Of a stretch of DNA of 64,000 nt, positions 1 to 64,000 are shown one piece after another. The stretch is from an uncultured Bacteroidales bacterium (lineage in GTDB: Bacteria > Bacteroidota > Bacteroidia > Bacteroidales > Paludibacteraceae), in the NCBI GenBank assembly GCA_902762355.1, contig CACWNR010000003.1, forward strand, positions 124,001 through 188,000. Reading direction: 5' to 3'. The notes below the pieces were generated by a model. The model ran no database searches and was not told the DNA's origin. It was given only the letters and a program-made list of their open reading frames with translations. Each line of letters opens with the position of its first letter. The first letter of the stretch is position 1. A program made the translations under genes and the position numbers.

Positions 1-282
1 GCTCACAAGGCAGCTAAGATTCTGGCAGACGCACAGGCACTGGAGGCTAAACTCGCAGAGACCGTAATCGAGGTTAAAGTAAAAGCTAACGAGGACGGAA
101 AGATCTTCGGTACAGTAACCACCCAAAACATCGCTGACGCTTTGGCAGCTAACGAGATCAAAATCGACAAGAAGGTGATCACTATCGCTGAGCCGATCAA
201 GGAGTTGGGTGAGCACACCGCACAGGCTCGTCTGCATCGTGAGGTAAAAGCTGACATCAAGTTGAATGTTGTAGCTGAGTAA
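1..282 (+). CDS. rplI: 50S ribosomal protein L9, C-terminal part (cut by window edge)
   Basis: The reading frame is open from the first base and ends in TAA, giving 93 residues. They match the C-terminal half of L9: the end of the long connecting helix (AHKAAKILADAQALEAKL) and the globular rRNA-binding domain with EDGKIFGTVTTQNIADAL. L9 binds 23S rRNA near the L1 stalk. The N-terminal domain and start lie upstream of the window. rpmE follows 33 bases later in the same direction, so the two are probably co-transcribed. Confidence 0.93.
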   Translation, partial: AHKAAKILADAQALEAKLAETVIEVKVKANEDGKIFGTVTTQNIADALAANEIKIDKKVITIAEPIKELGEHTAQARLHREVKADIKLNVVAE

Positions 283-315
283 TTGTTTAACAGATTAAAA
301 AAGGAGAAAAATCTT

Positions 316-570
316 ATGAAACAAGGAATTCATCCTGATAACTACCGCGTAGTAGTTTTCAAAGATATGTCTGACGGTACTCAGTTCTTCAGCCGCTCTA
401 CAGCAGCTACCAAGGACACGATCGAAATCGACGGCGTTAAGTATCCGCTTATCAAGTTGGAGATCTCGAACACGAGTCACCCGTTCTACACCGGTAAGTC
501 CAAACTCGTGGACACCGCAGGTCGTGTGGACAAGTTCATGTCTCGCTACGGCAACCGCAACCGCAAGTAA
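316..570 (+). CDS. rpmE: 50S ribosomal protein L31, type B
   Basis: An 84-residue protein beginning [20 protein letters not shown] and containing the L31 signature [20 protein letters not shown]. No CxxC pair is present, so this is the zinc-independent type B form. The ATG at 316 is preferred because AAGGAG lies about nine bases upstream and the protein then starts at the conserved N-terminus; an in-frame TTG at 283 is possible but would add an unrelated leader. A strong terminator follows directly. TTGTTTAAC at 283-291 in the leader recurs before three other genes here. Confidence 0.93.
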
Positions 571-580
571 TGCGAAGCAA

Positions 581-616
581 AATAAGAGCGGACGAGTGTG
601 TCCGCTCTTATTTTAT
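581..616 (+). terminator. Rho-independent terminator after rpmE
   Basis: AATAAGAGCGGAC (581-593) pairs perfectly with GTCCGCTCTTATT (600-612) around a 6-base loop and is followed by T-rich sequence. It closes the ribosomal protein transcript. Confidence 0.85.
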
Positions 617-653
617 TTATGATTTTAGATTTATGATTTAAGATTTTTGATAT
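615..653 (+). repeat. Heptanucleotide array (family A) before the pnuC-like gene
   Basis: Consecutive 7-base units TATGATT, TTAGATT, TATGATT, TAAGATT, TTTGATA fill the gap between the rpmE terminator and the next ATG. The period is 7 although the units vary. Confidence 0.75.
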
Positions 654-654
654 T

Positions 655-1422
655 ATGAAAAACGCACAACTTTGGAAGGCTTTAGGCCGCAACTTACTTC
701 TCTCGATTGGCATGTTCGCATGCATCTTCTTACTTCTTTGGATTGCCGAGCTCTTCATTTTTGAGCCGGGCACGCTGCTCAAATGGCACGATGCCGCATG
801 GTGCGTCGGTATTCCGGCAAGTATCATCGGCGTGAGTTACATCTTGACCATCCGCGACCCGCAGAACTACACTGGTTTCTTTGCAGGAATCGTGATGTCG
901 GCGTTGTTAGGTGTTCAATTCACGCTCCAGAAGAGTTACGACAGTACATTCCTTTATTTCTTTGTGTTTATTCCGTTCCAGATGATGAGTATCTATAAAT
1001 GGAGTCGCAATAAAGATGACGGAGGAGCAAGCTTTGAGCCGAAGTTCCTGGATATCCCGCGTTTCTGGTTATCGATCTTCATCGGTCTGGCGGTAACGGC
1101 AGGGGATTACTTTATTCAGACGGTTGTCTTCCAACATAACGGATTCGGGGAGAATATAGCGGTGAAGTTGTGTAACGGTTTGATGATTTCATCCTCGTTC
1201 CTGGCGAACTACTGGTTGATCTATCGCAAGAATGATTCTTGGTTGTACTGGTTCATCTACAGCGTAGCCGGTATTGTGCTATTCATCGTTCTGGGAAATA
1301 TCTTCTCGCTGGTACTATTCTGCTTCTTCCTGGTGATCAACTCGATGGCCGGTATTGCATGGATCAAGAACACGAAACCGGAGAATCTATACTGGGCAGC
1401 GCCGTTTTTAGGTAAGAAATGA
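655..1422 (+). CDS. pnuC: PnuC-family nicotinamide riboside/vitamin transporter
   Basis: A 255-residue inner membrane protein with about seven hydrophobic segments. It fits the PnuC family: a mid-protein segment ending in MMSIYKWSRNKDD, resembling the family W-x-W region, and late helices around ANYWLIYRKNDSWLYWFIYS. PnuC proteins facilitate diffusion of nicotinamide riboside or, in some branches, thiamine or riboflavin; the substrate cannot be read here. No thiamine or FMN riboswitch was found upstream. The stop overlaps the next start (ATGA), implying coupled translation with the pseudouridine synthase. Confidence 0.75.
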   Translation: MKNAQLWKALGRNLLLSIGMFACIFLLLWIAELFIFEPGTLLKWHDAAWCVGIPASIIGVSYILTIRDPQNYTGFFAGIVMSALLGVQFTLQKSYDSTFLYFFVFIPFQMMSIYKWSRNKDDGGASFEPKFLDIPRFWLSIFIGLAVTAGDYFIQTVVFQHNGFGENIAVKLCNGLMISSSFLANYWLIYRKNDSWLYWFIYSVAGIVLFIVLGNIFSLVLFCFFLVINSMAGIAWIKNTKPENLYWAAPFLGKK

Positions 1423-2315
1423 TTCGAAAAAAAGATACAATATTGCGCGTAGCGGAGCCTACGCAATTAATGGACTTCCTGATCGCGAAGATGGGAGGTA
1501 TGGCACGTTCGTCGGTCAAGCAGTTGCTTGGCCAACGTCGTGTTAAAGTGGGTAACGCCGTACAGACACGGCATGATTTTGCGCTGAAAGTCGGCGATGT
1601 AGTGACGGTGAGTTCGGGTCGTGGCAACAGTCAGTTGACGCACCCGAAGTTGAAGATCGTCTATGAGGACGATGATTTGATTGTGGTCAATAAGCAACCG
1701 GGACTGCTGACCGTAGCGGCTACACCGGGTAGCAGCGAGACCACCGCATACTCTATCCTGCGCGCGTACGTTAAGAAACAGAACGCGCGCGCGGGCATCT
1801 ATGTAGTGCATCGTCTGGATCGGGAGACGAGCGGTTTGTTGGTTTTTGCCCGTTCGGAAGAGTTACAGCATTACATGCGTGAGTACTGGCGTGAGTTGGT
1901 TCAGGAGCGCACGTATATCGCATTGGCGGAGGGTACTTTGAATCCACGCGAAGGCAAGATCACGACGTGGCTGACGGAGGACAAGCGCAATGCGGTGGTG
2001 TACTCATCGCCGGTGGATGACGGAGGCGATATCGCCATTACGAATTATAAGACCTTACGTACTTCGCCAGACGGGGCGTACTCGTTGGTTGAGTTGCATC
2101 TGGAGACCGGACGCACGAATCAGATCCGTGTGCATCTGGCGAGCAAGGGTTGTCCGGTGGTGGGCGACCGCAAATACGGCCACGGCAACGAGAACAGTCC
2201 GATCGACCGGCTCTGCCTGCATGCGAAAGTGCTGGCGTTTATCCATCCCGTGACGGAGAAGACGGTGCGCTTCGAGAGTCCCGTTCCGAAAGAATTTAAC
2301 AGAGTGATTGTATGA
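1419..2315 (+). CDS. RluA-family 23S rRNA/tRNA pseudouridine synthase
   Basis: 298 residues. An N-terminal S4 RNA-binding domain (about 10-65, ARSSVKQLLGQRRVKVGN) is followed by the RluA/RluD catalytic domain with VVNKQPGLLTV and the catalytic motif HRLDRETSGL near residue 130, whose Asp is the nucleophile. The C-terminal part contains LETGRTNQIRVHLA. The target uridine cannot be assigned between the RluA, RluC and RluD types. It overlaps its neighbours by 4 bases on both sides, placing it in a three-gene coupled unit. Confidence 0.88.
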   Translation: MIRKKDTILRVAEPTQLMDFLIAKMGGMARSSVKQLLGQRRVKVGNAVQTRHDFALKVGDVVTVSSGRGNSQLTHPKLKIVYEDDDLIVVNKQPGLLTVAATPGSSETTAYSILRAYVKKQNARAGIYVVHRLDRETSGLLVFARSEELQHYMREYWRELVQERTYIALAEGTLNPREGKITTWLTEDKRNAVVYSSPVDDGGDIAITNYKTLRTSPDGAYSLVELHLETGRTNQIRVHLASKGCPVVGDRKYGHGNENSPIDRLCLHAKVLAFIHPVTEKTVRFESPVPKEFNRVIV

Positions 2316-3628
2316 GAAAGATTTTAATCCTTGCTCTTTGTTCGTTGTTTTTTGTTCCGGTTTTCGGAGCGAAACGCAAAGTGCACACGATAGGCGACAG
2401 TACGATGTCGGAGTATAAACCTGCCGCGACACCCAAGCGCGGTTGGGGTATGTACCTGCAGGCGTTTTTCAACACGGACTCGGTAGAGGTGAATAACCGC
2501 GGCAAGAGCGGCGCGAGTACACGTACGTTCTACGAGACGGAGAACCTGTGGGCTTCGGTAAAGTCGCAGATGAGTGCCGGTGACTACCTCATTATTCAGT
2601 TCGCGCACAACGATGAGAAATGCAAAGGCGAGGATGTCTATGTGGAGAATGCGAAGTTACGCGCCGAAGGCAAGGACACCCTGACTGACATGCGCGGTAC
2701 GGAGCCGAATACGACGTACAAGGCGTTTTTGCGCAAGTATATAACGGAGGCACGTGAAAAAGGCGTGACACCAATATTGATGGGACCTATCTGCCGCGCG
2801 TACTTTAAGGACGGCAAGATCAATGACGAGGGAAGGCACGTGCTTGCGGAGAATAAAAACTATGTGCGTTCTATGCAAGAAGTAGCGGAGGAGACGGGCG
2901 TGCCGTTCTTGGATATGACGGCTCGTTCGCAGGAACTATACGAGCAACAGGGTAAAGAGTATTGCATGGCACATTATTTCAACTGCGGTGACAAGACGCA
3001 CACGAGTGCTGAAGGCGGTATGGCGATTGCGAGTCTGGCGTACGAGTTGATCAGTCAAGCACCGGAGTTGAGTGAAATGCAGGCATGGACCGTTTTCCCC
3101 AGTAAGGAGCAGTTTACGGCCTATGCGCAGAACATAGAGGAGAAGGGGAAGAAAGCAGCTTTTGCGGCCAAAGGCGAAGAATTTCTATTAACCTTTAGCA
3201 ATTATCGATTAGAGAATATAGAACTGCAGAAAGGCGGTTTTGTACCTACAGGTGGTATGTGGCCGGCAGGGGAGATTGATGAGGTAGCCAACCGGTATAT
3301 CGAATATACGATCAAGGCGAAGAAGAAAAAAGGACTGGTGATAGAGACGATTACATTGCCCGTTTGCGCGAAAGGCGGAAATGGCATGAACATCCATATC
3401 AACTACGGTTTTGGCGATGCCTTCCGGGACGTGACGACTATCTACGAGAATACGGCACTGCCGAAGAACAAATGGATCACCGTGAAACTCGATCAGCCTA
3501 TATTGGTTCCAGCTAACGAGACGCTGCATATACGCGTGTTGCCTTGGTATGATTCGAACGGAAAGCCGCAAGCAAAGAAATACCTCCGACTCAAAGAGCT
3601 GAAGGTAACAGGAAAGAGATTGCAATAA
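2312..3628 (+). CDS. Secreted SGNH/GDSL esterase, CE12 rhamnogalacturonan acetylesterase-like
   Basis: 438 residues with a signal peptide (MRKILILALCSLFFVPVFGA). SGNH blocks are clear: GDSTMSEY (nucleophile Ser), NRGKSGAST, QFAHNDEK (block III Asn) and DKTHTSAEGG (catalytic Asp/His). This layout matches CE12 acetylesterases that remove acetyl groups from pectic rhamnogalacturonan. A C-terminal beta-rich region of about 160 residues has no clear assignment. The start overlaps the rluA-like stop (ATGA). Function is inferred from motifs; another polysaccharide acetylesterase is possible. Confidence 0.8.
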   Translation: MRKILILALCSLFFVPVFGAKRKVHTIGDSTMSEYKPAATPKRGWGMYLQAFFNTDSVEVNNRGKSGASTRTFYETENLWASVKSQMSAGDYLIIQFAHNDEKCKGEDVYVENAKLRAEGKDTLTDMRGTEPNTTYKAFLRKYITEAREKGVTPILMGPICRAYFKDGKINDEGRHVLAENKNYVRSMQEVAEETGVPFLDMTARSQELYEQQGKEYCMAHYFNCGDKTHTSAEGGMAIASLAYELISQAPELSEMQAWTVFPSKEQFTAYAQNIEEKGKKAAFAAKGEEFLLTFSNYRLENIELQKGGFVPTGGMWPAGEIDEVANRYIEYTIKAKKKKGLVIETITLPVCAKGGNGMNIHINYGFGDAFRDVTTIYENTALPKNKWITVKLDQPILVPANETLHIRVLPWYDSNGKPQAKKYLRLKELKVTGKRLQ

Positions 3629-3661
3629 AAAAGAAAGCCGCTCGATGAGCGGCTTCTCTTT
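3629..3661. terminator. Bidirectional terminator between convergent genes
   Basis: AAAGCCGCTC and GAGCGGCTTC pair around GAT (core about 3634-3655), with A-rich sequence on one side and TCTCTTTTT on the other. It serves the esterase (plus) and the exbD gene (minus). Confidence 0.85.
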
Positions 3662-4132
3662 TTAGTAGCTTGTGCGCTGCGTTGCAGCGTAGCTGATCTT
3701 GAGTGCGTAAGCGCGACGGAGTTCCTGCTTGATGTCGGCGATGACACCCATGCGGGTTTCCTTGTCGGCTTTGATGGAGACGGTCATCAGACCCTGGTCG
3801 CTCTCCTTCATGGACGAACGCTCATTGACGATATACTCGCCGATCTCCTTCACTTCAGCGAATTGGTCATTCAACTGGATACGCGTCTCTGCACCGTATT
3901 GTTTACGAAACTCAGCAGTCGGCGTACCTACGTAGATATAACGCACAAGGGATTTATTCTCCAGCTTGGTGAGCTCTGTAGCCTGCGGGTTTTGGAACTG
4001 CACCTTGTAACTTACTTCCTTCATTGACGTAACGGACATGAAGAAGAAGAGCAGCATGAAGATAATATCAGGGAGAGACGACGTGTTGAGCGCCGGCATC
4101 TCACGTTTCTCATTTCTACGAATCTTTGCCAT
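3662..4132 (-). CDS. exbD: ExbD/TolR-type biopolymer transport protein (second copy)
   Basis: 156 residues from the ATG at 4132 (MAKIRRNEKREMP). One N-terminal transmembrane helix follows (about 23-40, SLPDIIFMLLFFFMSVTSM) with the conserved proton-path Asp in LPDIIF, then a periplasmic domain. A longer frame upstream of this Met overlaps the preceding gene and is rejected. ExbD works with ExbB to power TonB-dependent outer membrane import. It starts just after the first exbD, and two adjacent exbD genes are usual in Bacteroidetes. Confidence 0.87.
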   Translation of the reverse strand: MAKIRRNEKREMPALNTSSLPDIIFMLLFFFMSVTSMKEVSYKVQFQNPQATELTKLENKSLVRYIYVGTPTAEFRKQYGAETRIQLNDQFAEVKEIGEYIVNERSSMKESDQGLMTVSIKADKETRMGVIADIKQELRRAYALKISYAATQRTSY

Positions 4133-4133
4133 G

Positions 4134-4712
4134 TTAGTTACCGTAATTTTTAGGTTCAGCCTCGGAAATCTTCTGAGGATAGATCTTTTGGATCTGTTTC
4201 TGTTGATCCTCTTCGAGTTCGTTGTAAGCCTTATGGAAATACTTCTGCGCGCATTCTTCGCGCAATTCATTATAGGCAGCCACGAGTTCGTTTTGAACGT
4301 CCAGATATGCCTGGTACCGTGTATCCACGTCGTTCTGAACAGAGATAACGTGATCCTTGGTGTATTTGATTACACCGAACGGAGCACCGAAATCCTCTTC
4401 GAACAATTTCGGATAGTATTCCGCATTCTCTTCGTTCTTAATGAACTTTTTGGCGTTCTCTCTCAGTTGCTTCACATCCATCAACTGGCCTTGCACCATA
4501 AGCTGGTTGGCGGAGTTAATCTTCACTACCAGCAGGTTGCGCTTGTTGATATCCTTATCCTCCACTTTTTGGTCAGGTGGAATAGGCGCAGGCAGACGGC
4601 GAGCCAGTCCTTGGTTCACATCCATAGAGGTGGTCACCAAGAAGAAAATCAGCAACAGGAACGAGATGTCGGCCATAGAGCTGGCGTTGATCTGTGGGAC
4701 TTTCTTTGCCAT
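4134..4712 (-). CDS. exbD: ExbD/TolR-type biopolymer transport protein (first copy)
   Basis: 192 residues starting MAKKVPQINASSMADISFLLLIFF: one transmembrane helix with the conserved Asp in MADISF, then a periplasmic domain longer than in the second copy and rich in charged helix near its end. The stop lies one base before the start of the second exbD. It probably forms a heteromeric stator with the ExbB-like protein encoded at 5265-6089. Confidence 0.88.
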   Translation of the reverse strand: MAKKVPQINASSMADISFLLLIFFLVTTSMDVNQGLARRLPAPIPPDQKVEDKDINKRNLLVVKINSANQLMVQGQLMDVKQLRENAKKFIKNEENAEYYPKLFEEDFGAPFGVIKYTKDHVISVQNDVDTRYQAYLDVQNELVAAYNELREECAQKYFHKAYNELEEDQQKQIQKIYPQKISEAEPKNYGN

Positions 4713-4724
4713 GATAAATGTGAT

Positions 4725-5204
4725 TTACTTCGACAGTTTTTTAGTATGTACATACCCCCAGATCATTGTACCGATGGTAGCAATGAAGAGGAAATAGCAA
4801 GCATAGATAACAGCGTCAGCCAATTGAGCCCATGCGCCTTCGTTATCCGTACCTTCGTAACCGATGATATTGATTTTCTCCGGGCTACCGAGGAACCAGC
4901 AGATGAGAGCCAGCAGGATGAAACCACCTACGACACCAAGCGTCATGTACGCTTTGCGGCGGTTGGTCTTCCAGTTGTTGGCAAAATCCACACAAACCAC
5001 AGCCAAGGTGATCAGCACTACCAGTCCGACCAGGATATAGACCCAGATGAGGAAAGCATCGGTGAAGCGAGGAATATCCAGGAAATCACCGGCCACCTCG
5101 AGACTACCATTGGAGCCGCCGAGGAAGAACAACGCGATGAACACGATGCCTAATCCCAGCAACGTCCAGAGGGCAATCTTAGGTAACATTTTATAATCTT
5201 TCAT
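4725..5204 (-). CDS. Small four-helix membrane protein of the exb operon
   Basis: 159 residues with four predicted membrane helices (about 9-29, 49-72, 86-107, 129-150) and a short basic loop (NNWKTNRRKA) between helices 2 and 3. I do not recognise an enzymatic motif. The position between exbB and exbD, all on one strand with short gaps, suggests a role in or near the ExbB-ExbD complex. TTGTTTAAC lies 19 bases upstream of the start. Confidence 0.75.
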   Translation of the reverse strand: MKDYKMLPKIALWTLLGLGIVFIALFFLGGSNGSLEVAGDFLDIPRFTDAFLIWVYILVGLVVLITLAVVCVDFANNWKTNRRKAYMTLGVVGGFILLALICWFLGSPEKINIIGYEGTDNEGAWAQLADAVIYACYFLFIATIGTMIWGYVHTKKLSK

Positions 5205-5264
5205 AATTGCTCAAAATTGTTTGGTTAAACAATAGTTTTCAGCTATCAGCTATCCGCTGTCAGC
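5205..5264. repeat. Gap with ATTGTTT hairpin and heptanucleotide array (family A)
   Basis: ATTGTTT (5216-5222) pairs with AAACAAT (5227-5233). Immediately after it come 7-base units CAGCTAT, CAGCTAT, CCGCTGT, CAGCTTA (about 5240-5267), reaching the exbB stop codon. The sequence lies between exbB and the downstream membrane protein gene in the transcript. Confidence 0.6.
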
Positions 5265-6089
5265 TTATTTCTTTTTTTGAGCAGCGTCGTACTCTACTAC
5301 GATATCGAGCAGGCTAATCGAGCTGTCCTCCATCTCATTTACCAGCCCCTCAACGAGGCTGAGGATGTAGTTGTAGAACAACTGGAGAACAACAGCAATA
5401 ATCAAACCGAGGAGGGTGGTCAACAGAGCGACCTTGATACCGCCGGCAACAACGGTAGCCGAGATATCACCAACTTGCTGGATCTTATCGAATGCCTCGA
5501 TCATACCGATGATGGTACCCAAGAATCCGAGAGACGGAGCGATCGCGATGAACAGGGTAATCCAAGAGAGGTTCTTCTCCAAGAGACCGAGTTGTACGCC
5601 ACCGTAGGAAGCAACGGTTTTCTCCACTACGTCGATACCCTCGTCATAGCGGCTCAGACCTTGATAGAAGATCGAAGCAACGGGGCCACGGGTGTTACGG
5701 CAAACGTCGAGTGCTTTCTCGATACCGCCCTGCTTGAGAGCAGCTTCAATATTAGCGAGCAACTCTTTGGTGTTTGTTTTGCTCAACGACAGATAGATAA
5801 TACGCTCGATACAGAGAGCGAGACCGAATACGAGAGTAACGAGGGTCAGAGCCATAAAGCCTGCACCACCTTCGATGAACTTCGTTTTCAACGTTTTGTG
5901 AAGAGCAACGAGTCCGCCATCTTCCTCAGCGGGAGCCTCAGCTACTTCTTCTACTGCTGCAGGAGCAGCTTCGTCTACTTGTTCAACAGCAGCCTCTTCT
6001 ACAGCAGCTGCTTCTTCTTGTGCCATCATCACTGCGCTACCAAAGGTAAGCATAGCCAGCACTGTCAGAGTTGCAAATACTTTTTTCAT
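5265..6089 (-). CDS. exbB: ExbB/TolQ/MotA-family proton channel with extended N-terminus
   Basis: 274 residues. The N-terminus looks like a cleavable signal (MKKVFATLTVLAMLTFGSAVMMAQ) and is followed by an Ala/Glu-rich, low-complexity stretch (about 25-58) before the three-helix ExbB core. Core motifs include SLGFLGTIIGMIEAF and a long paired helix near IKVALLTTLLGLIIAVV. ExbB forms the pentameric proton channel around the ExbD dimer. The signal-like start and acidic spacer are an elaboration seen in Bacteroidetes ExbB. It is the first gene of the operon. Confidence 0.88.
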   Translation of the reverse strand: MKKVFATLTVLAMLTFGSAVMMAQEEAAAVEEAAVEQVDEAAPAAVEEVAEAPAEEDGGLVALHKTLKTKFIEGGAGFMALTLVTLVFGLALCIERIIYLSLSKTNTKELLANIEAALKQGGIEKALDVCRNTRGPVASIFYQGLSRYDEGIDVVEKTVASYGGVQLGLLEKNLSWITLFIAIAPSLGFLGTIIGMIEAFDKIQQVGDISATVVAGGIKVALLTTLLGLIIAVVLQLFYNYILSLVEGLVNEMEDSSISLLDIVVEYDAAQKKK

Positions 6090-6138
6090 GAGAATAATAA
6101 ATTAATTTAAGTTATTTGTGTTTATTGTGTTTTCACCT

Positions 6139-6346
6139 TAACGGGGATTCGGACTCCGCCTTGCTTCGCAATTCCCCGGGGATTGCTTCGTCGCTCCGCT
6201 CCTTGCGGAGAGACGGGGATTCGGACTCCGCCTTGCTTCGCAATTCCCCCGAATTCCAACAAGCTGCCGCTGGCACCTTGTTCAAGCCTTTCACTTCTTT
6301 CGCTCACTCAAGCAAGCTTGGACTCGCTCTTGTTGTGAAAGTCTTG
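6139..6346 (-). repeat. Decayed copies of the tRNA-Ser 3' half
   Basis: Downstream of tRNA-Ser(GGA) the block TTGCGGAGAGACGGGGATTC, identical to the tRNA 3' end and T arm on the complementary strand, reappears at about 6204-6223. A shorter copy (ACGGGGATTC followed by the same GGACTCCGCC) lies at 6141. Two copies of a 37-base segment (6141-6177 and 6213-6249) are nearly identical. The remainder (6250-6346) has CTTTCAC/GTGAAAG arms and no gene. Confidence 0.7.
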
Positions 6347-6434
6347 CGGAGAGACGGGGATTCGAACCCCGGAAACCCTTTTGAAGTTTACACGCTTTCC
6401 AGGCGTGCCTCTTAAACCACTCGAGCATCTCTCC
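6347..6434 (-). tRNA. tRNA-Ser (anticodon GGA)
   Basis: Class II tRNA of 88 bases. Acceptor GGAGAGA pairs with TCTCTCC, the anticodon loop is CTGGAAA, a long variable arm is present, and the T loop is TTCGAAT. The discriminator is G, as expected for serine tRNAs, and CCA is not encoded. Confidence 0.95.
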
Positions 6435-6583
6435 TTCGTCGAAAGTGGCTTACGATGACTTCGTTACTACGTAACTCGTATAATCGCCGCACTTCCTCCT
6501 CTTCGGTCTGCGAACACTACGTTAGTTCACATCCCGATATATTTCCGTTACTTATTAGAACGCGCAAATCTCAATATCGGCTA

Positions 6584-6614
6584 CAAAATTACTACTTTTT
6601 TCGCACATACGCAA
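6584..6614 (-). promoter_or_regulatory. Bacteroidetes-type promoter for tRNA-Ser(GGA)
   Basis: On the minus strand TTG (6614-6612) and TAATTTTG (6591-6584) are 20 bases apart. Transcription would begin about 140 bases before the tRNA 5' end, giving a long leader. The rest of the 6435-6644 gap holds no gene. Confidence 0.7.
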
Positions 6615-6644
6615 GAGTTTGTGCAAATTTTTACGTTTTTTCTA

Positions 6645-7424
6645 TTATTTTATGCCAAAAAGTTGACGTGCATTGGCACTTGTGACCTCTATTATCTGTT
6701 CGACGGAGCAATTATAGACCTGTGCAAGTCGTTCGGCGACGTGGATCATCAAGCGACTCTCGTTACGTTCTCCTCTATGAGGAGTGGGCGCCAAATACGG
6801 GCCATCCGTCTCGAGTACGATCCGTTCCAAAGGAACGACTTCGAGCGTCTCCGACAGTTTGCAATTCTTGAAGGTCAACACGCCTCCAATGCCCAGGTAG
6901 AAGCCCATTTGGAGGTATTGTTGTGCCACCTCTTTGCTGCCGTTGAAGCAGTGAATGACGCCTTTGATTGGTGATTGGTGATTGCTGATTGCTGATTTTA
7001 GCACCTTCAGCGTATCTTCAGTGGCTTCACGGCTATGAATCATAATGGGCAGGTTGAGTTCGGCAGCCAAGTCCAACTGACGTTGGAACACTTCGTGTTG
7101 GGCATCCTTGAAGGTGGTATCCCAGTAGTAGTCAAAGCCTATCTCTCCGATGGCGACCAACTCATCGCGGTGCTCCCGAATAGCTTTTTCGATGATCGTC
7201 CATTGTTCCTGCCAGTCTTCTTTGACATCCTGCGGATGAAAACCAAGTCCGGCATAACAGTAGCCCGGGTGCTTATGGCACACATCGAGGATGCCGGGTA
7301 TGGAGTCAGCATTGACGCCTGGCACCAGCATGGCTTCCACCCCACTCTCGCGTTGGCGGGCAATGACTTCTTCGCGATCCGACGCGTACGCCTCTTCGTC
7401 TAAATGTATATGTGTATCGATCAT
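6645..7424 (-). CDS. tatD: TatD-family metal-dependent DNase/hydrolase
   Basis: 259 residues. The N-terminal MIDTHIHLD gives the metal-binding HxH, GEIGFDYYW the central Glu, MIHSREA and IHCFNGS further His ligands, and LETDGPYL the final Asp of the TIM-barrel amidohydrolase fold. TatD proteins are Mg-dependent 3'-5' nucleases. Residues about 141-151 (KSAISNHQSPI) are encoded by a heptanucleotide array and lie between two conserved motifs, probably a surface loop. The gene follows queA closely on the same strand. Confidence 0.9.
   Translation of the reverse strand: MIDTHIHLDEEAYASDREEVIARQRESGVEAMLVPGVNADSIPGILDVCHKHPGYCYAGLGFHPQDVKEDWQEQWTIIEKAIREHRDELVAIGEIGFDYYWDTTFKDAQHEVFQRQLDLAAELNLPIMIHSREATEDTLKVLKSAISNHQSPIKGVIHCFNGSKEVAQQYLQMGFYLGIGGVLTFKNCKLSETLEVVPLERIVLETDGPYLAPTPHRGERNESRLMIHVAERLAQVYNCSVEQIIEVTSANARQLFGIK
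6964..6999 (-). repeat. Heptanucleotide array (family A) inside tatD
   Basis: On the plus strand units GATTGGT, GATTGGT, GATTGCT, GATTGCT, GATTTTA follow with a 7-base period; in tatD they encode SAISNHQSPI. Confidence 0.85.
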
Positions 7425-7428
7425 AATT

Positions 7429-7460
7429 ATGATTTCAAATTTATGATTTATGATTTAAGA
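7429..7460. repeat. Heptanucleotide array (family A) at the queA-tatD junction
   Basis: Units of the type TATGATT, TCAAATT, TATGATT, TATGATT, TAAGATA span the queA stop codon and the gap before tatD. The last residues of QueA (ILNHKS) come from it. Confidence 0.75.
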
Positions 7461-8643
7461 TACTTGAGTCTCCGTAGGAGAGGAAACGAAAATTGTGACT
7501 CAGGGCGTAGTCGTAAATGGTCTTCCAATCGCCACCAACAAACGCGCTGACGAGCAAGAGCAAGGTCGATTGCGGTTGGTGGAAATTGGTGATCAGTTGA
7601 TCCACAATACGGAAAGTATAGCCGGGTTTGATCATGATCTGCGTCTCGGCATGAAGGGTCTGCTGATGCGTCGCATCGAGGTAGTCCAGAATGGCCTGTA
7701 ATGCGTCATGAACCGACAATGTATAGTCCTTTTCGTAGGGTTCAAACTGACCTACCGTGGCATTCTCCGGGTGGCAACCGATGAAATAGAGCGATTCGAG
7801 CGTACGCATGGAAGTGGTACCCACGGCGACGATGTGTCCGAGTTGGCGCTGTATGTGCGCAATCGTCTCACGGGGCACGGCGATGATCTCCGTGTGCATC
7901 GTGTGCTCATTGGCATCGGCAGTCTTGACCGGCAGGAAGGTTCCTGCACCCACATGGAGCGTCACCTCATCGGTCTCTATACCGCGTCCACGCAGATCAT
8001 CGAGCACCTTGTCCGTAAAATGCAAACCGGCCGTAGGCGCTGCCACAGACCCTTTGATGCGCGAATAGACGGTTTGATAGGTCTTCAGATCGGATTCTTC
8101 GGTCTTACGGTTGAGGTACGGTGGAATAGGCAGTTCACCGGCTGCATCGAGTATCTGAGCAAACGATACGTTCTCTTCGTTCCACTCAAAACGCACGGCA
8201 AAAGTATTGCCTAAAACCTGCTCTTTGTAGGCGCGAAGAACTATTTGTAATTTGTCATTTGTAATTGGTAATTCAACCGCTTCATCGTGCCATTTCTTAA
8301 CGTTGCCCACCATACATTTCCATGTACAACCGGTGGTAGAACCAAGTGAGAGTTGGTAGTCATGGGGCATGAGGGGTTCCAGACAGAACACCTCGATACG
8401 TGCACCGGTAGGCTTATGAAACTCCAGCCTGGCTTGTATCACGCGCGTGTTATTATATATAAGGAGCGAATGCGGGGCGATATAATCGCCGACGTTGTAG
8501 AAATAATCTTCCGTCACCTGTCCGTCGCGATAGACCAGCAGTTTGCTGTGGTCGCGTTCGGGCAGCGGATATTTGGCGATTCGTTCGTCAGGTAAAGGGT
8601 AGTTATAATCAGCTATATAGATTGGTGATTGGTGATTGGTCAT
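7441..8643 (-). CDS. queA: S-adenosylmethionine:tRNA ribosyltransferase-isomerase
   Basis: 400 residues. QueA transfers the ribose of SAM to preQ1 in tRNA during queuosine synthesis. Family motifs are IADYNYPLPDERIAKYPLP near the N-terminus, LLIYNNTRVIQAR, VAAPTAGLHFT, VTLHVGAGTFLPVK and TNFHQPQSTLLLLVSAF near the end. The first nine codons (MTNHQSPIY) fall in a heptanucleotide array that supplies the ATG, and a second array encodes ELPITNDKLQI about 135 residues in. It starts three bases after the rlmL-like stop. Confidence 0.94.
   Translation of the reverse strand: MTNHQSPIYIADYNYPLPDERIAKYPLPERDHSKLLVYRDGQVTEDYFYNVGDYIAPHSLLIYNNTRVIQARLEFHKPTGARIEVFCLEPLMPHDYQLSLGSTTGCTWKCMVGNVKKWHDEAVELPITNDKLQIVLRAYKEQVLGNTFAVRFEWNEENVSFAQILDAAGELPIPPYLNRKTEESDLKTYQTVYSRIKGSVAAPTAGLHFTDKVLDDLRGRGIETDEVTLHVGAGTFLPVKTADANEHTMHTEIIAVPRETIAHIQRQLGHIVAVGTTSMRTLESLYFIGCHPENATVGQFEPYEKDYTLSVHDALQAILDYLDATHQQTLHAETQIMIKPGYTFRIVDQLITNFHQPQSTLLLLVSAFVGGDWKTIYDYALSHNFRFLSYGDSSILNHKS
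8243..8273 (-). repeat. Heptanucleotide array (family A) inside queA
   Basis: Plus-strand units ATTTGTA, ATTTGTC, ATTTGTA, ATTGGTA, ATTC repeat every 7 bases and encode LPITNDKLQI in QueA. Confidence 0.75.
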
Positions 8644-8660
8644 TGGTTATTGGTTATTGT
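8620..8660 (-). repeat. Heptanucleotide array (family A) at the rlmL-like/queA junction
   Basis: Plus-strand ATTGGTG, ATTGGTG, ATTGGTC, ATTGGTT, ATTGGTT, ATTG. It contains the queA start codon and the rlmL-like stop codon, so a change in copy number would alter both gene ends. Confidence 0.9.
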
Positions 8661-9831
8661 CTTTTCTTTTCCCCTGAAATAATTCGTATTTGTTAAATTG
8701 GCAGTCCAGTTCGCCGTTGAGCAAACGGTATTTCTTGGAGGGTTTGAGTCCGATGCATTTCATCGCTTCGGCATTGGACGAGATGATCCAAGCTGTCGCA
8801 CCGGTGAACTGATGCTTGAGGGCTGTTCCGATGGCGCCATACAGGTCTTCTATCTCCTTGTTGCTCTTGAGTCGTTCGCCATACGGCGGATTGAGCATCA
8901 CCAGAAGTGATGGATTGGTCATTGGTGATTGGTTATTGGTGATTGTTTTAATCTCCTCTATACGAATCTGCTTGAGTTCGATATCCTTCTGAACACCGGC
9001 CGACTTGACATTCTTTGATGCCTGTTGAATGGCATAGAACGAAGCGTCCGATCCGTATATATGATGGGTAAAATCACGTTCGTGGGAGTCGTCGTTGTAT
9101 ATCTCATTCCATAAGTCGGCATCGAAGTCCGGCCATTTTTCGAAGGCATAGGACTGACGGAAGACACCCGGCGCGATGTTACGTGCAATGAGTGCCGCCT
9201 CGATAAGGAGTGTTCCCGAACCGCACATCGGGTCATAGAAATCCGACTGTCCGTGCCATCCCGCCATGAGTAGCATTCCCGCCGCCAGTACTTCGTTGAT
9301 AGGCGCTTCGGTTGTTGCGACACGGTATCCGCGTTTGTGCAGACTCTCGCCGCTGCTGTCCAAAGACAGCGTCACCTGTTCGTTGGCGATGTGGATATTG
9401 ATTGTCAGATCGGGATTTTGCACACTCACGTTCGGACGTTGATTAATGCGCTCCGACCAATAATCGACAATGGCATCCTTGACGCGGTACGTCACAAAAC
9501 GGCTGTTGCGGAACGACTCACTATAGACAGTGGCATCGATGGCGAAGGTGTTATTCACCGTCATGTACTTCGACCAATCGAGTGCTTTGAGTTGTTTATA
9601 GAGAGCGTCCGTGTCTTTGGCTTTGAACGAAGCGATCGGCACGAGGATGCGGATGGCGGTGCGCAAGCAGAAGTTCGCGCGGTACAGCAAGGCCTTGTCA
9701 CCCCGGAAAGAGACTGCGCGGCGTTCCAGCTGCACATCGTTGGCACCTAACTCAATCAGTTCTTGCGCCAATACCTCTTCGAGGCCCTTGAAGGTCTTCG
9801 CCAGCATCAAAAAAGTAGCCTGTTGCTTCAT
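8647..9831 (-). CDS. THUMP-domain RNA guanine-N2 methyltransferase (RlmL N-terminal type)
   Basis: 394 residues. The N-terminal THUMP-like RNA-binding region (LAKTFKGLEEVLAQELIELG, up to about 160) precedes a class I SAM methyltransferase with FYDPMCGSGTLLIEAAL (SAM loop) and MLNPPYGERL (NPPY catalytic motif for N2-guanine methylation). The second half of E. coli RlmKL is absent, so this corresponds to the RlmL half. A heptanucleotide array encodes TITNNQSPMTN immediately before the NPPY strand. Confidence 0.88.
   Translation of the reverse strand: MKQQATFLMLAKTFKGLEEVLAQELIELGANDVQLERRAVSFRGDKALLYRANFCLRTAIRILVPIASFKAKDTDALYKQLKALDWSKYMTVNNTFAIDATVYSESFRNSRFVTYRVKDAIVDYWSERINQRPNVSVQNPDLTINIHIANEQVTLSLDSSGESLHKRGYRVATTEAPINEVLAAGMLLMAGWHGQSDFYDPMCGSGTLLIEAALIARNIAPGVFRQSYAFEKWPDFDADLWNEIYNDDSHERDFTHHIYGSDASFYAIQQASKNVKSAGVQKDIELKQIRIEEIKTITNNQSPMTNPSLLVMLNPPYGERLKSNKEIEDLYGAIGTALKHQFTGATAWIISSNAEAMKCIGLKPSKKYRLLNGELDCQFNKYELFQGKRKDNNQ
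8910..8947 (-). repeat. Heptanucleotide array (family A) inside the rlmL-like gene
   Basis: Plus-strand GATTGGT, CATTGGT, GATTGGT, TATTGGT, GATTGTT; the encoded insert lies about six residues before the catalytic NPPY motif. Confidence 0.85.
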
Positions 9832-9846
9832 TTTTTTGTCAATTTA

Positions 9847-9878
9847 TTTGGTCATGTCGATTTTTTGTAGTACCTTTG
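9847..9878 (+). promoter_or_regulatory. Promoter of tRNA-Ser(TGA)
   Basis: TTTG (9847-9850) and TACCTTTG (9871-9878) are 20 bases apart, 13 bases before the tRNA. Confidence 0.8.
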
Positions 9879-9891
9879 CACCCGCTTTTGA

Positions 9892-9976
9892 GGAAAGATG
9901 GCAGAGTGGTCTATTGCGTCGGTCTTGAAAACCGAAGTACTGAAAGGTACCGGGGGTTCGAATCCCTCTCTTTCCG
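9892..9976 (+). tRNA. tRNA-Ser (anticodon TGA)
   Basis: Class II tRNA of 85 bases: acceptor GGAAAGA/TCTTTCC, anticodon loop CTTGAAA, long variable arm, T loop TTCGAAT, discriminator G. CCA is not encoded. Confidence 0.95.
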
Positions 9977-9997
9977 CTGGATGCCGCAAGGTGTCCT

Positions 9998-10909
9998 TTA
10001 TTTCTTGAGTTGGAAGGGGAAGGAACCGATGAGATTGCCGTCGCAGAAGAAATCAATCGAGTAGAAACCTTCCTGAACCTCCTCTACCCATGGGCAGTAA
10101 CACGTGCCGTTATACGCCTCACCGCTGTATTCTATCTGCTGCACGAGCGTATAGGGGATCTCCCCGGACTCGAATGCAAAGACTCTCGATGCATCTTCAC
10201 CAATCACATCGCCGTTCGGCGTGATCACGCGTGCGTACAGGTCTTTGAGTCCCGGCGTACAGGTGATATTTTTCGCAATGACGAAGTCGAACTGCAGTTT
10301 GCGCATATGACTGACCATACGCGTTTTCTTGTCGTTCTTATTGAGCATTGTCAGGTTGCAGGAGGTTATCTCGAGCATGGAGGCGCGCTCTACGGTTTCG
10401 GTCAGTTGGGCATTCGCATGAGTCAGGTGGGTGTTTTGTTCCTTAACCATCTGGTTCTCTTCGCGCACTTGTATATTCTCTTCAGTCAGACGGGCATTGG
10501 TGGCATTGAGCGAGTCTATCTGACGGACGTACTCCACCATCACCGCACGAACGGTAGCCAGTTCGCGCTTCAACTCCGCAATACGGCGGGCATTAGAAGC
10601 CTTGGTCTGACGTAACTCTTCGAGCAAGTCCTGCACACGTTGTTGCTCGCGGCTCAACAAATCCTGCAACGAGTCATTGCGGATATCCATCTGCTGGTAA
10701 CCGTCGAACTGAATGGCCAGGTCTTCGTATTCTTCCTCCAGTTCAGCTTTCTCTATCGTCATCTGCTCCACCAGTTCTGTCATCTCCGACCGCTGGTCAA
10801 GATACAGATAGACGAGCGCACCCAGCGCCACAACTAAAAAACCTATAATAATCCAGACTAATTTCTTATTCTTAGCCTCAGGGGCACGATTAACATTGTT
10901 GTTGTTCAT
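9998..10909 (-). CDS. Coiled-coil inner membrane protein of unknown function
   Basis: 303 residues. One membrane helix (about 19-37, [19 protein letters not shown]) is followed by a long coiled coil (about 40-175, rich in E, Q, L and R) and a C-terminal globular domain with [23 protein letters not shown] know of no assigned function; proteins of this plan occur in Bacteroidetes as conserved hypotheticals. The start overlaps the murF stop by 4 bases, so it is the last gene of the dnaN superoperon, and a cell-wall or envelope role is a guess from position. Confidence 0.7.
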
Positions 10910-12057
10910 AATAACGGAATAACTTTCTCTAATTGATTGCTTCGGCTGCCTTTGAGTAGGATAGTGTAGCCGGAAAGCGGTGATTGCTGCAGTGCCACAA
11001 AGAGCGCCTCCACGTTATCGAAGACGGGGTACGGTGCAGTCGTTTCTTTGTATTCCTCGCCGACCAGCAGCACTTTCTCCGCCTTGCGCTCCAGCAGCAT
11101 GTTGACGATATTCTGATGCTCCAGATGGGAGTACTCACCCAACTCACGCATCGCGCCCAGGATATAACAATTACCCTTAAACGCATTGATGGCGGCCGTC
11201 ATGGAAGTAGGGTTGGCGTTATAAGCGTCCACCACGACGGTGTTGTGCTCGGTCTGCATCAACTGCGATCGGTTGTTACTCGGCACATACGCGCGGATGG
11301 CCTCTAAGGCCGCCTCTTCGCTGATACCGAAATGCTTGCCCACGCATATAGCCGCCGACACGTTCTCTGCGTTATAACCACCCACGAGATGCGTTCCTTC
11401 GGGCATGGTACCGGTCATATAAGGCACGGTCTTAAGATCACCTGCCATCTTCGCCAGGTAGGGATTATCCATGTTTCGGAAGCAGTAACCGCCGTGTGCA
11501 CGGAGATAGTCATACAACTCCGCTTTGGTGCGTTGTACGCCTTCGAACGAACCGAATCCCTGCAGATGCGCTTTGCCGACATTGGTGATCAGACCGCAGT
11601 TCGGTTCAGCTATCTCCACGAGTTCTTTGATATCGCCCGGGTGACTCGCCCCCATCTCCACGATCGCCATCTCGTGCGCGCGCGTTATAGATAATAAGGT
11701 GAGAGGCACACCGAGTTGGTTGTTCAGATTGCCCTGCGTATAGTAGAGGTTGTACTTCGTCTTGAGCACTGCTGCACAGAGTTCTTTGGTGGTTGTCTTA
11801 CCGTTCGTACCGGTGATACCAAGGATTGGCAGCCCTAACTCACGACGCCAGGCACGCGCCAGGTCTTGCAGTTCAGCCAACGCGTTCTCCCCGCTGATGA
11901 TATATTCGGCACCATCCTTTCGCGCCTGATCCACAAACGCGTTGCCGTCAAAATGTTCGCCTTTGAGTGCCACAAAAACAGAGCCGGGAGTTACCTTCCG
12001 GCTGTCTGTTGTGACATTCAGGGATTGCTTATTTCTTATTAGGAAGCTCCAATCCAT
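10906..12057 (-). CDS. murF: UDP-MurNAc-tripeptide--D-Ala-D-Ala ligase
   Basis: 383 residues. Mur ligase features: N-terminal TDSRKVTPGSVFVALKGEHFDGN, P-loop GTNGKTTT (83-90), central EMGASHPGDI, and VVDAYNANPTSM of the C-terminal region. MurF adds D-Ala-D-Ala to the peptidoglycan precursor in the cytoplasm. It is shorter than typical MurF (about 430-450), mainly at the N-terminus. The start lies inside the 3' end of the transporter gene (29-base overlap). Confidence 0.92.
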   Translation of the reverse strand: MDWSFLIRNKQSLNVTTDSRKVTPGSVFVALKGEHFDGNAFVDQARKDGAEYIISGENALAELQDLARAWRRELGLPILGITGTNGKTTTKELCAAVLKTKYNLYYTQGNLNNQLGVPLTLLSITRAHEMAIVEMGASHPGDIKELVEIAEPNCGLITNVGKAHLQGFGSFEGVQRTKAELYDYLRAHGGYCFRNMDNPYLAKMAGDLKTVPYMTGTMPEGTHLVGGYNAENVSAAICVGKHFGISEEAALEAIRAYVPSNNRSQLMQTEHNTVVVDAYNANPTSMTAAINAFKGNCYILGAMRELGEYSHLEHQNIVNMLLERKAEKVLLVGEEYKETTAPYPVFDNVEALFVALQQSPLSGYTILLKGSRSNQLEKVIPLL

Positions 12058-13399
12058 AGTTCTTCTTTTTATCCTCCACTTTGAGTGCCAGACTCAGCAA
12101 GAAGGCCATCACACCGAACGAAGCGAAGACGATCATCGGCACGAGGTAGCCGTTGGTAGCCACGCGCAGTTTACCGATGAGCAGCGGTACGAGGCACAGA
12201 CCGATGTTCTGCACCCAGAAGATGAGGCAGTAGGCCGAACCGAGCACTTTCTCGTCAATAATCTTCGGTACCGAAGGCCACATAGAAGCCGGTACGAGCG
12301 AGAAGCTGACACCGAGTACCAGGATCGTCACCAGCGCGAGTGCTTTGCTGGGGTATGCCGGCAGCACGAATGCGAACACACTATGGCACGCGATCATGAT
12401 GACCGCACCGAGCAGCATCATCGAGGCACCTTTACCCTTGTAGTCGATGAACGCACCGAGGAACGGCGTCAGTACCATCGCCAGGATCGGGAACCACTTG
12501 AACAGACCGGCTGCTTCCGCATTGGAGATCGCGAGAGTCTCTTCCAGGAAGTTCGTTGCGAAACGCTGGAAGGGGAAGATAGCGGAGTAGTAGAGCACAC
12601 AGAGGAGCGCTACGATCCAGAACATTTTCGAGGTCAATATCTGCTTGAGGTCGGACACATGGAACTCATCCTCCGGATCTTTCTCTGCCGTTGCTTCACC
12701 GATGGCCACGAGTTGGTTATCGAAGGCCTTGTCCATGATGGTGAACACAAAGAAATTGATCAGACCGATGACGAGCAAGAGCGTTGCGAAGAGCAACGGT
12801 GCCGTAACGGAGTTCGTTCCGTCCACAGCATAATGCGAGCTGAGCATCGGCGCGAGCCACATCGCAGCGAACACTCCCAGACGGGCGATTGCCATCTCGA
12901 GTCCCATTGCTAGTGCCATTTCTTTTCCTTTGAACCACTTAGCGAGGATCTTACTAACCGTCGTGCCGGCCATCTCACAGCCGCAGCCGAAGATCATAAA
13001 ACCGAACATCGCCAGTTTTGCGCTACCCGGCATAGCCGGCCACCAGGCGTTGAGCCACTCAACCGTATTGGCCTCTGACCAGGATATACCCCAGTATTTG
13101 ATGGCCGCACCGATCACCATGAGGCTCGCACTGAGCAGACCCGTGAAACGGACTCCCATCTTATCGAGGATGATACCCGCGATGATGAGGAAACCGAACA
13201 CGTTCAGCAGGTACTCACCGGCTGCGTAGGTACCGAAGTCACCGCGGTCCCAATCGAGGGTCTCTTCCAATAAGGAAGCCAGCGGTGAGAGGATATCGAC
13301 GAACATGTAGGCGAAGAACATCATGGATGCCACGAGCACCAAGACTGCCCAACGCGCTACTGCACTGTCACGAAGCGTCTTTTGAATTGCTTTTACCAT
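12029..13399 (-). CDS. Major facilitator superfamily transporter
   Basis: 456 residues with about twelve hydrophobic segments. ILDKMGVRFTG after the second helix is the MFS loop 2-3 motif, and WFKGKEMALAMGLEMAIARLG resembles the helix 4-5 region. A cytoplasmic loop of about 40 acidic residues lies mid-protein. The substrate cannot be read. Its location between skp and murF suggests an envelope-related substrate, but that is only positional. The 5' end overlaps a small frame at 13368-13490. Confidence 0.82.
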   Translation of the reverse strand: MVKAIQKTLRDSAVARWAVLVLVASMMFFAYMFVDILSPLASLLEETLDWDRGDFGTYAAGEYLLNVFGFLIIAGIILDKMGVRFTGLLSASLMVIGAAIKYWGISWSEANTVEWLNAWWPAMPGSAKLAMFGFMIFGCGCEMAGTTVSKILAKWFKGKEMALAMGLEMAIARLGVFAAMWLAPMLSSHYAVDGTNSVTAPLLFATLLLVIGLINFFVFTIMDKAFDNQLVAIGEATAEKDPEDEFHVSDLKQILTSKMFWIVALLCVLYYSAIFPFQRFATNFLEETLAISNAEAAGLFKWFPILAMVLTPFLGAFIDYKGKGASMMLLGAVIMIACHSVFAFVLPAYPSKALALVTILVLGVSFSLVPASMWPSVPKIIDEKVLGSAYCLIFWVQNIGLCLVPLLIGKLRVATNGYLVPMIVFASFGVMAFLLSLALKVEDKKKNYGLELPNKK

Positions 13400-13490
13400 A
13401 CTTGTAGGAGAATTTGGATTTTTTCTTTAACCATTCTGCCTTTTTTTTCTCATACTCGGCATAATGGCTTTCCAGATAACCGTCTGCCAT
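13368..13490 (-). CDS. Small basic protein coupled to skp (40 residues)
   Basis: An unannotated-looking frame, MADGYLESHYAEYEKKKAEW then a Lys-rich tail. Its ATG overlaps the stop of the ompH gene (TAATG at 13492-13488), typical of coupled translation, and its 3' end overlaps the transporter start by 32 bases. The charged, aromatic helical sequence is not what a random shadow frame usually gives, and short MAD-YLE proteins are familiar from Bacteroidetes, though I cannot name a function. Confidence 0.5.
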   Translation of the reverse strand: MADGYLESHYAEYEKKKAEWLKKKSKFSYKYGKSNSKDAS

Positions 13491-13981
13491 TATTTAATTC
13501 CGAGTTCTTTCTTAACAGCCGGTGTAGCATCGATGGCGTCTGCACCGATATGCACCATTGCCTGGCTATCGAAGATATAGGTGTAGTTCTCGCGTTCACC
13601 AACTGCCTTGATAGCCTTTGCCATCTTCTCGTGAACCGGTGCCAACAACTCCTGTTGTTTACGTTGGATATCCTGCTCCGCAGTTTGGTAGAACAGTTGA
13701 ATTCGTTGCTGCATTTCCTGCAACTCCTGTTGACGAATCTGCTTGATAGCGTCTGCCATCGTAGCCTCTTGTGCCTGATAGTCCTGCAGTTTCTTCTGGA
13801 TCTCCTCGTTCATCGAAGCGAGCTGGGTCTCGTACTGATTCTGGATAGTATCCATTTTCAGTTTGACTTGTGCTACCTCCGGCATCTGAGCGAAGAGCTC
13901 TTGCGTGTTGATGTGACCGAATTTCTGTGCGCTGGCTACCATCGGTAATACCAGCATCATTGCGATAATAATTTTTTTCAT
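13490..13981 (-). CDS. OmpH/Skp-family periplasmic chaperone (second copy)
   Basis: 163 residues from MKKIIIAMMLVLPMVASAQ (signal peptide). The mature protein has the Skp layout: a short strand (FGHINTQELFAQMPEV), a long alpha-helical coiled-coil arm rich in Q, E and K (about 45-120), and a final strand with YTYIFDSQAMVHIG. Skp holds unfolded outer membrane proteins on their way to BamA, which is encoded upstream in the same operon. An in-frame ATG two codons earlier is possible. Confidence 0.88.
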   Translation of the reverse strand: MKKIIIAMMLVLPMVASAQKFGHINTQELFAQMPEVAQVKLKMDTIQNQYETQLASMNEEIQKKLQDYQAQEATMADAIKQIRQQELQEMQQRIQLFYQTAEQDIQRKQQELLAPVHEKMAKAIKAVGERENYTYIFDSQAMVHIGADAIDATPAVKKELGIK

Positions 13982-14010
13982 TTCCAATTTTTGATTTATT
14001 ATTTATACTT

Positions 14011-14529
14011 TTATTTTGCTCCTAATTTGCGTAACACCTGATCGGATACGTCCAGTTTGGAGGACATATAGATCAGTGCAGGGTCAGCCGAACGGTCTTT
14101 GACGATGTCGATGCGTTTCTCGTTCGCCAAGTCCTGAATGGCATTGTATATCTCGTCCTGGATCGGCTTGATGAGCGCCTCGCGTTTCTTGTACAACTCG
14201 CCTTCCTGACCGAAATACTTGCGTTTGAGTTCAAGTACCTCCTGCTCTTTGGCAACTATCTCCTGCTCGCGTTGTGCGCGCATGGTCTCGGAGAGGAAGA
14301 TCTGCTCCGTCTGATAGTTGGTGGCCATGACGCGTGCCTCTTGTTGCGCGGCGTCTATCTCTTTCTGCCAACGCTTGGAGAGCATCGTCAGTTGCTCGTT
14401 CGCCTGCTCGTACTGAGGCAGGTTCTTGAGGATATAACTCATGTCGATATACGCTATCGACTGATCTTTAGCAAAAGCCGTGCCACAAAGCAGCAGGGCT
14501 GCAAAAATTATTGAAACTAATTTTTTCAT
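14011..14529 (-). CDS. OmpH/Skp-family periplasmic chaperone (first copy)
   Basis: 172 residues starting MKKLVSIIFAALLLCGTAFA (signal peptide). Then IAYIDMSYILKNLPQYEQA, a long coiled-coil arm (KRWQKEIDAAQQEARVMA onwards), and a closing segment with IDIVKDRSADPALIYMS. Tandem skp genes directly after bamA are standard in Bacteroidetes and suggest a heteromeric chaperone. The start was chosen at the MKK with a proper signal peptide, five residues inside the longest frame. Confidence 0.88.
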   Translation of the reverse strand: MKKLVSIIFAALLLCGTAFAKDQSIAYIDMSYILKNLPQYEQANEQLTMLSKRWQKEIDAAQQEARVMATNYQTEQIFLSETMRAQREQEIVAKEQEVLELKRKYFGQEGELYKKREALIKPIQDEIYNAIQDLANEKRIDIVKDRSADPALIYMSSKLDVSDQVLRKLGAK

Positions 14530-14551
14530 TTCAAATCTCAAATTTCAAATT
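14530..14551. repeat. Heptanucleotide array (family A) between bamA and skp
   Basis: Units TTTCAAA, TCTCAAA, TTTCAAA, TTTT fill the gap with a 7-base period. Confidence 0.6.
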
Positions 14552-17116
14552 TTATAGCTCTTGTCCGAGAACGAAGTGGAACTGACTACCGCTATACTGT
14601 TTCGATCCGTTGATCTCGTCGAAACCCCATCCCCAGTCGATACCTAACAGACCGAACATCGGCAGGAAGATACGTACGCCGACACCGGCGGAACGCTTGA
14701 GGTTGAAGGGGTTGTAGTCGCGGATATCCGAGAAACAGTTACCGGCCTCGAGGAAGACATGCGCCCAGATGGTTGCACTCTGCTCCAAGGTGATCGGGTA
14801 ACGCAACTCCATGGTGAACTTATTATAGAGGTAACCCATGTTACGTCCGGTTGCCACATCGTACGGCGTGAGCGAACCCGAGGAGTAACCACGCATCGCC
14901 ACGTATTCGGTTGCATAACTCGTGTAACTCGACATACCGTCGCCACCCATATAGAAAGTCTCGAACGGCGATTTGAGGTTCTGGTTGTAATGCCCCAGAT
15001 AACCGAACTCCGCACGCGTCATGAGCACTAACTTGCTATCTTTGGTGAGCGGCGTGAACACCTTTCCGGTGAATTTCCACTTATGGTACTCAATGAGGTG
15101 GTACTTCTCGTTATTGGTCATGTTGGCATAGTCCGCCGGGAAGAAGAGCGACCAAGGCGGGGTCAGTTTGACTCCTATGGTGAACTGGCTACCGCGGCGG
15201 GTGTAAATCGGGTTATCGATGGACGAACGGCTGATCTGCAGGTTCAGTGCCAGGTTGTGACAGGTACCGTCGGACACGAGTAGATAAGCCCAGTCTTTCA
15301 TCATGTACATCTGGTAACTCAACTCGCCGTAGAACGCAAAATAGTCGTCCGGCCAGCGCATACGCTTACCGTAACCCACCGACACACCGAGCGTACGGAG
15401 GTACTTGTCCTTATCCGCCTCGGACTCCGCCAACTGCTGGTAATAATTGCTATTTCCGGAGTAGTAATAGTAGTTCGAATAGGTGTTATAGAGGTTTTGG
15501 TAGGCCTTCTGATAACGACTCGAGTAACCGGTTTGGTTGGCAAAGTAGATCGATGCGCTCAAACTATTCGGACGCTTACCGCCGAGCCACGGCTCGAGGA
15601 AGGAGATCGAAGCCGAGGTATAATAGATACCGTTCGTACGCGCGTTGATGGAGAAGGTCTGACCTTCACCCTGCGGCACGATGCGGTAGGATTTCTTATT
15701 GAACAGGTTCTGGATAGCGAAGTTAGTGAACTTCAATCCGAGCGAACCCACCAGACCGGTAGCACCCCAACCGAGCGAGAACTCAATCTGGTCGGAGGAC
15801 TTGGTCTGCAACTGATAGGTTATATCCACCGTTCCCTCCTCGGGGTTCGGCTGGATATCGGGCACGAGTTTCTCTTGGTCGAAGTGACCCATCTGCGCCA
15901 ACTCACGCAGCGAACGCATGATATCCGACTGCGAGTAGAGTTGTCCGGGTTTGGTATATAGCTCACGACGAACGACATGCTCGTACACACGCGTGTTTCC
16001 GACGATATTGATCTGATTGATCGTAGCGGGTTTGCCTTCGTACATACGCATCTCAAAATCGATCGAGTCGTTCTCCACATTCACCTCCACGGGTTCGACA
16101 TTAAAGAACAGGTATCCGCGGTCGGTATAGAGTTTGCTGACGGCATCGTCGTCATTGCTCAGACGGTCATTGAGGGTCTTGAGGTTATAGACGTCGCCGG
16201 GTTTGATACCGAGCGTAGCGTCCAACATCTCATACGGATAAACGGTGTTCCCAACCCATTTGACCGAACGGACATAGTACTTATCACCCTCACTGATGGT
16301 CATGTATATATCCACGCGGTTGGGATCTTCGGGGTTGGGCACTACCGAGTCGGCTACGATATACGCATCGCGATAACCGTGTTCGTTGTATTTCTCGATG
16401 ACTGCCAGTTTATCTTTCTCGTACTCTTCGGTAACGAATTTCTTAGTGCGGAAGAGGTTGATGATATCGTTATCATTGGTCTTCTTCATCGCCTTGTTGA
16501 TCTGACGATGCGTGAGGTTCTCGTTACCGGTGATATAGATCTTACCGACCTTGGTCTTCACTTTCTTATCCACGCCGACGAGCACACGCACATAGCCCGG
16601 GTGGTCGGGGTCGTTGTTCTGAATGACATGTACTTCGGCGTTATGATAACCTTTCTCCGCGAGGTATTTCTTGATGACGGTCTTACAGTGGTCTTCGAGG
16701 TTAGGCGTCATCTGCGAACCCTGACGTATACCGGCCTTTACTTCGATATCCTCGCGTTCGGATTTCTTGAGTCCTTCGTAGCGCACCTCACTGATACGCG
16801 GGCGTTGCTCGAGCTGAATGACGAGCCAGATCTTATTGCCTTCTATCTTGGAGGCTTTGATCTTGACGTTCGAGAAGAGTCCCTGTTTCCAGAAACGCTT
16901 GATAGCTTTGGTGATCTGGTCTCCCGGCACTTCAATCTTATCCCCCACAGCGAGACCGGAGAAGCCGATGAGCACAAAGTCCTCATAGCTATCCGCTCCT
17001 TGCACCTCAATGCCGGCAATCTCGTAGGTCTTACGCGTCATGCCGTACTCAATGTCCTGGGCGAACACCCCGACACTGAAGAGCACAAACAATAGTATAT
17101 TAATGAATCTGTTCAC
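14552..17116 (-). CDS. bamA: Outer membrane protein assembly factor BamA (Omp85)
   Basis: 854 residues from a GTG start at 17116. That start gives a signal peptide ([19 protein letters not shown]) and overlaps uppS by 17 bases; the longer frame runs through uppS and is rejected. Five POTRA-like repeats (about 25-440) precede the 16-strand barrel, which ends in FHFVLGQEL with a C-terminal aromatic-rich strand. [24 protein letters not shown] near the end is typical of Omp85. BamA inserts beta-barrels into the outer membrane; the skp genes follow. Confidence 0.95.
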
Positions 17117-17840
17117 TGGTTTTTCCAAATCTTCTTTCACGTTTCTGATAATCCACAATGGCTTTATAGAACTCCTCCTCGGTGAACTCCGGCCACAAGC
17201 AATCGGTAAAATAGAGTTCGCTGTACGCCAGTTGCCAGAGCAGGAAGTTACTGATGCGGTACTCACCGCTGGTACGGATGAGCAGATCCGGATCAGGCAT
17301 CTCATGCGTGGTCATGAGGGACGACACGAGTTGTTCGTTCACGTCCTCTGCACGCAGTTCGCCATTCTGTGCACGACGTACTGCCGTCCGTACCGCCTCG
17401 GTGATCTCCCAACGCGCCGAATAACTGAGCGCGATGACCATCGTCAGACCGGTGTTACGACTCGTCTCGTCGATACAACCCAGGAATTTCTGACGCGTAC
17501 CTTCCGGCAGGCGCTCTATATCACCGATGGTCTGCAGACGTACGTTGTTGTTCATCAGCGTCGGGGTCTCCTTCACGATGGTATCCACGAGCAGCGTCAT
17601 CAACGCATCGACTTCTTCTTTCGGACGGTTCCAGTTCTCGGTAGAGAAGGTGTATAACGTCAGGTACTCGATGCCGAGTGCGGTAGCCGCTACGGTAATG
17701 TTATGCACGGTCTCCACTCCTTGTTTATGACCGAACATACGCGCCAGACCTTGTTTCTTTGCCCACCGACCGTTGCCGTCCATGATGATGGCCACGTGAC
17801 GCGGCAGACGCGCTTTGTCTATTTGTTCTTTATATGCCAT
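17100..17840 (-). CDS. uppS: Undecaprenyl diphosphate synthase
   Basis: 246 residues. Cis-prenyltransferase motifs: [13 protein letters not shown] with catalytic Asp21, [20 protein letters not shown], and [23 protein letters not shown] near the C-terminus. The enzyme makes the C55 lipid carrier for peptidoglycan and surface glycans. The uppS-bamA-skp-skp order is conserved in Bacteroidetes. Confidence 0.96.
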
Positions 17841-17852
17841 TGTTATGCTTTT

Positions 17853-18572
17853 TTACCAATTACAAATGCGGCAGGTTTTCTTCGCACGGGCGAACTCAAA
17901 CACCAGTCCTGCCGTGAGCATACCCGTCAAATCGCAGTTCATTATGTTACTGCCATTCAAGCCGTGACGGTCGGCTAAGTTATCCCGGTTCTCCAGGTTG
18001 TCCGCGAAGTACACATTATGCTGCCAAGCGATATTGAGCCCCACGAACTCATGGAATTTCCATTTGAAGCCGATACCGAAGGGGAGATACGCCATCACTT
18101 TATTGAAGTTTCCGTTCGTATATCCTTCCGATCCGTATATACCTGCACCGATACCCAGGAAGATATAGGGCGTGTAGGGTTTGATACGTTTGTCGAACTT
18201 ATTAGCGTCCCCGAAGCGGAGAAAATTGAACTCCGCCATCACATCGACGTTCACCAACAGGTTCTGCCATTTGCTATCCAGTTTAACCGGTCCCACACCG
18301 GTCTCGTACGCATACTCATGCCCCGTTATACGTTGTCCGGAGGCCTTCACCTGCAGAGCCCAGCGTTTGGTGAACTTATACCGGAAATGGATGCCGTACG
18401 CCTCGCGGGGGTTCATGAATATATGCTCCGCCGCATCGCCTACGTAGTAACCGCAACCTGCCTGAATACCGACTTCACACAAGTACGGCTGGCCGTTCGT
18501 CTGCGCTTGCGCTTGGGGCGCACAGAGTACAGCACACAGTATACAGACTAATATGTATATCGATTTTTTCAA
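17853..18572 (-). CDS. DUF6089-type outer membrane beta-barrel protein
   Basis: 239 residues with a signal peptide (MKKSIYILVCILCAVLCAPQ) and a beta-rich body: EVGIQAGCGYYVGDAAEHIF, FRYKFTKRWALQVK, YTPYIFLGIGAGIYG, PFGIGFKWKFHEFVGLNIAW. This matches the DUF6089 porin-like family usually found just before uppS in Bacteroidetes. It is likely an eight-stranded barrel. The N-terminus overlaps the radA stop by 4 bases. Confidence 0.82.
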   Translation of the reverse strand: MKKSIYILVCILCAVLCAPQAQAQTNGQPYLCEVGIQAGCGYYVGDAAEHIFMNPREAYGIHFRYKFTKRWALQVKASGQRITGHEYAYETGVGPVKLDSKWQNLLVNVDVMAEFNFLRFGDANKFDKRIKPYTPYIFLGIGAGIYGSEGYTNGNFNKVMAYLPFGIGFKWKFHEFVGLNIAWQHNVYFADNLENRDNLADRHGLNGSNIMNCDLTGMLTAGLVFEFARAKKTCRICNW

Positions 18573-19942
18573 CTCTTAATCAATAATCTAAAAGCATCCG
18601 TGACACGTTTGACAGCCACCACTTCAATCTTAAAACGCTTGCTGTCTATCTTCTGTCCGTCAGGGATGAGGATACGTTTGAAGCCTAATTTCTCTGCCTC
18701 GGCGATGCGTTGCTCGATGCGGTTGACGGGTCGTATCTCGCCGGCCAGTCCTACTTCACCGCATAGACAGGTCGTGGCATCCAAGGGTATGTCCATGTTA
18801 CTGCTGAGCACCGAAGCGATGACCGCGAGATCAATGGCCGGGTCTTGTACCCGCAGTCCACCGGCGATGTTGAGGAATACATCTTTCTGCAACAACTTAA
18901 AGCCCACGCGTTTCTCGAGCACGGCGAGCAGCATGTTGAGTCGTCTGCCGTCAAAACCCGTTGAGGAGCGTTGGGGTGTACCGTAGGCCGCGGAGGACAC
19001 CAGTGCCTGCACCTCGATCAGGAACGGTCGTACGCCTTCGACAGCCGCAGCTATCGCGATGCCGGAGAGGCCTTCACGCGAGGTCGAGAGCAGCAGTTCG
19101 GAGGGGTTCGTCACCTCGCGCAGACCATCCTGACGCATTTCGTAGATACCCAACTCGGAGGTTGAACCGAAACGGTTCTTCTGCGCCCGCAGGATGCGGT
19201 ACATGTTATGTTGGTCGCCCTCGAACTGCAGCACCGTGTCCACGATATGCTCCAGCACTTTGGGACCCGCCAACGAACCCTCTTTGTTGATATGTCCGAT
19301 GATGAAGAACGGTATATCCCGTGTCTTGGCGAACTCCAGAATGCGTGCTGCGCACTCGCGTACTTGCGAGAGCGAACCGATGGTGGCGTCGATAGCGTCC
19401 GTTCCGATGGTCTGGATGGAGTCGATGACAACTATCTCGGGTTCAAGTTCTTTGACCTGCTCAAGGATACGCTCCAGCGAGGTCTCCGCGGATATATAGA
19501 GGTTCTCGGCATTGCCGGCCAATCGTTCAGCGCGAAGCTTGAGTTGCTGCGCCGACTCCTCCCCCGAGGCGTAGAAGGTCTTCCGTTCACCCTGCTGCAT
19601 CAGCACCTGGAGTGCCAGCGTCGATTTGCCTATACCGGGTTCGCCACCCAGCAGCACCAGACTGCCCGGCACCAGTCCACCGCCTAAGACACGGTTCAAC
19701 TCGCCGTTGTGCATGTCGATACGGATCTCGTGGGATGCCTGTACGTCTTGGAGACGCTTAGGATGACCGCCTGCGGCTGAAAGACCGCGTTCGCTGTAAG
19801 ACCGCTTTGCTGTAAGATCGCTTCGCTGTAAGACTTCCTCTTCATACGTTCCCCACTCTCCGCAAACGGGACAGCGACCGAGCATCTGCGGGGCTTTAGC
19901 ACCGCAGGACGAGCATACATATTGAATAGTACTTTTAGCCAT
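18569..19942 (-). CDS. radA: DNA repair protein RadA
   Basis: 457 residues. C4 zinc finger (Cys10, 13, 24, 27), RecA-like ATPase with Walker A GGEPGIGKST (about 99-108), the RadA-specific KNRFG motif (255-259) and a Lon-like C-terminal domain (LNIAGGLRVQDPAIDLAVIA). RadA is a hexameric branch-migration helicase acting on recombination intermediates. Residues about 41-62 (LTAKRSYSERGLSAAGG) between zinc finger and ATPase are encoded by a family B repeat array not expected in RadA. Confidence 0.95.
   Translation of the reverse strand: MAKSTIQYVCSSCGAKAPQMLGRCPVCGEWGTYEEEVLQRSDLTAKRSYSERGLSAAGGHPKRLQDVQASHEIRIDMHNGELNRVLGGGLVPGSLVLLGGEPGIGKSTLALQVLMQQGERKTFYASGEESAQQLKLRAERLAGNAENLYISAETSLERILEQVKELEPEIVVIDSIQTIGTDAIDATIGSLSQVRECAARILEFAKTRDIPFFIIGHINKEGSLAGPKVLEHIVDTVLQFEGDQHNMYRILRAQKNRFGSTSELGIYEMRQDGLREVTNPSELLLSTSREGLSGIAIAAAVEGVRPFLIEVQALVSSAAYGTPQRSSTGFDGRRLNMLLAVLEKRVGFKLLQKDVFLNIAGGLRVQDPAIDLAVIASVLSSNMDIPLDATTCLCGEVGLAGEIRPVNRIEQRIAEAEKLGFKRILIPDGQKIDSKRFKIEVVAVKRVTDAFRLLIKS
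19764..19835 (-). repeat. Family B array inside radA
   Basis: Four tandem units of 16-18 bases on the plus strand, each starting GACCG or GATCG and ending in TGTAA or TGAAA, with small GC-rich inner arms such as GCTTTGC and GCTTCGC. The reading frame of radA is kept throughout. Confidence 0.85.
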
Positions 19943-20748
19943 CAGATCTCTATTACATCGTTCTCCTCTGCAAGAACGCAGTTTTCAAATATCGGTTTTG
20001 CCTCCTGCAAGAAGAGACTGTGGTCTTCTACACGAGCGCTATAGTGTCCCAGCACCAGTTTCCCTGCATTCGCTTTCTGTGCTATCGTAGCGGCTTGTGC
20101 GGCGGTGGAATGCTGCACCTCTTTGCTGCGCGCTCCCATCGACTCGAGGAACGTGGACTCATGATAGAGCGTACCTACCCCTTCGATGATGGGGACGATC
20201 TTCTCGCTGTACATCGTGTCCGAGCAGTAGGCATATGCCTTACGTGCTATGCGCTTATACGAACCGTCTTCTTTCTGCACCCGTTGCGACTCCTTGAAGA
20301 GGAACCCGCAGGTGGGCACGCTATGCTTGAGCGGGATGGTCTCTACGGTGACGTTATTATCCTCGTAGACGACCTCGTTCTTGCGGGGGTTGATAGCGTG
20401 GAAGATGATCTCGTACTGACGGTCGTTGGCATGGTACTCCAGCAGCGGCGTCAGTAGTTTCTCGAGGTCTCTGTATGCGTATATATGCATCGGTTGCGTG
20501 CGCTTGAGCATACCGAGCGTGGTCAGTAACCCGATCAGGCCGAAGCAGTGGTCGCCGTGCAGGTGGGAGATGAAGATGTTATATAGCCGCGAGGTGTGTA
20601 CACCCAGCTTCTGCATCGTCAACAACGTTCCCTCACCGCAATCGACAAGGAAATACTTATCGTGCAGGTTGACCAACTGCGACGAAGGCGAGGTGGTCTT
20701 CGTCGGTTTGGCACTGCCGCAGCCTAATATGGTTACTGTTCCTTTCAT
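19942..20748 (-). CDS. rnz: Ribonuclease Z
   Basis: 268 residues, metallo-beta-lactamase fold: ILGCGSAKPT at the N-terminus, FISHLHGDHCFGL (zinc ligands HxHxDH), YCSDTMYSE (Asp ligand) and KLVLGHYSARVED (final His). RNase Z cuts precursor tRNA after the discriminator base, which is required here because most tRNA genes in the window lack CCA. It lies in the dnaN superoperon, overlapping both neighbours by 1-4 bases. Confidence 0.92.
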   Translation of the reverse strand: MKGTVTILGCGSAKPTKTTSPSSQLVNLHDKYFLVDCGEGTLLTMQKLGVHTSRLYNIFISHLHGDHCFGLIGLLTTLGMLKRTQPMHIYAYRDLEKLLTPLLEYHANDRQYEIIFHAINPRKNEVVYEDNNVTVETIPLKHSVPTCGFLFKESQRVQKEDGSYKRIARKAYAYCSDTMYSEKIVPIIEGVGTLYHESTFLESMGARSKEVQHSTAAQAATIAQKANAGKLVLGHYSARVEDHSLFLQEAKPIFENCVLAEENDVIEI

Positions 20749-22727
20749 TGTACTTGTTCCAGTTGTTCGAGTACTTTATCGCCTAGGGCGGTTTTGGTAG
20801 CTATATGCTCGAGCACGGCCTTAACGAAGGAGTTGGACTCAAACGATCCGCGTACCTCTTCGAAGTCCGCCTGTGCTTGGCTGCGGTCACCATCGACACC
20901 GAAACCGGTCTGACTGTTGAGGTCAAACTCCTTGCGGGCATCGTTATAAACCATCCGATCCAAGCCCACCACAGCTTCTTGCCACTCGATGATGGTGCGT
21001 TTGATCTGCTCCAGCGTCACGTCCTTCACCTTGCAACCCCATACTTGCTCGAGATGCTCCAGCGCCCACGACCACTCGTACGAGTAGTAATGCGCGTGCA
21101 TAGCTACCAGACGTTCCTGGATAGCCTCGAGGCTCAGTTTGCCGGCTTCGATATCATCCGCCAAACGACTCACTTCGCTACGCGGCGCAATCAGTCCGGC
21201 CAGATCAACCCATGTGCCGAAACCTGCCTCGCTATCCGGTTGCAATGCCTTGCGCACCTCGTCCAAGGTATGCCACTCGCTCTTCTCGAGACGACTGATA
21301 AGGCTGTTGCCGAGGAATTTCTGAATACCGATCGTATAGAGTTCGAGACCGTGCTTGAGCGAGGTGTTACGGATCTTACAGTTACGATAACCGAAGACCT
21401 CGGTGTTCTCGCCGCTCAGCGCTACGAGCTCGTTCAGCACTTCGCGTCCGCGCCACATCTTCTGTACCGTGTACGGGCTCAACAGGTTGAAGTTGATCTG
21501 GTCGAGTTTATGCGGATCCTTACGGTTGTCACGCTTCGGCCATTTCTGCGCATCACGGATCGTACCTACCGTACGCAGGTTAGCGCCCGGCACCAGATAA
21601 GACTCCGACTGGTTCTCAATCAAGTACGAGAACGGCAGATCGGAAGTGTCCGCGTGATGCGTATGACGACCCATGACGAGACTGAACGCACCGATCTTAG
21701 ACGGCCAGAGCAGATAACTGTCGGAGGTGGTCTTCGAACCGCGCTCTGCCACACCCTGATGGATCGGACCGAGTTTGTACATATGGTTCGACTGGTTACT
21801 ACCCGAACCGGCGTTCATGAACGAGAACATACCGGCGATGAGCAGCGTCGATTTATGATGGGTGACGGTATAAGGACCTGCGAAGATAGCGCAGGCCTCG
21901 CCGTGCATGCCTTGGCAGTTCGAGAAGAACAGACTCTCCCCTGCCGAGTAGTGCTTATCGAAGATACAACCCTGACCGACGAAGCACTTATCCACCAGCG
22001 TCGAGTCGCCGATCTCCACGCCCGAGGCGATGATGAAGTCCGTACACTTGACACCAGAGCCCAGATGCACCGGAGCGAACTCGTTCGAATTGATTGTACC
22101 GTTCTTCAGACGACTCACGCCCGTCAGTTCGGCGAAGTCACCGATCTTGACGTTCTTGATACTACCGCAGTTGAGGATACGTACGTTATCGCCGATATAA
22201 CCTACCTCTGAAGCCTGCGCCTCGGCATAGGCATCGATCATCTGCTCGAGCTGATGGATCATCTTCGGGCGGTGACGATAGAGCGTCAGCACGTACGCCA
22301 GACTCGCGGAGAGTTCATTGAAGATAGGTATCTCACGTCCACCGCCTTCGTTCATCACCGGCACGCGCACGCCGTTACCGAAACTCGTCTTGCCGTCCAC
22401 GAGGATGGCATTGACGTTCTCGATGCAGGTGTTGTTACCGATGTGGTAGTTAGCGATGTAGTTATGGATATTGTACAGGTGCGCATCGTTGCCCACTTCG
22501 CAGTTATGCAGCATGGCGTGATAGATACCGGTGTGGATCTTGATCCCACCCGGCAACTCTATCTCTTTGCCATACACGCCCAGACGGTTGTGACCCGAGA
22601 AATTAGTATGACGCACGTAGCGTGCATCAAACGCCTCAGCCACTTCGACCTCTGACCAGTTGGTCGCTTTGCACCCCTGTTCTTCCAGTTGTGCAATCTC
22701 TTGCGCTGTCAATGAACGGTAGTTCAT
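20745..22727 (-). CDS. DUF4954 protein with left-handed beta-helix repeats
   Basis: 660 residues. The central part (about 60-320) shows hexapeptide-repeat character, with residues such as VKIGDFAELTGVS and CEVGNDAHLYNIHNYIANYHIG, and a His-rich segment VMGRHTHHADTSDLPFSYL. It matches DUF4954, found across Bacteroidetes. The fold resembles nucleotidyl- or acyltransferases, but no activity can be stated. The C-terminal 200 residues are helical. Confidence 0.8.
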   Translation of the reverse strand: MNYRSLTAQEIAQLEEQGCKATNWSEVEVAEAFDARYVRHTNFSGHNRLGVYGKEIELPGGIKIHTGIYHAMLHNCEVGNDAHLYNIHNYIANYHIGNNTCIENVNAILVDGKTSFGNGVRVPVMNEGGGREIPIFNELSASLAYVLTLYRHRPKMIHQLEQMIDAYAEAQASEVGYIGDNVRILNCGSIKNVKIGDFAELTGVSRLKNGTINSNEFAPVHLGSGVKCTDFIIASGVEIGDSTLVDKCFVGQGCIFDKHYSAGESLFFSNCQGMHGEACAIFAGPYTVTHHKSTLLIAGMFSFMNAGSGSNQSNHMYKLGPIHQGVAERGSKTTSDSYLLWPSKIGAFSLVMGRHTHHADTSDLPFSYLIENQSESYLVPGANLRTVGTIRDAQKWPKRDNRKDPHKLDQINFNLLSPYTVQKMWRGREVLNELVALSGENTEVFGYRNCKIRNTSLKHGLELYTIGIQKFLGNSLISRLEKSEWHTLDEVRKALQPDSEAGFGTWVDLAGLIAPRSEVSRLADDIEAGKLSLEAIQERLVAMHAHYYSYEWSWALEHLEQVWGCKVKDVTLEQIKRTIIEWQEAVVGLDRMVYNDARKEFDLNSQTGFGVDGDRSQAQADFEEVRGSFESNSFVKAVLEHIATKTALGDKVLEQLEQVQ

Positions 22728-22732
22728 AGGGC

Positions 22733-23857
22733 TTAGTCGTTCAGCAGCATCGGCATGAGGAGCATCAGTACGTCCTCGTTCTCTTCGTTCTCAGCCGGCA
22801 GGATGAGACCTGCGCGAGCGGGATCAGCGAGCTTAAGCAGCACGTCGTCCGAAGCGATAGACGAGAGCAGATCGATGAGGAACGGAGCCTTGAAACCGAT
22901 AGCCATCGGCGTACCGTTATAGCTGCAGCTGATGGTCTCCTCAGCGCTGGTCGAGAAGTCGATATCCTGTGCACTGATCTTGATCTGGTTCTCACTGATA
23001 GCGAGGCGCAGTTGAGCGGTACCGTTGTTAGCGAACACAGCCACGCGCTTGCACGCGTTGATGAGTGTCTGACGGTCTGCAGTTACGATATTCTGGTTGG
23101 ACTGCGGGATCACGGCATTGTAGTTCGGGAAACGACCCTCGATCTGACGGCAAACGACGATAGTGTTGCCGAACTCAAAACGGGCGTTCTTAGAACCGAA
23201 TACCACCTTCACGTCCTCTTCCTCTTTCGCCAACAGGTTCTTGAGGAGGTTAGCCGGTTTCTTCGGGAGGATGAAGTTAGCCGTAACACCGGCAGCGACA
23301 CTGGTGTTGATGTAACGAACCAGACGGTGTGCGTCGGTAGCTACCATCGTCACTTTGTCGGCAGCGATGTCAAAGAAGATACCGTTCATCACCGGACGGA
23401 GCTCGTCGTCAGCCGTGCAGAAGATGGTCTTCTCGATAGCACCCTGGAGCACCTTAGCCGGCATAGCGATCGTCTGCGCCTCTGCCTCTGCACCCGGCAT
23501 CTCCGGATACTCGTTGCCGTTCACGCCTACGAACGAATAGGTACCGTTCTGGCTAACCATGCTGACTGCGAAATTGTTCTCATCGATGGTGAAAGACAGC
23601 GGTTGCTCCGAGAACTCCTTGAGGGTCTCCAACAACAGCTTAGCAGCCGAAGCCACCTTACCTGCACCTTCTACATTCTCTACCTCCACACTCGTACGGA
23701 TCGTGGTCTCACCGTCCGAAGCGGTCAGCTTCAGTTCATTACCGGACAGTTCAAAGAGCACGTCGTCCAGGATCGGCAACGCATTCTTACTGTTAATCAC
23801 GCGGCTTACAGCCTGTAATTGCGAAAAGAGTTTAGAACTCGAAACATTAAATCTCAT
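22733..23857 (-). CDS. dnaN: DNA polymerase III sliding clamp, beta subunit
   Basis: 374 residues with the three-domain clamp pattern: MRFNVSSSKLFSQLQAVSRVINSKNALPILDDVLFEL at the start (domain 1), FCTADDELRPVMNGIFFDI in the middle (domain 2), and a C-terminus LMLLMPMLLND close to the usual hydrophobic end of the clamp. It is the promoter-proximal gene of the 13-gene minus-strand operon. Confidence 0.96.
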   Translation of the reverse strand: MRFNVSSSKLFSQLQAVSRVINSKNALPILDDVLFELSGNELKLTASDGETTIRTSVEVENVEGAGKVASAAKLLLETLKEFSEQPLSFTIDENNFAVSMVSQNGTYSFVGVNGNEYPEMPGAEAEAQTIAMPAKVLQGAIEKTIFCTADDELRPVMNGIFFDIAADKVTMVATDAHRLVRYINTSVAAGVTANFILPKKPANLLKNLLAKEEEDVKVVFGSKNARFEFGNTIVVCRQIEGRFPNYNAVIPQSNQNIVTADRQTLINACKRVAVFANNGTAQLRLAISENQIKISAQDIDFSTSAEETISCSYNGTPMAIGFKAPFLIDLLSSIASDDVLLKLADPARAGLILPAENEENEDVLMLLMPMLLND

Positions 23858-23953
23858 ATACGTATATTTTTTGTTGTTTTTGTTCGTTGTTTTCCTACGC
23901 GCGCAGCGTTAATTTATACGCACGCATACCTGCATTACGCGCATTTAAGCGTG

Positions 23954-23985
23954 CAAAGGTACAACTTTTTTTTGATATGAGCAAA
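23954..23985 (-). promoter_or_regulatory. Promoter of the dnaN superoperon
   Basis: Minus strand TTTG (23985-23982), 20 bases, TACCTTTG (23961-23954), about 97 bases upstream of dnaN. The spacer carries the A-tract typical of the strong promoters in this window. No other clear promoter is seen down to 9998. Confidence 0.8.
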
Positions 23986-24018
23986 TTTTATGCCAAATTT
24001 TCATCTTTTTTAGGCTTC

Positions 24019-24053
24019 TTTGTACAGAATATGCAAATTTTTTTGTAATTTTG
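24019..24053 (+). promoter_or_regulatory. Putative promoter of the recombinase, possibly leaderless
   Basis: TAATTTTG (24046-24053) ends three bases before the ATG at 24057, so transcription would start at or inside the first codon. The best TTTG partner (24019-24022) is 23 bases away, longer than the usual 20, so the call is tentative. Confidence 0.45.
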
Positions 24054-24056
24054 CGT

Positions 24057-24665
24057 ATGATTTACGGTTATATTCGCGTAAGTTCCGACAAGCAGACGGT
24101 CGAGAACCAGCGATTTGAGATTGAGGAGTTCTGCAGAGTGAATAACAAACACATCGACGGCTGGATCGAGGAAACGATCAGTGGTACGAAGGAGTACAAA
24201 AAGCGGCGTCTGGGCACCTTGCTCAAGCGTGTGAGGGGCGGTGACACTATCATCTGCTCGGAGTTATCGCGTTTGGGGCGGTCGCTGTTTATGATCATGG
24301 AGATACTTAGTATCTGCATGAAAAAAGAATGCCGCGTATGGACGATCAAGGACAGATACCGCTTAGGCGATGACCTCCAGAGTAAGGTCTTGGCATTCGC
24401 GTTCGGACTAAGTGCCGAGATCGAACGCACCCTCATTTCGCAGCGCACTAAAGAAGCACTGGCGAGGATGAAAGCAGAAGGCAAACCGCTCGGGCGACCA
24501 AAGGGCGCCAAGTCCGAAAAGAAATACCACAAACTGCACAGTAAGGAGCGGGTCATTCGACAACTGTGGAGTGAAGGCCTTTCCTTCAATCAGATTGCTC
24601 GCGAACTGAATGCCAATCGCAACACAGTCCGCCGCTATTACGAAACTTTCATCAAAAACACGTAA
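24057..24665 (+). CDS. Serine recombinase, Mpi (master DNA invertase)-like
   Basis: 202 residues. The resolvase/invertase catalytic domain begins MIYGYIRVSS with nucleophile Ser9, continues with ICSELSRLGRSLFMIMEIL and FAFGLSAEIERTLISQRTKEAL, and ends in a helix-turn-helix (SFNQIARELNANRNTVRRYY). Length and motifs fit the Mpi group of Bacteroides that flips many promoters. No transposon genes or obvious invertible segment flank it, so it may act elsewhere in the genome. It is divergent from dnaN. Confidence 0.88.
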   Translation: MIYGYIRVSSDKQTVENQRFEIEEFCRVNNKHIDGWIEETISGTKEYKKRRLGTLLKRVRGGDTIICSELSRLGRSLFMIMEILSICMKKECRVWTIKDRYRLGDDLQSKVLAFAFGLSAEIERTLISQRTKEALARMKAEGKPLGRPKGAKSEKKYHKLHSKERVIRQLWSEGLSFNQIARELNANRNTVRRYYETFIKNT

Positions 24666-24680
24666 AAATATACTCATCTC

Positions 24681-24711
24681 TTGCACATGTCAAAAAAAAG
24701 CAGTAATTTTG
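24681..24711 (+). promoter_or_regulatory. Promoter of murI
   Basis: TTG (24681-24683), 20 bases including CAAAAAAAAG, then TAATTTTG (24704-24711), 20 bases before the ATG. Confidence 0.85.
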
Positions 24712-24731
24712 CAGCGCAAAATTGTTAGAGA

Positions 24732-25631
24732 ATGGCAAAGATAGGTGTTTTTGACAGCGGTTACGGTGGATTGACGATACTGGAAGCGATCCGTCGGGAG
24801 TTGCCTCAGTACGACTACTTGTACTTAGGAGACAACGCGCGTGCGCCGTATGGTACGCACTCGTTCGATGTGATCTACCGCTACACCTTGGAGGCTGTCA
24901 AATACCTGTTCGCGCATGACTGCGCGCTGGTGATTCTGGCTTGTAATACCGCGAGCGCCAAGGCGTTGCGTACCATCCAACAACGCGATTTGCCATTGAT
25001 AAATGGTGAAAATGGTGACGCTTCGCTTAATGGTGGAATGATGAAACGCAATGTTTTGGGCGTGATACGGCCGACGGTGGAAGCCGTACCGGCAATCACA
25101 AAGACGGGACATGTCGGCATCTTAGCGACACCGGCAACGGTGAGTTCGGAATCATACGTTCTCGAGCTGGAGAAGATAGCAGAGGGGTTACAGGTGACGC
25201 AGCAGGCGTGTCCTCTTTGGGTGCCGCTTATTGAAAACAACGAACACAATAGCCCCGGAGCGAAGTATTTTGTGGGCAAATACCTGCGGGAGATACTCGC
25301 CAAAGATCCGCTGATAGACACACTGGTGTTGGGTTGTACCCACTACCCTCTCCTTAAAAAGGAGATAGACCATTGGTTGGCGTACCACCAGGAGATTGAA
25401 GAATCAGAATTTCCGACGCCCATCAGTTCTCCGCAGATCCAAACGATCGCGCAGGGCGAGTTGGTTGCAAAGAGTCTGGCGGATTATCTAAAGCGTCATC
25501 CGGAGTACCGGGAACAATTGAGTGAAGGCGGCAGTTGCAGTTATCTGACGACAGAAAATGCGGACCGCTTCTCGCAGTCCGCAAGCCATTTTCTCCATTC
25601 GCCAATCATGGCGAATCACATTGACTTTTAG
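24732..25631 (+). CDS. murI: Glutamate racemase
   Basis: 299 residues. FDSGYGGLT with Asp8 and Ser9, [11 protein letters not shown], catalytic Cys71 in ILACNTASA and Cys202 in LGCTHYPLL. The enzyme makes D-glutamate for peptidoglycan. Residues about 91-106 ([16 protein letters not shown]) are a low-complexity insert coded by repeats of AAATGGTGA. It overlaps the end of sufB tail-to-tail by 4 bases. Confidence 0.94.
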
Positions 25632-27064
25632 CCGATAGAACCCTCCAGGGAGACTTGGAGGAGTTTTTGTGCTTCGACGGCGAACTCCATGGGGAGTTTG
25701 TCCATGACCTCTTTGGCGTAGCCATTGACGATGAGGCCGACAGCATCCTCGAGGCTGATGCCTCGTTGACGGCAATAGAAGAGTTGGTCCTCGTTGATCT
25801 TGGAGGTGGTAGCCTCATGCTCGACGGTAGCCGTAGGATTGGAGATGATCATGTCGGGGAAAGTATGGGCACCGCATTTATCGCCCAGCAAGAGGCTATC
25901 GCACTGGCTGTAGTTGCGTGCGTTCTCGGCATGAACACCCATCTTAACGAGTCCGCGGTAGGCGTTCTGGCTGAATCCGGCAGATATACCTTTCGATATT
26001 ATACGCGAGCGCGTGTTACGACCGATATGAATCATCTTCGTGCCGGTGTCCGCCTGCTGATGGTTGTTAGTGACGGCGACAGAGTAGAACTCCGCACTCG
26101 AGTTATCGCCTCGCAAGATACAGGACGGGTATTTCCATGTGATCGCCGAACCGGTCTCGACTTGCGTCCAAGATAGCCGTGCGTTCTCGTATGTGATGCC
26201 ACGTTTGGTAACAAAATTGAAGATACCTCCCTTACCGTCTTTATCGCCCGGGTACCAGTTCTGTACCGTGGAGTACTTGACTTCCGCATCCTTACGCACG
26301 ACTATCTCGACGATCGCTGCGTGGAGTTGGTTCTCATCGCGCATCGGTGCAGTACACCCCTCGAGATAGGAGAGATAAGCTCCCTCGTCGGCGATAAGGA
26401 GGGTACGCTCGAACTGACCGGTGTTACCGGCGTTGATGCGGAAATAGGTGCTGAGCTCCATCGGACAGCGGACCCCTTTCGGCACATAGACGAACGAACC
26501 GTCGGAGAAGACGGCAGAGTTCAGCGCCGCATAGAAATTATCGGAAGAGGGCACGACCGAACCGAGGTACTCTTTGACCAAGTCCGGGTGCTCCCGCACG
26601 GCTTCGGAGATGGAGCAGAAGATGATACCTTTCTCGGCAAGCGTCTCGCGGAAAGTGGTCTTGACCGAGACGGAGTCCATGACCGCATCGACCGCCATGT
26701 TTCCCGCTAACGCGGCACGTTCCTCGAGGGGAATACCTAGTTTATCGAAGGTCTTCATGATCTCTTCGTCAATCTCGTCTTTCTTTCCTTGCTCTTTTTT
26801 TGCCTTCGGAGCTGCGTAGTAGGAGATGGCTTGGAAATCGATCTCGGGGATGTCGAGGTGCGCCCAAGTGGGGACGGACATGGTCTGCCATTTGCGGAAG
26901 GCCTTAAGGCGGAAGTCAAGGAGCCATTCGGGTTCGTGCTTCTTGGCCGAGATGAGCCGAACGATATCTTCGTTCAGTCCGGCAGGCACGATATCGGTCT
27001 CCACCTCGGTGGTGAAGCCGTATTTATACTCCTGCGAGGTTATGTCCCTGATGATCTCTTCCAT
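25628..27064 (-). CDS. sufB: Fe-S cluster assembly protein SufB
   Basis: 478 residues from the ATG at 27064 ([17 protein letters not shown]). SufB signature stretches include [32 protein letters not shown] and [16 protein letters not shown], with the C-terminal [22 protein letters not shown]. It forms the SufBC2D scaffold for Fe-S assembly. Unusually, sufC, sufD and sufS are not next to it: downstream is the convergent murI. It is preceded by tRNA-Cys and a strong hairpin. Confidence 0.94.
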
Positions 27065-27093
27065 AAAAATAGCCGCCCCTTTTTCGGGCGGCT
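27065..27093 (-). terminator. Hairpin between tRNA-Cys and sufB
   Basis: AGCCGCCC (27093-27086) pairs with GGGCGGCT (27078-27071) on the minus strand, followed by ATTTTT and immediately the sufB ATG. It looks like a terminator for the tRNA and would also cover the ribosome-binding region of sufB. Confidence 0.75.
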
Positions 27094-27096
27094 TGG

Positions 27097-27168
27097 AGGC
27101 CGGTAGCGGAGTCAAACCGCTCTAAACGGTTTTGCAGACCGCTGACTAAGTCGCTCATCCAACCGGCC
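27097..27168 (-). tRNA. tRNA-Cys (anticodon GCA)
   Basis: 72 bases: acceptor GGCCGGT/ACCGGCC, anticodon loop TCTGCAAAA region with GCA, T arm GCGG-TTTGACT-CCGC, and discriminator U as expected for cysteine. The next three template bases read CCA, possibly by chance. Confidence 0.93.
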
Positions 27169-27209
27169 GGAGCGCGTAAGCGCGACGCTTGTTTTTCACA
27201 AAGCGGGTG

Positions 27210-27240
27210 CAAAAGTACTGCTTTTTTTTGACATGTGCAA
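27210..27240 (-). promoter_or_regulatory. Promoter of tRNA-Cys (and sufB by readthrough)
   Basis: Minus strand TTG (27240-27238), 20 bases with ACATGTC then an A-tract, TACTTTTG (27217-27210). The whole block is nearly identical to the murI promoter. Confidence 0.85.
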
Positions 27241-27269
27241 ATATTTGCGCGTTTTTTTGCACTTTTTGT

Positions 27270-28124
27270 TTAAAAAAGGCACAAATCGGCGTCTGTGATC
27301 GTTCCTTTTGGACGTTTTTTACCCCTTGAAGGGTTCAAGGGAGCATAGGGTGAGGTGTAGCGACCGATATAGGGATTGATGATCTCGCGGGTTTGGTCAT
27401 CGGTCCACTGGCATTTATCGACGATCCACTCCAAGTACGAGCGATCGATACGCATCATGGACTCGATCGATTCGCCTTTATGTCCACCTTGACTGAGGTA
27501 GTAATAACTGCCGCGTTTGGTGAGCCAACGGTCGTAGGAGATGAATCCGAACTCATCGCGTTGTGCCCACTCCCACCCGTGCGCTGCCACCTGTGCTTTG
27601 AAGACCTCGATGGTAGCCATGACGTCGTCAAGCGAGTTATGGGCACCCTCGAAGGGATGACCGTAGTAACGGGTATAAGCGGCGGTGAGGTTATTATGCA
27701 GTTTCTCTCCGTTCTCATCGAGTTGTCCGGCGGTGTGGATACGCTCGAGCAGCAGGGCATCATACCAGGTGCGGTTATTGAAATCGAACTTCAATCCTGC
27801 ACGTTCAAAATTATAATGCATGAGCGGGGCATCGTAGCCGTTGCCGTTGTAAGAGAGCATATCGTGGGTGCCGACGAAGGCCACGAAGTCATCATAGACG
27901 CTGCGCAGCGATACGCCGTGCTCGAGCAGGAAGTCCTTGGATATATGATGCACGGCTTCTGCCTCGGCGGGGATGGTGAACTCCCCTTTGGGGAGGATAT
28001 ACCAATCGCGCTGGTCGAGGACAGACCATGTGTCGGTGTCGAACTTAACCAACGAGAGTTGGATAATATGCTCTTTCTGGACGTCGAGGCCGGTGGTCTC
28101 GGTATCAAAACAAACTAAAATCAT
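27270..28124 (-). CDS. DnaQ-like 3'-5' exonuclease with ExoX-like C-terminal domain
   Basis: 284 residues. DEDDh exonuclease motifs: FDTETTGL (ExoI, about 6-13), SYNGNGYDAPLM (ExoII) and HNSLDDVMAT (ExoIII with His and Asp). After residue 195 a small domain follows with YYYLSQGGHKGESIESM and YLEWIVDKC, resembling the ExoX-like C-terminal region. Such proteins degrade DNA or RNA from 3' ends; the substrate is not clear. The start overlaps the rlmI-like stop by 4 bases. Confidence 0.85.
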   Translation of the reverse strand: MILVCFDTETTGLDVQKEHIIQLSLVKFDTDTWSVLDQRDWYILPKGEFTIPAEAEAVHHISKDFLLEHGVSLRSVYDDFVAFVGTHDMLSYNGNGYDAPLMHYNFERAGLKFDFNNRTWYDALLLERIHTAGQLDENGEKLHNNLTAAYTRYYGHPFEGAHNSLDDVMATIEVFKAQVAAHGWEWAQRDEFGFISYDRWLTKRGSYYYLSQGGHKGESIESMMRIDRSYLEWIVDKCQWTDDQTREIINPYIGRYTSPYAPLNPSRGKKRPKGTITDADLCLF

Positions 28125-29377
28125 TCTACGTATAGCACTAATCCCTTGAGGTACTCACCTTCGGGGTGGTAAATATTGATGGGGTGATCTTGGGGCTGGT
28201 GGAGTTGGTGAAGGATACGCACCTTCCGTCCCACCTGTGCAGCGGCTGAGAAGACAGCAAGTCGGAAGGCCTCTTTGTCCACAGCCTGGGAGCAGGAGAA
28301 AGTAAAGAGGATACCACTCGGACGGATCATCTCGATGGCCTTGGCGTTAATGCGCTGGTAACCACGGAGGGCATTCTTGACCGCATCGCGATGTTTGGCA
28401 AAAGCCGGAGGATCGAGGATGATTAAATCATAATTTGTGATTTGTGATTTGTGATTGGTGATTTTCTCGCTCAGGAAATCGAACGCGTCGGCCGCATAGG
28501 CATGGTGGCGCGGGTCGTTGGGGAAGTTGCGGGCCACATTGACGTTGACGAGATCGATGGCTTTCTGACTTACATCAACGGAATCGACAGTCTTGGCTCC
28601 TCCACGCAGGGCGTAGAGGGAGAAGCCGCCGGTGTAGCAGAACATATTGAGGACGTCTTTACCTTTGGCGTAACGCTCTACGAGTGCACGGTTCTCTCGC
28701 TGGTCGATAAAGAAACCTGTCTTCTGTCCCCGCAACCAATCGATGCGGAACTGCAGGCCGTTTTCGGACGACCAGAAGTCTTCGGCTTGCTCGCAATCGG
28801 TCATGGCCAAGTACCCGATCTTATCGCCTTCGATAGGTGCTTTGAAAGGCAGTGTGTCGTCGGATTTATAATAGACGTTCTGCACTTGCGGGATCTCGTC
28901 CATGAGGGCTTGGGCGATCTGCTTGCGGCTAAGATGCATACCTATCGAATGCGCCTGAACGACCGCCGTGTCGGCATAGACATCGACGATAAGTCCCGGC
29001 AGGAAGTCCCCTTCGCCATGAATGAGACGGAAGGTATCATTATATTGGTGATTGGTGATTTGTGATTGGTGATTTGGGGTTAAACCAAGTGCTTCGCGCA
29101 CTTGGTAGGCTGCCCGGATACGCTCGTTCCAGAAATTTTCGGGAAGGTTCTCGACTCCGAAAGCCAGGATACGCACGGCGATCGAGCCTATCTGCCAGTG
29201 GCCTACACCGAGGACCTCATTAGCACTCGAGCGCACGCATACCAGTTCGCCTTCTTCCGGCGCCGGACTCTTATGCGAAGCGTCCAATACGACCTTCGCG
29301 ATAGCGCCCGAGAAGACCCAGGGATGGAAACGACGGAGGGACTCCTCCTTATGCGGTTTGAGATAGATAGTGGTCAT
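28121..29377 (-). CDS. rlmI: RlmI-like 23S rRNA 5-methylcytosine methyltransferase
   Basis: 418 residues. N-terminal PUA domain (ESLRRFHPWVFSGAI), central RlmI-type region (GQKTGFFIDQRENR), SAM-binding VLNMFCYTGGFSLYALRGG, catalytic IILDPPAFAKHR and ILFTFSCSQAVDKEAF with the second Cys. RlmI methylates C1962 of 23S rRNA in E. coli. Two heptanucleotide arrays encode inserts, NHQSQITNHQ near residue 105 and ITNHKSQITN directly before the DPP motif. Confidence 0.9.
   Translation of the reverse strand: MTTIYLKPHKEESLRRFHPWVFSGAIAKVVLDASHKSPAPEEGELVCVRSSANEVLGVGHWQIGSIAVRILAFGVENLPENFWNERIRAAYQVREALGLTPNHQSQITNHQYNDTFRLIHGEGDFLPGLIVDVYADTAVVQAHSIGMHLSRKQIAQALMDEIPQVQNVYYKSDDTLPFKAPIEGDKIGYLAMTDCEQAEDFWSSENGLQFRIDWLRGQKTGFFIDQRENRALVERYAKGKDVLNMFCYTGGFSLYALRGGAKTVDSVDVSQKAIDLVNVNVARNFPNDPRHHAYAADAFDFLSEKITNHKSQITNYDLIILDPPAFAKHRDAVKNALRGYQRINAKAIEMIRPSGILFTFSCSQAVDKEAFRLAVFSAAAQVGRKVRILHQLHQPQDHPINIYHPEGEYLKGLVLYVE
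28421..28466 (-). repeat. Heptanucleotide array (family A) in rlmI, 3' copy
   Basis: Plus-strand units around ATTTGTG, ATTTGTG, ATTTGTG, ATTGGTG, ATTTTCT; the encoded heptad lies a few residues before the DPP catalytic motif. Confidence 0.88.
29040..29076 (-). repeat. Heptanucleotide array (family A) in rlmI, 5' copy
   Basis: Units ATTGGTG, ATTGGTG, ATTTGTG, ATTGGTG, ATTTGGG with a strict 7-base period; protein insert NHQSQITNHQ. Confidence 0.88.
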
Positions 29378-29865
29378 TCTACGCCGTGGGTTAGATCGTG
29401 ATAGGCATGGAGCGAGAGGTTGTCGCTCACGTATTTGTAGCTATGCAGGTTGGTAAAACCGAGTGCAGCAATGAACGCCAGTTCCATATCGAAGACGCAG
29501 TCTTTGTAATCGGAGGCCAGCACAAAATCTGTACTTGTAAAGCAGGGAGCCTGTTTCACATTGTTGATTGTTGATTGTTGATTGCTGATTTTCAGTTCCG
29601 GTTCGGGGTACGTGACGTTGGGGTGGTAGAGGCGCACTTCGGTGACCTCTACCCAGGTGCCCAAGTCGAAGTTCGCACTGCCGGCGTAGCCGATATTGAT
29701 GAGTTCGGCATCACGGTCGAGATGCTGCAGGGAGCGGATGATATTGATGGCTCCGACGCCGGTGAAGATGAGTTCGGCATCACTCAGATCGAGTCCTAAT
29801 GCTTCTTTGGATTGATCGAGCAAAACGCGTTCGCCCTCTTCCGCCATGATGATAAATCTTGTCAT
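29374..29865 (-). CDS. Short MTA/SAH nucleosidase-like protein
   Basis: 163 residues of the PNP/nucleoside phosphorylase superfamily: LIFTGVGAINIIRSL and INIGYAGSANFDLGTWVEV match the substrate-binding core of methylthioadenosine/S-adenosylhomocysteine nucleosidase, and KYVSDNLSLHAY the late region. It is shorter than the usual 230 residues and carries a heptanucleotide-coded insert (KISNQQSTINNV, about residues 92-103). Placed ahead of rlmI, it could remove by-products of SAM use. Function is inferred. Confidence 0.72.
   Translation of the reverse strand: MTRFIIMAEEGERVLLDQSKEALGLDLSDAELIFTGVGAINIIRSLQHLDRDAELINIGYAGSANFDLGTWVEVTEVRLYHPNVTYPEPELKISNQQSTINNVKQAPCFTSTDFVLASDYKDCVFDMELAFIAALGFTNLHSYKYVSDNLSLHAYHDLTHGVE
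29560..29593 (-). repeat. Heptanucleotide array (family A) inside the nucleosidase gene
   Basis: Units ATTGTTG, ATTGTTG, ATTGTTG, ATTGCTG, ATTTTCA on the plus strand. Confidence 0.88.
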
Positions 29866-29884
29866 ATTCTTCCAAATTATGCCG

Positions 29885-29915
29885 CAAAATTACGAAAAAT
29901 AAATGAAATATGCAA
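29885..29915 (-). promoter_or_regulatory. Promoter of the nucleosidase-rlmI-exonuclease operon
   Basis: Minus strand TTG (29915-29913), 20 bases, TAATTTTG (29892-29885), about 20 bases before the start codon. Confidence 0.8.
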
Positions 29916-29931
29916 AAAAAATGTAAAAATA

Positions 29932-29963
29932 TTTGCGTATGTCAAAAAAAAGCAGTACTTTTG
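29932..29963 (+). promoter_or_regulatory. Promoter of tRNA-Met and the nuclease gene
   Basis: TTTG (29932-29935), 20 bases with GTCAAAAAAAAGCAG, TACTTTTG (29956-29963), 30 bases before the tRNA. Back-to-back with the nucleosidase promoter. Confidence 0.85.
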
Positions 29964-29993
29964 CACTCCCGTTTGAGAAATAACGGTGTATAT

Positions 29994-30065
<72 letters not shown>

Positions 30066-30069
30066 CACT

Positions 30070-31356
30070 ATGAAAAAGGCAGTTTTTATTTTTTTTCTGC
30101 TTAGCGCGCTCTCCGTTTCGGCGGTAGAGCGTGTTTCGTTAGAAGCCCTTCAAGCCGATTGGTCGGCGTACACGAACCGTGTAGTGGAGGTGACTACCCC
30201 ACTCGTGGTATGCGGTAGTTTCTATGACTCGTTGGTGTTAGCGCCTCAGCGTTTGTTCTGTCCGGAAGAGCGGGCAGCGGGTTTGGCGGACGGTGACAGC
30301 ACAGCGTATTATGCGATAGTTGCAGCGAACAAAGCGGCGAGTATTGTGTTGCATTGCCGGAACAGTTATTACAAAGTGCGTTGCGGGGATCAGGTGAAGG
30401 GTTTCAAGGCGCGGGTGACCGGTGCGCGGCACTTGCTGACGGGTCAACCGATCGCGACGAAGCATATGCCGGTGGATCGACTGAAAGGACCGAAGAAAGG
30501 GGAGTTGCGCATCGTGGGGGCGAACATAGAGAATTACTTCGCGGACTTAGGCGGGTATGCAACCAAACGTACGACCCCGGAGCAGCAGGCGTTCAAGACC
30601 GTTAAGTTGGTGAAAGCCTTGCGGGCGATGAAGGCGGATATTATTGCGTGCTGCGAGATGCAGGTGGGCGATAAGGCACCGGCGATGTTGCTTAAGGCCT
30701 TGAACAAAGACGGCAAGAAATATGCGTACGTGTCGATGCCGCTACAGAACATGGATCGTATCGGCGGATGTTTTATCTATAATACGGAACGCGTACGCGT
30801 GTACGCGCAACCGCTGTCGGCCTATCGGGACACGGCGAGTCATTACTACGGACGTATGTTCGCGGTGGGGTTCGAAGAGATAGCCAGCGGGGAGAAGTTG
30901 ATTGTGGGTGTGAACCATCTGAAGTCCAAACGGGCAGGAAGGGGTAATTACGACACGCACCTGAAGCGGATGGATAATGCCGATTCATTGTTAGCGATGC
31001 TGCCGCAGGCCGTGGAGGTCTTCGGGGACAAAGATGTATTGCTGCTGGGTGACTATAACTGCTACTCGCAGGAAGGGCCGATCCAGAAGATCGTTCGGGC
31101 AGGGTATGCCGACATGCTGCCGCTGGGCGGAGAGAATGACTACTCGTATATCTTCAAAGGCGAAGCGGGGTATCTGGATCGCTGTTTTGCCAACCCGTCG
31201 ATGGCGGTACAGATCGTGCAGGTGCGGCCGTGGCATGTCAATGCCGATTGGTACTACCAGCACGGGGCGTATAGGCTGCAAGATAAGTCGATGCATCGGT
31301 ATGCGGATCATGAGCCGATAGTGGTAGACATAAAATTGGTAATTGGTAATTGGTAA
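30070..31356 (+). CDS. Secreted endonuclease/exonuclease/phosphatase-family nuclease
   Basis: 428 residues. Signal peptide (MKKAVFIFFLLSALSVSA), an N-terminal OB-like region with GDQVKGFKARVTG, then the EEP fold: VGANIENYF, IIACCEMQ (metal Glu), VGVNHLKSKR (His), LLGDYNCY (Asp/Asn) and the C-terminal ADHEPIVVDI (catalytic Asp-His). This plan fits extracellular DNases of the ExeM/NucH type. The ATG sits four bases after tRNA-Met with no Shine-Dalgarno. The last residues (KLVIGNW) come from a heptanucleotide array. Confidence 0.85.
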   Translation: MKKAVFIFFLLSALSVSAVERVSLEALQADWSAYTNRVVEVTTPLVVCGSFYDSLVLAPQRLFCPEERAAGLADGDSTAYYAIVAANKAASIVLHCRNSYYKVRCGDQVKGFKARVTGARHLLTGQPIATKHMPVDRLKGPKKGELRIVGANIENYFADLGGYATKRTTPEQQAFKTVKLVKALRAMKADIIACCEMQVGDKAPAMLLKALNKDGKKYAYVSMPLQNMDRIGGCFIYNTERVRVYAQPLSAYRDTASHYYGRMFAVGFEEIASGEKLIVGVNHLKSKRAGRGNYDTHLKRMDNADSLLAMLPQAVEVFGDKDVLLLGDYNCYSQEGPIQKIVRAGYADMLPLGGENDYSYIFKGEAGYLDRCFANPSMAVQIVQVRPWHVNADWYYQHGAYRLQDKSMHRYADHEPIVVDIKLVIGNW

Positions 31357-31365
31357 TTGGTTAAT
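31333..31365 (+). repeat. Heptanucleotide array (family A) at the nuclease 3' end
   Basis: Units ATTGGTA, ATTGGTA, ATTGGTA, ATTGGTT, AATAAGA; the stop codon lies inside the array. Confidence 0.88.
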
Positions 31366-31366
31366 A

Positions 31367-31401
31367 AGAGAAATAGCAGCCATCGAGGCTGCTATTTCTC
31401 T
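31367..31401. terminator. Bidirectional terminator
   Basis: AGAGAAATAGCAGCC (31367-31381) pairs perfectly over 15 bases with 31387-31401. It separates the nuclease gene from the convergent tRNA-Arg transcript. Confidence 0.85.
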
Positions 31402-31402
31402 G

Positions 31403-31476
31403 TGATCCCGCTGGGGCTCAAACCCAGAACCTTCAGAACCGGAATCTGACACTCTATTCAATTGAGCTACGGGACC
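31403..31476 (-). tRNA. tRNA-Arg (anticodon CCG)
   Basis: 74 bases: acceptor GGTCCCG/CGGGATC, anticodon arm TCAGA-TTCCGGT-TCTGA, T arm CTGGG-TTTGAGC-CCCAG, discriminator A. Its first 23 bases overlap the 3' end of the upstream Fur-like gene. Confidence 0.92.
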
Positions 31477-31945
31477 GAGGGATCAGTCTTTTGATTGTTT
31501 TAATTCTACATATTTTGCATTCTCCATAGACGATCAAAGAGTAGTTCAGCATGTTAAAGTTATAATACTTATGTTCTTTGATCATTCGTGCGACAACCGG
31601 GTCGGTAAAGTCGGCTTTACGGCCGCATTTTTTGCAGACTATCTGCAATCGGTTGGCCGTACCGGTGATGAGTTCGTATTCGGTGGCGGCTTTGCCTCGT
31701 TGTCTTTTGATGGCGTGTATTACCTGCGCATCGATTAACAGACTGAGGGTGTTATAGACCGTTCCGATGGAGATCATATCTGCTTTGCAAGCCTCGAACA
31801 ACTGGTCAGCCGTAAAGGGTTGCGACAGTTGGCAGGCATGCTCCAAGACCATACTCCTTACTTTCGTCGGCTTTTTGTCGTTATCGAGGAGATAGCGACG
31901 AAACTGCGTCAGCGCACTACTATATGAGCGAACAGCTTTAGGCAT
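31454..31945 (-). CDS. Fur-family regulator lacking the His-rich metal site
   Basis: 163 residues. The winged helix is in FTADQLFEACKADMISIGTVYNTLSLLIDAQVIHAI, and the C-terminal zinc site in CKKCG (two Cys) and CKIC (two Cys). The HHHH-x-C stretch before the first Cys pair of Fur, Zur and PerR is replaced by TGTANRLQIVCKKCG, so the usual regulatory metal site is incomplete. It overlaps the preceding gene by one base (TGATG), and its end runs into tRNA-Arg. Confidence 0.85.
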   Translation of the reverse strand: MPKAVRSYSSALTQFRRYLLDNDKKPTKVRSMVLEHACQLSQPFTADQLFEACKADMISIGTVYNTLSLLIDAQVIHAIKRQRGKAATEYELITGTANRLQIVCKKCGRKADFTDPVVARMIKEHKYYNFNMLNYSLIVYGECKICRIKTIKRLIPRSRSSIE

Positions 31946-33075
31946 CAGATCGACTTGATATACGCGCGACGACGTTTGTGTTGCTTATGGTCGAACTGCG
32001 TAAAGTTAGCGATGTTCTTGGTGTTAGTCTCCAAGATGGAGGTGGTCTCCAGTATCTTCATACCATATGCGTTCATACGGGGTATCTGATCCTGGAAGAA
32101 GAGGGCGTTCACACCGGTGCCTTGATAATCCGGGCGCACGGCGATGAGCAGGAGGTTGAAGACCTCGATATGCTTGGCCTTGAGTGCCTTGAGTATATGA
32201 TACCAACCGAAGGGGAACAGTTTACCGCCGCACTTACGGAGGGCATTGGATATATCCGGCATACCGAGTCCGACGCCAACGATCTCATCTTTCTCGTTCA
32301 CGACGATGGTCACGAAATCGAAGTTGAGGATCGGGAAGTATATCTTCTTGTAGTAGTTCTTCTGGGCGTCGGTCATGGGCTGGAAGTTATAGAGCTTCTG
32401 GTAGGCCTCGTCGATGACGTCCATATACTCGATACCGTACTTACGCTCCAGTTCGCGGGAGTTCTTCACTTTGTCCACGTGGACATGCGAGCGTTGCTTG
32501 ACTATCTCAGCGATGCGGTTGAGTCGCTCGGGTACACCCTGCGGGGGATAGACCTGCAGTTCGATCCAGTCCGCCTCTTTGGTCAGGCCGTAGGCCTCGA
32601 TGTGTCGTACGTAGTACGGGTAGTTATAGAGCGAGGCCATCGGGGCGAGGTACTTGTAGCCCTCGAGGAGCAGTCCCTCGTGGTCGAAGTCGGTGAAGCC
32701 GACGGGTCCGTTGAGGGCGTCCATGCCACGTTCTTTTCCCCATGCGGCTACGGTATCGAGGAGGGCTTTGCTGACCTCGAGATCATCGATAAAATCGAAC
32801 CAACCGAAGCGTACGTGCTTGTAGCCCCAGGTCTCATTGGCGCGGCGGTTGATGATACCGGCGATGCGTCCGACGGGTTTGCCGTCGCGGTACGCCATCC
32901 ATAGTTGGTACTCGCTGACCTCCAACGCGGGGTTGGTCTCCGGGTTGAAGCAGTTCATCTCATCGAAGAACAACGGGGGACAATAATACGGGCAATCCGC
33001 ATACAAATCGTTAGCGAACTGAATGAATTGTTTCAGTTCGCGCTTGGTGTGTATTTCTCGTATTTCTACTGCCAT
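31945..33075 (-). CDS. GNAT-like acyltransferase of unknown substrate
   Basis: 376 residues from the ATG at 33075 (MAVEIREIHTKRELKQFIQF). GNAT features include VGRIAGIINRRAN in the first half and LLLIAVRPDYQGTGVNALFF, the acetyl-CoA loop, near residue 320. Related large proteins are annotated only as N-acetyltransferase-domain proteins. The start lies four bases after tRNA-Ala, and no Shine-Dalgarno fits in that gap. Confidence 0.72.
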   Translation of the reverse strand: MAVEIREIHTKRELKQFIQFANDLYADCPYYCPPLFFDEMNCFNPETNPALEVSEYQLWMAYRDGKPVGRIAGIINRRANETWGYKHVRFGWFDFIDDLEVSKALLDTVAAWGKERGMDALNGPVGFTDFDHEGLLLEGYKYLAPMASLYNYPYYVRHIEAYGLTKEADWIELQVYPPQGVPERLNRIAEIVKQRSHVHVDKVKNSRELERKYGIEYMDVIDEAYQKLYNFQPMTDAQKNYYKKIYFPILNFDFVTIVVNEKDEIVGVGLGMPDISNALRKCGGKLFPFGWYHILKALKAKHIEVFNLLLIAVRPDYQGTGVNALFFQDQIPRMNAYGMKILETTSILETNTKNIANFTQFDHKQHKRRRAYIKSI

Positions 33076-33079
33076 AAAG

Positions 33080-33152
33080 TGGAGCATAGGGGAGTCGAAC
33101 CCCTGACCTCAACATTGCGAACGTTGCGCTCTACCAACTGAGCTAATACCCC
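33080..33152 (-). tRNA. tRNA-Ala (anticodon CGC)
   Basis: 73 bases: acceptor GGGGTAT/ATGCTCC, D arm AGCTCAGTTGGTAGAGC, anticodon loop TTCGCAA (CGC reads GCG), T loop TTCGACT, discriminator A. It lies between tmRNA and a protein gene, with the ATG four bases after its 3' end. Confidence 0.92.
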
Positions 33153-33177
33153 GCGACGCCAGTCGCGTCAAATTAAG

Positions 33178-33567
33178 TGGAGCTAGCGGGAGTCGAACCC
33201 GCGTCCAAACAAGGAACACTTGCGCTTTCTACACGCTTATCTTGGCCTTGATTTTCGTACGGAAGCAAGACCCAAGCCACCAACCTCCGTCTTATCTGCT
33301 AAAGTTTCGAAATCGCATCGCAGCCTACGTTTTCTATTCTGTGAATTTCCGCACCGCTATATCCATTGAGCCCACAGACTCGGCTTGGAGCGATGTCTCG
33401 TTCAGATGCCTTGCATCCGAAAAAGGCTAATCTACTATACTTCGATTAAGCAGCGAGAGCATACTCATAGTTGCCAGTTATCTTTTGAAGCGAGATTAAA
33501 GAGCGTTGCCTCATTGCTCTGCGTGCTTACACAACCATTCTACCTGCTGTCAAAACCAGATAGCCCC
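33178..33567 (-). ncRNA. ssrA: Transfer-messenger RNA (tmRNA)
   Basis: About 390 bases. The 5' GGGGCTA pairs with the 3' TAGCTCC, and the 3' part has the T arm GTTCGACTCCCGC. The tag frame reads GNYEYALAA then TAA, with a GGC resume codon, close to the Bacteroidetes tag type GxxNYALAA. The discriminator A is followed by CTT, so CCA is added after transcription. Confidence 0.95.
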
Positions 33568-33705
33568 CTCGCTTACACTAAGACTCGTGCGAGTCGCTGC
33601 CATGCAACTCCATATGGCACTACGTCTTGTGCTACGCTCTCCCCGTAGCAAACAACCATGGTTGGTTTACTCCGGGGGCCCCAGGATGAACCTTTAAAGC
33701 GAAAA
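33568..33705 (-). other. Structured leader upstream of tmRNA
   Basis: From the promoter at 33712 to the tmRNA 5' end, about 138 transcribed bases hold several hairpins on the minus strand: GGGGCCCC, GCTACGGGGAGAGCGTAGC, GCCATATGG...GCATGGC and GACTCGCACGAGTC. A 28-codon frame (MVVCYGESVAQ...) begins at its ATG. I cannot match it to SRP RNA or another known RNA. Confidence 0.5.
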
Positions 33706-33711
33706 AGCGTG

Positions 33712-33742
33712 CAAAATTACAACTTTTTTGTTATATATGCAA
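33712..33742 (-). promoter_or_regulatory. Promoter of the tmRNA - tRNA-Ala - GNAT - fur-like - tRNA-Arg transcript
   Basis: Minus strand TTG (33742-33740), 20 bases, TAATTTTG (33719-33712). Confidence 0.8.
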
Positions 33743-33771
33743 GCCTAAACTACTTTTTTTTGCTAAAAAAC

Positions 33772-33802
33772 TTGTATATTTGATTTTTTTGTAGTAATTT
33801 TG
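33772..33802 (+). promoter_or_regulatory. Promoter of secG
   Basis: TTG (33772-33774), 20 bases, TAATTTTG (33795-33802), about 50 bases before the ATG. Divergent from the tmRNA promoter. Confidence 0.8.
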
Positions 33803-33853
33803 CAGCCGATTTGTACCCGGTGGGGTCAGTTATGAAACTAAATTCATAAAATT

Positions 33854-34162
33854 ATGTACATATTTTTAACTATCTTAATCGTTATCGCCGCTATTCTGTT
33901 GACGCTGTTGGTGTTGGTACAGAACAGTAAAGGCGGAGGATTGGCAGCAGGTTTTGCAGGTGGCAACCAAGTGATGGGTGCTCCGAAGACAGCTGACTTC
34001 CTGGAGAAAGCGACTTGGACATTAGTAGCACTGATCGTAGTATTCTCGATTGCAGCCGTTGGTTTCAGCAAGGGTCAGCAAGAGGTAGCAGAGGATCAGT
34101 CGGTTATCCAAGTTGAGCAGACTGCTCCGGCAGCTGAGTTGCCGGCAGAGGGCGCTGAATAA
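33854..34162 (+). CDS. secG: Preprotein translocase subunit SecG
   Basis: 102 residues. Two membrane helices (about 3-20 and 52-70) flank the conserved loop LVQNSKGGGLAAGFAGGNQVMGAPKTADFLEKATW. The C-terminal tail is acidic and Ala/Glu-rich. SecG assists SecYE-driven secretion. Single-gene transcript with its own promoter and terminator. Confidence 0.93.
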   Translation: MYIFLTILIVIAAILLTLLVLVQNSKGGGLAAGFAGGNQVMGAPKTADFLEKATWTLVALIVVFSIAAVGFSKGQQEVAEDQSVIQVEQTAPAAELPAEGAE

Positions 34163-34180
34163 TTTAGCGCTAAGCACAAA

Positions 34181-34214
34181 AAAAATACGACTCGCAGTTG
34201 CGAGCCGTATTTTT
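34181..34214. terminator. Bidirectional terminator after secG
   Basis: AAAAATACGACTCGCA and TGCGAGCCGTATTTTT pair with one mismatch around a 2-base centre. Shared with the convergent secreted-protein gene. Confidence 0.85.
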
Positions 34215-34231
34215 GTTATACCCTATTGGGT

Positions 34232-37200
34232 TTATTTAACGATTTGCCCCATTACGTTGTAGGTCTTGTCGCCCTTGATGATGAGGATCATACCGTTGCG
34301 CAACATCTTCTCTGCTTTCGCATCGATAGCGGTGTTGTCGATAGCAGTCGGGTCGTTCTCTACGACGTAGATGCAACCATAGTGCCAAGCGCCATCACCG
34401 CTATAGTCAGCACGGAAGTAGATGTCCTGTGCAGAACCGGCATGCTTTTCATCAACAACATAATTGTTGTCTTCGCCCTCCGGGAACCATGCTATGCGAT
34501 AACCGCGATAGTACTCAGCTACTTTCAGTTGATCGTTCTTTTCCAATGCAACGGTTACCTTGCGTTGGCCATCATTGTCCGGTGTACTGAACTCGTATGC
34601 TGCTGACGGAGTCCACTCATTGAAGGTACCCAAGAGGAAGTAACCATCAGCGATGAACTCAGGTCTTTCACCCCAGTAACCCGGGCTGAAGTTACGACCA
34701 GGAACATCTCCACCGGTAATGGTATAGATCATTGACGGCTCGATAATCAACTTATCCGAGTGGTTCCAGAAGTACAGATCATCCGGATCCATGAACGGTT
34801 CTACAACCTCAGGAGCGAAACGTGCGAATGCAATCTGCGTTGCATCCTCCGGAATCTGGCCAACTACGGTGTCACCCGTACCAACGAACCAGTCGGTGAA
34901 GACACCGTCATTCTCCATTTCCTGGCCGTCTCTCCAAGTTACAGCAGCAAACTTAGCGTTATCCATAGTCCACTCTGGACTCAGAACGAGGCGGATGTCT
35001 ACCATCTGGATGGTGTAGAAGTTACCGGTCAGCGTGATGATCGTATCGGTCAAATCAACGGTTACCGTTACATCCTCTTCACCTGCGAGCGCGAACTCGA
35101 TATTTCCAACCTTGGAACAAGCCACGCCTGCTGCTTGCTCGTCACTCAGACGCTCGCAACCGAACCATTGTTGACAATTCGATGCACCACAGCTATCGAG
35201 AACGATCTTCATTTCATAAGTACCTGCGCCTAAGTGCAGTTCATAGGAGTTGCCGTCTACAGGAATTGCATTCGGGTTCCAAGCGAGTTCTTCGCTACCT
35301 ACGAGATTAGCGGTACCGGTGATGAAGAAGTCGTGCTTTTCGAACGGAGCTTGCGGAACAGCTTCCCATGCAGTTACCTCGTCCAACTCAGCCCAAGCAG
35401 TACGGTTGTGACCACCTTCACGAATCTCTACATAGTCCCAACTCCGACCTGCCGTGTATTTATACTCAATACCATTTTTAACGATGTTTTTGGTAATGGT
35501 ATATTGCAGACCTTCTACATGGTTCATCTTCTCAAATGCCCAGCCATTGAACGTACCAGCGATGAAGACACTGTCTGTACCTTCCGGAACAATAACCGTG
35601 AAGACTACATCTTCCGGTTGAACAGTCGGAATGTCCTCTTTTGCATACCAAGCATCAACGTAGTAATACTTGCCGGAATTCCAATCAAGGTCACCGGTCT
35701 GGTTATTACCTTTGTCGCTGAAGATACAGTTCGCATAAGCGCCCTTATCAGCAATGAGTTTGTACACGTCGTGACCATTGATTTGTTCTTCTTCCAGCGT
35801 CATTTCAACGCCCGGCCAATCGGTAGCATCAGCGCTACCACCCCAAAGGTAAACACGTACAGCACCCCAGTCGGCAACATTTACGAAGAAGATCGAGTCT
35901 TTCTCAACCGGAGCCACATAGAAGTTACCCTCTACCGTGAATACCTCATCCTCGGTCTCCGTTGAGCGGATGTAAGTAACCGTAACGTCGCCTTCCTCAT
36001 CCAATGTGAAGGTAATGTTATGGTTGAAGTACTCGTCAACATGCTCAACCAGACCCGGAGTTACCTCTGAAAGCGACTCGAAGCCCTTGCTGCTCTCCCA
36101 TGTACCTTCGGTAGTAATACGCATGATGTAATCACCAGCCGCGAGATGGAGCACTTTCACGTCCTCAAATACTGGAAGCGCGTCCGGAGTCCACTCATAG
36201 CCTTCAGGATCGGCACCTACCAATTCGGCATTACCGATAATGTAGTATTTAGCCTGCGGATCTACGTGGAAGTTACCAATCAGTTTGAAGACTTCCGGTT
36301 GCTCTTCTGCCGCCGGGATATAGATGACCTTAACTTGGCCAGCCTCATCCAGCGAGAAGATGATATTGTCTTCATTTTCGTCTGTACCACGAACGAGACC
36401 TTCCGCTTTCTCGGTCAGCGCATCAAAACCGCGTATTTCGCCGTCTTTCCACTCTCCGCGGAGCGTAAGCTTCATCATGTACTGCTTGTCGGCTTCCAGG
36501 TTGAGAGTCAACGTATCTTGCTCCGACTTGACAGCATCTGCATGCCATTCAAGCTCTTCACCTACAAGAGCCGCATTACCGGTTACATAGAACTTAGCAG
36601 GAGGTTCGGGAGTGTCACCCGGATCTTCAGCAGCTTCAAGTTTTATTTTCTTGTACAACTGAATCGGCTGTTGTGCTGTATATGTATCAGCTTTGAAGAA
36701 GCGGAAACGTTGCTCGTTAGAAGCCTTGTTATAACGCATATATGCTCCAGAAGACCCAACGATATCTACACATTTAGATGTAGCATTGTACGAAATAGCG
36801 TTCTCATAAACGTTAGTAGAACTCTTGTCCAAACCGTTCGAAGTACTTGTTCTGCCGATATAGAGATTACTTGCACTCTTAATCGAGTACGTTGATTTAT
36901 CCGCAATGGCAGCAATCGTAAAGTGCTTTGCAGCAATCGTGTCGTGATAGTCAATTGTGTCATTGTGGATCGTAACAGCAAAACGGCTATATTTACCACC
37001 GATACCAACGTAGTCGGTCGTATTGTTTGCCAAACTACTGTTGAATGCAACAGATTCGTCATCACAAACAATGAGGTACTCACCAGCCCAACTGGTCGGT
37101 TCCTCAGTCACCTTAACATAGACATACTGGTCATCTTCGCCGCCACCTGCAGGAGTATAAACAGCCCATGCGCCGGCATTGTCCCAACCAGAGATGTTGC

Positions 37201-37516
37201 ACAAGTTCTTGTCAGCCTCAATGGTCATGTCCTGAGTCTGGTTCCACTTGTTGCCCCAATTGTTCTCTGCTGCTTCGCCATTCATACGGCAGAAGATGAC
37301 TGATGGATACTTGTCATCGACAGCAGCCTGATAGAGGCCTGTCTCACCTTCAACAGCAGTCATACTGTACCACTCTTCACCGTTATCAAACGCATAAACA
37401 GCGAAACGAGCACCAGCCGACTTCCAATCGTCATTAGGCGCGAGATAGAGCGTCTTAGCCGAAAGACTAAAAACTGCCATCAAAGAGATCATGAATAAAG
37501 AAAGAATTTTTCTCAT
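34232..37516 (-). CDS. Large secreted multidomain protein with starch-binding-like modules and a C-terminal sorting tail
   Basis: 1094 residues with a signal peptide (MRKILSLFMISLMAVFSLSA). Residues about 20-120 and 560-650 (VRVYLWGGSADATDWPGVEM) resemble CBM26-type starch-binding modules; VFIAGTFNGWAFEKMNH resembles CBM20/48; three modules start with FxxGxAxLVG. About 130-290 is a domain shared with the protein at 38712 (SWAGEYLIV...RFRFFK...LYKK). The tail LRNGMILIIKGDKTYNVMGQ resembles short type IX sorting tails. No catalytic domain is recognised; a glucan-binding surface protein is the best reading. TTGTTTAAC lies 16 bases upstream. Confidence 0.72.
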   Translation of the reverse strand: MRKILSLFMISLMAVFSLSAKTLYLAPNDDWKSAGARFAVYAFDNGEEWYSMTAVEGETGLYQAAVDDKYPSVIFCRMNGEAAENNWGNKWNQTQDMTIEADKNLCNISGWDNAGAWAVYTPAGGGEDDQYVYVKVTEEPTSWAGEYLIVCDDESVAFNSSLANNTTDYVGIGGKYSRFAVTIHNDTIDYHDTIAAKHFTIAAIADKSTYSIKSASNLYIGRTSTSNGLDKSSTNVYENAISYNATSKCVDIVGSSGAYMRYNKASNEQRFRFFKADTYTAQQPIQLYKKIKLEAAEDPGDTPEPPAKFYVTGNAALVGEELEWHADAVKSEQDTLTLNLEADKQYMMKLTLRGEWKDGEIRGFDALTEKAEGLVRGTDENEDNIIFSLDEAGQVKVIYIPAAEEQPEVFKLIGNFHVDPQAKYYIIGNAELVGADPEGYEWTPDALPVFEDVKVLHLAAGDYIMRITTEGTWESSKGFESLSEVTPGLVEHVDEYFNHNITFTLDEEGDVTVTYIRSTETEDEVFTVEGNFYVAPVEKDSIFFVNVADWGAVRVYLWGGSADATDWPGVEMTLEEEQINGHDVYKLIADKGAYANCIFSDKGNNQTGDLDWNSGKYYYVDAWYAKEDIPTVQPEDVVFTVIVPEGTDSVFIAGTFNGWAFEKMNHVEGLQYTITKNIVKNGIEYKYTAGRSWDYVEIREGGHNRTAWAELDEVTAWEAVPQAPFEKHDFFITGTANLVGSEELAWNPNAIPVDGNSYELHLGAGTYEMKIVLDSCGASNCQQWFGCERLSDEQAAGVACSKVGNIEFALAGEEDVTVTVDLTDTIITLTGNFYTIQMVDIRLVLSPEWTMDNAKFAAVTWRDGQEMENDGVFTDWFVGTGDTVVGQIPEDATQIAFARFAPEVVEPFMDPDDLYFWNHSDKLIIEPSMIYTITGGDVPGRNFSPGYWGERPEFIADGYFLLGTFNEWTPSAAYEFSTPDNDGQRKVTVALEKNDQLKVAEYYRGYRIAWFPEGEDNNYVVDEKHAGSAQDIYFRADYSGDGAWHYGCIYVVENDPTAIDNTAIDAKAEKMLRNGMILIIKGDKTYNVMGQIVK

Positions 37517-37606
37517 GATAATTGATTTTTTGGTTAAACAATAAAGTTAATTAATAATTTTTACGTATAGTAGCGTCATAAAGACCCTATTATTCAAAAT
37601 TCGCGG

Positions 37607-37637
37607 CAAAGATACGAAAAAAAAATGACACACGCAA
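37607..37637 (-). promoter_or_regulatory. Promoter of the 1094-residue protein gene
   Basis: Minus strand TTG (37637-37635), 20 bases, TATCTTTG (37614-37607). Confidence 0.78.
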
Positions 37638-37655
37638 GCGCGCATGTCATTTTTT
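37619..37655 (-). terminator. Terminator of the upstream secreted protein gene
   Basis: AAAAATGACA and TGTCATTTTT flank GC-rich CACGCAAGCGCGCA; T-run on the minus strand. The terminator overlaps the next promoter's spacer. Confidence 0.7.
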
Positions 37656-37718
37656 CTAATTTTTTCGTAAATTACTTTACGATAGCACCTTGCATAAAGA
37701 TGCCGTTGACACCCAGCA

Positions 37719-38645
37719 TTAGAGCTGTGCGCCAAGAGCGTTGTACTTAACGCCGTTCTTCATGATGATGAGTTGACCGGCATTGAGGACCTTATGGGTT
37801 AGGGGTGAGGGGTTACCGGTTACGGAATCAAGACCTTCCTCTTGAGGATCGGGATCGATCGGATCGGGAGCTACGTAGTAGTCGTACTCGGCGGAATGGG
37901 TCGTGAGGAACTCAAAGATCTCGCCTTCCGTAGAGGTAAAGGAACCGGCCAGATTGAGCGTTGCGGTACCGGAGGTTTGGTCGATATCGGTCATGACGAT
38001 GGTTACTTCACCGTCCACAAAGAGGGTGTCCTTGATTTCGCCGTTCTCGTAGATGGCCAGATACGAACTCTCTACATCCAAGGTGAAGTCCTGATAGGAG
38101 TAAGTGCCGTTGAGATAGTTGGGATCGTCGGGGGTTACGTAGAACTCGAGCAGGATACCGTTGGAGGTGGGGGTGTTATACTCATCGAGGTCGCAGGTAT
38201 AGAGTTTGATACTGGTGAGCTCCATATCCTCGAAGTACTCATTCGAGACCTCAACGGTGGCATAGTCGAAGTCAAGGTACTGCACTTCCTGGAGGCGGAA
38301 ATAGCCATAGAACCAATCGTCGCCCTCGCCGTCTCCGTTGGGACGGAAGTAGATATCATACGCGCCCCATTTAGGCACAATATAGTTTTCTGCTACGGAA
38401 TAGGAAGGATAGTAGGTGACATCTTCGCTGCCCTCGATGGGGCTGATGACCTTGATACCCCCACCCGCCGGAAGACGTATACCGCGAAGGATGTACTCGC
38501 CCGGGGTGTCGGGGATGGGCGCGAAATGGTAATCATCATAGCAGACATCGTCCCAACCTAAGAAATAACCGGTGAGGTAGTACTCGGTAGCCATGATGCT
38601 GCCGGTGAAGACGATGGCAGCAATAAGAGATAAGATTTTTTTCAT
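37719..38645 (-). CDS. Secreted beta-rich protein with C-terminal sorting tail (tail frameshifted)
   Basis: 308 residues, signal peptide MKKILSLIAAIVFTGSIMA, then two beta-rich regions (about 20-120 and 120-255; the latter with VTIVMTDIDQTSGTATLNLAGSF). The protein ends NAGQLIIMKNGVKYNALG then AQL and a stop. In the -1 frame the DNA continues to ...FMQGAIVK and a stop, resembling the ending of its neighbours (GQIVK, GTILK), so the natural tail may be frameshifted. A heptanucleotide array codes GNPSPLTHK before the tail. No enzymatic motif recognised. Confidence 0.68.
   Translation of the reverse strand: MKKILSLIAAIVFTGSIMATEYYLTGYFLGWDDVCYDDYHFAPIPDTPGEYILRGIRLPAGGGIKVISPIEGSEDVTYYPSYSVAENYIVPKWGAYDIYFRPNGDGEGDDWFYGYFRLQEVQYLDFDYATVEVSNEYFEDMELTSIKLYTCDLDEYNTPTSNGILLEFYVTPDDPNYLNGTYSYQDFTLDVESSYLAIYENGEIKDTLFVDGEVTIVMTDIDQTSGTATLNLAGSFTSTEGEIFEFLTTHSAEYDYYVAPDPIDPDPQEEGLDSVTGNPSPLTHKVLNAGQLIIMKNGVKYNALGAQL
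37795..37822 (-). repeat. Heptanucleotide array (family A) before the sorting tail
   Basis: Plus-strand units GGGTTAG, GGGTGAG, GGGTTAC, CGGTTAC: a different sequence from the ATTGGTG arrays but again a 7-base period. Confidence 0.7.
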
Positions 38646-38660
38646 GCTTTTGGTGAGGAT

Positions 38661-38702
38661 AAATAAAAAGAACGGGGCGAAATCGTCCCATTCTTTTTAT
38701 TT
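38661..38702 (-). terminator. Terminator of the 38712-40184 gene
   Basis: AAATAAAAAGAAC...GCGA pairs with TCGT...TTCTTTTTATTT across a 2-base loop with one mismatch and one G-T pair. Confidence 0.8.
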
Positions 38703-38711
38703 GGTTAGACC

Positions 38712-40184
38712 TTATTTCAGGATTGTACCGGTAGCGTCGTAGCGAACGCCGTTCTTGATGATAACGAGTTGGCCGTTCTCGATGCGCTTGATAGCCTTGA
38801 TCTCAGCAGCGGTGTTGCTGATAGCGGTCGGAGAAGACTCAGCAAGACCCGTTACGATAATTTCAGGAGCAGTACCGTTGTAAACGATATAGATACCCTC
38901 TACATCATAGTTGCCTTCAGCCGTCGGCTTCAACGAATTGGTAGCGCCGTACAGTTGTACATCCTCAAAGATGTAATATTTGTTGTTGTTAGCGGTAGCT
39001 TCAACGTTCTTGTAACTGATAAAGCGGTTGATGTTAGCATCCGTCGGTTTCTCTGTCAGCAAAGTCGGAACCGGAGCGACACCATCGGTAGCCTCAACAG
39101 CGTTAGTCGGGATGATCTCATCTTGGTTCTTGTTTACATAATAAGTAGCCTTCTGGCCAGAGAGAACCTTACCAGCGGTGAGCGTACCATCGTAGTAAGT
39201 CTTGTTTGCATCATACATTACAAGAGCTACACCATCCTCATCGATAACGTAAGTGCTCCTATTGGTAGCAAAGATAACGGTGAGGTCTTTGAGAGTAACT
39301 TCTGTAGTCGGTTTGTCAGTAAGGAATTGTGTCAAAGAGATCGGAGTTACAACCGGAGCTTCTTTCTTTTGGTTAAGGATGCAATCTTCGAACCAACCCT
39401 CACCACCATCATAATTCGGGCGGAAGTAAACGGTGTAGTCACCAGCTTCGTTGATGGTGCAGTTTTTGTCTTCGCCACCACCAGGATACCAACCGGCCGG
39501 AGCACCGTCAACAACTGCGCGAACCTTGAACGAGCTATTAGCAGCGAAAGTAAATTCAAGCATGTACTCTACACCTTCAGCCTGGGCGTTAGCCTCGAAC
39601 TTATACGCAGCAGCCGGAGTCCACTCATTCATTGTACCAACGAGATAGTAACCATCAGCCAGTTGCTCAGGCTCGTCGCCGCCTTCTAATTTATAGAGGG
39701 CAACGTTCTGTTGACCGCTCTTGTAATAGCGGAAACGAAGTTGGTTGTTGGCATAGTTATACTTCATTGTAACCGTACCACCCTCCAGCACAACAGCCGG
39801 AACCAAATCATCAAGGCTATTTACAATAGCTTCATTGCTTGCTACCAAACTATTTGCATAAGACGTAGCGCCAATGTATTTACCACTAGCAGCCTGAATA
39901 GAATAGCCACCTTCTACAGCAGCGATAGTAAATTCAGCATTGGTCAAATTAACAGAACCAGCGATTTCATTGTCCACAATTGTAACAGCAAGACCGTTTT
40001 CAGTAGCATCAAGGGATGTCAGACCGCCATTGAAAGCAACAGCAGCGTGGGTGTTATCACCTTCGTAAACAATAAGATACTGGCCAGCCCAGTCAGCGGG
40101 AGCAGAAGTAACTTTCACATACTTACCTGCCATCATGCTACCTGCGAAGAGCACGGCAGCGATTAAAGAGAAGAATTTTCTCAT
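38712..40184 (-). CDS. Secreted protein with shared beta domain, SusE/F-like module and sorting tail
   Basis: 490 residues from MRKFFSLIAAVLFAGSMMA at 40184. Residues about 20-165 form the domain shared with the 1094-residue protein (APADWAGQYLIVYEGDN, FTIAAVEGGYSIQAASGKYIG, LRFRYYKSGQQNVALYKL). Then YYLVGTMNEWTPAAAYKF, like SusE/F starch-binding modules, and a C-terminal domain (about 280-450) similar to OB-like nuclease accessory regions. Tail: RIENGQLVIIKNGVRYDATG. Surface exposure via type IX secretion is inferred. Confidence 0.72.
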   Translation of the reverse strand: MRKFFSLIAAVLFAGSMMAGKYVKVTSAPADWAGQYLIVYEGDNTHAAVAFNGGLTSLDATENGLAVTIVDNEIAGSVNLTNAEFTIAAVEGGYSIQAASGKYIGATSYANSLVASNEAIVNSLDDLVPAVVLEGGTVTMKYNYANNQLRFRYYKSGQQNVALYKLEGGDEPEQLADGYYLVGTMNEWTPAAAYKFEANAQAEGVEYMLEFTFAANSSFKVRAVVDGAPAGWYPGGGEDKNCTINEAGDYTVYFRPNYDGGEGWFEDCILNQKKEAPVVTPISLTQFLTDKPTTEVTLKDLTVIFATNRSTYVIDEDGVALVMYDANKTYYDGTLTAGKVLSGQKATYYVNKNQDEIIPTNAVEATDGVAPVPTLLTEKPTDANINRFISYKNVEATANNNKYYIFEDVQLYGATNSLKPTAEGNYDVEGIYIVYNGTAPEIIVTGLAESSPTAISNTAAEIKAIKRIENGQLVIIKNGVRYDATGTILK

Positions 40185-40256
40185 GATTTTAAAAGTTTTA
40201 GTTAAACAAAAAGTTGATTGTATTATTGATAAAATCAATATTTTTCAATTCCGGTG

Positions 40257-40287
40257 CAAAGTTACTGCTTTTTTTTGACATATGCAA
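40257..40287 (-). promoter_or_regulatory. Promoter of the 38712-40184 gene
   Basis: Minus strand TTG (40287-40285), 20 bases including GTC and an A-tract, TAACTTTG (40264-40257). Nearly identical to the murI and tRNA-Cys promoters. Confidence 0.83.
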
Positions 40288-40459
40288 ATATATTTGCACT
40301 TTTTTAGAAAGAAAAAAACACACAAAAAGTATATATATACTATGTATATATATAGTATATGTAACAAAATTGCCATTTTTGGCTAAGTATCTTATGGGTA
40401 TCCTATGGGAATTATATGGGTATCCTGTGGTAAGCCTACTACGAAATGAGGGCAAGGTG
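40288..40459. repeat. AT palindromes in the gap before the BASS gene
   Basis: AGTATATATATACT (40328-40341) and a neighbouring TATATATATAGTATAT give nested palindromes. Further on TATGGGTATCC occurs twice around TATGGGAATT (about 40392-40432). No gene is visible. Confidence 0.5.
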
Positions 40460-41443
40460 CTATTTTTTATGTGCAACAAAGAAGAGTTGGGCGGAATTGA
40501 AGAGGTTCTGCCAGATGATATACGCCGCGGCTCCGAGGGCAGAGAGGGGGTCGAGGTAGGTCTGCGCCATCCAGACGCCGAGGGAGGTGTTTTTTTGTCC
40601 AAAAGCCTGACCGGCGGTGATGGACGAGACCTCATTCATGTTTTTCGGTGCAGCAGCAGGGTTGATGAGGACATCTTGGTAGTCCTTGCCCTTGCTGGGA
40701 GCCGGTAGCCAGTAACCGATCAGTTTGCCGAGACCGAACTGAAGGAGGCAGATAAAGAAGGAGGCAATTAGAAGATAGATGATAGATGATAGATAAACCT
40801 CAAAGTTTGCCACAACTGTTTCCGTGACCACCGAGGTGAGGACGGTGATGGAGCAGACCCAGAGATAGAAGGGGACGACGGCTATTTTGACAGGCAAGAC
40901 GAACTCTTTTTGCATACGCCATTTATAGATGAGACGGACTGCCCACGCGGAGAAGAAGGGTCCCAGTAAGAGGGGAGCAACGCGGGATAGGATGAGCAGG
41001 AAGGCAGGCCAGAAAGTCATGTCAGCGGCGGGGTTGATGAGCGGGAAAGTAGCGGGTACGATGATGGCCGTGGCGAAGTTTGAGAGGAGCGTGAAGGTGG
41101 TGAGGTTCTGGATAGAACCGCCCATCTTACCGGCGATGATCGGTGCAGCGGTGGCGGTCGGCATGATGAAACACATGAGGAGTCCCTGCGCGAGGACGGG
41201 GTCACCGGAGAGGCGGAGGGTCAGCGTGTAGGTCAGGAAGGAGAACAGGAGTTGTGCGGCGAGTACGACTCCATGCCATTTATGCAGACGCAGGTCGAGG
41301 GGGTTGACCTTGCAGAAGGTAAAAAAGAGCATGAAGAAGATGAGCCAGGGGAGGATGGGCTTGAGGGGCAAGAGCCAGGGATAAAAGACTGCTCCGATGA
41401 GCATGCTCAACCATAACGCATTGGAATCGAAGAATTTTCTCAT
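40460..41443 (-). CDS. Bile acid:sodium symporter (BASS) family transporter
   Basis: 327 residues, about ten hydrophobic helices. Typical BASS regions are FIMPTATAAPIIAGKMGGS and GQAFGQKNTSLGVWMAQTYL near the C-terminal crossover. The substrate is unknown; bacterial BASS members carry bile acids, pantoate or other organic anions. A TAGATGA heptamer repeat (about 40774-40797) encodes part of a membrane helix (YLSSIIYLLIAS). Confidence 0.82.
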   Translation of the reverse strand: MRKFFDSNALWLSMLIGAVFYPWLLPLKPILPWLIFFMLFFTFCKVNPLDLRLHKWHGVVLAAQLLFSFLTYTLTLRLSGDPVLAQGLLMCFIMPTATAAPIIAGKMGGSIQNLTTFTLLSNFATAIIVPATFPLINPAADMTFWPAFLLILSRVAPLLLGPFFSAWAVRLIYKWRMQKEFVLPVKIAVVPFYLWVCSITVLTSVVTETVVANFEVYLSSIIYLLIASFFICLLQFGLGKLIGYWLPAPSKGKDYQDVLINPAAAPKNMNEVSSITAGQAFGQKNTSLGVWMAQTYLDPLSALGAAAYIIWQNLFNSAQLFFVAHKK

Positions 41444-41458
41444 GATTGATATGGTATA

Positions 41459-41612
41459 GAAAAAAACATATAAAACCCTGATTAATTATTTTAAGTACTA
41501 TGTACTTGTAAGTCTTCGCTCGGATAACTTACTTTTAAATAAATTTAACGTAACTTATCCAATCAAATCCTTATCTCTACCGAGATTAAAATAATTAATC
41601 AGCAAAAACATA
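41459..41612. repeat. Family C palindromic element, copy 1
   Basis: Core 41478-41602 (125 bases). A 17-base perfect outer stem starts CTGATTAATTATTTTAA. Inside are a GTAC hairpin (AAGTACTATGTACTT), GGATAACTTAC facing GTAACTTATCC, CTCGG facing CCGAG, and central AAATAAATTT. AAAAACATA-type A-rich flanks lie on both sides. It lies between dus and the BASS gene. Confidence 0.85.
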
Positions 41613-41624
41613 AAAAATATTTTT

Positions 41625-42764
41625 TTATTCGTTGTTAGTGCCCCACTGAGCGACGATGTCGTCCATGATGGTAAATACCTCTTGGAGGGTGTCGGCGCGG
41701 AGGAGGGCGATGCGGGTTTGCTTGAAGTTATCGAGGCCTTTGAAGACCGGGGATGCCGCAAAATGACGACGGGAATGGACAATGCCTTTGCGTTCGTCGT
41801 TGCCACACCAGGTAATGGAAGCAAGGACGTGTTCCTTCAGAACAGCGACTTTTTCTTCCATTGACCGCGGCGGAGCCGCTGTAAGACCGGCTGCGCCTGT
41901 AAGACCGTTACACTGTAAGACCGGCTTCTGGCCTGTAAGATAATCGCGCATCTCGGCGAAGAGCCAGGGGGCACCGAATGTGGCGCGGCCGACCATGATG
42001 GCGTCCACGCCGTAACGATCGAAACATTCTTTCGCGCGCTCGGGTGTACACACGTCCCCGTTCCCTATGATAGGTATGTGTATGCGCGGGTTGGACTTGA
42101 CTTCGCCGATGAGTGTCCAGTCGGCTTCGCCGCGGTACATCTGGCTGCGCGTACGGCCGTGAATAGCGAGTTCGGTGATGCCGCAATCCTGCAAAGCAAG
42201 AGATAAATCGACGATGAAAGTCGATTTATGACCGGCTTCGCCTGTAAGACCGTTAGCACTGTAAGACCGCTCCGCTGTAAGACCGCTAACGCTGTAAGAT
42301 TTTTGTAAGCCAAGAGGATTTTCTCTTGGAATCAGGTCGTTCTCATCCCATCCGAGGCGGGTTTTGGCGGTGACGGGTGTATGAACAGCATTGACGACAG
42401 CTTTGGTTATCTCGAGCATCTTTGGTACGTCGCGTAGTAGTCCTGCCCCTGCACCTTTGCCGGCGACTTTCTTGACCGGACAGCCGAAATTGATATCGAT
42501 GAAATCGGGTTTGGCGGTCTCCACGATACGTGCAGCTTCCGCCATCGAGTCGGGTTCACGGCCGTAGATCTGGATGGCTACGGGTCGCTCCTCGTCGTGG
42601 ATGGTGAGTTTGCGGGTGGTGGAGGCGATGTCACGCACGAGGGCATCGGCGTTGACGAACTCCGTGTAAACGCGATCCGCTCCGTAACGCTTACATAACG
42701 CTCTAAATGCAGGATCCGTTACATCCTCCATCGGAGCGAGATATAATGGGTATTTATTATTCAT
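41625..42764 (-). CDS. dus: tRNA-dihydrouridine synthase with two repeat-coded inserts
   Basis: 379 residues. TIM-barrel Dus motifs: LYLAPMEDVTDPAFR (FMN), INFGCPVKKVAGKGAGAGLL with catalytic Cys95, IHGRTRSQMYRGEADW, PIIGNGDV and MVGRATFGAPWLF. It reduces uridine to dihydrouridine in tRNA. Two inserts, about residues 153-180 (SYSVSGLTAERSYSANGLTG) and 276-299 (QCNGLTGAAGLTAAPP), come from family B arrays and lie in loops between conserved strands. Confidence 0.92.
   Translation of the reverse strand: MNNKYPLYLAPMEDVTDPAFRALCKRYGADRVYTEFVNADALVRDIASTTRKLTIHDEERPVAIQIYGREPDSMAEAARIVETAKPDFIDINFGCPVKKVAGKGAGAGLLRDVPKMLEITKAVVNAVHTPVTAKTRLGWDENDLIPRENPLGLQKSYSVSGLTAERSYSANGLTGEAGHKSTFIVDLSLALQDCGITELAIHGRTRSQMYRGEADWTLIGEVKSNPRIHIPIIGNGDVCTPERAKECFDRYGVDAIMVGRATFGAPWLFAEMRDYLTGQKPVLQCNGLTGAAGLTAAPPRSMEEKVAVLKEHVLASITWCGNDERKGIVHSRRHFAASPVFKGLDNFKQTRIALLRADTLQEVFTIMDDIVAQWGTNNE
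41863..41942 (-). repeat. Family B array in dus, 3' copy
   Basis: Plus-strand units GACCGCGGCGGAGCCGCTGTAA, GACCGGCTGCGCCTGTAA, GACCGTTACACTGTAA and GACCGGCTTCTGGCCTGTAA. Confidence 0.85.
42231..42308 (-). repeat. Family B array in dus, 5' copy
   Basis: Plus-strand units GACCGGCTTCGCCTGTAA, GACCGTTAGCACTGTAA, GACCGCTCCGCTGTAA, GACCGCTAACGCTGTAA, then GATTTTTGTAA. GACCG and TGTAA are fixed; the middle varies as a small self-complementary arm. Confidence 0.9.
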
Positions 42765-42770
42765 TAAAAG

Positions 42771-42927
42771 AAAAATTATAATAAAAATAGATGATTGATT
42801 TTTAGTACTACGTACCTATAAGTCTTTGCTTGAATAACTTACCTACAAATAAATTTGATGTAACTTATCCAACCAAAACCTTATTTCTATCGAATTAAAA
42901 TCAATCATCCAAAAACACCAAAAATAC
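42771..42927. repeat. Family C palindromic element, copy 2
   Basis: Core 42790-42909 (120 bases). The 13-base perfect outer stem starts GATGATTGATTTT, different from copy 1 but still fully paired. Inner parts keep TAGTACTACGTAC, AATAACTTAC facing GTAACTTAT, and AAATAAATTT. Between dus and pgpH. Confidence 0.85.
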
Positions 42928-42934
42928 TTTATAT

Positions 42935-44833
42935 TCATTTATTCAGCGTCGGATAGGAGATGCGGTGATGGTTCATGGCGACGAGGCGGGCGGTGAAGAC
43001 ACGGCGGATATCCTCTACATCCTTGAAAGAGAGGGGTGTCTCGGCGAACTGGCCGTCTGCTATCTGGGCATCGATCATCTGGTTGACCACCGCGGCGATA
43101 GAGGCCTCGGTGAACTCGTTGAGGCTACGCGAGCGTGCCTCGATGGCATCCGCCATCATGAGGATGGCTCCTTCTTTGGTACTGGGTTTGAGTCCCGGGT
43201 AGCGGAAGAGCGATTCATCGACTTGCTCTTTCGGATGGGCGTTGCAATAGGTGTTGTAGAAATAGCGCACGAGGGACGTACCGTGGTGGGTGGTGATGAA
43301 ATTGATGATCACCTCGGGCAGGTGGTTTCTGCGGGCTATTTTCTCTCCTTCGGTGACATGCGAGATGACCACTTGTGCGGCATCGCGTGGATCCATCTTG
43401 AGGAGCGGGTTCTCCACGCCGGTTTGGTTCTCTACAAAGTAGAGCGGGTCGGTGATTTTACCGATATCGTGGTAGAGTGCGCCCGTTCGCACGAGCAGGG
43501 CATTGGCGCCGATGGCCTTGGCAGCTTCGGCCGCGAGGTTAGAGACTTGCATCGAGTGCTGGAAGGTACCCGGTGCACGTTCGGCGAGCGTGTGGAGCAG
43601 TTCGGAGTTGATATCCGTCAGTTCGACAAGGGTGATCGACGAGATAAAACGGAAGAGTTTCTCGAAGCCGTAGATCAGTCCGTAGCAGCCGACGGTCAGC
43701 AGACCGCAGATTGCGAAATGGAGGTACATCCAGGGGTCGATAGACGACCAAGCGCCGGTCTGGGCGAAGGTGATGGCCGTGTAAGCGATCGTCTGGGCGA
43801 GCAGAATCCACGCGGCTGTCTGAACGAGTTGTGCGCGGCGGGTCATGTCGCCGAGCGAGGAGATAGCTACCATGCCGACGACGATCTGGATAAAGAAGAA
43901 CTCTACCGGCGCAGGCACCACGATGGACGTGATGAGGATGGTGGTGAAGTGCAGGAAAAGGGCCGTTCGGGAGTCAAAGAAGACCCGCGTCAGGATGGGT
44001 ACCCAAGCGAAGGGAATGAGATAGACGGACAGGCCGAATCGGAGTGCCAGGCATGCGAGCGCAATGACGATAAACATCTGGAGCGCAAAGAAAAGCACCG
44101 TGGAGGTGGAGCGCAGATACGAGCGGCGGAAGACGTAGAGGTACACCACAAAGAGGCAGAGGAAGAGCGTAACCAGCATCGCCTCGCCGAGGAAGGAGAG
44201 GGTGCGCTGTTTGTTACCCAGCGACTCGTCGTCGTACGCACGGCGGAGGGACTGGAGGATCTGGTAATTGCGCTCGGTGACCACCTCACCTTTGTCGATG
44301 ATCTTCTCGCCCTTCTGGACGAGTCCCTGTGTGGGTGAGAGGGTGGCCAACAGTTTGGCTTTTAACTCTTCGGTGCGGACGGTGTCGAGCACAAGGTTGG
44401 TGGCGCAGTCGTAACCGAAGCGCTTGTGCGCGGTCATGGGCGTATAGACCTCGGACAGCGGGTATTTCTTCTGCTGAAGCGTGATCCGCGTGTAGCCTTC
44501 GGCCTGCAACCAGTCCATGGTCTCGAGGGAGACGACCTTCACTTCGCGCTGCACGCGCGGGATATAATTAAAGATAGGTGCGAAGGTGGAGAGCAGTTGG
44601 GTCTGCTCCTTGGCCAGCTGGTCGTCGGTCTTGTATATGGGAAAATCGAAATCCGCCGTGAGGGTGTTGTAGCCCCAGGGTTTGCCGATCTCGTAATGAT
44701 AGCGGAAGGCGTTGTTGTAGCGCGGAAACATCAGCACGATGACTGCCGCGAGGAGGGCAAAGACGCTTAGGCGCAAAATCGTTTTCGCGTATTTGTAATT
44801 TGTGATTTGTGATGTAAGATTTGAGATTTCCAT
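42935..44833 (-). CDS. pgpH: 7TMR-HD cyclic-di-AMP phosphodiesterase (PgpH-like)
   Basis: 632 residues. An N-terminal helix (about 20-38), an extracytoplasmic 7TMR-HD domain (about 45-215), a membrane block of seven helices (about 215-410) and a cytoplasmic HD domain with RTGALYHDIGK near residue 475 and EGAILMMADAIEARSR. Members hydrolyse c-di-AMP. The first 15 residues (MEISNLTSQITNYKY) come from a heptanucleotide array. The gene begins just after the GGGPS-TadA fusion stop. Confidence 0.88.
   Translation of the reverse strand: MEISNLTSQITNYKYAKTILRLSVFALLAAVIVLMFPRYNNAFRYHYEIGKPWGYNTLTADFDFPIYKTDDQLAKEQTQLLSTFAPIFNYIPRVQREVKVVSLETMDWLQAEGYTRITLQQKKYPLSEVYTPMTAHKRFGYDCATNLVLDTVRTEELKAKLLATLSPTQGLVQKGEKIIDKGEVVTERNYQILQSLRRAYDDESLGNKQRTLSFLGEAMLVTLFLCLFVVYLYVFRRSYLRSTSTVLFFALQMFIVIALACLALRFGLSVYLIPFAWVPILTRVFFDSRTALFLHFTTILITSIVVPAPVEFFFIQIVVGMVAISSLGDMTRRAQLVQTAAWILLAQTIAYTAITFAQTGAWSSIDPWMYLHFAICGLLTVGCYGLIYGFEKLFRFISSITLVELTDINSELLHTLAERAPGTFQHSMQVSNLAAEAAKAIGANALLVRTGALYHDIGKITDPLYFVENQTGVENPLLKMDPRDAAQVVISHVTEGEKIARRNHLPEVIINFITTHHGTSLVRYFYNTYCNAHPKEQVDESLFRYPGLKPSTKEGAILMMADAIEARSRSLNEFTEASIAAVVNQMIDAQIADGQFAETPLSFKDVEDIRRVFTARLVAMNHHRISYPTLNK
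44791..44831 (-). repeat. Heptanucleotide array (family A) at the pgpH start
   Basis: Plus-strand ATTTGTA, ATTTGTG, ATTTGTG, ATGTAAG, ATTTGAG, ATTTCC. It includes the region just inside the pgpH start codon. Confidence 0.82.
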
Positions 44834-46042
44834 TTATCGCTTGGATTTAAAAAATTCTTGTATAAGGGCGCGGCATTCGTCTTCGAGGACACCTGCCGTG
44901 ACGGTTGCTTTGGGATGGAAGACGCGTGGCGCATAGGTGGCGTAGCCGCGCTTGGGATCGGGTGCGCCATAGACGATCCGGCTTATCTGCGCCCAACCGA
45001 TGGCACCTGCGCACATCGGGCAGGGTTCGACGGTGACGTAAAGCGTGGCGTCGGGGAGGTATTTGCCGCCGAGTGTCTGAGTTGCCGCCGTGATGGCCTG
45101 CATCTCGGCATGCGCTGTGACGTCCTCGAGAGTCTCGGTGAGGTTATGTCCGCGGCCGATGATTTGGTTTTGGGAGACGATGACACAGCCGATGGGGATC
45201 TCGTTAGAGGATAGCGCTTTATGCGCCTCGCTTAAAGCGATTCGCATATATCGCTCATCCGCTGACCGCTCTGCTGTAAGACCGGCTTCGCCTGTAGGAC
45301 CGCTAACGCTGTAGGACCGTTTCACTGTAAGAAATTTTTGTAGGTCTTCGGGGTGGGACTCGAAGTGGTTACCGATGACGACGATATCAGCGCCGGCGGC
45401 GTAGGCGGCGTTCATCGCTTCGGGTGTACGGATCCCACCGCCCACGATGAGGGTGACGGAAGTATGGGAGCGCACGGCCTGGATGATGTCGGTGGAGACG
45501 GGATGGATAGCACCTGAACCAGCCTCAAGGTAGATGGCTTTTTTACCCATCAGTTCGGCTGCGATGCAGGTGTCCACGATCGTGTCAATGTTGGTTGGAT
45601 CGAGGGGCTTAGTGCCCGTAACACGCATAGTAGAGGTCTCTACTCCGCCATCGATCAGAATGTAGGCGGTTGGGATGAAATCTATATGCGATTCATGAAT
45701 GCGCCGCGCGGACTTAATCTGCTGATTTATAAGGTATTCCGGGTTGTTTCCAGAGAGTAACGAGAGAAAAAGTACGCCATCAGCTTCCGGGGTAAATTGT
45801 GACGAATTTCCGGGGAAGAGGATGATGGGGATTTTTGATTTGTAATTTGTGATTTTTGATTTAAGGGCACGAACAAAGTCCGTGGTGTCGCCGCCGGTGG
45901 AACCGCCGACGAAGATATAGTCCGGATGCGACTCTTCGGTAATGGGAAGGGCATCCAGATTTGCTTTCTCCGGATCCAGAAGCAGGGCGAGTTTTTTATC
46001 GCCCAAGATTGGTCGATGCAATATGTTATCGGTTATTTCCAT
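44834..46042 (-). CDS. Fusion of geranylgeranylglyceryl phosphate synthase (PcrB/GGGPS) and tRNA adenosine deaminase TadA
   Basis: 402 residues. Residues 1-238 are a GGGPS-like TIM barrel (LLLDPEKANL, DYIFVGGSTGG, FPGNSSQ, KAIYLEAGSGA, LIVGGGIRT); 261-402 are TadA (MRIALSEAHKAL, zinc ligands HAE 311-313 and PCPMC 340-344). TadA makes inosine-34 in tRNA-Arg. The linker (about 239-260, RSYSVSGPTGEAGLTAERS) is exactly a family B array, so the repeat seems to have joined two genes. A heptanucleotide array adds SKITNYKSKI at 62-71. Confidence 0.9.
   Translation of the reverse strand: MEITDNILHRPILGDKKLALLLDPEKANLDALPITEESHPDYIFVGGSTGGDTTDFVRALKSKITNYKSKIPIILFPGNSSQFTPEADGVLFLSLLSGNNPEYLINQQIKSARRIHESHIDFIPTAYILIDGGVETSTMRVTGTKPLDPTNIDTIVDTCIAAELMGKKAIYLEAGSGAIHPVSTDIIQAVRSHTSVTLIVGGGIRTPEAMNAAYAAGADIVVIGNHFESHPEDLQKFLTVKRSYSVSGPTGEAGLTAERSADERYMRIALSEAHKALSSNEIPIGCVIVSQNQIIGRGHNLTETLEDVTAHAEMQAITAATQTLGGKYLPDATLYVTVEPCPMCAGAIGWAQISRIVYGAPDPKRGYATYAPRVFHPKATVTAGVLEDECRALIQEFFKSKR
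45262..45343 (-). repeat. Family B array at the GGGPS-TadA junction
   Basis: Plus-strand units GACCGCTCTGCTGTAA, GACCGGCTTCGCCTGTAG, GACCGCTAACGCTGTAG, GACCGTTTCACTGTAA, then GAAATTTTTGTAG. The frame stays open and links the two enzymes. Confidence 0.9.
45831..45864 (-). repeat. Heptanucleotide array (family A) in the GGGPS part
   Basis: Units ATTTTTG, ATTTGTA, ATTTGTG, ATTTTTG, ATTTAAG. Confidence 0.85.
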
Positions 46043-46605
46043 TCGAAGGTTTCTACCATTTTGATGACATCTTTGCGGAGGTACTCATAGACCGGGGCAA
46101 GCGAGTCGGCGTTCGGCGGGCAGTTACAATAGACCGATGCACGGAAGAAATGGTTCGTGGAATCGGTCACGAAGAACTGGCATGACGAGGCGGTATTGCC
46201 CTCCAGATCGAAGAGTACTCCATAGACGCGGACCTCGGGATGGGTGTAGTCGCGTTCGGGTATCGCCGAAGCGAAGGAAGCGTTGCGGTACACGAACTCG
46301 AGTGCATCGTTGGTCAGTTCGCGCAGGTTGTTATGGACGGGTTTGTACGAGCAGTGGATCGTGGCGTCCAACGCCGGGTAATAGAGGTTGATCCAGTAGG
46401 GCTCGGCAACATCCGTACGGGGGCGAACTACCGCATTTTGCGAGAGGGCAAAAGCATAGGGGTAACTTGGATACTGCGCCTCGAAAGGCACATAGGCCGT
46501 GTCCGGCGGGGTAATCCGATAATAGCCGTAAGGCCGCGGAGAAGATACTTTTCCACAAGATGCCAAAGCCAAACCGATTGCTATAATTGCCAATATTTTT
46601 CGCAT
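46033..46605 (-). CDS. gldD: Gliding motility/type IX secretion lipoprotein GldD
   Basis: 190 residues from MRKILAIIAIGLALASCGK with a lipobox (LALASC). GldD features: RPYGYYRITPPD, PYAFALSQNA, INLYYPALDATIHCSYK, VYGVLFDLEGNTASSCQFFVTDSTNHFFRAS and CPPNADSLAPVYEYLRKD. GldD is needed for gliding and linked to type IX secretion in Bacteroidetes. An ATG three codons earlier is an alternative. It overlaps the fusion gene by 10 bases. Confidence 0.9.
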   Translation of the reverse strand: MRKILAIIAIGLALASCGKVSSPRPYGYYRITPPDTAYVPFEAQYPSYPYAFALSQNAVVRPRTDVAEPYWINLYYPALDATIHCSYKPVHNNLRELTNDALEFVYRNASFASAIPERDYTHPEVRVYGVLFDLEGNTASSCQFFVTDSTNHFFRASVYCNCPPNADSLAPVYEYLRKDVIKMVETFEWK

Positions 46606-46622
46606 TCTCTGCATTTTGGTCA

Positions 46623-46653
46623 CAAAGGTAGTCAAAAGAAATGAGATACACAA
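46623..46653 (-). promoter_or_regulatory. Promoter of the gldD operon
   Basis: Minus strand TTG (46653-46651), 20 bases, TACCTTTG (46630-46623), about 18 bases before the start codon. Confidence 0.8.
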
Positions 46654-46711
46654 CTATTTTCGTACTTTTTGAACAAAATCGCACTTTTTCCTAAATAAAA
46701 TGCGCGCGCGC

Positions 46712-46742
46712 TTGCATATATAAAAATAAAGTTGTATATTTG
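46712..46742 (+). promoter_or_regulatory. Promoter of manC and the glycogen cluster
   Basis: TTG (46712-46714), 20 bases, TATATTTG (46735-46742), 39 bases before the ATG. Divergent from gldD. Confidence 0.8.
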
Positions 46743-46780
46743 CACGATTTTTGGGAAGACCATAGAAAACACACAAACAC

Positions 46781-47896
46781 ATGACAGAGAAACAAAACAA
46801 TTATTGCGTGATCATGGCGGGCGGCGTCGGCAGTCGATTCTGGCCGTTCAGTAGAGCAGATAAGCCGAAGCAATTCCTGGATTTCTTCGGCACGGGTCGC
46901 AGTTTGCTGCAGATGACGGTCGATCGTTTTCGTCCGATCGTTCCGATAGAGAACATGTTCATCGTGACGAATGTAGCGTATAAGCAAACGATCTTGGATC
47001 AGATTCCGGATATCAGTGAGGGGCAGATTTTATGCGAGCCGGCACGTCGTAACACAGCGCCGTGCATTGCATACGCAACCTCCCATATCCGCGCTATCTG
47101 TCTGCGCAAGGCGGGTTTGACGGCAGCTAATCAGGATTGGAGTCGCCCGGAGCTGCAGGTGAATATCGTGGTGGCAGCGAGTGACCATTTGATTTTGGAG
47201 GAAGACAAGTTCCGTCAGACGATCTTGAAGGCGTTTGATTTTGTGAGCAGGAATAAGGCGATCGCTACACTTGGCATGTCCCCTACCCGTCCGGAAACCG
47301 GTTATGGATATATTCAACGTCAGCCGGAAATGTTTGAAGACGGGATTTATCCGGTGAAGACGTTTACGGAGAAGCCGAACTTGGAGATGGCGAAGGTGTT
47401 CTTAGAGAGCGGTGATTTCCTGTGGAATAGCGGTATCTTTATCTGGAATCTGCAGACGATCAGTGAGGCATTCCGGTATCTGCTGCCGGAAGTAGCAGAC
47501 CGATTCAGAGAGGGTGAGTTGCTGATGGGAACGGACAAAGAGGAAGATTTCATTGAGGTGATGTTCCCGAAATGTCCGAACATCTCGATCGACTACGGCA
47601 TCATGGAGAAGGCGGATAACGTCTATGTCATCCCGAGCAGTTTCGGTTGGAGCGATCTGGGCACCTGGGGCTCGTTGTATGAGTTGAGCGAGAAAGACGA
47701 GCACGGCAATGTCAGTCTGCATAGCGAGACGCATTATTATGAGGCGGAAGGAAATATCGTTGTGCTCGAGCCGGGTAAGGTGGCGATCGTGCAGGGCGTG
47801 AATGACATGATTATTGTGGAGGAGCGCGGTGCCCTGCTGGTATGCAAGAAAGCCGAAGAGCAACGGATTAAAGAATTTACAATTAATTTGACTTAA
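46781..47896 (+). CDS. manC: Mannose-1-phosphate guanylyltransferase
   Basis: 371 residues. Nucleotidyltransferase start VIMAGGVGSRFWPFSRADKPKQF, substrate region TRPETGYGYIQ, FTEKPNLEMAK and WNSGIFIWNL. It makes GDP-mannose. Residues about 107-126 (RKAGLTAANQDWSRPELQ) are an insert whose KAGLTAA core resembles family B peptides and may be a decayed copy. It opens the plus-strand glucan cluster. Confidence 0.92.
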   Translation: MTEKQNNYCVIMAGGVGSRFWPFSRADKPKQFLDFFGTGRSLLQMTVDRFRPIVPIENMFIVTNVAYKQTILDQIPDISEGQILCEPARRNTAPCIAYATSHIRAICLRKAGLTAANQDWSRPELQVNIVVAASDHLILEEDKFRQTILKAFDFVSRNKAIATLGMSPTRPETGYGYIQRQPEMFEDGIYPVKTFTEKPNLEMAKVFLESGDFLWNSGIFIWNLQTISEAFRYLLPEVADRFREGELLMGTDKEEDFIEVMFPKCPNISIDYGIMEKADNVYVIPSSFGWSDLGTWGSLYELSEKDEHGNVSLHSETHYYEAEGNIVVLEPGKVAIVQGVNDMIIVEERGALLVCKKAEEQRIKEFTINLT

Positions 47897-47912
47897 TATT
47901 AAATCACACATC

Positions 47913-49886
47913 ATGAGTTATCTGAATTTTGACAAGACAGTGCTTGTTAATCTGGAGCGGTCGCTTCAGAAAGAGATGATTCGAACAAACCGTGCAGGTG
48001 TGTACAACTCGACGACGTTGGTTGATTGTAACACGCGTAAGTACCACGGCCAGTTGGTGATGCCGATTCCGGAGTTGGGTGACGACAACTATGTGTTGCT
48101 CAGTTCGCTGGATGAGACGGTTATCCAACACGGTGCGGAGTTCAACTTAGGCTTGCACGAGTACGGCGAGAACCATTTCAGTCCGAACGGACACAAGTAC
48201 ATTCGCGAGTTTGACTGCGAATTGATTTCCCGTACGACGTATCGCGTTGGAGCGATGGTGTTGCAGAAAGAGCGTTTGCTGGTTAGCTTCGAGCCGCGTG
48301 TGCTGATTCGTTACACGCTGTTGGAGAGCGGTAGTCCGACGATTTTGCGTTTCCGTCCGTTCCTGGCGTTCCGTAGCGTGAATGAGTTGACGCACGAGAA
48401 CCCGCTGGCTAATCCGAACATGGAGGATTGCGAGAACGGTCGTTACAACCGCATGTATCCGGGTTTCCCGAATCTGTACATGCAGTTCAGCAAAGCCGTT
48501 GAGTATCATCACGACCCGCAGTGGTACAAGGACATCGAGTACCGCAAGGAGCGTGAGCGTGGTTATGCCCACAAGGAGGATCTGCTCGTACCGGGTTATT
48601 TCGAGTTACCGATGAAGAAAGGCGAGAGCGTTATCTTCGCCGGCGGTGTGACCGAGTGCAACACGGCGCAGTTGAAGAACGTTTGGAAGAAAGAGTTGGA
48701 GCGTCGTAACCGCCGCGAGGACATGTTCTCGACGTTGAAGAACAGCGCGAGTCAGTTCTACAAGCGCGAGGGCGACAAGTGCTACCTGTTAGCCGGCTTC
48801 CCGTGGTTCAAAGCGGATGCCCGCAGTACTTTCTTCAGCGTTGCAAGTTGTACGCTGGACATTGATCGTCCGGAGTACTGGGATGCGATCATCAACAAGA
48901 CTGCCATTGACGAGATTCTGAAGTTCATGAGCGGTCGCGGTCATGAGATCAAGATGACGGGTATGGACGAACCGGACGTGCTGTTGTGGTTCATCCGCGC
49001 ATGTCAGAAATACGCGCATAAATATACGGTTCGCGAGGCGGCTGATCTGTACGGCCAGCTCTGTCTGGATATCGTCAACTGGTATCGCAAGCAGAACCAT
49101 CCGCGGGCTAAACTGCATCAGAACGGTTTGCTCTGGGCAGACGGTACGCAACGTCCGGCAACCTGGATGAACGCGACGGAGAACGGTTGGCCCATCACTC
49201 CGCGTACGGGTTATATCGTTGAGTTGAACGCGCTGTGGTACAACGCGATGCGTTTCACGGCCGAGATGCTGCGCGAGTTGGGTAAAGAGACGAGTGCCGA
49301 CCTGATGGAGTATCAGGCAGAGATCTCGAAGGACGCTTTCGTGAAGACGTTCTGGAACGGTCTGTATCTGAACGACTACGTGCTGGACGGATATGAGAAC
49401 CGCGAGGTTCGTCCGAACATGATCTGGGCGGTAGGTCTGCCGTACAGTCCGCTGGACAAGAAACAGCAGAAAGCGGTGGTAGATATCTGTACGAAGGAGT
49501 TGTTGACGCCGAAGGGCTTGCGTTCGTTGAGTCCGAAGAGCGGCAGTTATCGTCCGATGTACACGGGTACGATCAGTCAGCAGGAACGTGAGCGTACGCT
49601 GCATAACGGCGTTGTTTGGCCATCGACCATCACGGCGTATTCGCGTGCGTACATGAACGTGTATAAATACAGCGGTGCGAGCTTCATGGAGCGCCTGTTG
49701 GTGGGCTTCGAGGCCGAGATGAACGAGTTGACGATTGGTACGCTCAATGAGTTCTACGACGGTAACCCGCCTTATAAGGGACACGGCGGTATGAGTAGTG
49801 CACCGAGCGTAGCAGCTGTTATCAGCCTGCTCGATACGCTGAAGAAATACGAGAAAGAACAAGCAGAAAAGGAGGCACAACAATGA
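47913..49886 (+). CDS. Glycogen debranching enzyme, GH133 amylo-alpha-1,6-glucosidase type
   Basis: 657 residues. N-terminal domain (TRKYHGQLVMPIPEL, SSLDETVIQ) and an (alpha/alpha)6 catalytic domain with GFPWFKADARSTF, LLWADGTQRPATWMNATENG, TPRTGYIVELNALWYNAM and HNGVVWPSTITAYSRAY. This matches bacterial GH133 debranching enzymes that cut alpha-1,6 branch points of glycogen. It overlaps the next gene by 4 bases. Confidence 0.9.
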   Translation: MSYLNFDKTVLVNLERSLQKEMIRTNRAGVYNSTTLVDCNTRKYHGQLVMPIPELGDDNYVLLSSLDETVIQHGAEFNLGLHEYGENHFSPNGHKYIREFDCELISRTTYRVGAMVLQKERLLVSFEPRVLIRYTLLESGSPTILRFRPFLAFRSVNELTHENPLANPNMEDCENGRYNRMYPGFPNLYMQFSKAVEYHHDPQWYKDIEYRKERERGYAHKEDLLVPGYFELPMKKGESVIFAGGVTECNTAQLKNVWKKELERRNRREDMFSTLKNSASQFYKREGDKCYLLAGFPWFKADARSTFFSVASCTLDIDRPEYWDAIINKTAIDEILKFMSGRGHEIKMTGMDEPDVLLWFIRACQKYAHKYTVREAADLYGQLCLDIVNWYRKQNHPRAKLHQNGLLWADGTQRPATWMNATENGWPITPRTGYIVELNALWYNAMRFTAEMLRELGKETSADLMEYQAEISKDAFVKTFWNGLYLNDYVLDGYENREVRPNMIWAVGLPYSPLDKKQQKAVVDICTKELLTPKGLRSLSPKSGSYRPMYTGTISQQERERTLHNGVVWPSTITAYSRAYMNVYKYSGASFMERLLVGFEAEMNELTIGTLNEFYDGNPPYKGHGGMSSAPSVAAVISLLDTLKKYEKEQAEKEAQQ

Positions 49887-51145
49887 AAGCGCTAATGTTT
49901 GGTTGGGAGTTTCCTCCCCATATCTTAGGTGGTTTGGGTACCGCCAGTTACGGTTTGACCCGTGGCATGGCCGAGCAACCTGACATGGAAATCACCTTCG
50001 TTATCCCGAAGCCTTGGGGCGATGAGGATCAGTCGTTCTTGAAGATCATCGGTGCGAACAGTGTGCCTGTTGTTTGGAAAGATGTCAATTATGACTACGT
50101 GAAAGAGCGCATGGCGGGTCGCATGAGTCCGGAGGAGTATTATCACCTGCGTGACGGTATCCGTTACGACTACCGTCGTATCGGTACGGACGATCTGGGA
50201 TGTATCGGTTTCTCGGGACGTTATCCGGATAACCTGATCGAGGAGATCGGTAACTACGAGGCCGTGGCTTCAGTGCTGGCACACAGTCTGGACTTCGATA
50301 TCATTCACAGCCACGACTGGTTGACCTATCCGGCGGGTGTGTTCGCTAAACAGATCAGCGGTAAGCCGCTCGTTATCCACGTTCATGCGACCGATTTCGA
50401 CCGTAGCCGCGGTAATGTGAACCCGACCGTTTATGCGATCGAGAAACGCGGTATGGACGAAGCGGATCATATCATGTGCGTAAGTAACCTGACGCGTCGG
50501 ACGGTGATCGAGAAATACGGTCAAGACCCGCGTAAGGTGAGCACGGTGCACAATGCCGTAGAGCCGTTGGCTCATCCGGAAGAGTTCACGAAACCCGAGC
50601 GCAAGGACAAGTTGGTTACTTTCCTGGGTCGTATCACGATGCAGAAGGGACCTGAATACTTCGTTGAAGCCGCAGCCCGTGTGCTGAGCAAGACGGACGG
50701 TGTTCGCTTTGTGATGGCAGGTAGCGGTGACAAGATGGAGGAGATGATCGATCTCGTAGCCAAACGCGGCATCGCCGATAAGTTCCACTTCCCGGGCTTC
50801 ATGCGCGGCAAGCAGGTACAGGAAATGTTAGCGATGAGTGACGTCTATATCATGCCGTCCGTCAGTGAACCGTTCGGTATCAGTCCGCTGGAGGCGATGC
50901 AGGTAGGTTGTCCGTCGATCATCAGTCATCAGTCCGGTTGCGCAGAGATCCTGCAGCACGCGATCAAGACCGACTACTGGGACATCGATGCGATGGCCGA
51001 TGCCATCTACGCGATCGTCAAGTACCCGGCGATGTACAAGAGCCTGCATGAGCTTGGTATGGCCGAGGTGAATAACATCAAGTGGGCCGACGCGGGACTT
51101 AAAGTGCGTCGGATTTATGATGGAGTTATTAACCATACATTGTAA
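49883..51145 (+). CDS. Glycogen synthase-like glycosyltransferase (GT4/GT5 type)
   Basis: 420 residues, GT-B fold: MKALMFGWEFPPHILGGLGTA at the N-terminus, HSHDWLTYPAGVF, TFLGRITMQKGPEYFVEAA and the donor-binding EPFGISPLEAMQVG. Placement between a debranching enzyme and a GH57 enzyme fits glycogen synthase, but the donor (ADP- or UDP-glucose) is not readable. Confidence 0.85.
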   Translation: MKALMFGWEFPPHILGGLGTASYGLTRGMAEQPDMEITFVIPKPWGDEDQSFLKIIGANSVPVVWKDVNYDYVKERMAGRMSPEEYYHLRDGIRYDYRRIGTDDLGCIGFSGRYPDNLIEEIGNYEAVASVLAHSLDFDIIHSHDWLTYPAGVFAKQISGKPLVIHVHATDFDRSRGNVNPTVYAIEKRGMDEADHIMCVSNLTRRTVIEKYGQDPRKVSTVHNAVEPLAHPEEFTKPERKDKLVTFLGRITMQKGPEYFVEAAARVLSKTDGVRFVMAGSGDKMEEMIDLVAKRGIADKFHFPGFMRGKQVQEMLAMSDVYIMPSVSEPFGISPLEAMQVGCPSIISHQSGCAEILQHAIKTDYWDIDAMADAIYAIVKYPAMYKSLHELGMAEVNNIKWADAGLKVRRIYDGVINHTL

Positions 51146-51155
51146 ATCCATAATA

Positions 51156-51310
51156 GAAAAAAACATAAAAAACACTGATTATTTATAAGTACTTCGTACC
51201 TTGAGTCCTTGTTTCGAAAACTTGTTTATAAATAAATTTAACATAACTTTTCCAAACAAACCCTCAACTCTACCGAGTTAATAAATAATCAGCAAAAACA
51301 TAAAAAAATT
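51156..51310. repeat. Family C palindromic element, copy 3
   Basis: Core 51175-51292 (118 bases). The 12-base perfect outer stem starts CTGATTATTTAT. Inner parts keep AAGTACTTCGTAC, GAAAACTTG facing ATAACTTTTC, TTCG facing CGAG, and AAATAAATTT. AAAAACATAAAAA flanks both sides. It lies in the glycogen operon between the synthase and GH57 genes. Confidence 0.85.
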
Positions 51311-51318
51311 CTAAGGTT

Positions 51319-52587
51319 ATGAAAAATATATGTTTATGCTTCCAGATGCACGCACCGTACCGTCTGAAGCGCTATCGTTTCTTTGAGATCGGTCATGATC
51401 ATTATTACTACGATGACATGGCAACTGAAGAGCACGTTAACTGGTTGGTACAGACCTCGTATCTGCCGTTATGCCAGACCATCCGCGACATGATCAACCT
51501 CAGTAAGGGTAAATTCCACTGCGCCATCAGCGTGAGCGGAACGATGCTGGAGATGTTCGAGCAGTTCAACCCGGAGATGATCGATATCCTCAAGGAGTTA
51601 GCAGCCACCAAGGCTGTTGAGTTCCTGGCTACCCCGTACGCTTATTCGTTGGCTTCGGAGTACAACGAGGATGAGTTCAAACGTCAGTTGAAGTTCCAAG
51701 GTGACCTGCTGGAGAACATTCTGGGCGTGAAGGCACAGAGTGTATGGAACACGGAGTTGCTCTACACGGACGAGGCTGCTTATAACCTGAACAAGTTGGG
51801 TTATAAGGTGATCCTGACCGAAGGTGCTAAGCACGTGATCAGTTGGAAGACTCCGAACAAGGTTTATCAGAGCGCCGGTGCACCGAAGATGAAAGTGCTG
51901 CTGCGTAACACGAACCTGAGTGACGAGCTCAGCTTCCATTTCTCGGATCCGGGTTGGGCCAATTTCCCGATCGACGCAGAGAAATACGCTGACCAGTTGA
52001 AGTCGCTGCCGGAAGGTGAGGACATTATCAACATCTGGGTAGGCGCAGAGACGTTTGGTATTCGTCAGAACGCCGGAACGGGTATCTTCGACTTCCTCAA
52101 GGCACTGCCGTACTTCGCATTGGAGCGCGAGATGGGCTTCACGACGCCGGCCGAGGCAGCTAAGAAGCTCGCCGCAGAGGATGTACTGTCGAGTCCGTAT
52201 CCGTTGACCTGGAGCGGTGAAGCGAAAGACCTGAGCGTTTATACAGGTAATGACCTGCAGCAAGAGGCGCTGAACAAACTGTATGCAGTGACCGAGCGCG
52301 TTCACCTGTGCCAGGACAAGAACCTGAAGACCAACTGGCTCCGTCTGCAAGATGTGAACTATCTCCATTACATGAATCATATCGATCAGGGCGAGACGCA
52401 GTTCGAGTCCGCTTACGATGCGTTCATCAACTACATGAACGTGCTGAGTGACTTCCTGCAGAGCGTCGAGGAGCAGTATCCGACCACGATCGAGAACGAG
52501 GAGCTCAATGAGTTGCTGAAGACCATCCGCAATCAAGAGGAGGAGATTCAGAAACTGAACGAGAAGCTTAAGAAAGCGAAAAAGTAA
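51319..52587 (+). CDS. GH57 family alpha-amylase/glucanotransferase
   Basis: 422 residues. GH57 features: MKNICLCFQMHAPYRLKRYRFF at the start with the conserved His, CAISVSGTMLEMF, ATPYAYSLAS, and AQSVWNTELLYTDEA, whose Glu near 153 is the likely nucleophile. The C-terminal 35 residues form a charged coiled coil. It probably trims or rearranges glycogen. The next frame starts one base after its stop. Confidence 0.88.
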   Translation: MKNICLCFQMHAPYRLKRYRFFEIGHDHYYYDDMATEEHVNWLVQTSYLPLCQTIRDMINLSKGKFHCAISVSGTMLEMFEQFNPEMIDILKELAATKAVEFLATPYAYSLASEYNEDEFKRQLKFQGDLLENILGVKAQSVWNTELLYTDEAAYNLNKLGYKVILTEGAKHVISWKTPNKVYQSAGAPKMKVLLRNTNLSDELSFHFSDPGWANFPIDAEKYADQLKSLPEGEDIINIWVGAETFGIRQNAGTGIFDFLKALPYFALEREMGFTTPAEAAKKLAAEDVLSSPYPLTWSGEAKDLSVYTGNDLQQEALNKLYAVTERVHLCQDKNLKTNWLRLQDVNYLHYMNHIDQGETQFESAYDAFINYMNVLSDFLQSVEEQYPTTIENEELNELLKTIRNQEEEIQKLNEKLKKAKK

Positions 52588-52588
52588 T

Positions 52589-54535
52589 TTGCAGTTCAAA
52601 CGTAGTTTGATAGTATTAGTGCTGTTGGCAGCGACCCTTGTGGCCGCTGCCAAACCGCCTCGTACACGTACGCAGGTGAAGACCTGGCAGTTATCGGGTT
52701 ACACCGCCGTGGCGGACACGATTCCATTTGCGGACACCGTCATGCTCAATTACCATGACGTCGATGTGCAGCAGCTCTACTCTATCAGCAGCGCGACGAA
52801 CGGCAACGTGCTTGTCTCGCCCATCGAGAGCCGCGTGGTCAACGACCGGCTCTATACGATCGACGATCCTTTCGCATGGTCACTGACGCCGTACGTGGTG
52901 ACGCCGCAGCAACAGCGGTTCTTTAACACGACGACACCTTTCTCAACCGTGGCGTACAAGAAGGGATTTGTGACCGGACATGAGGAGAACGACGTGGATT
53001 TTCTGTTCACGGGTAACCTCAACAAGGCCATTAACTTAGGTCTGGAGATGGACTACCTCCACTCCGCCGGACACTACTCCAACACGGCCGGTAAACTATT
53101 TAGGGGATCCGTATGGGGCAGTTATAATGGGCCGCATTACACGCTGCACGCGGCTTTCAGTTGGAGTCAGTTGAACAGTTTTGACAACGGCGGTCTGCGT
53201 GACCCGGCGGACTTAAGCAGTACACTCGATCCGGAAGACATGCCGGTGAACATGAACGGAATGCTGGGCTATCGTTATCTGAGCGGTTATCTGCACAACC
53301 AGTACGCCATCACCCGCGAGCGTGAGTACCACGATTCGATCGAGGTGATCGAAGACGGCCGGAGAGTGTACCGCGACACGGTGAAGGTGGAGTACATCCC
53401 GCTGCTGACGTTCAGTCACTTGTTCGAGTGCAATAACTCGAACCGCCGGTACATTGAGAAAGAGGTCGATACGGTCATCTATTCACAGATCAACTACGAC
53501 TCGATCGCCACAAAGGACACGACGGACGTGTTGACCATCCGTAACACGCTCGCTGTCACGTTCTGCGAGGCGTATAATACGAAACTGAAATTCGGTATCA
53601 CGGCGTTTGCCATGAACGAGTGCCAGCGGTTCCTGCACGAGGACAGTGTGCCCTACGACGGCAATTATGCGTATAAATGGACGAACAACACCTTCGTGGG
53701 CGGTGCGCTCCATAAGCATAGCGGAGCCAACGTGCGCTATCATGTAGAAGGCAAGGTGTGCGTGCTGGGTTATAAGATCGGCGAGTTCGATGTGAACGGC
53801 CGGTTGAACACGCAGTTCATGGCGGGCAAGTACCCGCTCTCCATCTCGGCCCGCGCCTATGCCAAGAGCGTGACACCGAGTTGGTACCTGCAGCATTATC
53901 AATCGAACCACCTCACTTGGGAGAACGATTTCGGATTCACGTATCGTTTCCTGGGCGGCGCGACCGTAGCCTATGGCTATAAATGGTTGAAGCCGCGCAT
54001 TGACTTCAGTTTTGAGAACATTACGAAGCCCATCTACACCTCCGTTTCCGATTGGAAACCGCGGCAGTACGGAGGGAATGTACAGATCATCACGGGTGAC
54101 GTGGGCTTGGATCTCACCACCCCGTGGATCAACTTAGAGAACCGAGTGGTGATACAACATAGCACGAACGACAGCGTGATGCCCGTTCCGACGGCTATAC
54201 TGCAACACCGACTCTATTACCACGGCACGTGGTTCAAGGCGCTGGACGCACAGATCGGTGTGGACTTGCGCTATTTCACGCGCTATCATGCGCCGGTACT
54301 CAGTCCGGCTACCAGTATGTTCGCTACCCAACAAGACGTGAAGGTAGGTAACTACCCCTGGATGAACGTGTATGCGAACTTCTATGTACGATCGATCCAC
54401 TTGCGGTTCTTCGTACAGTATCAGCACATAAACAGATTGTTTATGAAAAAGAATATCGACTATTTGACTATGCCGAACTATCCGACCAACCGAGATGTCT
54501 TCCGAGCAGGTTTGGCATGGCACTTCTATAATTAA
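52589..54535 (+). CDS. Putative outer membrane porin (Porin_10 type)
   Basis: 648 residues from a TTG start one base after the GH57 stop; no ATG is available nearby and this start gives a signal peptide (QFKRSLIVLVLLAATLVAAA). The body is beta-barrel-like, with alternating aromatic and polar strands and a final strand ending AGLAWHFYN. It fits the Bacteroidetes putative porin family (PF14121). The substrate is unknown; glucan or sugar passage is a guess from position. Confidence 0.75.
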   Translation: MQFKRSLIVLVLLAATLVAAAKPPRTRTQVKTWQLSGYTAVADTIPFADTVMLNYHDVDVQQLYSISSATNGNVLVSPIESRVVNDRLYTIDDPFAWSLTPYVVTPQQQRFFNTTTPFSTVAYKKGFVTGHEENDVDFLFTGNLNKAINLGLEMDYLHSAGHYSNTAGKLFRGSVWGSYNGPHYTLHAAFSWSQLNSFDNGGLRDPADLSSTLDPEDMPVNMNGMLGYRYLSGYLHNQYAITREREYHDSIEVIEDGRRVYRDTVKVEYIPLLTFSHLFECNNSNRRYIEKEVDTVIYSQINYDSIATKDTTDVLTIRNTLAVTFCEAYNTKLKFGITAFAMNECQRFLHEDSVPYDGNYAYKWTNNTFVGGALHKHSGANVRYHVEGKVCVLGYKIGEFDVNGRLNTQFMAGKYPLSISARAYAKSVTPSWYLQHYQSNHLTWENDFGFTYRFLGGATVAYGYKWLKPRIDFSFENITKPIYTSVSDWKPRQYGGNVQIITGDVGLDLTTPWINLENRVVIQHSTNDSVMPVPTAILQHRLYYHGTWFKALDAQIGVDLRYFTRYHAPVLSPATSMFATQQDVKVGNYPWMNVYANFYVRSIHLRFFVQYQHINRLFMKKNIDYLTMPNYPTNRDVFRAGLAWHFYN

Positions 54536-54565
54536 CGTTTAGGGATTAGAGATTAGTGATTAGAG
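54536..54565 (+). repeat. Heptanucleotide array (family A) before clpC
   Basis: Units GATTAGA, GATTAGT, GATTAGA in the gap between the porin and clpC genes. Confidence 0.75.
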
Positions 54566-54568
54566 GAA

Positions 54569-56830
54569 ATGATGATGGTAGTAACACAGAACACAAACAA
54601 GATCATTCTATATGCGCAGGAAGAGGCGGGGCGTTTGAAGAGTGAGTGTATCGAACCCGCGCACCTGATGCTGGCGATCATTCGTCTGAGCGAAGGCTCG
54701 GCGTTTGAGTTGTTGCGTCAGTTGCATTTCGAGCCCGAGCAGGCCAAGCAGGCCATCGAGGACTCGGTGCGCGGCACAGAAGCACCGCAGAACCTGTCGC
54801 TCAGCGCAAGCACCGAGCGTATCTTCCGCATCGCGGAGGGTATTAGTCGCGAGTATCGCACGGAGGCCGTCTGCTCCGTGCATCTGCTGATGGCTATCCT
54901 GCGTGAGCGGATCAATAAGACGGCTATCTACATGGAGCGCGAGTGGAAGATCACCTACGACCAGCTCGTGGAGGCCTATAACCAACCGCACGAGTCGATC
55001 GAGTACCCGCAGGAAGGCAACGAGCAGGTAGGTGACGTCAACGAGTCCAACTGGCAGCCGCAGCGCGAGATGCCAAAAGGCAAGAAAAGCAAAACGACGG
55101 CACTGGATAAGTACGGACGCGACCTGACCCAACAGGCCAAAGATGGGCATTTAGATCCGGTGGTAGGACGCGAGAACGAGATCGAACGTGTGCTGCAGAT
55201 CTTGAGTCGAAGAAAGAAGAACAACCCCATCCTGCTCGGCGAACCGGGTGTGGGTAAGTCCGCTATCGTAGAGGGCTTGGCGACGCGGATCGTGAGCGAG
55301 GACGCCGGTGCGCTCCAAGGCAAACGGATCGTGACGCTGGACATCGCATCGATGGTAGCCGGTACCACCTACCGCGGTCAGTTCGAGGAGCGCATGAAAC
55401 AGGTGATCACCGAGTTACGAGACCACCCGGAGATCATCCTCTTCGTAGATGAGATCCACACGTTGATCGGTGCTGGTAATGCGTCCGGTTCGCTGGACGC
55501 GGCGAACATACTGAAGCCTGCACTCGCGCGCGGCGAGGTACAATGTATCGGTGCGACGACCACCGCCGAGTACGCCAAGTCGATCGAGAAAGACGGGGCG
55601 CTGGAGCGTCGTTTCCAGAAAGTGATTGTTCGTCCGACGACCGCGGAGGAGACCATCGGTATCCTTCGTCGTCTGAGTGAGCATTACGCCAATTATCACC
55701 ACGTCGTTTATTCGGATGCGGTGATCAAAGCCTGCGTCGAGTTGAGTGAGCGCTATCTGACCGACCGTGCTTTCCCTGACAAAGCAATCGACGTGATGGA
55801 CGAGGTAGGTGCGCGCAGTCATGCGCAGCAAGAGAAACAAGAGGCACCGTATATCATCACGACCGAAGATGTAGCAGGGGTAGTGAGTATGATGAGCGGT
55901 GTGCCCGTTCAGCGGGTAGCGACAGCCGAGACCGAACGGCTCCGTACAATGGCCGACTCGATCAAACATCGTGTGATCGGTCAGGACACGGCGGTCGAGA
56001 CGGTGGTGCGCGCTATCCAACGCAGCCGACTCGGGCTGCGCGATCCCAAACGCCCCATCGGAACGTTCTTCTTCCTCGGTCAGACGGGCGTAGGCAAGAC
56101 CTATCTGGCGCAGTGCCTGGCGGAGGAAATGTTCGGAAGTAAAGACGCTATCGTACGTTTTGACATGTCCGAATATATGGAGAAACACACGGCGAGTCTG
56201 CTCGTGGGTGCGCCTCCGGGATACGTGGCGCACGAAGACGGCGGCAAGTTGACCGAGGCGGTGCGCAGAAAACCCTACTCGATCATCCTCTTCGATGAGA
56301 TCGAGAAAGCGCACCCGGATATCTTCAACGTGCTGTTGCAAGTGCTGGACGAAGGCCGTTTGACAGATCGGCAGGGACATAACGTCGATTTCCGGAACAC
56401 GATCATCGTGCTCACGGGTAATGTGGGTACACGTCAGGTGCAGGAGTTCGGCGCAGGTATCGGTTTTGATGCCGGCGAGATGGATCAGAAACGTATCAAC
56501 GCTACGATGCTCAAGGCGCTGCAGAAACAGTTCCCGCCGGAGTTCGTCAACCGCATCGATAATGTGGTGACCTTCGAGCCGCTGAGCAAAGACAGCATCT
56601 CGCAGATTGTGCGTATAGAGGTAGGGCAACTGCAGCAACGGCTCCGCAAACAAGGACACCGTCTGGCGGTGTCCAATGAGGCGATCGACCAGTTGGTGGA
56701 CAAGAGCCTCGACAGCAAGAACGGTGCGCGTCCGGTGAAACGGGCGGTACAGACGTACCTGGAGGATCCGCTGACGGATATCTTGCTACGCAGACCAAAT
56801 CAGAAAAAAATAACCATTAAAAAGATATAA
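54569..56830 (+). CDS. clpC: ATP-dependent Clp protease ATP-binding subunit (ClpC/ClpA type)
   Basis: 753 residues: two N-terminal Clp repeats (about 1-145), first AAA+ module with Walker A GEPGVGKSA near residue 223 and VDEIHTLIGAG, second with GQTGVGKTY near 503 and FDEIEKAHPDIFNVLLQVLDEG, and a C-terminal D2-small domain. The middle region is short and lacks an obvious UVR motif, unlike Gram-positive ClpC. It unfolds substrates for ClpP. Several adjacent ATGs make the exact start uncertain. Confidence 0.92.
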   Translation: MMMVVTQNTNKIILYAQEEAGRLKSECIEPAHLMLAIIRLSEGSAFELLRQLHFEPEQAKQAIEDSVRGTEAPQNLSLSASTERIFRIAEGISREYRTEAVCSVHLLMAILRERINKTAIYMEREWKITYDQLVEAYNQPHESIEYPQEGNEQVGDVNESNWQPQREMPKGKKSKTTALDKYGRDLTQQAKDGHLDPVVGRENEIERVLQILSRRKKNNPILLGEPGVGKSAIVEGLATRIVSEDAGALQGKRIVTLDIASMVAGTTYRGQFEERMKQVITELRDHPEIILFVDEIHTLIGAGNASGSLDAANILKPALARGEVQCIGATTTAEYAKSIEKDGALERRFQKVIVRPTTAEETIGILRRLSEHYANYHHVVYSDAVIKACVELSERYLTDRAFPDKAIDVMDEVGARSHAQQEKQEAPYIITTEDVAGVVSMMSGVPVQRVATAETERLRTMADSIKHRVIGQDTAVETVVRAIQRSRLGLRDPKRPIGTFFFLGQTGVGKTYLAQCLAEEMFGSKDAIVRFDMSEYMEKHTASLLVGAPPGYVAHEDGGKLTEAVRRKPYSIILFDEIEKAHPDIFNVLLQVLDEGRLTDRQGHNVDFRNTIIVLTGNVGTRQVQEFGAGIGFDAGEMDQKRINATMLKALQKQFPPEFVNRIDNVVTFEPLSKDSISQIVRIEVGQLQQRLRKQGHRLAVSNEAIDQLVDKSLDSKNGARPVKRAVQTYLEDPLTDILLRRPNQKKITIKKI

Positions 56831-56832
56831 GT

Positions 56833-57147
56833 ATGACAGTAGAAATTACAGACGCTAACATCAAGGATGTGATTGCGTCAGGCAAACCGGTAGTAGTAGA
56901 TTTCTGGGCTGCTTGGTGTGGCCCGTGCAAGATGATGCTTCCGATTTTAGAGGAGTTGAGCAACGAGTACGACGGTCGCGTGGTAGTCGGCAAACTGAAT
57001 GTAGATGACAACCCCGACACCTGCGAGGAGTACGGTATCATGAACATTCCGACGATGCTCTTCTTCCAGAACGGCGAGTTGGTTAACCGTCACGTTGGTG
57101 CTTGCAGAAAGCAGGATTTGGCACAACTTTTTGATGCTATTCTGTAA
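56833..57147 (+). CDS. trxA: Thioredoxin
   Basis: 104 residues with VDFWAAWCGPCKMMLP (CGPC redox site) and the cis-Pro motif NIPTMLFF. It starts two bases after the clpC stop, an unusual but plausible proteostasis pairing. Confidence 0.94.
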   Translation: MTVEITDANIKDVIASGKPVVVDFWAAWCGPCKMMLPILEELSNEYDGRVVVGKLNVDDNPDTCEEYGIMNIPTMLFFQNGELVNRHVGACRKQDLAQLFDAIL

Positions 57148-57183
57148 AAAAAGCACACAAAAAGCCGCAAAAGTACGATTTTA

Positions 57184-57215
57184 TTTGCGTATTCCAAATT
57201 TTTGTTGTACCTTTG
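57184..57215 (+). promoter_or_regulatory. Promoter of tRNA-Arg(TCT) and rpoD
   Basis: TTTG (57184-57187), 20 bases, TACCTTTG (57208-57215), 16 bases before the tRNA. Confidence 0.82.
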
Positions 57216-57231
57216 CGCGCTTTTTGCGCGC

Positions 57232-57305
57232 GGTTCGGTAGCTCAGTTGGATAGAGCAACAGCCTTCTAAGCTGTGGGCCGCGGGTTCGAATCCCGCCCG
57301 AATCA
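57232..57305 (+). tRNA. tRNA-Arg (anticodon TCT)
   Basis: 74 bases: acceptor GGTTCGG/CCGAATC, D arm AGCTCAGTTGGATAGAGC, anticodon arm ACAGC-CTTCTAA-GCTGT, T arm GCGGG-TTCGAAT-CCCGC, discriminator A. CCA is not encoded. Confidence 0.95.
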
Positions 57306-57429
57306 CAAACGTTCAGGGGCTTTTGGCGGCAAGCTCGCTTGTAAGACAAAGAGGCTGAACGTTTGAGCAGATTGCCCTGCAAGCTGCAGAGGGATTACGA
57401 AGAAATCCCGCAAAAAATAACGTTATAAC
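57306..57429 (+). promoter_or_regulatory. Structured 5' leader of rpoD with competing hairpins
   Basis: AAACGTTCAG (57307-57316) pairs with CTGAACGTTT (57355-57364), enclosing a family B-like piece (GCTCGCTTGTAAGAC). CCCTGCA (57375-57381) pairs with TGCA...GGG (57385-57393). GGGATT (57391-57396) pairs with AATCCC (57404-57409). The last two share GGG 57391-57393 and exclude each other. No T-run follows. Confidence 0.55.
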
Positions 57430-58290
57430 ATGCGTCAATTAAAAATTACAAAATCTATCACCAATCGTGAGTCAGCGAGTCTGGACAAGTATCTCCAAGA
57501 GATCGGTCGAGAGGATCTGATTTCCGTGGATCGTGAAGTAGAGTTGGCCGGTCGTATCCGTAATGGAGACCGTGCGGCATTGGAGGAGCTGGTTCGTAGC
57601 AACTTACGCTTTGTAGTGTCGGTAGCGAAACAGTATCAGAACCAAGGTTTGAGCCTTCCGGATTTGATTAACGAAGGAAACCTGGGTCTGATCAAAGCAG
57701 CCGAGAAATTCGATGAGACCAGAGGATTCAAGTTCATCTCCTACGCTGTATGGTGGATTCGCCAATCTATTTTGCAGGCATTGGCTGAGCAGAGTCGTAT
57801 CGTTCGTCTGCCGCTCAACCAGGTCGGCTCGATGAACAAGATCAACAAGGCTTATCAGCGTTTCGAGCAAGAGAACGAGCGCAAGCCGAGTGCTGAAGAG
57901 CTGGCCGAGATGCTGGATATCCCGGTAGATAAGATCGCAGAGACGCTGAAGATGTCCGGTCGTCACGTGAGTGTGGACGCGCCGTTCGTAGAAGGAGAGG
58001 ACAACAGTCTGATCGACGTGATGGTCAACGAGGATTCGCCGAACGCGGACCGTGGCCTTATTAACGAGTCCCTCTCTACCGAGATCAGCCGCTCGTTGGC
58101 GACTCTGACGCCGCGCGAGGCGGATATCTTACGGAAGTTCTTTGGTATCGGTACACCCGAGAAGACGCTGGAGGAGATCGGCGATGAGTTGCATCTCACC
58201 CGCGAGCGTGTACGCCAGATCAAAGAGAAAGCGATCCACAAACTCGAGTCCGGCCAACGCAGCCGCATACTCAAGACTTACCTTGGTTAA
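57430..58290 (+). CDS. rpoD: Primary RNA polymerase sigma factor (RpoD/SigA)
   Basis: 286 residues. Region 1.2 ([16 protein letters not shown]), region 2 ([54 protein letters not shown]), region 3 and region 4 with the [23 protein letters not shown]. Region 1.1 is absent, as in the Bacteroides primary sigma factor that reads TTTG/TAnnTTTG promoters like those here. It is transcribed behind tRNA-Arg. Confidence 0.95.
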
Positions 58291-58292
58291 TG

Positions 58293-58320
58293 AAAAAGCC
58301 TCCCCGATGGGAGGTTTTTT
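58293..58320 (+). terminator. Terminator after rpoD
   Basis: GCCTCCC/GGGAGG with a CGAT loop, A-run before and T-run after. Confidence 0.87.
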
Positions 58321-58364
58321 AGTATTCTTATCTCGTTCCACTCGAACGATTATTGCTTCGCAAT

Positions 58365-58386
58365 TATCAGAATTCAGTTTTCAGTC
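58365..58386. repeat. Heptanucleotide array (family A) after the small RHH gene
   Basis: Units TTATCAG, AATTCAG, TTTTCAG, TCA, reaching the stop codon of the minus-strand gene. Confidence 0.55.
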
Positions 58387-58560
58387 AAAGAGTGTGGGTT
58401 GATCGTTATCCATTTTCTTGAGGATTGCCCGCATGAGCGTCTCGCGCACCAACCGACTGCGGTTGCGCACCCCGTACCGATCGCAGTAACGATCGAGGAT
58501 ACGTTGTTCACTCTCGTTCAGCAGAATAGAGACCCTATGTTCGCGCGGAGCCTTGGCCAT
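58381..58560 (-). CDS. Small ribbon-helix-helix-like protein
   Basis: 59 residues, MAKAPREHRVSILLNESEQR then a helical part with RYGVRNRSRLVRETLMRAIL and a tail DNDQPTLFD. The strand-helix-helix pattern fits RHH DNA-binding proteins. No toxin partner is adjacent. The ATG overlaps the preceding stop (TGATG). Function unknown; a small transcription factor is likely. Confidence 0.68.
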   Translation of the reverse strand: MAKAPREHRVSILLNESEQRILDRYCDRYGVRNRSRLVRETLMRAILKKMDNDQPTLFD

Positions 58561-59291
58561 CAAAAATACAATGCAAATTTGGCGCCGGGGGTCAGGAAGT
58601 TAACGCCTATCTTATCCCCGAACTCATTCTCGCCCACAATTACCGACTGCTCCACTTTCGCTTGCTGGAATTGCACAAAAACCGAGAGCGTCAGCGCCGT
58701 CTTGGGGTTGATCTGGTAGCGGTAACCGAAATCGATGCCGGCGTATATTCCACCGAGGTAGTTCTTGCTCAGCGCGATGCCGTAACCGAGCGAAGCACCG
58801 AACGTAGGCGCATGTTTGGCCTCCATGAACGGCATACGAAGCGCCACCTGAATGGGCAGGAAATTGAATTTATTGTCCGTAAACGCCCCGTGATAACCGA
58901 GGCCGCCGCCGACAAAAATATGCCGGTCACCTATATGATGGCTACCCACGAGCAAGTCCACGCTGAACGCACCGCCGTTAGTCATATTGGGTACATAGGT
59001 CGGACCGCCGCCCAACTCGAGGATGATCTGCGCTTTCTTGGTACCCATCTCCGGCTGCTCGTCCTCCACAGCTACTTCCTCCTCTTCGGCATTAGTATCC
59101 GCCACGATCTGCTCTACCTCCGCACGGGGGTATTGGAAACGCGCACCATTGGCGTCACGGACAATGACCACCTCCTCGTTCTGGAAGACGATGGTTCCCC
59201 TCACGCGCGCACCTGTACGCAATACTATGGTTTCCGCATGCGCGCATACGCACAAGGTGAAAATGGCAACTATAGCGAGTACTTTTTTCAT
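58560..59291 (-). CDS. Outer membrane beta-barrel protein with N-terminal SH3-like segment
   Basis: 243 residues from MKKVLAIVAIFTLCVCAHA at 59291 (signal peptide). Residues about 20-60 (IVLRTGARVRGTIVFQNEEVVIVRD) form a small beta unit, then an acidic linker and a barrel (LGGGPTYVPN, FVGGGLGYHGAF, FGASLGYGIALSKNYLGGIYAGIDFGYRY, ending in LYF). Membrane assignment is solid; the role is unknown. Confidence 0.75.
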   Translation of the reverse strand: MKKVLAIVAIFTLCVCAHAETIVLRTGARVRGTIVFQNEEVVIVRDANGARFQYPRAEVEQIVADTNAEEEEVAVEDEQPEMGTKKAQIILELGGGPTYVPNMTNGGAFSVDLLVGSHHIGDRHIFVGGGLGYHGAFTDNKFNFLPIQVALRMPFMEAKHAPTFGASLGYGIALSKNYLGGIYAGIDFGYRYQINPKTALTLSVFVQFQQAKVEQSVIVGENEFGDKIGVNFLTPGAKFALYF

Positions 59292-59311
59292 AATGGCTAC
59301 AATTTTGCGTG

Positions 59312-59343
59312 CAAAATTACAAAATATTTTGCACATATGCAAA
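59312..59343 (-). promoter_or_regulatory. Promoter of the OMP and RHH gene pair
   Basis: Minus strand TTTG (59343-59340), 20 bases, TAATTTTG (59319-59312). Confidence 0.8.
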
Positions 59344-59355
59344 TTTTATGCGTTT

Positions 59356-60678
59356 TTATGCAAATTCAAAGTCAATTAAACTGCGATTTACATCGACTTG
59401 CACCACTTTGACGGTCACTTGGTCGCCCAGATCGTAGCGTTTGATGTCGCCGATCTTGGAGATATGAATCAGTCCTTCGCAGCGGTTGTCGTCCAGTTGG
59501 ACGAAGAGCCCGAAGTCGGTGATGCCGGAGATGTAACCGGTGTGTATCTCGCCCACATGATCGTTCATCCAGATCGCCTGATAGAGCTTGACGGAATCGC
59601 GTTCAGCTTGTGCCGCGGCCTGTTCGCACGCGGAACAATGCTCGCACATAAGCTCCATCTCTTCGCGGTTCATCTCCACTTTTTTGCCCGTCAGGATGTA
59701 TTTCTCCACAAGCCTGTGCACCATCAGATCCGGGTAGCGGCGGATGGGGGACGTGAAATGCGTATAATGGGAGAAAGCAAGGCCGTAGTGACCGATGTTA
59801 TAGGTCGAATAAACGGCTTTAGCCTGCGCGCGGATGGTGAGCATCTCGATGGCGCGGCGGAGGCCTTCAACCGACTTTCCTGAATAACGGGAAGTCCTTT
59901 TTGATTTTTGATTTTTGATTTTTGATTTGAAGGCCTCGACTTCCGCCAGTTTATCCGCATCAGGCAAGTCGTGAACGCGATAGACGAAAGGTCGTCCGGA
60001 GCCTACGGCCTTGGCAATCGTCTTGTTGGCGAGCAGCATAAACTCTTCGATGAGGTGGTGGGCTTCGTTGGGCGACTCGAAGTAGATCTCTGTCGGATGA
60101 CCTTTTTCGTCCAGTTTGAACCGCATCTCGTCCTGTTCGATCGCCAGTGCCCCGTTCGCAATCCGTTCGGCACGGAGTTGGGTGGCGAGGGTGTTGAGGG
60201 TAAGGATGGCAGATTCCAGGATAGTAGGGGCAATAGGAGAGCCGGTTATGATATCCTGGGCTTCGTCGTAGTTCAGCCGCGCATCGGAGCGGATGACCGT
60301 GCGGCACACCTTATATTTTATCACGCGCGCGTGATCGTCCATGGTGAAGACCACCGACATGCAAAGTTTGTCCTCTCCCGGTCGGAGCGAACATTTGTCG
60401 TTACACAGCTCTTCGGGTAACATCGGCAGCACGCGATCGACCAGATAAACGGACGTCCCGCGCTGGTAGGCCTCGTCATCGATCTTCGTTCCCGGCCGCA
60501 CATAATAGGACACATCGGCGATGTGGACACCAATTTGATAGATTGGTGATTGGTCATTGTCCAATATCTCAAACGAAATGGCGTCATCAAAATCCTTGGC
60601 ATCGGCGGGATCGATGGTGAAGGTAAAAACGTCCCGCATGTCACGGCGCCGTAATATTTCCAGTTGCTCGATAATCAT
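59356..60678 (-). CDS. rnr: RNase R/RNase II family exoribonuclease lacking N-terminal cold-shock domains
   Basis: 440 residues from MIIEQLEILRRRDMRDVFTF. The RNB domain starts at once: TIDPADAKDFDDAISF (catalytic Asp cluster), VHIADVSYYV, LPEELCNDKCSLRPGEDKLC, HFTSPIRRYPDLMVHR, then an S1 domain (GEIHTGYISGITDFGLFVQL). About 230 N-terminal residues expected for RNase R are absent and no coding remnant lies upstream. Two heptanucleotide arrays encode NDQSPIY and SKIKNQKSK inserts. Confidence 0.88.
   Translation of the reverse strand: MIIEQLEILRRRDMRDVFTFTIDPADAKDFDDAISFEILDNDQSPIYQIGVHIADVSYYVRPGTKIDDEAYQRGTSVYLVDRVLPMLPEELCNDKCSLRPGEDKLCMSVVFTMDDHARVIKYKVCRTVIRSDARLNYDEAQDIITGSPIAPTILESAILTLNTLATQLRAERIANGALAIEQDEMRFKLDEKGHPTEIYFESPNEAHHLIEEFMLLANKTIAKAVGSGRPFVYRVHDLPDADKLAEVEAFKSKIKNQKSKRTSRYSGKSVEGLRRAIEMLTIRAQAKAVYSTYNIGHYGLAFSHYTHFTSPIRRYPDLMVHRLVEKYILTGKKVEMNREEMELMCEHCSACEQAAAQAERDSVKLYQAIWMNDHVGEIHTGYISGITDFGLFVQLDDNRCEGLIHISKIGDIKRYDLGDQVTVKVVQVDVNRSLIDFEFA
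59897..59930 (-). repeat. Heptanucleotide array (family A) in the RNase R gene, 3' copy
   Basis: Unit TTTTTGA repeated about five times on the plus strand, encoding SKIKNQKSK. Confidence 0.88.
60538..60560 (-). repeat. Heptanucleotide array (family A) in the RNase R gene, 5' copy
   Basis: Units GATTGGT, GATTGGT, CATTGTC; encodes NDQSPI inside the RNB domain. Confidence 0.72.
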
Positions 60679-60748
60679 TTTGTTTGATATGTGAATTTCG
60701 ATTTTGTATTTCTGACAACCACAGTACACAAAATCATAAAATCGGGTG

Positions 60749-60778
60749 CAAATTTACAAAAAATCTTGCACATCTCAA
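60749..60778 (-). promoter_or_regulatory. Promoter of the RNase R gene
   Basis: Minus strand TTG (60778-60776), about 19 bases, TAAATTTG (60756-60749). Confidence 0.72.
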
Positions 60779-60796
60779 AAAAAAACTGTATCTTTG
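60766..60796 (+). promoter_or_regulatory. Promoter of glgP
   Basis: TTG (60766-60768), 20 bases, TATCTTTG (60789-60796), 40 bases before the ATG. Its -33 region interleaves with that of the RNase R promoter. Confidence 0.82.
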
Positions 60797-60835
60797 CACG
60801 CTTTTTTGTTGAAAAACGTATAAAACACTATATTT

Positions 60836-63391
60836 ATGAAAGTTAAAGTAAGTAATGTCAATCAACCGACGTGGAAAGAGTGCAATATTCACGCTACCCT
60901 TCCTGCAGAGTTGAGTAAATTGCAAGAGATTGCGTACAACGTATGGTGGTCTTGGAACGGCGACGCTAAGGATCTGTTCCGTTACATCGACTTGGACGCA
61001 TGGCACAAAGCCGGTTCCAACCCTGTTGTATTGCTGAATACCATCAGTTACGACAAGATGGTGGAGCTCACGAAAGATGAGAAATTCATGAAGCAGTTGG
61101 ACAAGACCTATGCCGAGTTCCGCGCTTACATGGACGCTCCGAAGGACAAGAAGAAACCGACGATCGCTTATTTCTCGATGGAGTACGGTCTGACGCACGT
61201 GCTGAAGATCTACTCGGGTGGTCTGGGTATTCTTGCCGGCGACTATATCAAAGAGGCATCGGATTGCAACATCGACATGACCGCGATCGGTTTCCTCTAT
61301 CGTTACGGTTATTTCACACAGACCCTGAGTCCGGAAGGTCAGCAGATTGCTAACTACGAGGCGCAGAACTTCAGCAATCTCCCTATTTATCAAGTAAAAG
61401 ACAAAGACGGCAACAACCTCGTTATCGACGTTCCTTACCCGGGTCGTACGGTGCACGCGTACTTGTGGCGCGTAGCGGTTGGTCGTATGGATCTGTACCT
61501 GCTGGATACGGATAACGAGCTGAACAGCGAGTGGGATCGTTCGATCACGCACCAGCTCTATGGTGGTGACAACGAGAACCGTCTCAAACAAGAGATCATG
61601 CTCGGTATCGGTGGTATGCTGGCGCTCAACAAACTGGGCATCAAGAAGGATGTGTACCACTGTAACGAGGGTCACGCAGCCCTCATGGGTCTGCAACGTC
61701 TCGTGGATCTGGTAGCCGAAGGTCTGAGCTTCAACGAGGCCAAGGAAGTCGTTCGCGCAAGCGGTCTCTACACTTGCCACACGCCGGTGCCCGCAGGACA
61801 CGACTATTTCGAGGAGGATATCTTCTACAAATACATGAACGAGTACGCTCCGAAACTCGGTATCGAGTGGGACGAGCTGATCGGTATGGGCCGTACCAAT
61901 CCGGAAGACAAGGGCGAGAAATTCTCGATGTCTGTCTTCGCACTCAACACCTGCCAGGAGGCGAACGGTGTGAGCTGGTTGCACGGCGAGGTTTCCAAGA
62001 AGATGTTCTCGCCGGTATGGCCGGGTTACTTCCCCGAGGAGCTGCACGTTGACTACGTCACCAACGGTGTACATATGCCTACCTGGGCGGCTTCCGACTG
62101 GAAAGTGGTATATAACAAATACCTGCCGAAGGGCTGGCAGAACGACCAATCGAACCTCGAGATGTGGAAGCCGTACGCAGAGATTCCGGATGAGGTCATC
62201 TGGAACACCCGTATGGGCTTGAAGCGTAAGATGATGGATTATATCAAGGAGCAGTTCCGTCAGGACTGGATGAAGAACCAGGGTGACCCGGGTCGTATCG
62301 TTCAAGCGCTGAGCGAGATGAACCCGAACAACCTCGTGATCGGTTTCGGTCGTCGTTTCGCGACCTACAAACGTGCGCACCTGCTGTTCACCGACCTCGA
62401 GCGTCTCGATAAGTTGGTTAACAACCCGAACTATCCGGTTCAGTTCCTCTTCACCGGTAAGGCTCACCCCGCTGATGGCGGTGGTCAAGGCCTGATCAAG
62501 CGTATCATCGAGATCAGCCGTATGCCGCAGTTCCTTGGTAAGATCATCTTCCTTGAAAACTACGATATGCGCCTCGCTAAGCGTTTGATCTCCGGTGTGG
62601 ATATCTGGTTGAACACCCCGACCCGTCCGTTGGAGGCGTCCGGTACATCCGGTGAGAAAGCCCAGATGAACGGCGTGCTTAACTTCTCCGTCAAGGACGG
62701 TTGGTGGTACGAGGGTTACGTACAGGGCGCAGGCTGGGCATTGACCGAGCACCGCACTTACGAGAACCAGGCGCACCAGGATCAGCTCGATGCCGCTACG
62801 ATCTACACCATGCTCGAGCGCGAGATCATTCCGCTGTACTACGCGAAGAACTCGAAAGGTTACAGCCCCGAGTGGATCCAGTACATCAAGAACAGCGTAA
62901 CGAAGATCACCCCGCGCTTCACGATGAAGCGTATGATCGACGACTACTTCGAGAAGTTCTACAACAAGCTCGCTAAGCGTCATAACATGCTCATGTCTGA
63001 CAACTATAAGATTGCCAAGGAGATTGCAGCATGGAAAGAAAACATGGTAGCGCACTGGGACGAGATCGAAGTCGTTAAGAAAGAGGCTCCGGATTTGAGC
63101 AACCTCAACGTAGGTGACAAGTTCAAAGTAGCTGTTGAGTTGGACACCAAGGGTCTGAACGACAAGGGTATCGGCGTCGAACTCGTAGCCGTTCGTACTT
63201 CGACGCATAACAACGACAAACTCTACGAAGTAGAGCCGTTGAAACTGGTTAAGAGCGAGGGCAGCCACCTGTTCTTCGAGAACATCTACCAGCTCGACTA
63301 TGCCGGAGGCATGAAGTTCTGCCTGCGAATGTATCCGCAGAACGAACTCCTCCCGCACCGCATGGACTTCTGCTACGTCCGCTGGATTTAA
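60836..63391 (+). CDS. glgP: Alpha-glucan phosphorylase
   Basis: 851 residues of the short alpha-glucan phosphorylase branch (GT35). [18 protein letters not shown] near the start, [44 protein letters not shown], and the pyridoxal phosphate region [14 protein letters not shown] with the cofactor Lys near 606. It releases glucose-1-phosphate from glycogen and completes the cluster at 46.8-52.6 kb. Own promoter and terminator. Confidence 0.94.
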
Positions 63392-63420
63392 TCGCGCGAA
63401 CTACGGTTAGCGGTTATCTG

Positions 63421-63452
63421 AGAGAGATTTTCTTCGGAAAGTCTCTCTTTTG
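63421..63452 (+). terminator. Terminator after glgP
   Basis: AGAGAGATTTTC (63421-63432) pairs with GAAAGTCTCTCT (63437-63448) around TTCG, then TTTT. Confidence 0.87.
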
Positions 63453-63491
63453 CGTAAAAATGTAGAAAATTTTTATTTTTTTGAGGAAAAA

Positions 63492-63523
63492 TTTGCACAC
63501 ATCCTGAAAATGTTGTATTTTTG
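63492..63523 (+). promoter_or_regulatory. Promoter of the terminal surface protein gene
   Basis: TTTG (63492-63495), 20 bases, TATTTTTG (63516-63523). The transcript would have a leader of about 105 bases. Confidence 0.8.
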
Positions 63524-63633
63524 CATGCTAATCTGCTGTGCGCGCATATGTACCATGCATAATGCGTACGCGTGAGAACAGGACATGAAAAACAAATTAA
63601 CTGAAAAACACAAATTGAAAAATACATAATATT

Positions 63634-64000
63634 ATGAAAAACAACTATATCAAGAGTGAACGTATGTTGAACGTATGTTTAACCTATGTTTACCGTATGT
63701 TTATCGTATTCATTCTCCTTTTCACCATAGGTGTTGGACAATCGTGGGCCACCTACTATTATCGTGGAGGGAAAAATAGTTGGGGCGCCACGGCTATGAC
63801 AGATGTCAATGGTATCTATTCGTATTATTCGGCTAGCGGTTCTCATCAATTTAAGATTTCAACTTCAACATCCTCTTACGACTATAACTACTCATACGTT
63901 ACTGCTGGGTATAAGCAAACAGATGTAAGTGAAATCGGGGATTATGGTCAAGACAACTGTAATTGCTGGAAGAGTGGGTCGCACTACATATTGGTGTTTA
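63634..64000 (+). CDS. Secreted protein, N-terminal part (runs off the window)
   Basis: 122 residues are visible with no stop. A basic, long leader (MKNNYIKSERMLNVCLTYVY) precedes a hydrophobic stretch FIVFILLFTIGVGQSWA with a plausible signal cleavage after SWA. The mature part (YYYRGGKNSWGATAMTDVNG, HQFKIS) resembles beta-rich binding domains seen in large secreted Bacteroidales proteins. Five 11-base tandem repeats lie in the leader. Function not assignable. Confidence 0.7.
   Translation, partial: MKNNYIKSERMLNVCLTYVYRMFIVFILLFTIGVGQSWATYYYRGGKNSWGATAMTDVNGIYSYYSASGSHQFKISTSTSSYDYNYSYVTAGYKQTDVSEIGDYGQDNCNCWKSGSHYILVF
63659..63713 (+). repeat. Five 11-base tandem repeats in a signal-peptide region
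   Basis: Units AACGTATGTTG, AACGTATGTTT, AACCTATGTTT, ACCGTATGTTT, ATCGTATTCAT follow without gaps. Eleven is not a multiple of three. Confidence 0.82.

Follow-up and report, generated by a model that had tools for sequence, protein, structure and literature searches.

Cloverleaf palindromes scattered through rumen Paludibacteraceae genomes are probably mobile DNA served by a GxxExxY putative nuclease

Three intergenic palindromes in the window, by which we mean the whole 64,000-nucleotide stretch of DNA that was analysed, belong to a family of dispersed ∼120-nt cloverleafs with A-rich flanks in direct orientation. The sequence of these elements drifts freely while the cloverleaf is kept, one DNA strand alone folds well (the minus strand in the window), and the elements look like mobile DNA rather than cis-acting RNA. 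They are probably moved by a GxxExxY protein, a putative nuclease. The reading that we favour, with some reserve, is that each copy is a solo end belonging to a REPtron-like system of mobile DNA in which, we infer, an unrelated nuclease is at work.

The three copies lie where an earlier note on this DNA had placed them. Copy 1 (41478-41602, folding strand minus) is closed by an outer stem, P1, of 17 bp in which 41478-41494 pairs with 41586-41602, and on the same strand it encloses hairpin A (41495-41505, reading GTAC-ATA-GTAC on the minus strand), a long interrupted arm (41509-41573) with the apical AAATAAATTT at 41537-41546, and hairpin B (41574-41585). Its left A-rich flank (41460-41477) carries an AAACATA motif that is conserved in the family and repeated in direct orientation in the right flank (41603-41626); no strand is assigned to the flanks of any copy. 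Copy 2 (42790-42909, minus strand) has its P1 at 42790-42802 with 42897-42909, hairpin A at 42805-42815, the arm at 42817-42884 and hairpin B at 42884-42894, with flanks at 42769-42789 and 42910-42931. Copy 3 (51175-51292, minus strand), which scores highest of the window copies under both covariance models (R1 and R2), has its P1 at 51175-51186 with 51281-51292, hairpin A at 51189-51199, the arm at 51201-51267 and hairpin B at 51266-51279, between flanks at 51156-51174 and 51293-51311. Pairwise identities are 78, 78 and 72%. As the earlier note had described, the copies share a layout of GTAC hairpin, AAATAAATTT centre and A-rich flanks, all three sit between co-directional ORFs, and their outer stems are unlike in sequence and yet each perfectly paired over 17, 13 and 12 bp (copies 1, 2 and 3). 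Among the proposed inner-arm variants, full pairing did not hold for GAATAA/TTATCC of copy 2, where an A.C mismatch on the plus strand corresponds to a G.T wobble on the minus strand.

Further copies had been predicted for related genomes, and a covariance-model search, starting from a seed of four rows trimmed to similar stems, found them in 18 of the 41 genomes of the rumen Paludibacteraceae genus (75 matches at E≤0.01, opposite-strand duplicates counted in; at most 14 in one genome, G005). The less sensitive blastn gave element matches in 9/61 related genomes. Beyond the genus, R2 at E≤1e-4 matched 3/99 genomes of the order, the genome of the window included; the two other loci (L346 and L347) were examined by folding alone. 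A scan of contigs yielded 114 stretches, of which 80 were put to R1; R2 was run on 54 loci, and 94 loci were searched for elements, same-place duplicates being left out by choice. First alignments with uneven ends were dropped, the outer stem being misplaced in them. In the 118-row alignment A10, all 45 pairs had changed on both sides and 89.4% of cells were paired; its covariation score was 0.754, against 0.188 for shuffled and at most 0.090 for slid controls. The corresponding values for alignment A9 (63 rows, 62 distinct) were 0.758, 0.185 and at most 0.094, with one opposite-strand row staying in A9, in R2 and in this score. Further pair types in A10 did not exceed those of shuffles (144 versus 144.7; 311/500). 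Because 18/41 genus genomes match and the A9 covariation exceeds both controls, the family is not a product of chance. The covariation that the earlier note had asked for is thus present relative to shuffled and slid controls, and with cloverleaf pairing kept while both sides change, its suggestion of selection on structure is supported.

Such strong covariation, together with a defined folding strand, is what a structured RNA acting in mRNA stability or regulation would also show, if a mobile element had dispersed it and its function had then preserved it. Strand, loop and orientation counts were made on 116 rows of A10, its two opposite-strand rows, which are part of the A10 score above, being omitted here. 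Read on the window's minus strand, 1x1 loops were purine-purine in 276 cases and pyrimidine-pyrimidine in one (n = 471), and paired columns held 161 G.T against 37 A.C, statistics that count related copies as independent. Hairpin-A triloops followed GNA in 57/84 cases, and hairpin-B loops GNA or GNNA in 75/116. Purine-purine mismatches and G..A loops would suit RNA too; GNA triloops, however, are a DNA-type loop, and G.U made up only 3.4% of element pairs versus 8.9% in 28 tRNAs (taken from the sequences fetched). Of the 80 sites between co-directional ORFs, 32 had the mRNA strand as the folding strand and 48 the template. None of 92 elements lay between convergent ORFs, compared with 38/215 ORF pairs without an element at element-bearing loci (an earlier control, 82/399, had drawn on the dusA and GH57 loci of many relatives and was redone on element-bearing loci), and the elements therefore always lie beside a gene start, which again could fit a regulatory RNA. 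At the gathering score, Rfam matches in the window were confined to tmRNA and tRNAs, with none for the element. Since G.U is scarce, the mismatch chemistry is of this kind and orientation to transcription is not fixed, we read the fold as one of DNA.

The RNA interpretation, including the control of mRNA stability suggested by the earlier note, also has to account for copies that behave as presence/absence insertions, and we consider it improbable. Copy 3 was missing at the same glycosyltransferase-GH57 junction in all 29 other genomes read. In the genome of the window, a composite of element, GxxExxY gene and element forms an ∼840-bp insertion between panD and tgt that was missing in 36/40 relatives. 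Insertion junctions are tightly packed, with ORFs overlapping there in three sampled relatives. It is because copy 3 is absent from its junction in those 29 genomes and the mRNA strand is the folding one at 32/80 sites that the elements look to us like mobile DNA rather than cis-acting RNA, and the mobile palindrome, which the earlier note had listed as an alternative, is supported. A conventional MITE, derived from an insertion sequence that has a DDE transposase and terminal inverted repeats, would likewise be a short intergenic palindrome with insertion polymorphism and gene-less derivatives. The terminal repeats of the elements are, however, not conserved: outer stems differ and pairing alone is kept, the opposite of conserved transposase-binding termini. 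The single-strand asymmetry also speaks against a MITE, and we give this origin even less credence than the RNA. Visual inspection of copies 2 and 3 and of panD-tgt showed no consistent target-site duplication, which may count against a MITE but weighs on the REPtron-like reading as well. Integron-like cassettes were considered as well; the flanks repeat in direct rather than inverted orientation, and by eye the genes so flanked looked resident. Top-strand GC skew was positive at 79/116 elements, and a replication-strand bias was set aside because this signal is confounded with gene orientation. The window genome and G002 both carry elements, unlike each other, at both ends of dusA; transfer of dusA as a cassette was ruled out, its DNA identity between the two genomes being ordinary.

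The arrangement of the elements points to a partner gene. Among 131 elements at a single threshold (E≤1e-4; 150/157 matches in the alignment), there were 12 close tail-to-tail pairs spaced 58-131 bp and six wide tail-to-tail pairs around a gene, which was GxxExxY (TIGR04256) in 5/6, and no head-to-head pair was closer than 554 bp; a pair at locus L192, whose left element was recognised by eye only, was left out of these counts. GxxExxY was the commonest ORF family near elements (12/109 loci, 11 places). Within the genus, an R2 element lay within 1.5 kb of 13/17 lower-scoring (element-type) GxxExxY genes versus 0/11 canonical ones. By shared flanking ORFs the 17 genes fall into seven neighbourhoods, each with at least one linked gene, and several linked genes that share one neighbourhood may be one inherited insertion. 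An element-type gene was present in 10/18 element-bearing genomes versus 2/23 others (p = 0.0017, the p-values for this association ignoring relatedness of copies). The element-type label takes in three genes without an R2 match and leaves out two partial genes, so the single origin of the element-type clade is partly due to the choice of label.

These associations would also arise if another enzyme moved the elements and GxxExxY were cargo, or a selfish gene often riding between two elements, for association is not activity. Other genes do occur in such positions: a secreted-protein gene lies between paired elements at locus L065 and beside GxxExxY at L022, and a small membrane-protein gene lies beside GxxExxY at L041. 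Other families also recur near elements, namely a mutase (eight loci), which is a neighbour common to several GxxExxY genes, and two more families at seven loci each. No element-type gene was found in 8/18 element-bearing genomes, all of them MAGs (G002, G005, G011, G014, G021, G031, G033 and G036), and in G001 GxxExxY was seen only as a 35-aa remnant. Against mere cargo stand the rank of GxxExxY among the neighbouring families and the result for the transposase family of REP: Y1_Tnp (PF01797, E≤1e-5) matched 4/41 genus genomes and 0/18 element-bearing ones, MAGs being incomplete. The bracketing of distant GxxExxY genes by palindromes, described below, points the same way, and we hold the cargo explanation to be unlikely, if the most serious of the alternatives.

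A role of GxxExxY as the enzyme fits what can be predicted of the protein. All four GxxExxY proteins tested scored 97-105 bits against TIGR04256 (cut-off 35) and 97-106 bits against PF13366 (PDDEXK_3; cut-off 22). D82, E95 and K97 (D, E and K) were invariant in 29 rows, as were the E and Y of the family name. Element-type proteins carry E-C-K where 12/13 others carry E-L-K, and F replaces the G of the motif in 10/16. The AlphaFold model had a mean pLDDT of 95.2, and its best Foldseek match in the PDB was SSO0001 (4ic1; E = 2e-4), which we take to be a Cas4, followed by the Hjc Holliday-junction resolvase (3e-3). By sequence and model this is a PD-(D/E)XK protein whose D-E-K site is intact, a putative nuclease. 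The literature searched gave no function for the family. To our knowledge, it would be unusual for a PD-(D/E)XK enzyme to join DNA unaided.

GxxExxY is widespread, occurring in 73/148 sampled Bacteroidota genomes. Around distant GxxExxY genes, inverted palindromes exceeded the 95% null at 31/48 loci versus 6/62 control ORFs, and the 99% null at 14/48 versus 4/62, in a test with looser mismatch scoring (52 loci tried, four skipped, two truncated loci omitted beforehand); direct-orientation scores were raised as well, with 18/48 over their own 99% null. A first, stricter test had given 7/30 versus 3/49 at the 99% null. The R2 cloverleaf was found at 0/24 GxxExxY loci of other genera, which had short inverted palindromes only. 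We advance, as a tentative proposal with a nearly even chance of being right, that GxxExxY proteins supply the enzyme for a new class of mobile DNA element, in which a PD-(D/E)XK nuclease acts on folded single-stranded palindromic ends and spreads solo and paired palindromes intergenically, the four-way cloverleaf ends, free to change in sequence but constant in shape, having evolved in rumen Paludibacteraceae. In the reading that we favour, the cloverleaf would form in single-stranded DNA during replication or repair or in an excised intermediate, the nuclease would recognise and cut the ends once folded, and solo elements, like pairs without a gene, would be non-autonomous passengers of GxxExxY. 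If true, a large protein family so far named after nothing but a motif would acquire a role, a class of Bacteroidota intergenic palindromes would be accounted for, and the REP-type arrangement of palindromes with a dedicated enzyme would have originated twice, the second time around an unrelated nuclease. A further lesson is that covariation of the textbook kind can be the mark of folded DNA instead of an RNA.

Among known systems, the bcr1 repeat of the Bacillus cereus group is a structured, apparently mobile intergenic repeat of ∼150 bp; we know of no partner gene or strand-resolved cloverleaf for it. The likeness to ERIC or REP elements proposed in the earlier note holds for behaviour (intergenic position, inverted doublets, a bracketed gene) and does not extend to REP membership, given the missing Y1_Tnp match in the 18 element-bearing genomes and the ∼120-nt cloverleafs. 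As described in PMC8266576 and PMC3116915, REP/BIME/REPIN sequences with their RAYT (REPtrons) resemble the elements in being dispersed intergenic palindromes with many solo copies, in having the inverted doublet as the unit with a dedicated gene adjoining the palindromes, and in a strand-specific single-stranded fold with fixed mismatches. A REP unit is a 20-50-nt hairpin preceded by GTAG, whereas the element is a ∼120-nt cloverleaf; by eye no GTAG tag was seen at the base of the element stem, and A-rich AAACATA-type motifs flank it instead. Element copies, unlike REP, share structure more than sequence. TnpA-REP is mostly single-copy (PMC8266576), in contrast to up to 10 GxxExxY copies per genome. 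The elements further share folded single-stranded ends and strand specificity with IS200/IS605 (PMC8266576), differing in that their cloverleaf ends stand in inverted pairs and in the absence of a Y1 match from all 18 element-bearing genomes. The partner gene itself sets the two arrangements apart, being of the PD-(D/E)XK type for the elements and an HuH/Y1 TnpA-REP for REPtrons.

The window comes from contig C3 of a 1.94-Mb MAG (75.9% complete), and the three copies that the earlier note had placed at 41478-41602 (copy 1), 42790-42909 (copy 2) and 51175-51292 (copy 3) were borne out at these positions, with perfectly paired outer stems, as that note had read them, of 17, 13 and 12 bp, respectively. 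Identity among the three is 72-78%. A search of relatives with a covariance model, which the earlier note had suggested, turned up further copies: the first model, R1, built from four copies, gave matches at E<=0.01 in 18 of the 41 genomes of this rumen Paludibacteraceae genus, with up to 14 in one genome. With a second model of 63 rows (R2), the source genome has 12 distinct places (14 matches, two of them opposite-strand). The named matches of a pattern scan put the cloverleaf family mostly in rumen Paludibacteraceae/Bacteroidales. A cloverleaf-like match was also seen in a genome of another family within the order (L347, 1501-1630), where, judged by eye, it may adjoin a tRNA gene.

Across the family a single shape is kept and the sequence is not fixed. 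The layout comprises an outer stem, P1 (8-17 bp), hairpin A, a long arm broken by 1x1 mismatches, and hairpin B; A-rich flanks lie on both sides, with an AAACATA-type motif in direct orientation, and the GC content of the matches ranges from 0.16 to 0.60. In the 118-row alignment A10, 89.4% of the cells are paired, all 45 pairs have rows in which both partners differ, with a covariation score of 0.754 versus 0.188 in shuffles and at most 0.090 with slid partners; these figures are inflated by the fitting of A10 to the structure, but the slid controls are nevertheless low. No excess of further pair types was found in A10 (144 versus 144.7 in shuffles).

The element is DNA, with one folding strand. 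Strand statistics were taken over the 116 rows left after removal of two opposite-strand rows. The paired columns hold 37 G.U and 161 A.C cells on the window's plus strand, and 161 G.T and 37 A.C cells on the minus strand; the model derives from the plus-strand reading and should therefore carry no bias toward the minus strand. On the minus strand, the 471 1x1 arm loops divide into 276 purine-purine, 152 Watson-Crick, 41 G.T, 1 A.C and 1 pyrimidine-pyrimidine. Hairpin A has a C-G closing pair in 89/116 rows and a triloop in 84, of the GNA type in 57, and in hairpin B the closing pair is C-G in 102/116, with a GNA or GNNA loop in 75/116. C-GNA-G loops give very stable DNA mini-hairpins. Such hairpins are treated in general terms in PMC10527192. 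G.U makes up 3.4% of the folding strand's pairs, versus 8.9% in 28 tRNAs taken from fetched sequences. There is no fixed relation to transcription: of 80 co-directional sites, 32 have the folding strand as mRNA strand and 48 have it as template. Within the window, copies 1 and 2 fold on the strand of the dusA mRNA, and copy 3 folds on the antisense strand.

The element is also mobile. GH57 was detected in 37 of the 41 genomes, and for 30 of these the junction upstream of it was examined; only the source genome bears an element there, the other 29 having gaps of 13-99 bp; the gene upstream is the same glycosyltransferase in 30/30, and the GH57 protein of the nearest relative is 95% identical. 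Both ends of dusA bear elements in the source genome and in G002, in the same orientation and with unlike sequences. No element was seen by eye at the other dusA loci (23 inspected), some of which end at contig ends or differ in their neighbours. Transfer of dusA between the two genomes was considered and rejected, the dusA DNA bearing no sign of it. The elements sit beside gene starts: their neighbouring ORFs are co-directional in 80 cases, divergent in 12 and convergent in 0, with 24 more elements lacking an ORF on one side, versus 155, 22 and 38, respectively, for element-free ORF pairs in element-bearing loci (p=6e-7). At L129-L157 and L098-L123, short tandem repeats (e.g. CCATTTGGTCATTTA or GTTTAAAGTTTAAAG) were seen in relatives' same gene junctions.

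Coding genes carry in-frame copies of a TGTAAGACCG repeat (protein SYSVSGLTAERSYSANGLTGEAG), inside dusA at 41882-41937 and 42227-42299, and inside the ORF 44834-46042 at 45264-45332. Residues ~146-180 of dusA have no counterpart in many relatives; these in-frame copies resemble Rickettsia palindromic elements. By eye, the repeat in the minus-strand ORF 44834-46042 seems to join PcrB/GGGP-synthase-like and TadA-like deaminase parts, and in another species a TGTAAGACCG-type repeat sits between two paired elements, in their spacer (L086, 1684-1815).

Pairs were counted at E<=1e-4 throughout, with opposite-strand duplicates removed (131 elements, 96 searched loci). Neighbouring elements stood tail to tail in 18 pairs, 12 of which are 58-131 bp apart (one in the source genome), head to head in 5, none under 554 bp, and in the same direction in 12. 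Five of the six wide tail-to-tail pairs enclose a gene of the GxxExxY family of PD-(D/E)XK proteins (L058, L201, L187, L041 and L022), and the sixth encloses a gene whose L022 counterpart adjoins GxxExxY. Other genes between paired elements (L022 226-957, L065 7576-8592, L041 1026-1500) were of secreted repeat-type protein and small membrane protein kinds.

GxxExxY, which had not been looked for, headed the ORF families near elements (12/109 loci, 11 places), the runners-up having 8, 7 and 7 loci. The 8-locus family is a mutase found next to several of these GxxExxY genes as well as two canonical, higher-scoring ones; the two 7-locus families were seen at L060, L070, L075, L082, L178, L195, L217, L074, L213 and L227. 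Four GxxExxY proteins tested scored far above cut-off for TIGR04256 and PF13366. The genus has 28 such genes in 16/41 genomes, 17 lower-scoring (element-type) and 11 higher-scoring. Of the 17 lower-scoring genes, which are not independent but fall into 7 neighbourhoods with at least one linked gene in each, 13 have an R2 element no more than 1.5 kb away, versus 0/11 higher-scoring ones (p=7e-5); the random-site expectation is 0.3%, and the E-values of the elements concerned run from 2e-19 to 1e-3. In a tree of 29 GxxExxY proteins the element-linked ones fall in one clade (support 96/91), which as labelled also includes three genes without an R2 match, two partial genes being left out. Element-type genes occur in 10/18 element-bearing genomes versus 2/23 without elements (p=0.0017), a count that includes G001 via a remnant and takes as element-free G007, where an R2 element does adjoin the GxxExxY gene.

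In the source genome, the element-GxxExxY-element composite lies between panD and tgt, 8 kb outside the window. These two genes are contiguous in 36 of the 40 other genomes, the remaining four being split or partial matches, and by eye the panD stop overlaps the tgt start in G035, G031 and G029. At L283 and L290, from two species, a GxxExxY gene precedes an apparent rimO, and a neighbouring ORF family is common to both. A methylmalonyl-CoA-mutase-like gene adjoins GxxExxY genes of both element-linked and canonical kinds (L281, L282, L284, L291, L278 and L280), and this neighbourhood is perhaps a hot spot.

Residues D82, E95 and K97 are invariant across the 29 GxxExxY proteins; the element-type ones have E-C-K, with F instead of the motif's G in 10/16. 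Structure prediction gave a confident fold (mean pLDDT 95.2). Its nearest solved folds, all weak (TM 0.4-0.5), are Hjc Holliday-junction resolvases and SSO0001 (4ic1), a Cas4 nuclease; a PDB sequence search gave no match at E<=1. That a predicted branched-DNA nuclease would stand beside branched DNA is suggestive only.

Among 148 sampled Bacteroidota genomes, 73 have GxxExxY at E<=1e-10. Outside the genus, its flanks are mutually complementary in 31/48 loci (>95% level, cross-locus null), versus 6/62 for control ORFs of the same loci (p=1e-9); one arm at L359 is TCCACAAATTACACAAATTAGCACAAA. Direct similarity of the flanks is also raised, exceeding the 99% level of its own null in 18/48, which is what whole palindromes on both sides would produce. 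The cloverleaf was found in 0/24 loci of GxxExxY genes outside the genus.

Literature searches, mostly without subscription papers and bioRxiv preprints, found no mention of PDDEXK_3 and, for palindromic repeats in Bacteroidales/Bacteroidetes, nothing alike among the matches listed. GxxExxY appeared in two papers, in one in a passage on reverse transcriptases, the other being on a virus genome. REPINs are inverted REP doublets regarded as the mobile unit (PMC3116915), and a REPtron consists of REP elements and their TnpA-REP gene (PMC8266576). Because Y1_Tnp, present in 4/41 genomes of the genus, occurs in 0/18 element-bearing ones, the cloverleaf system is not a REPtron, yet it would work like one.
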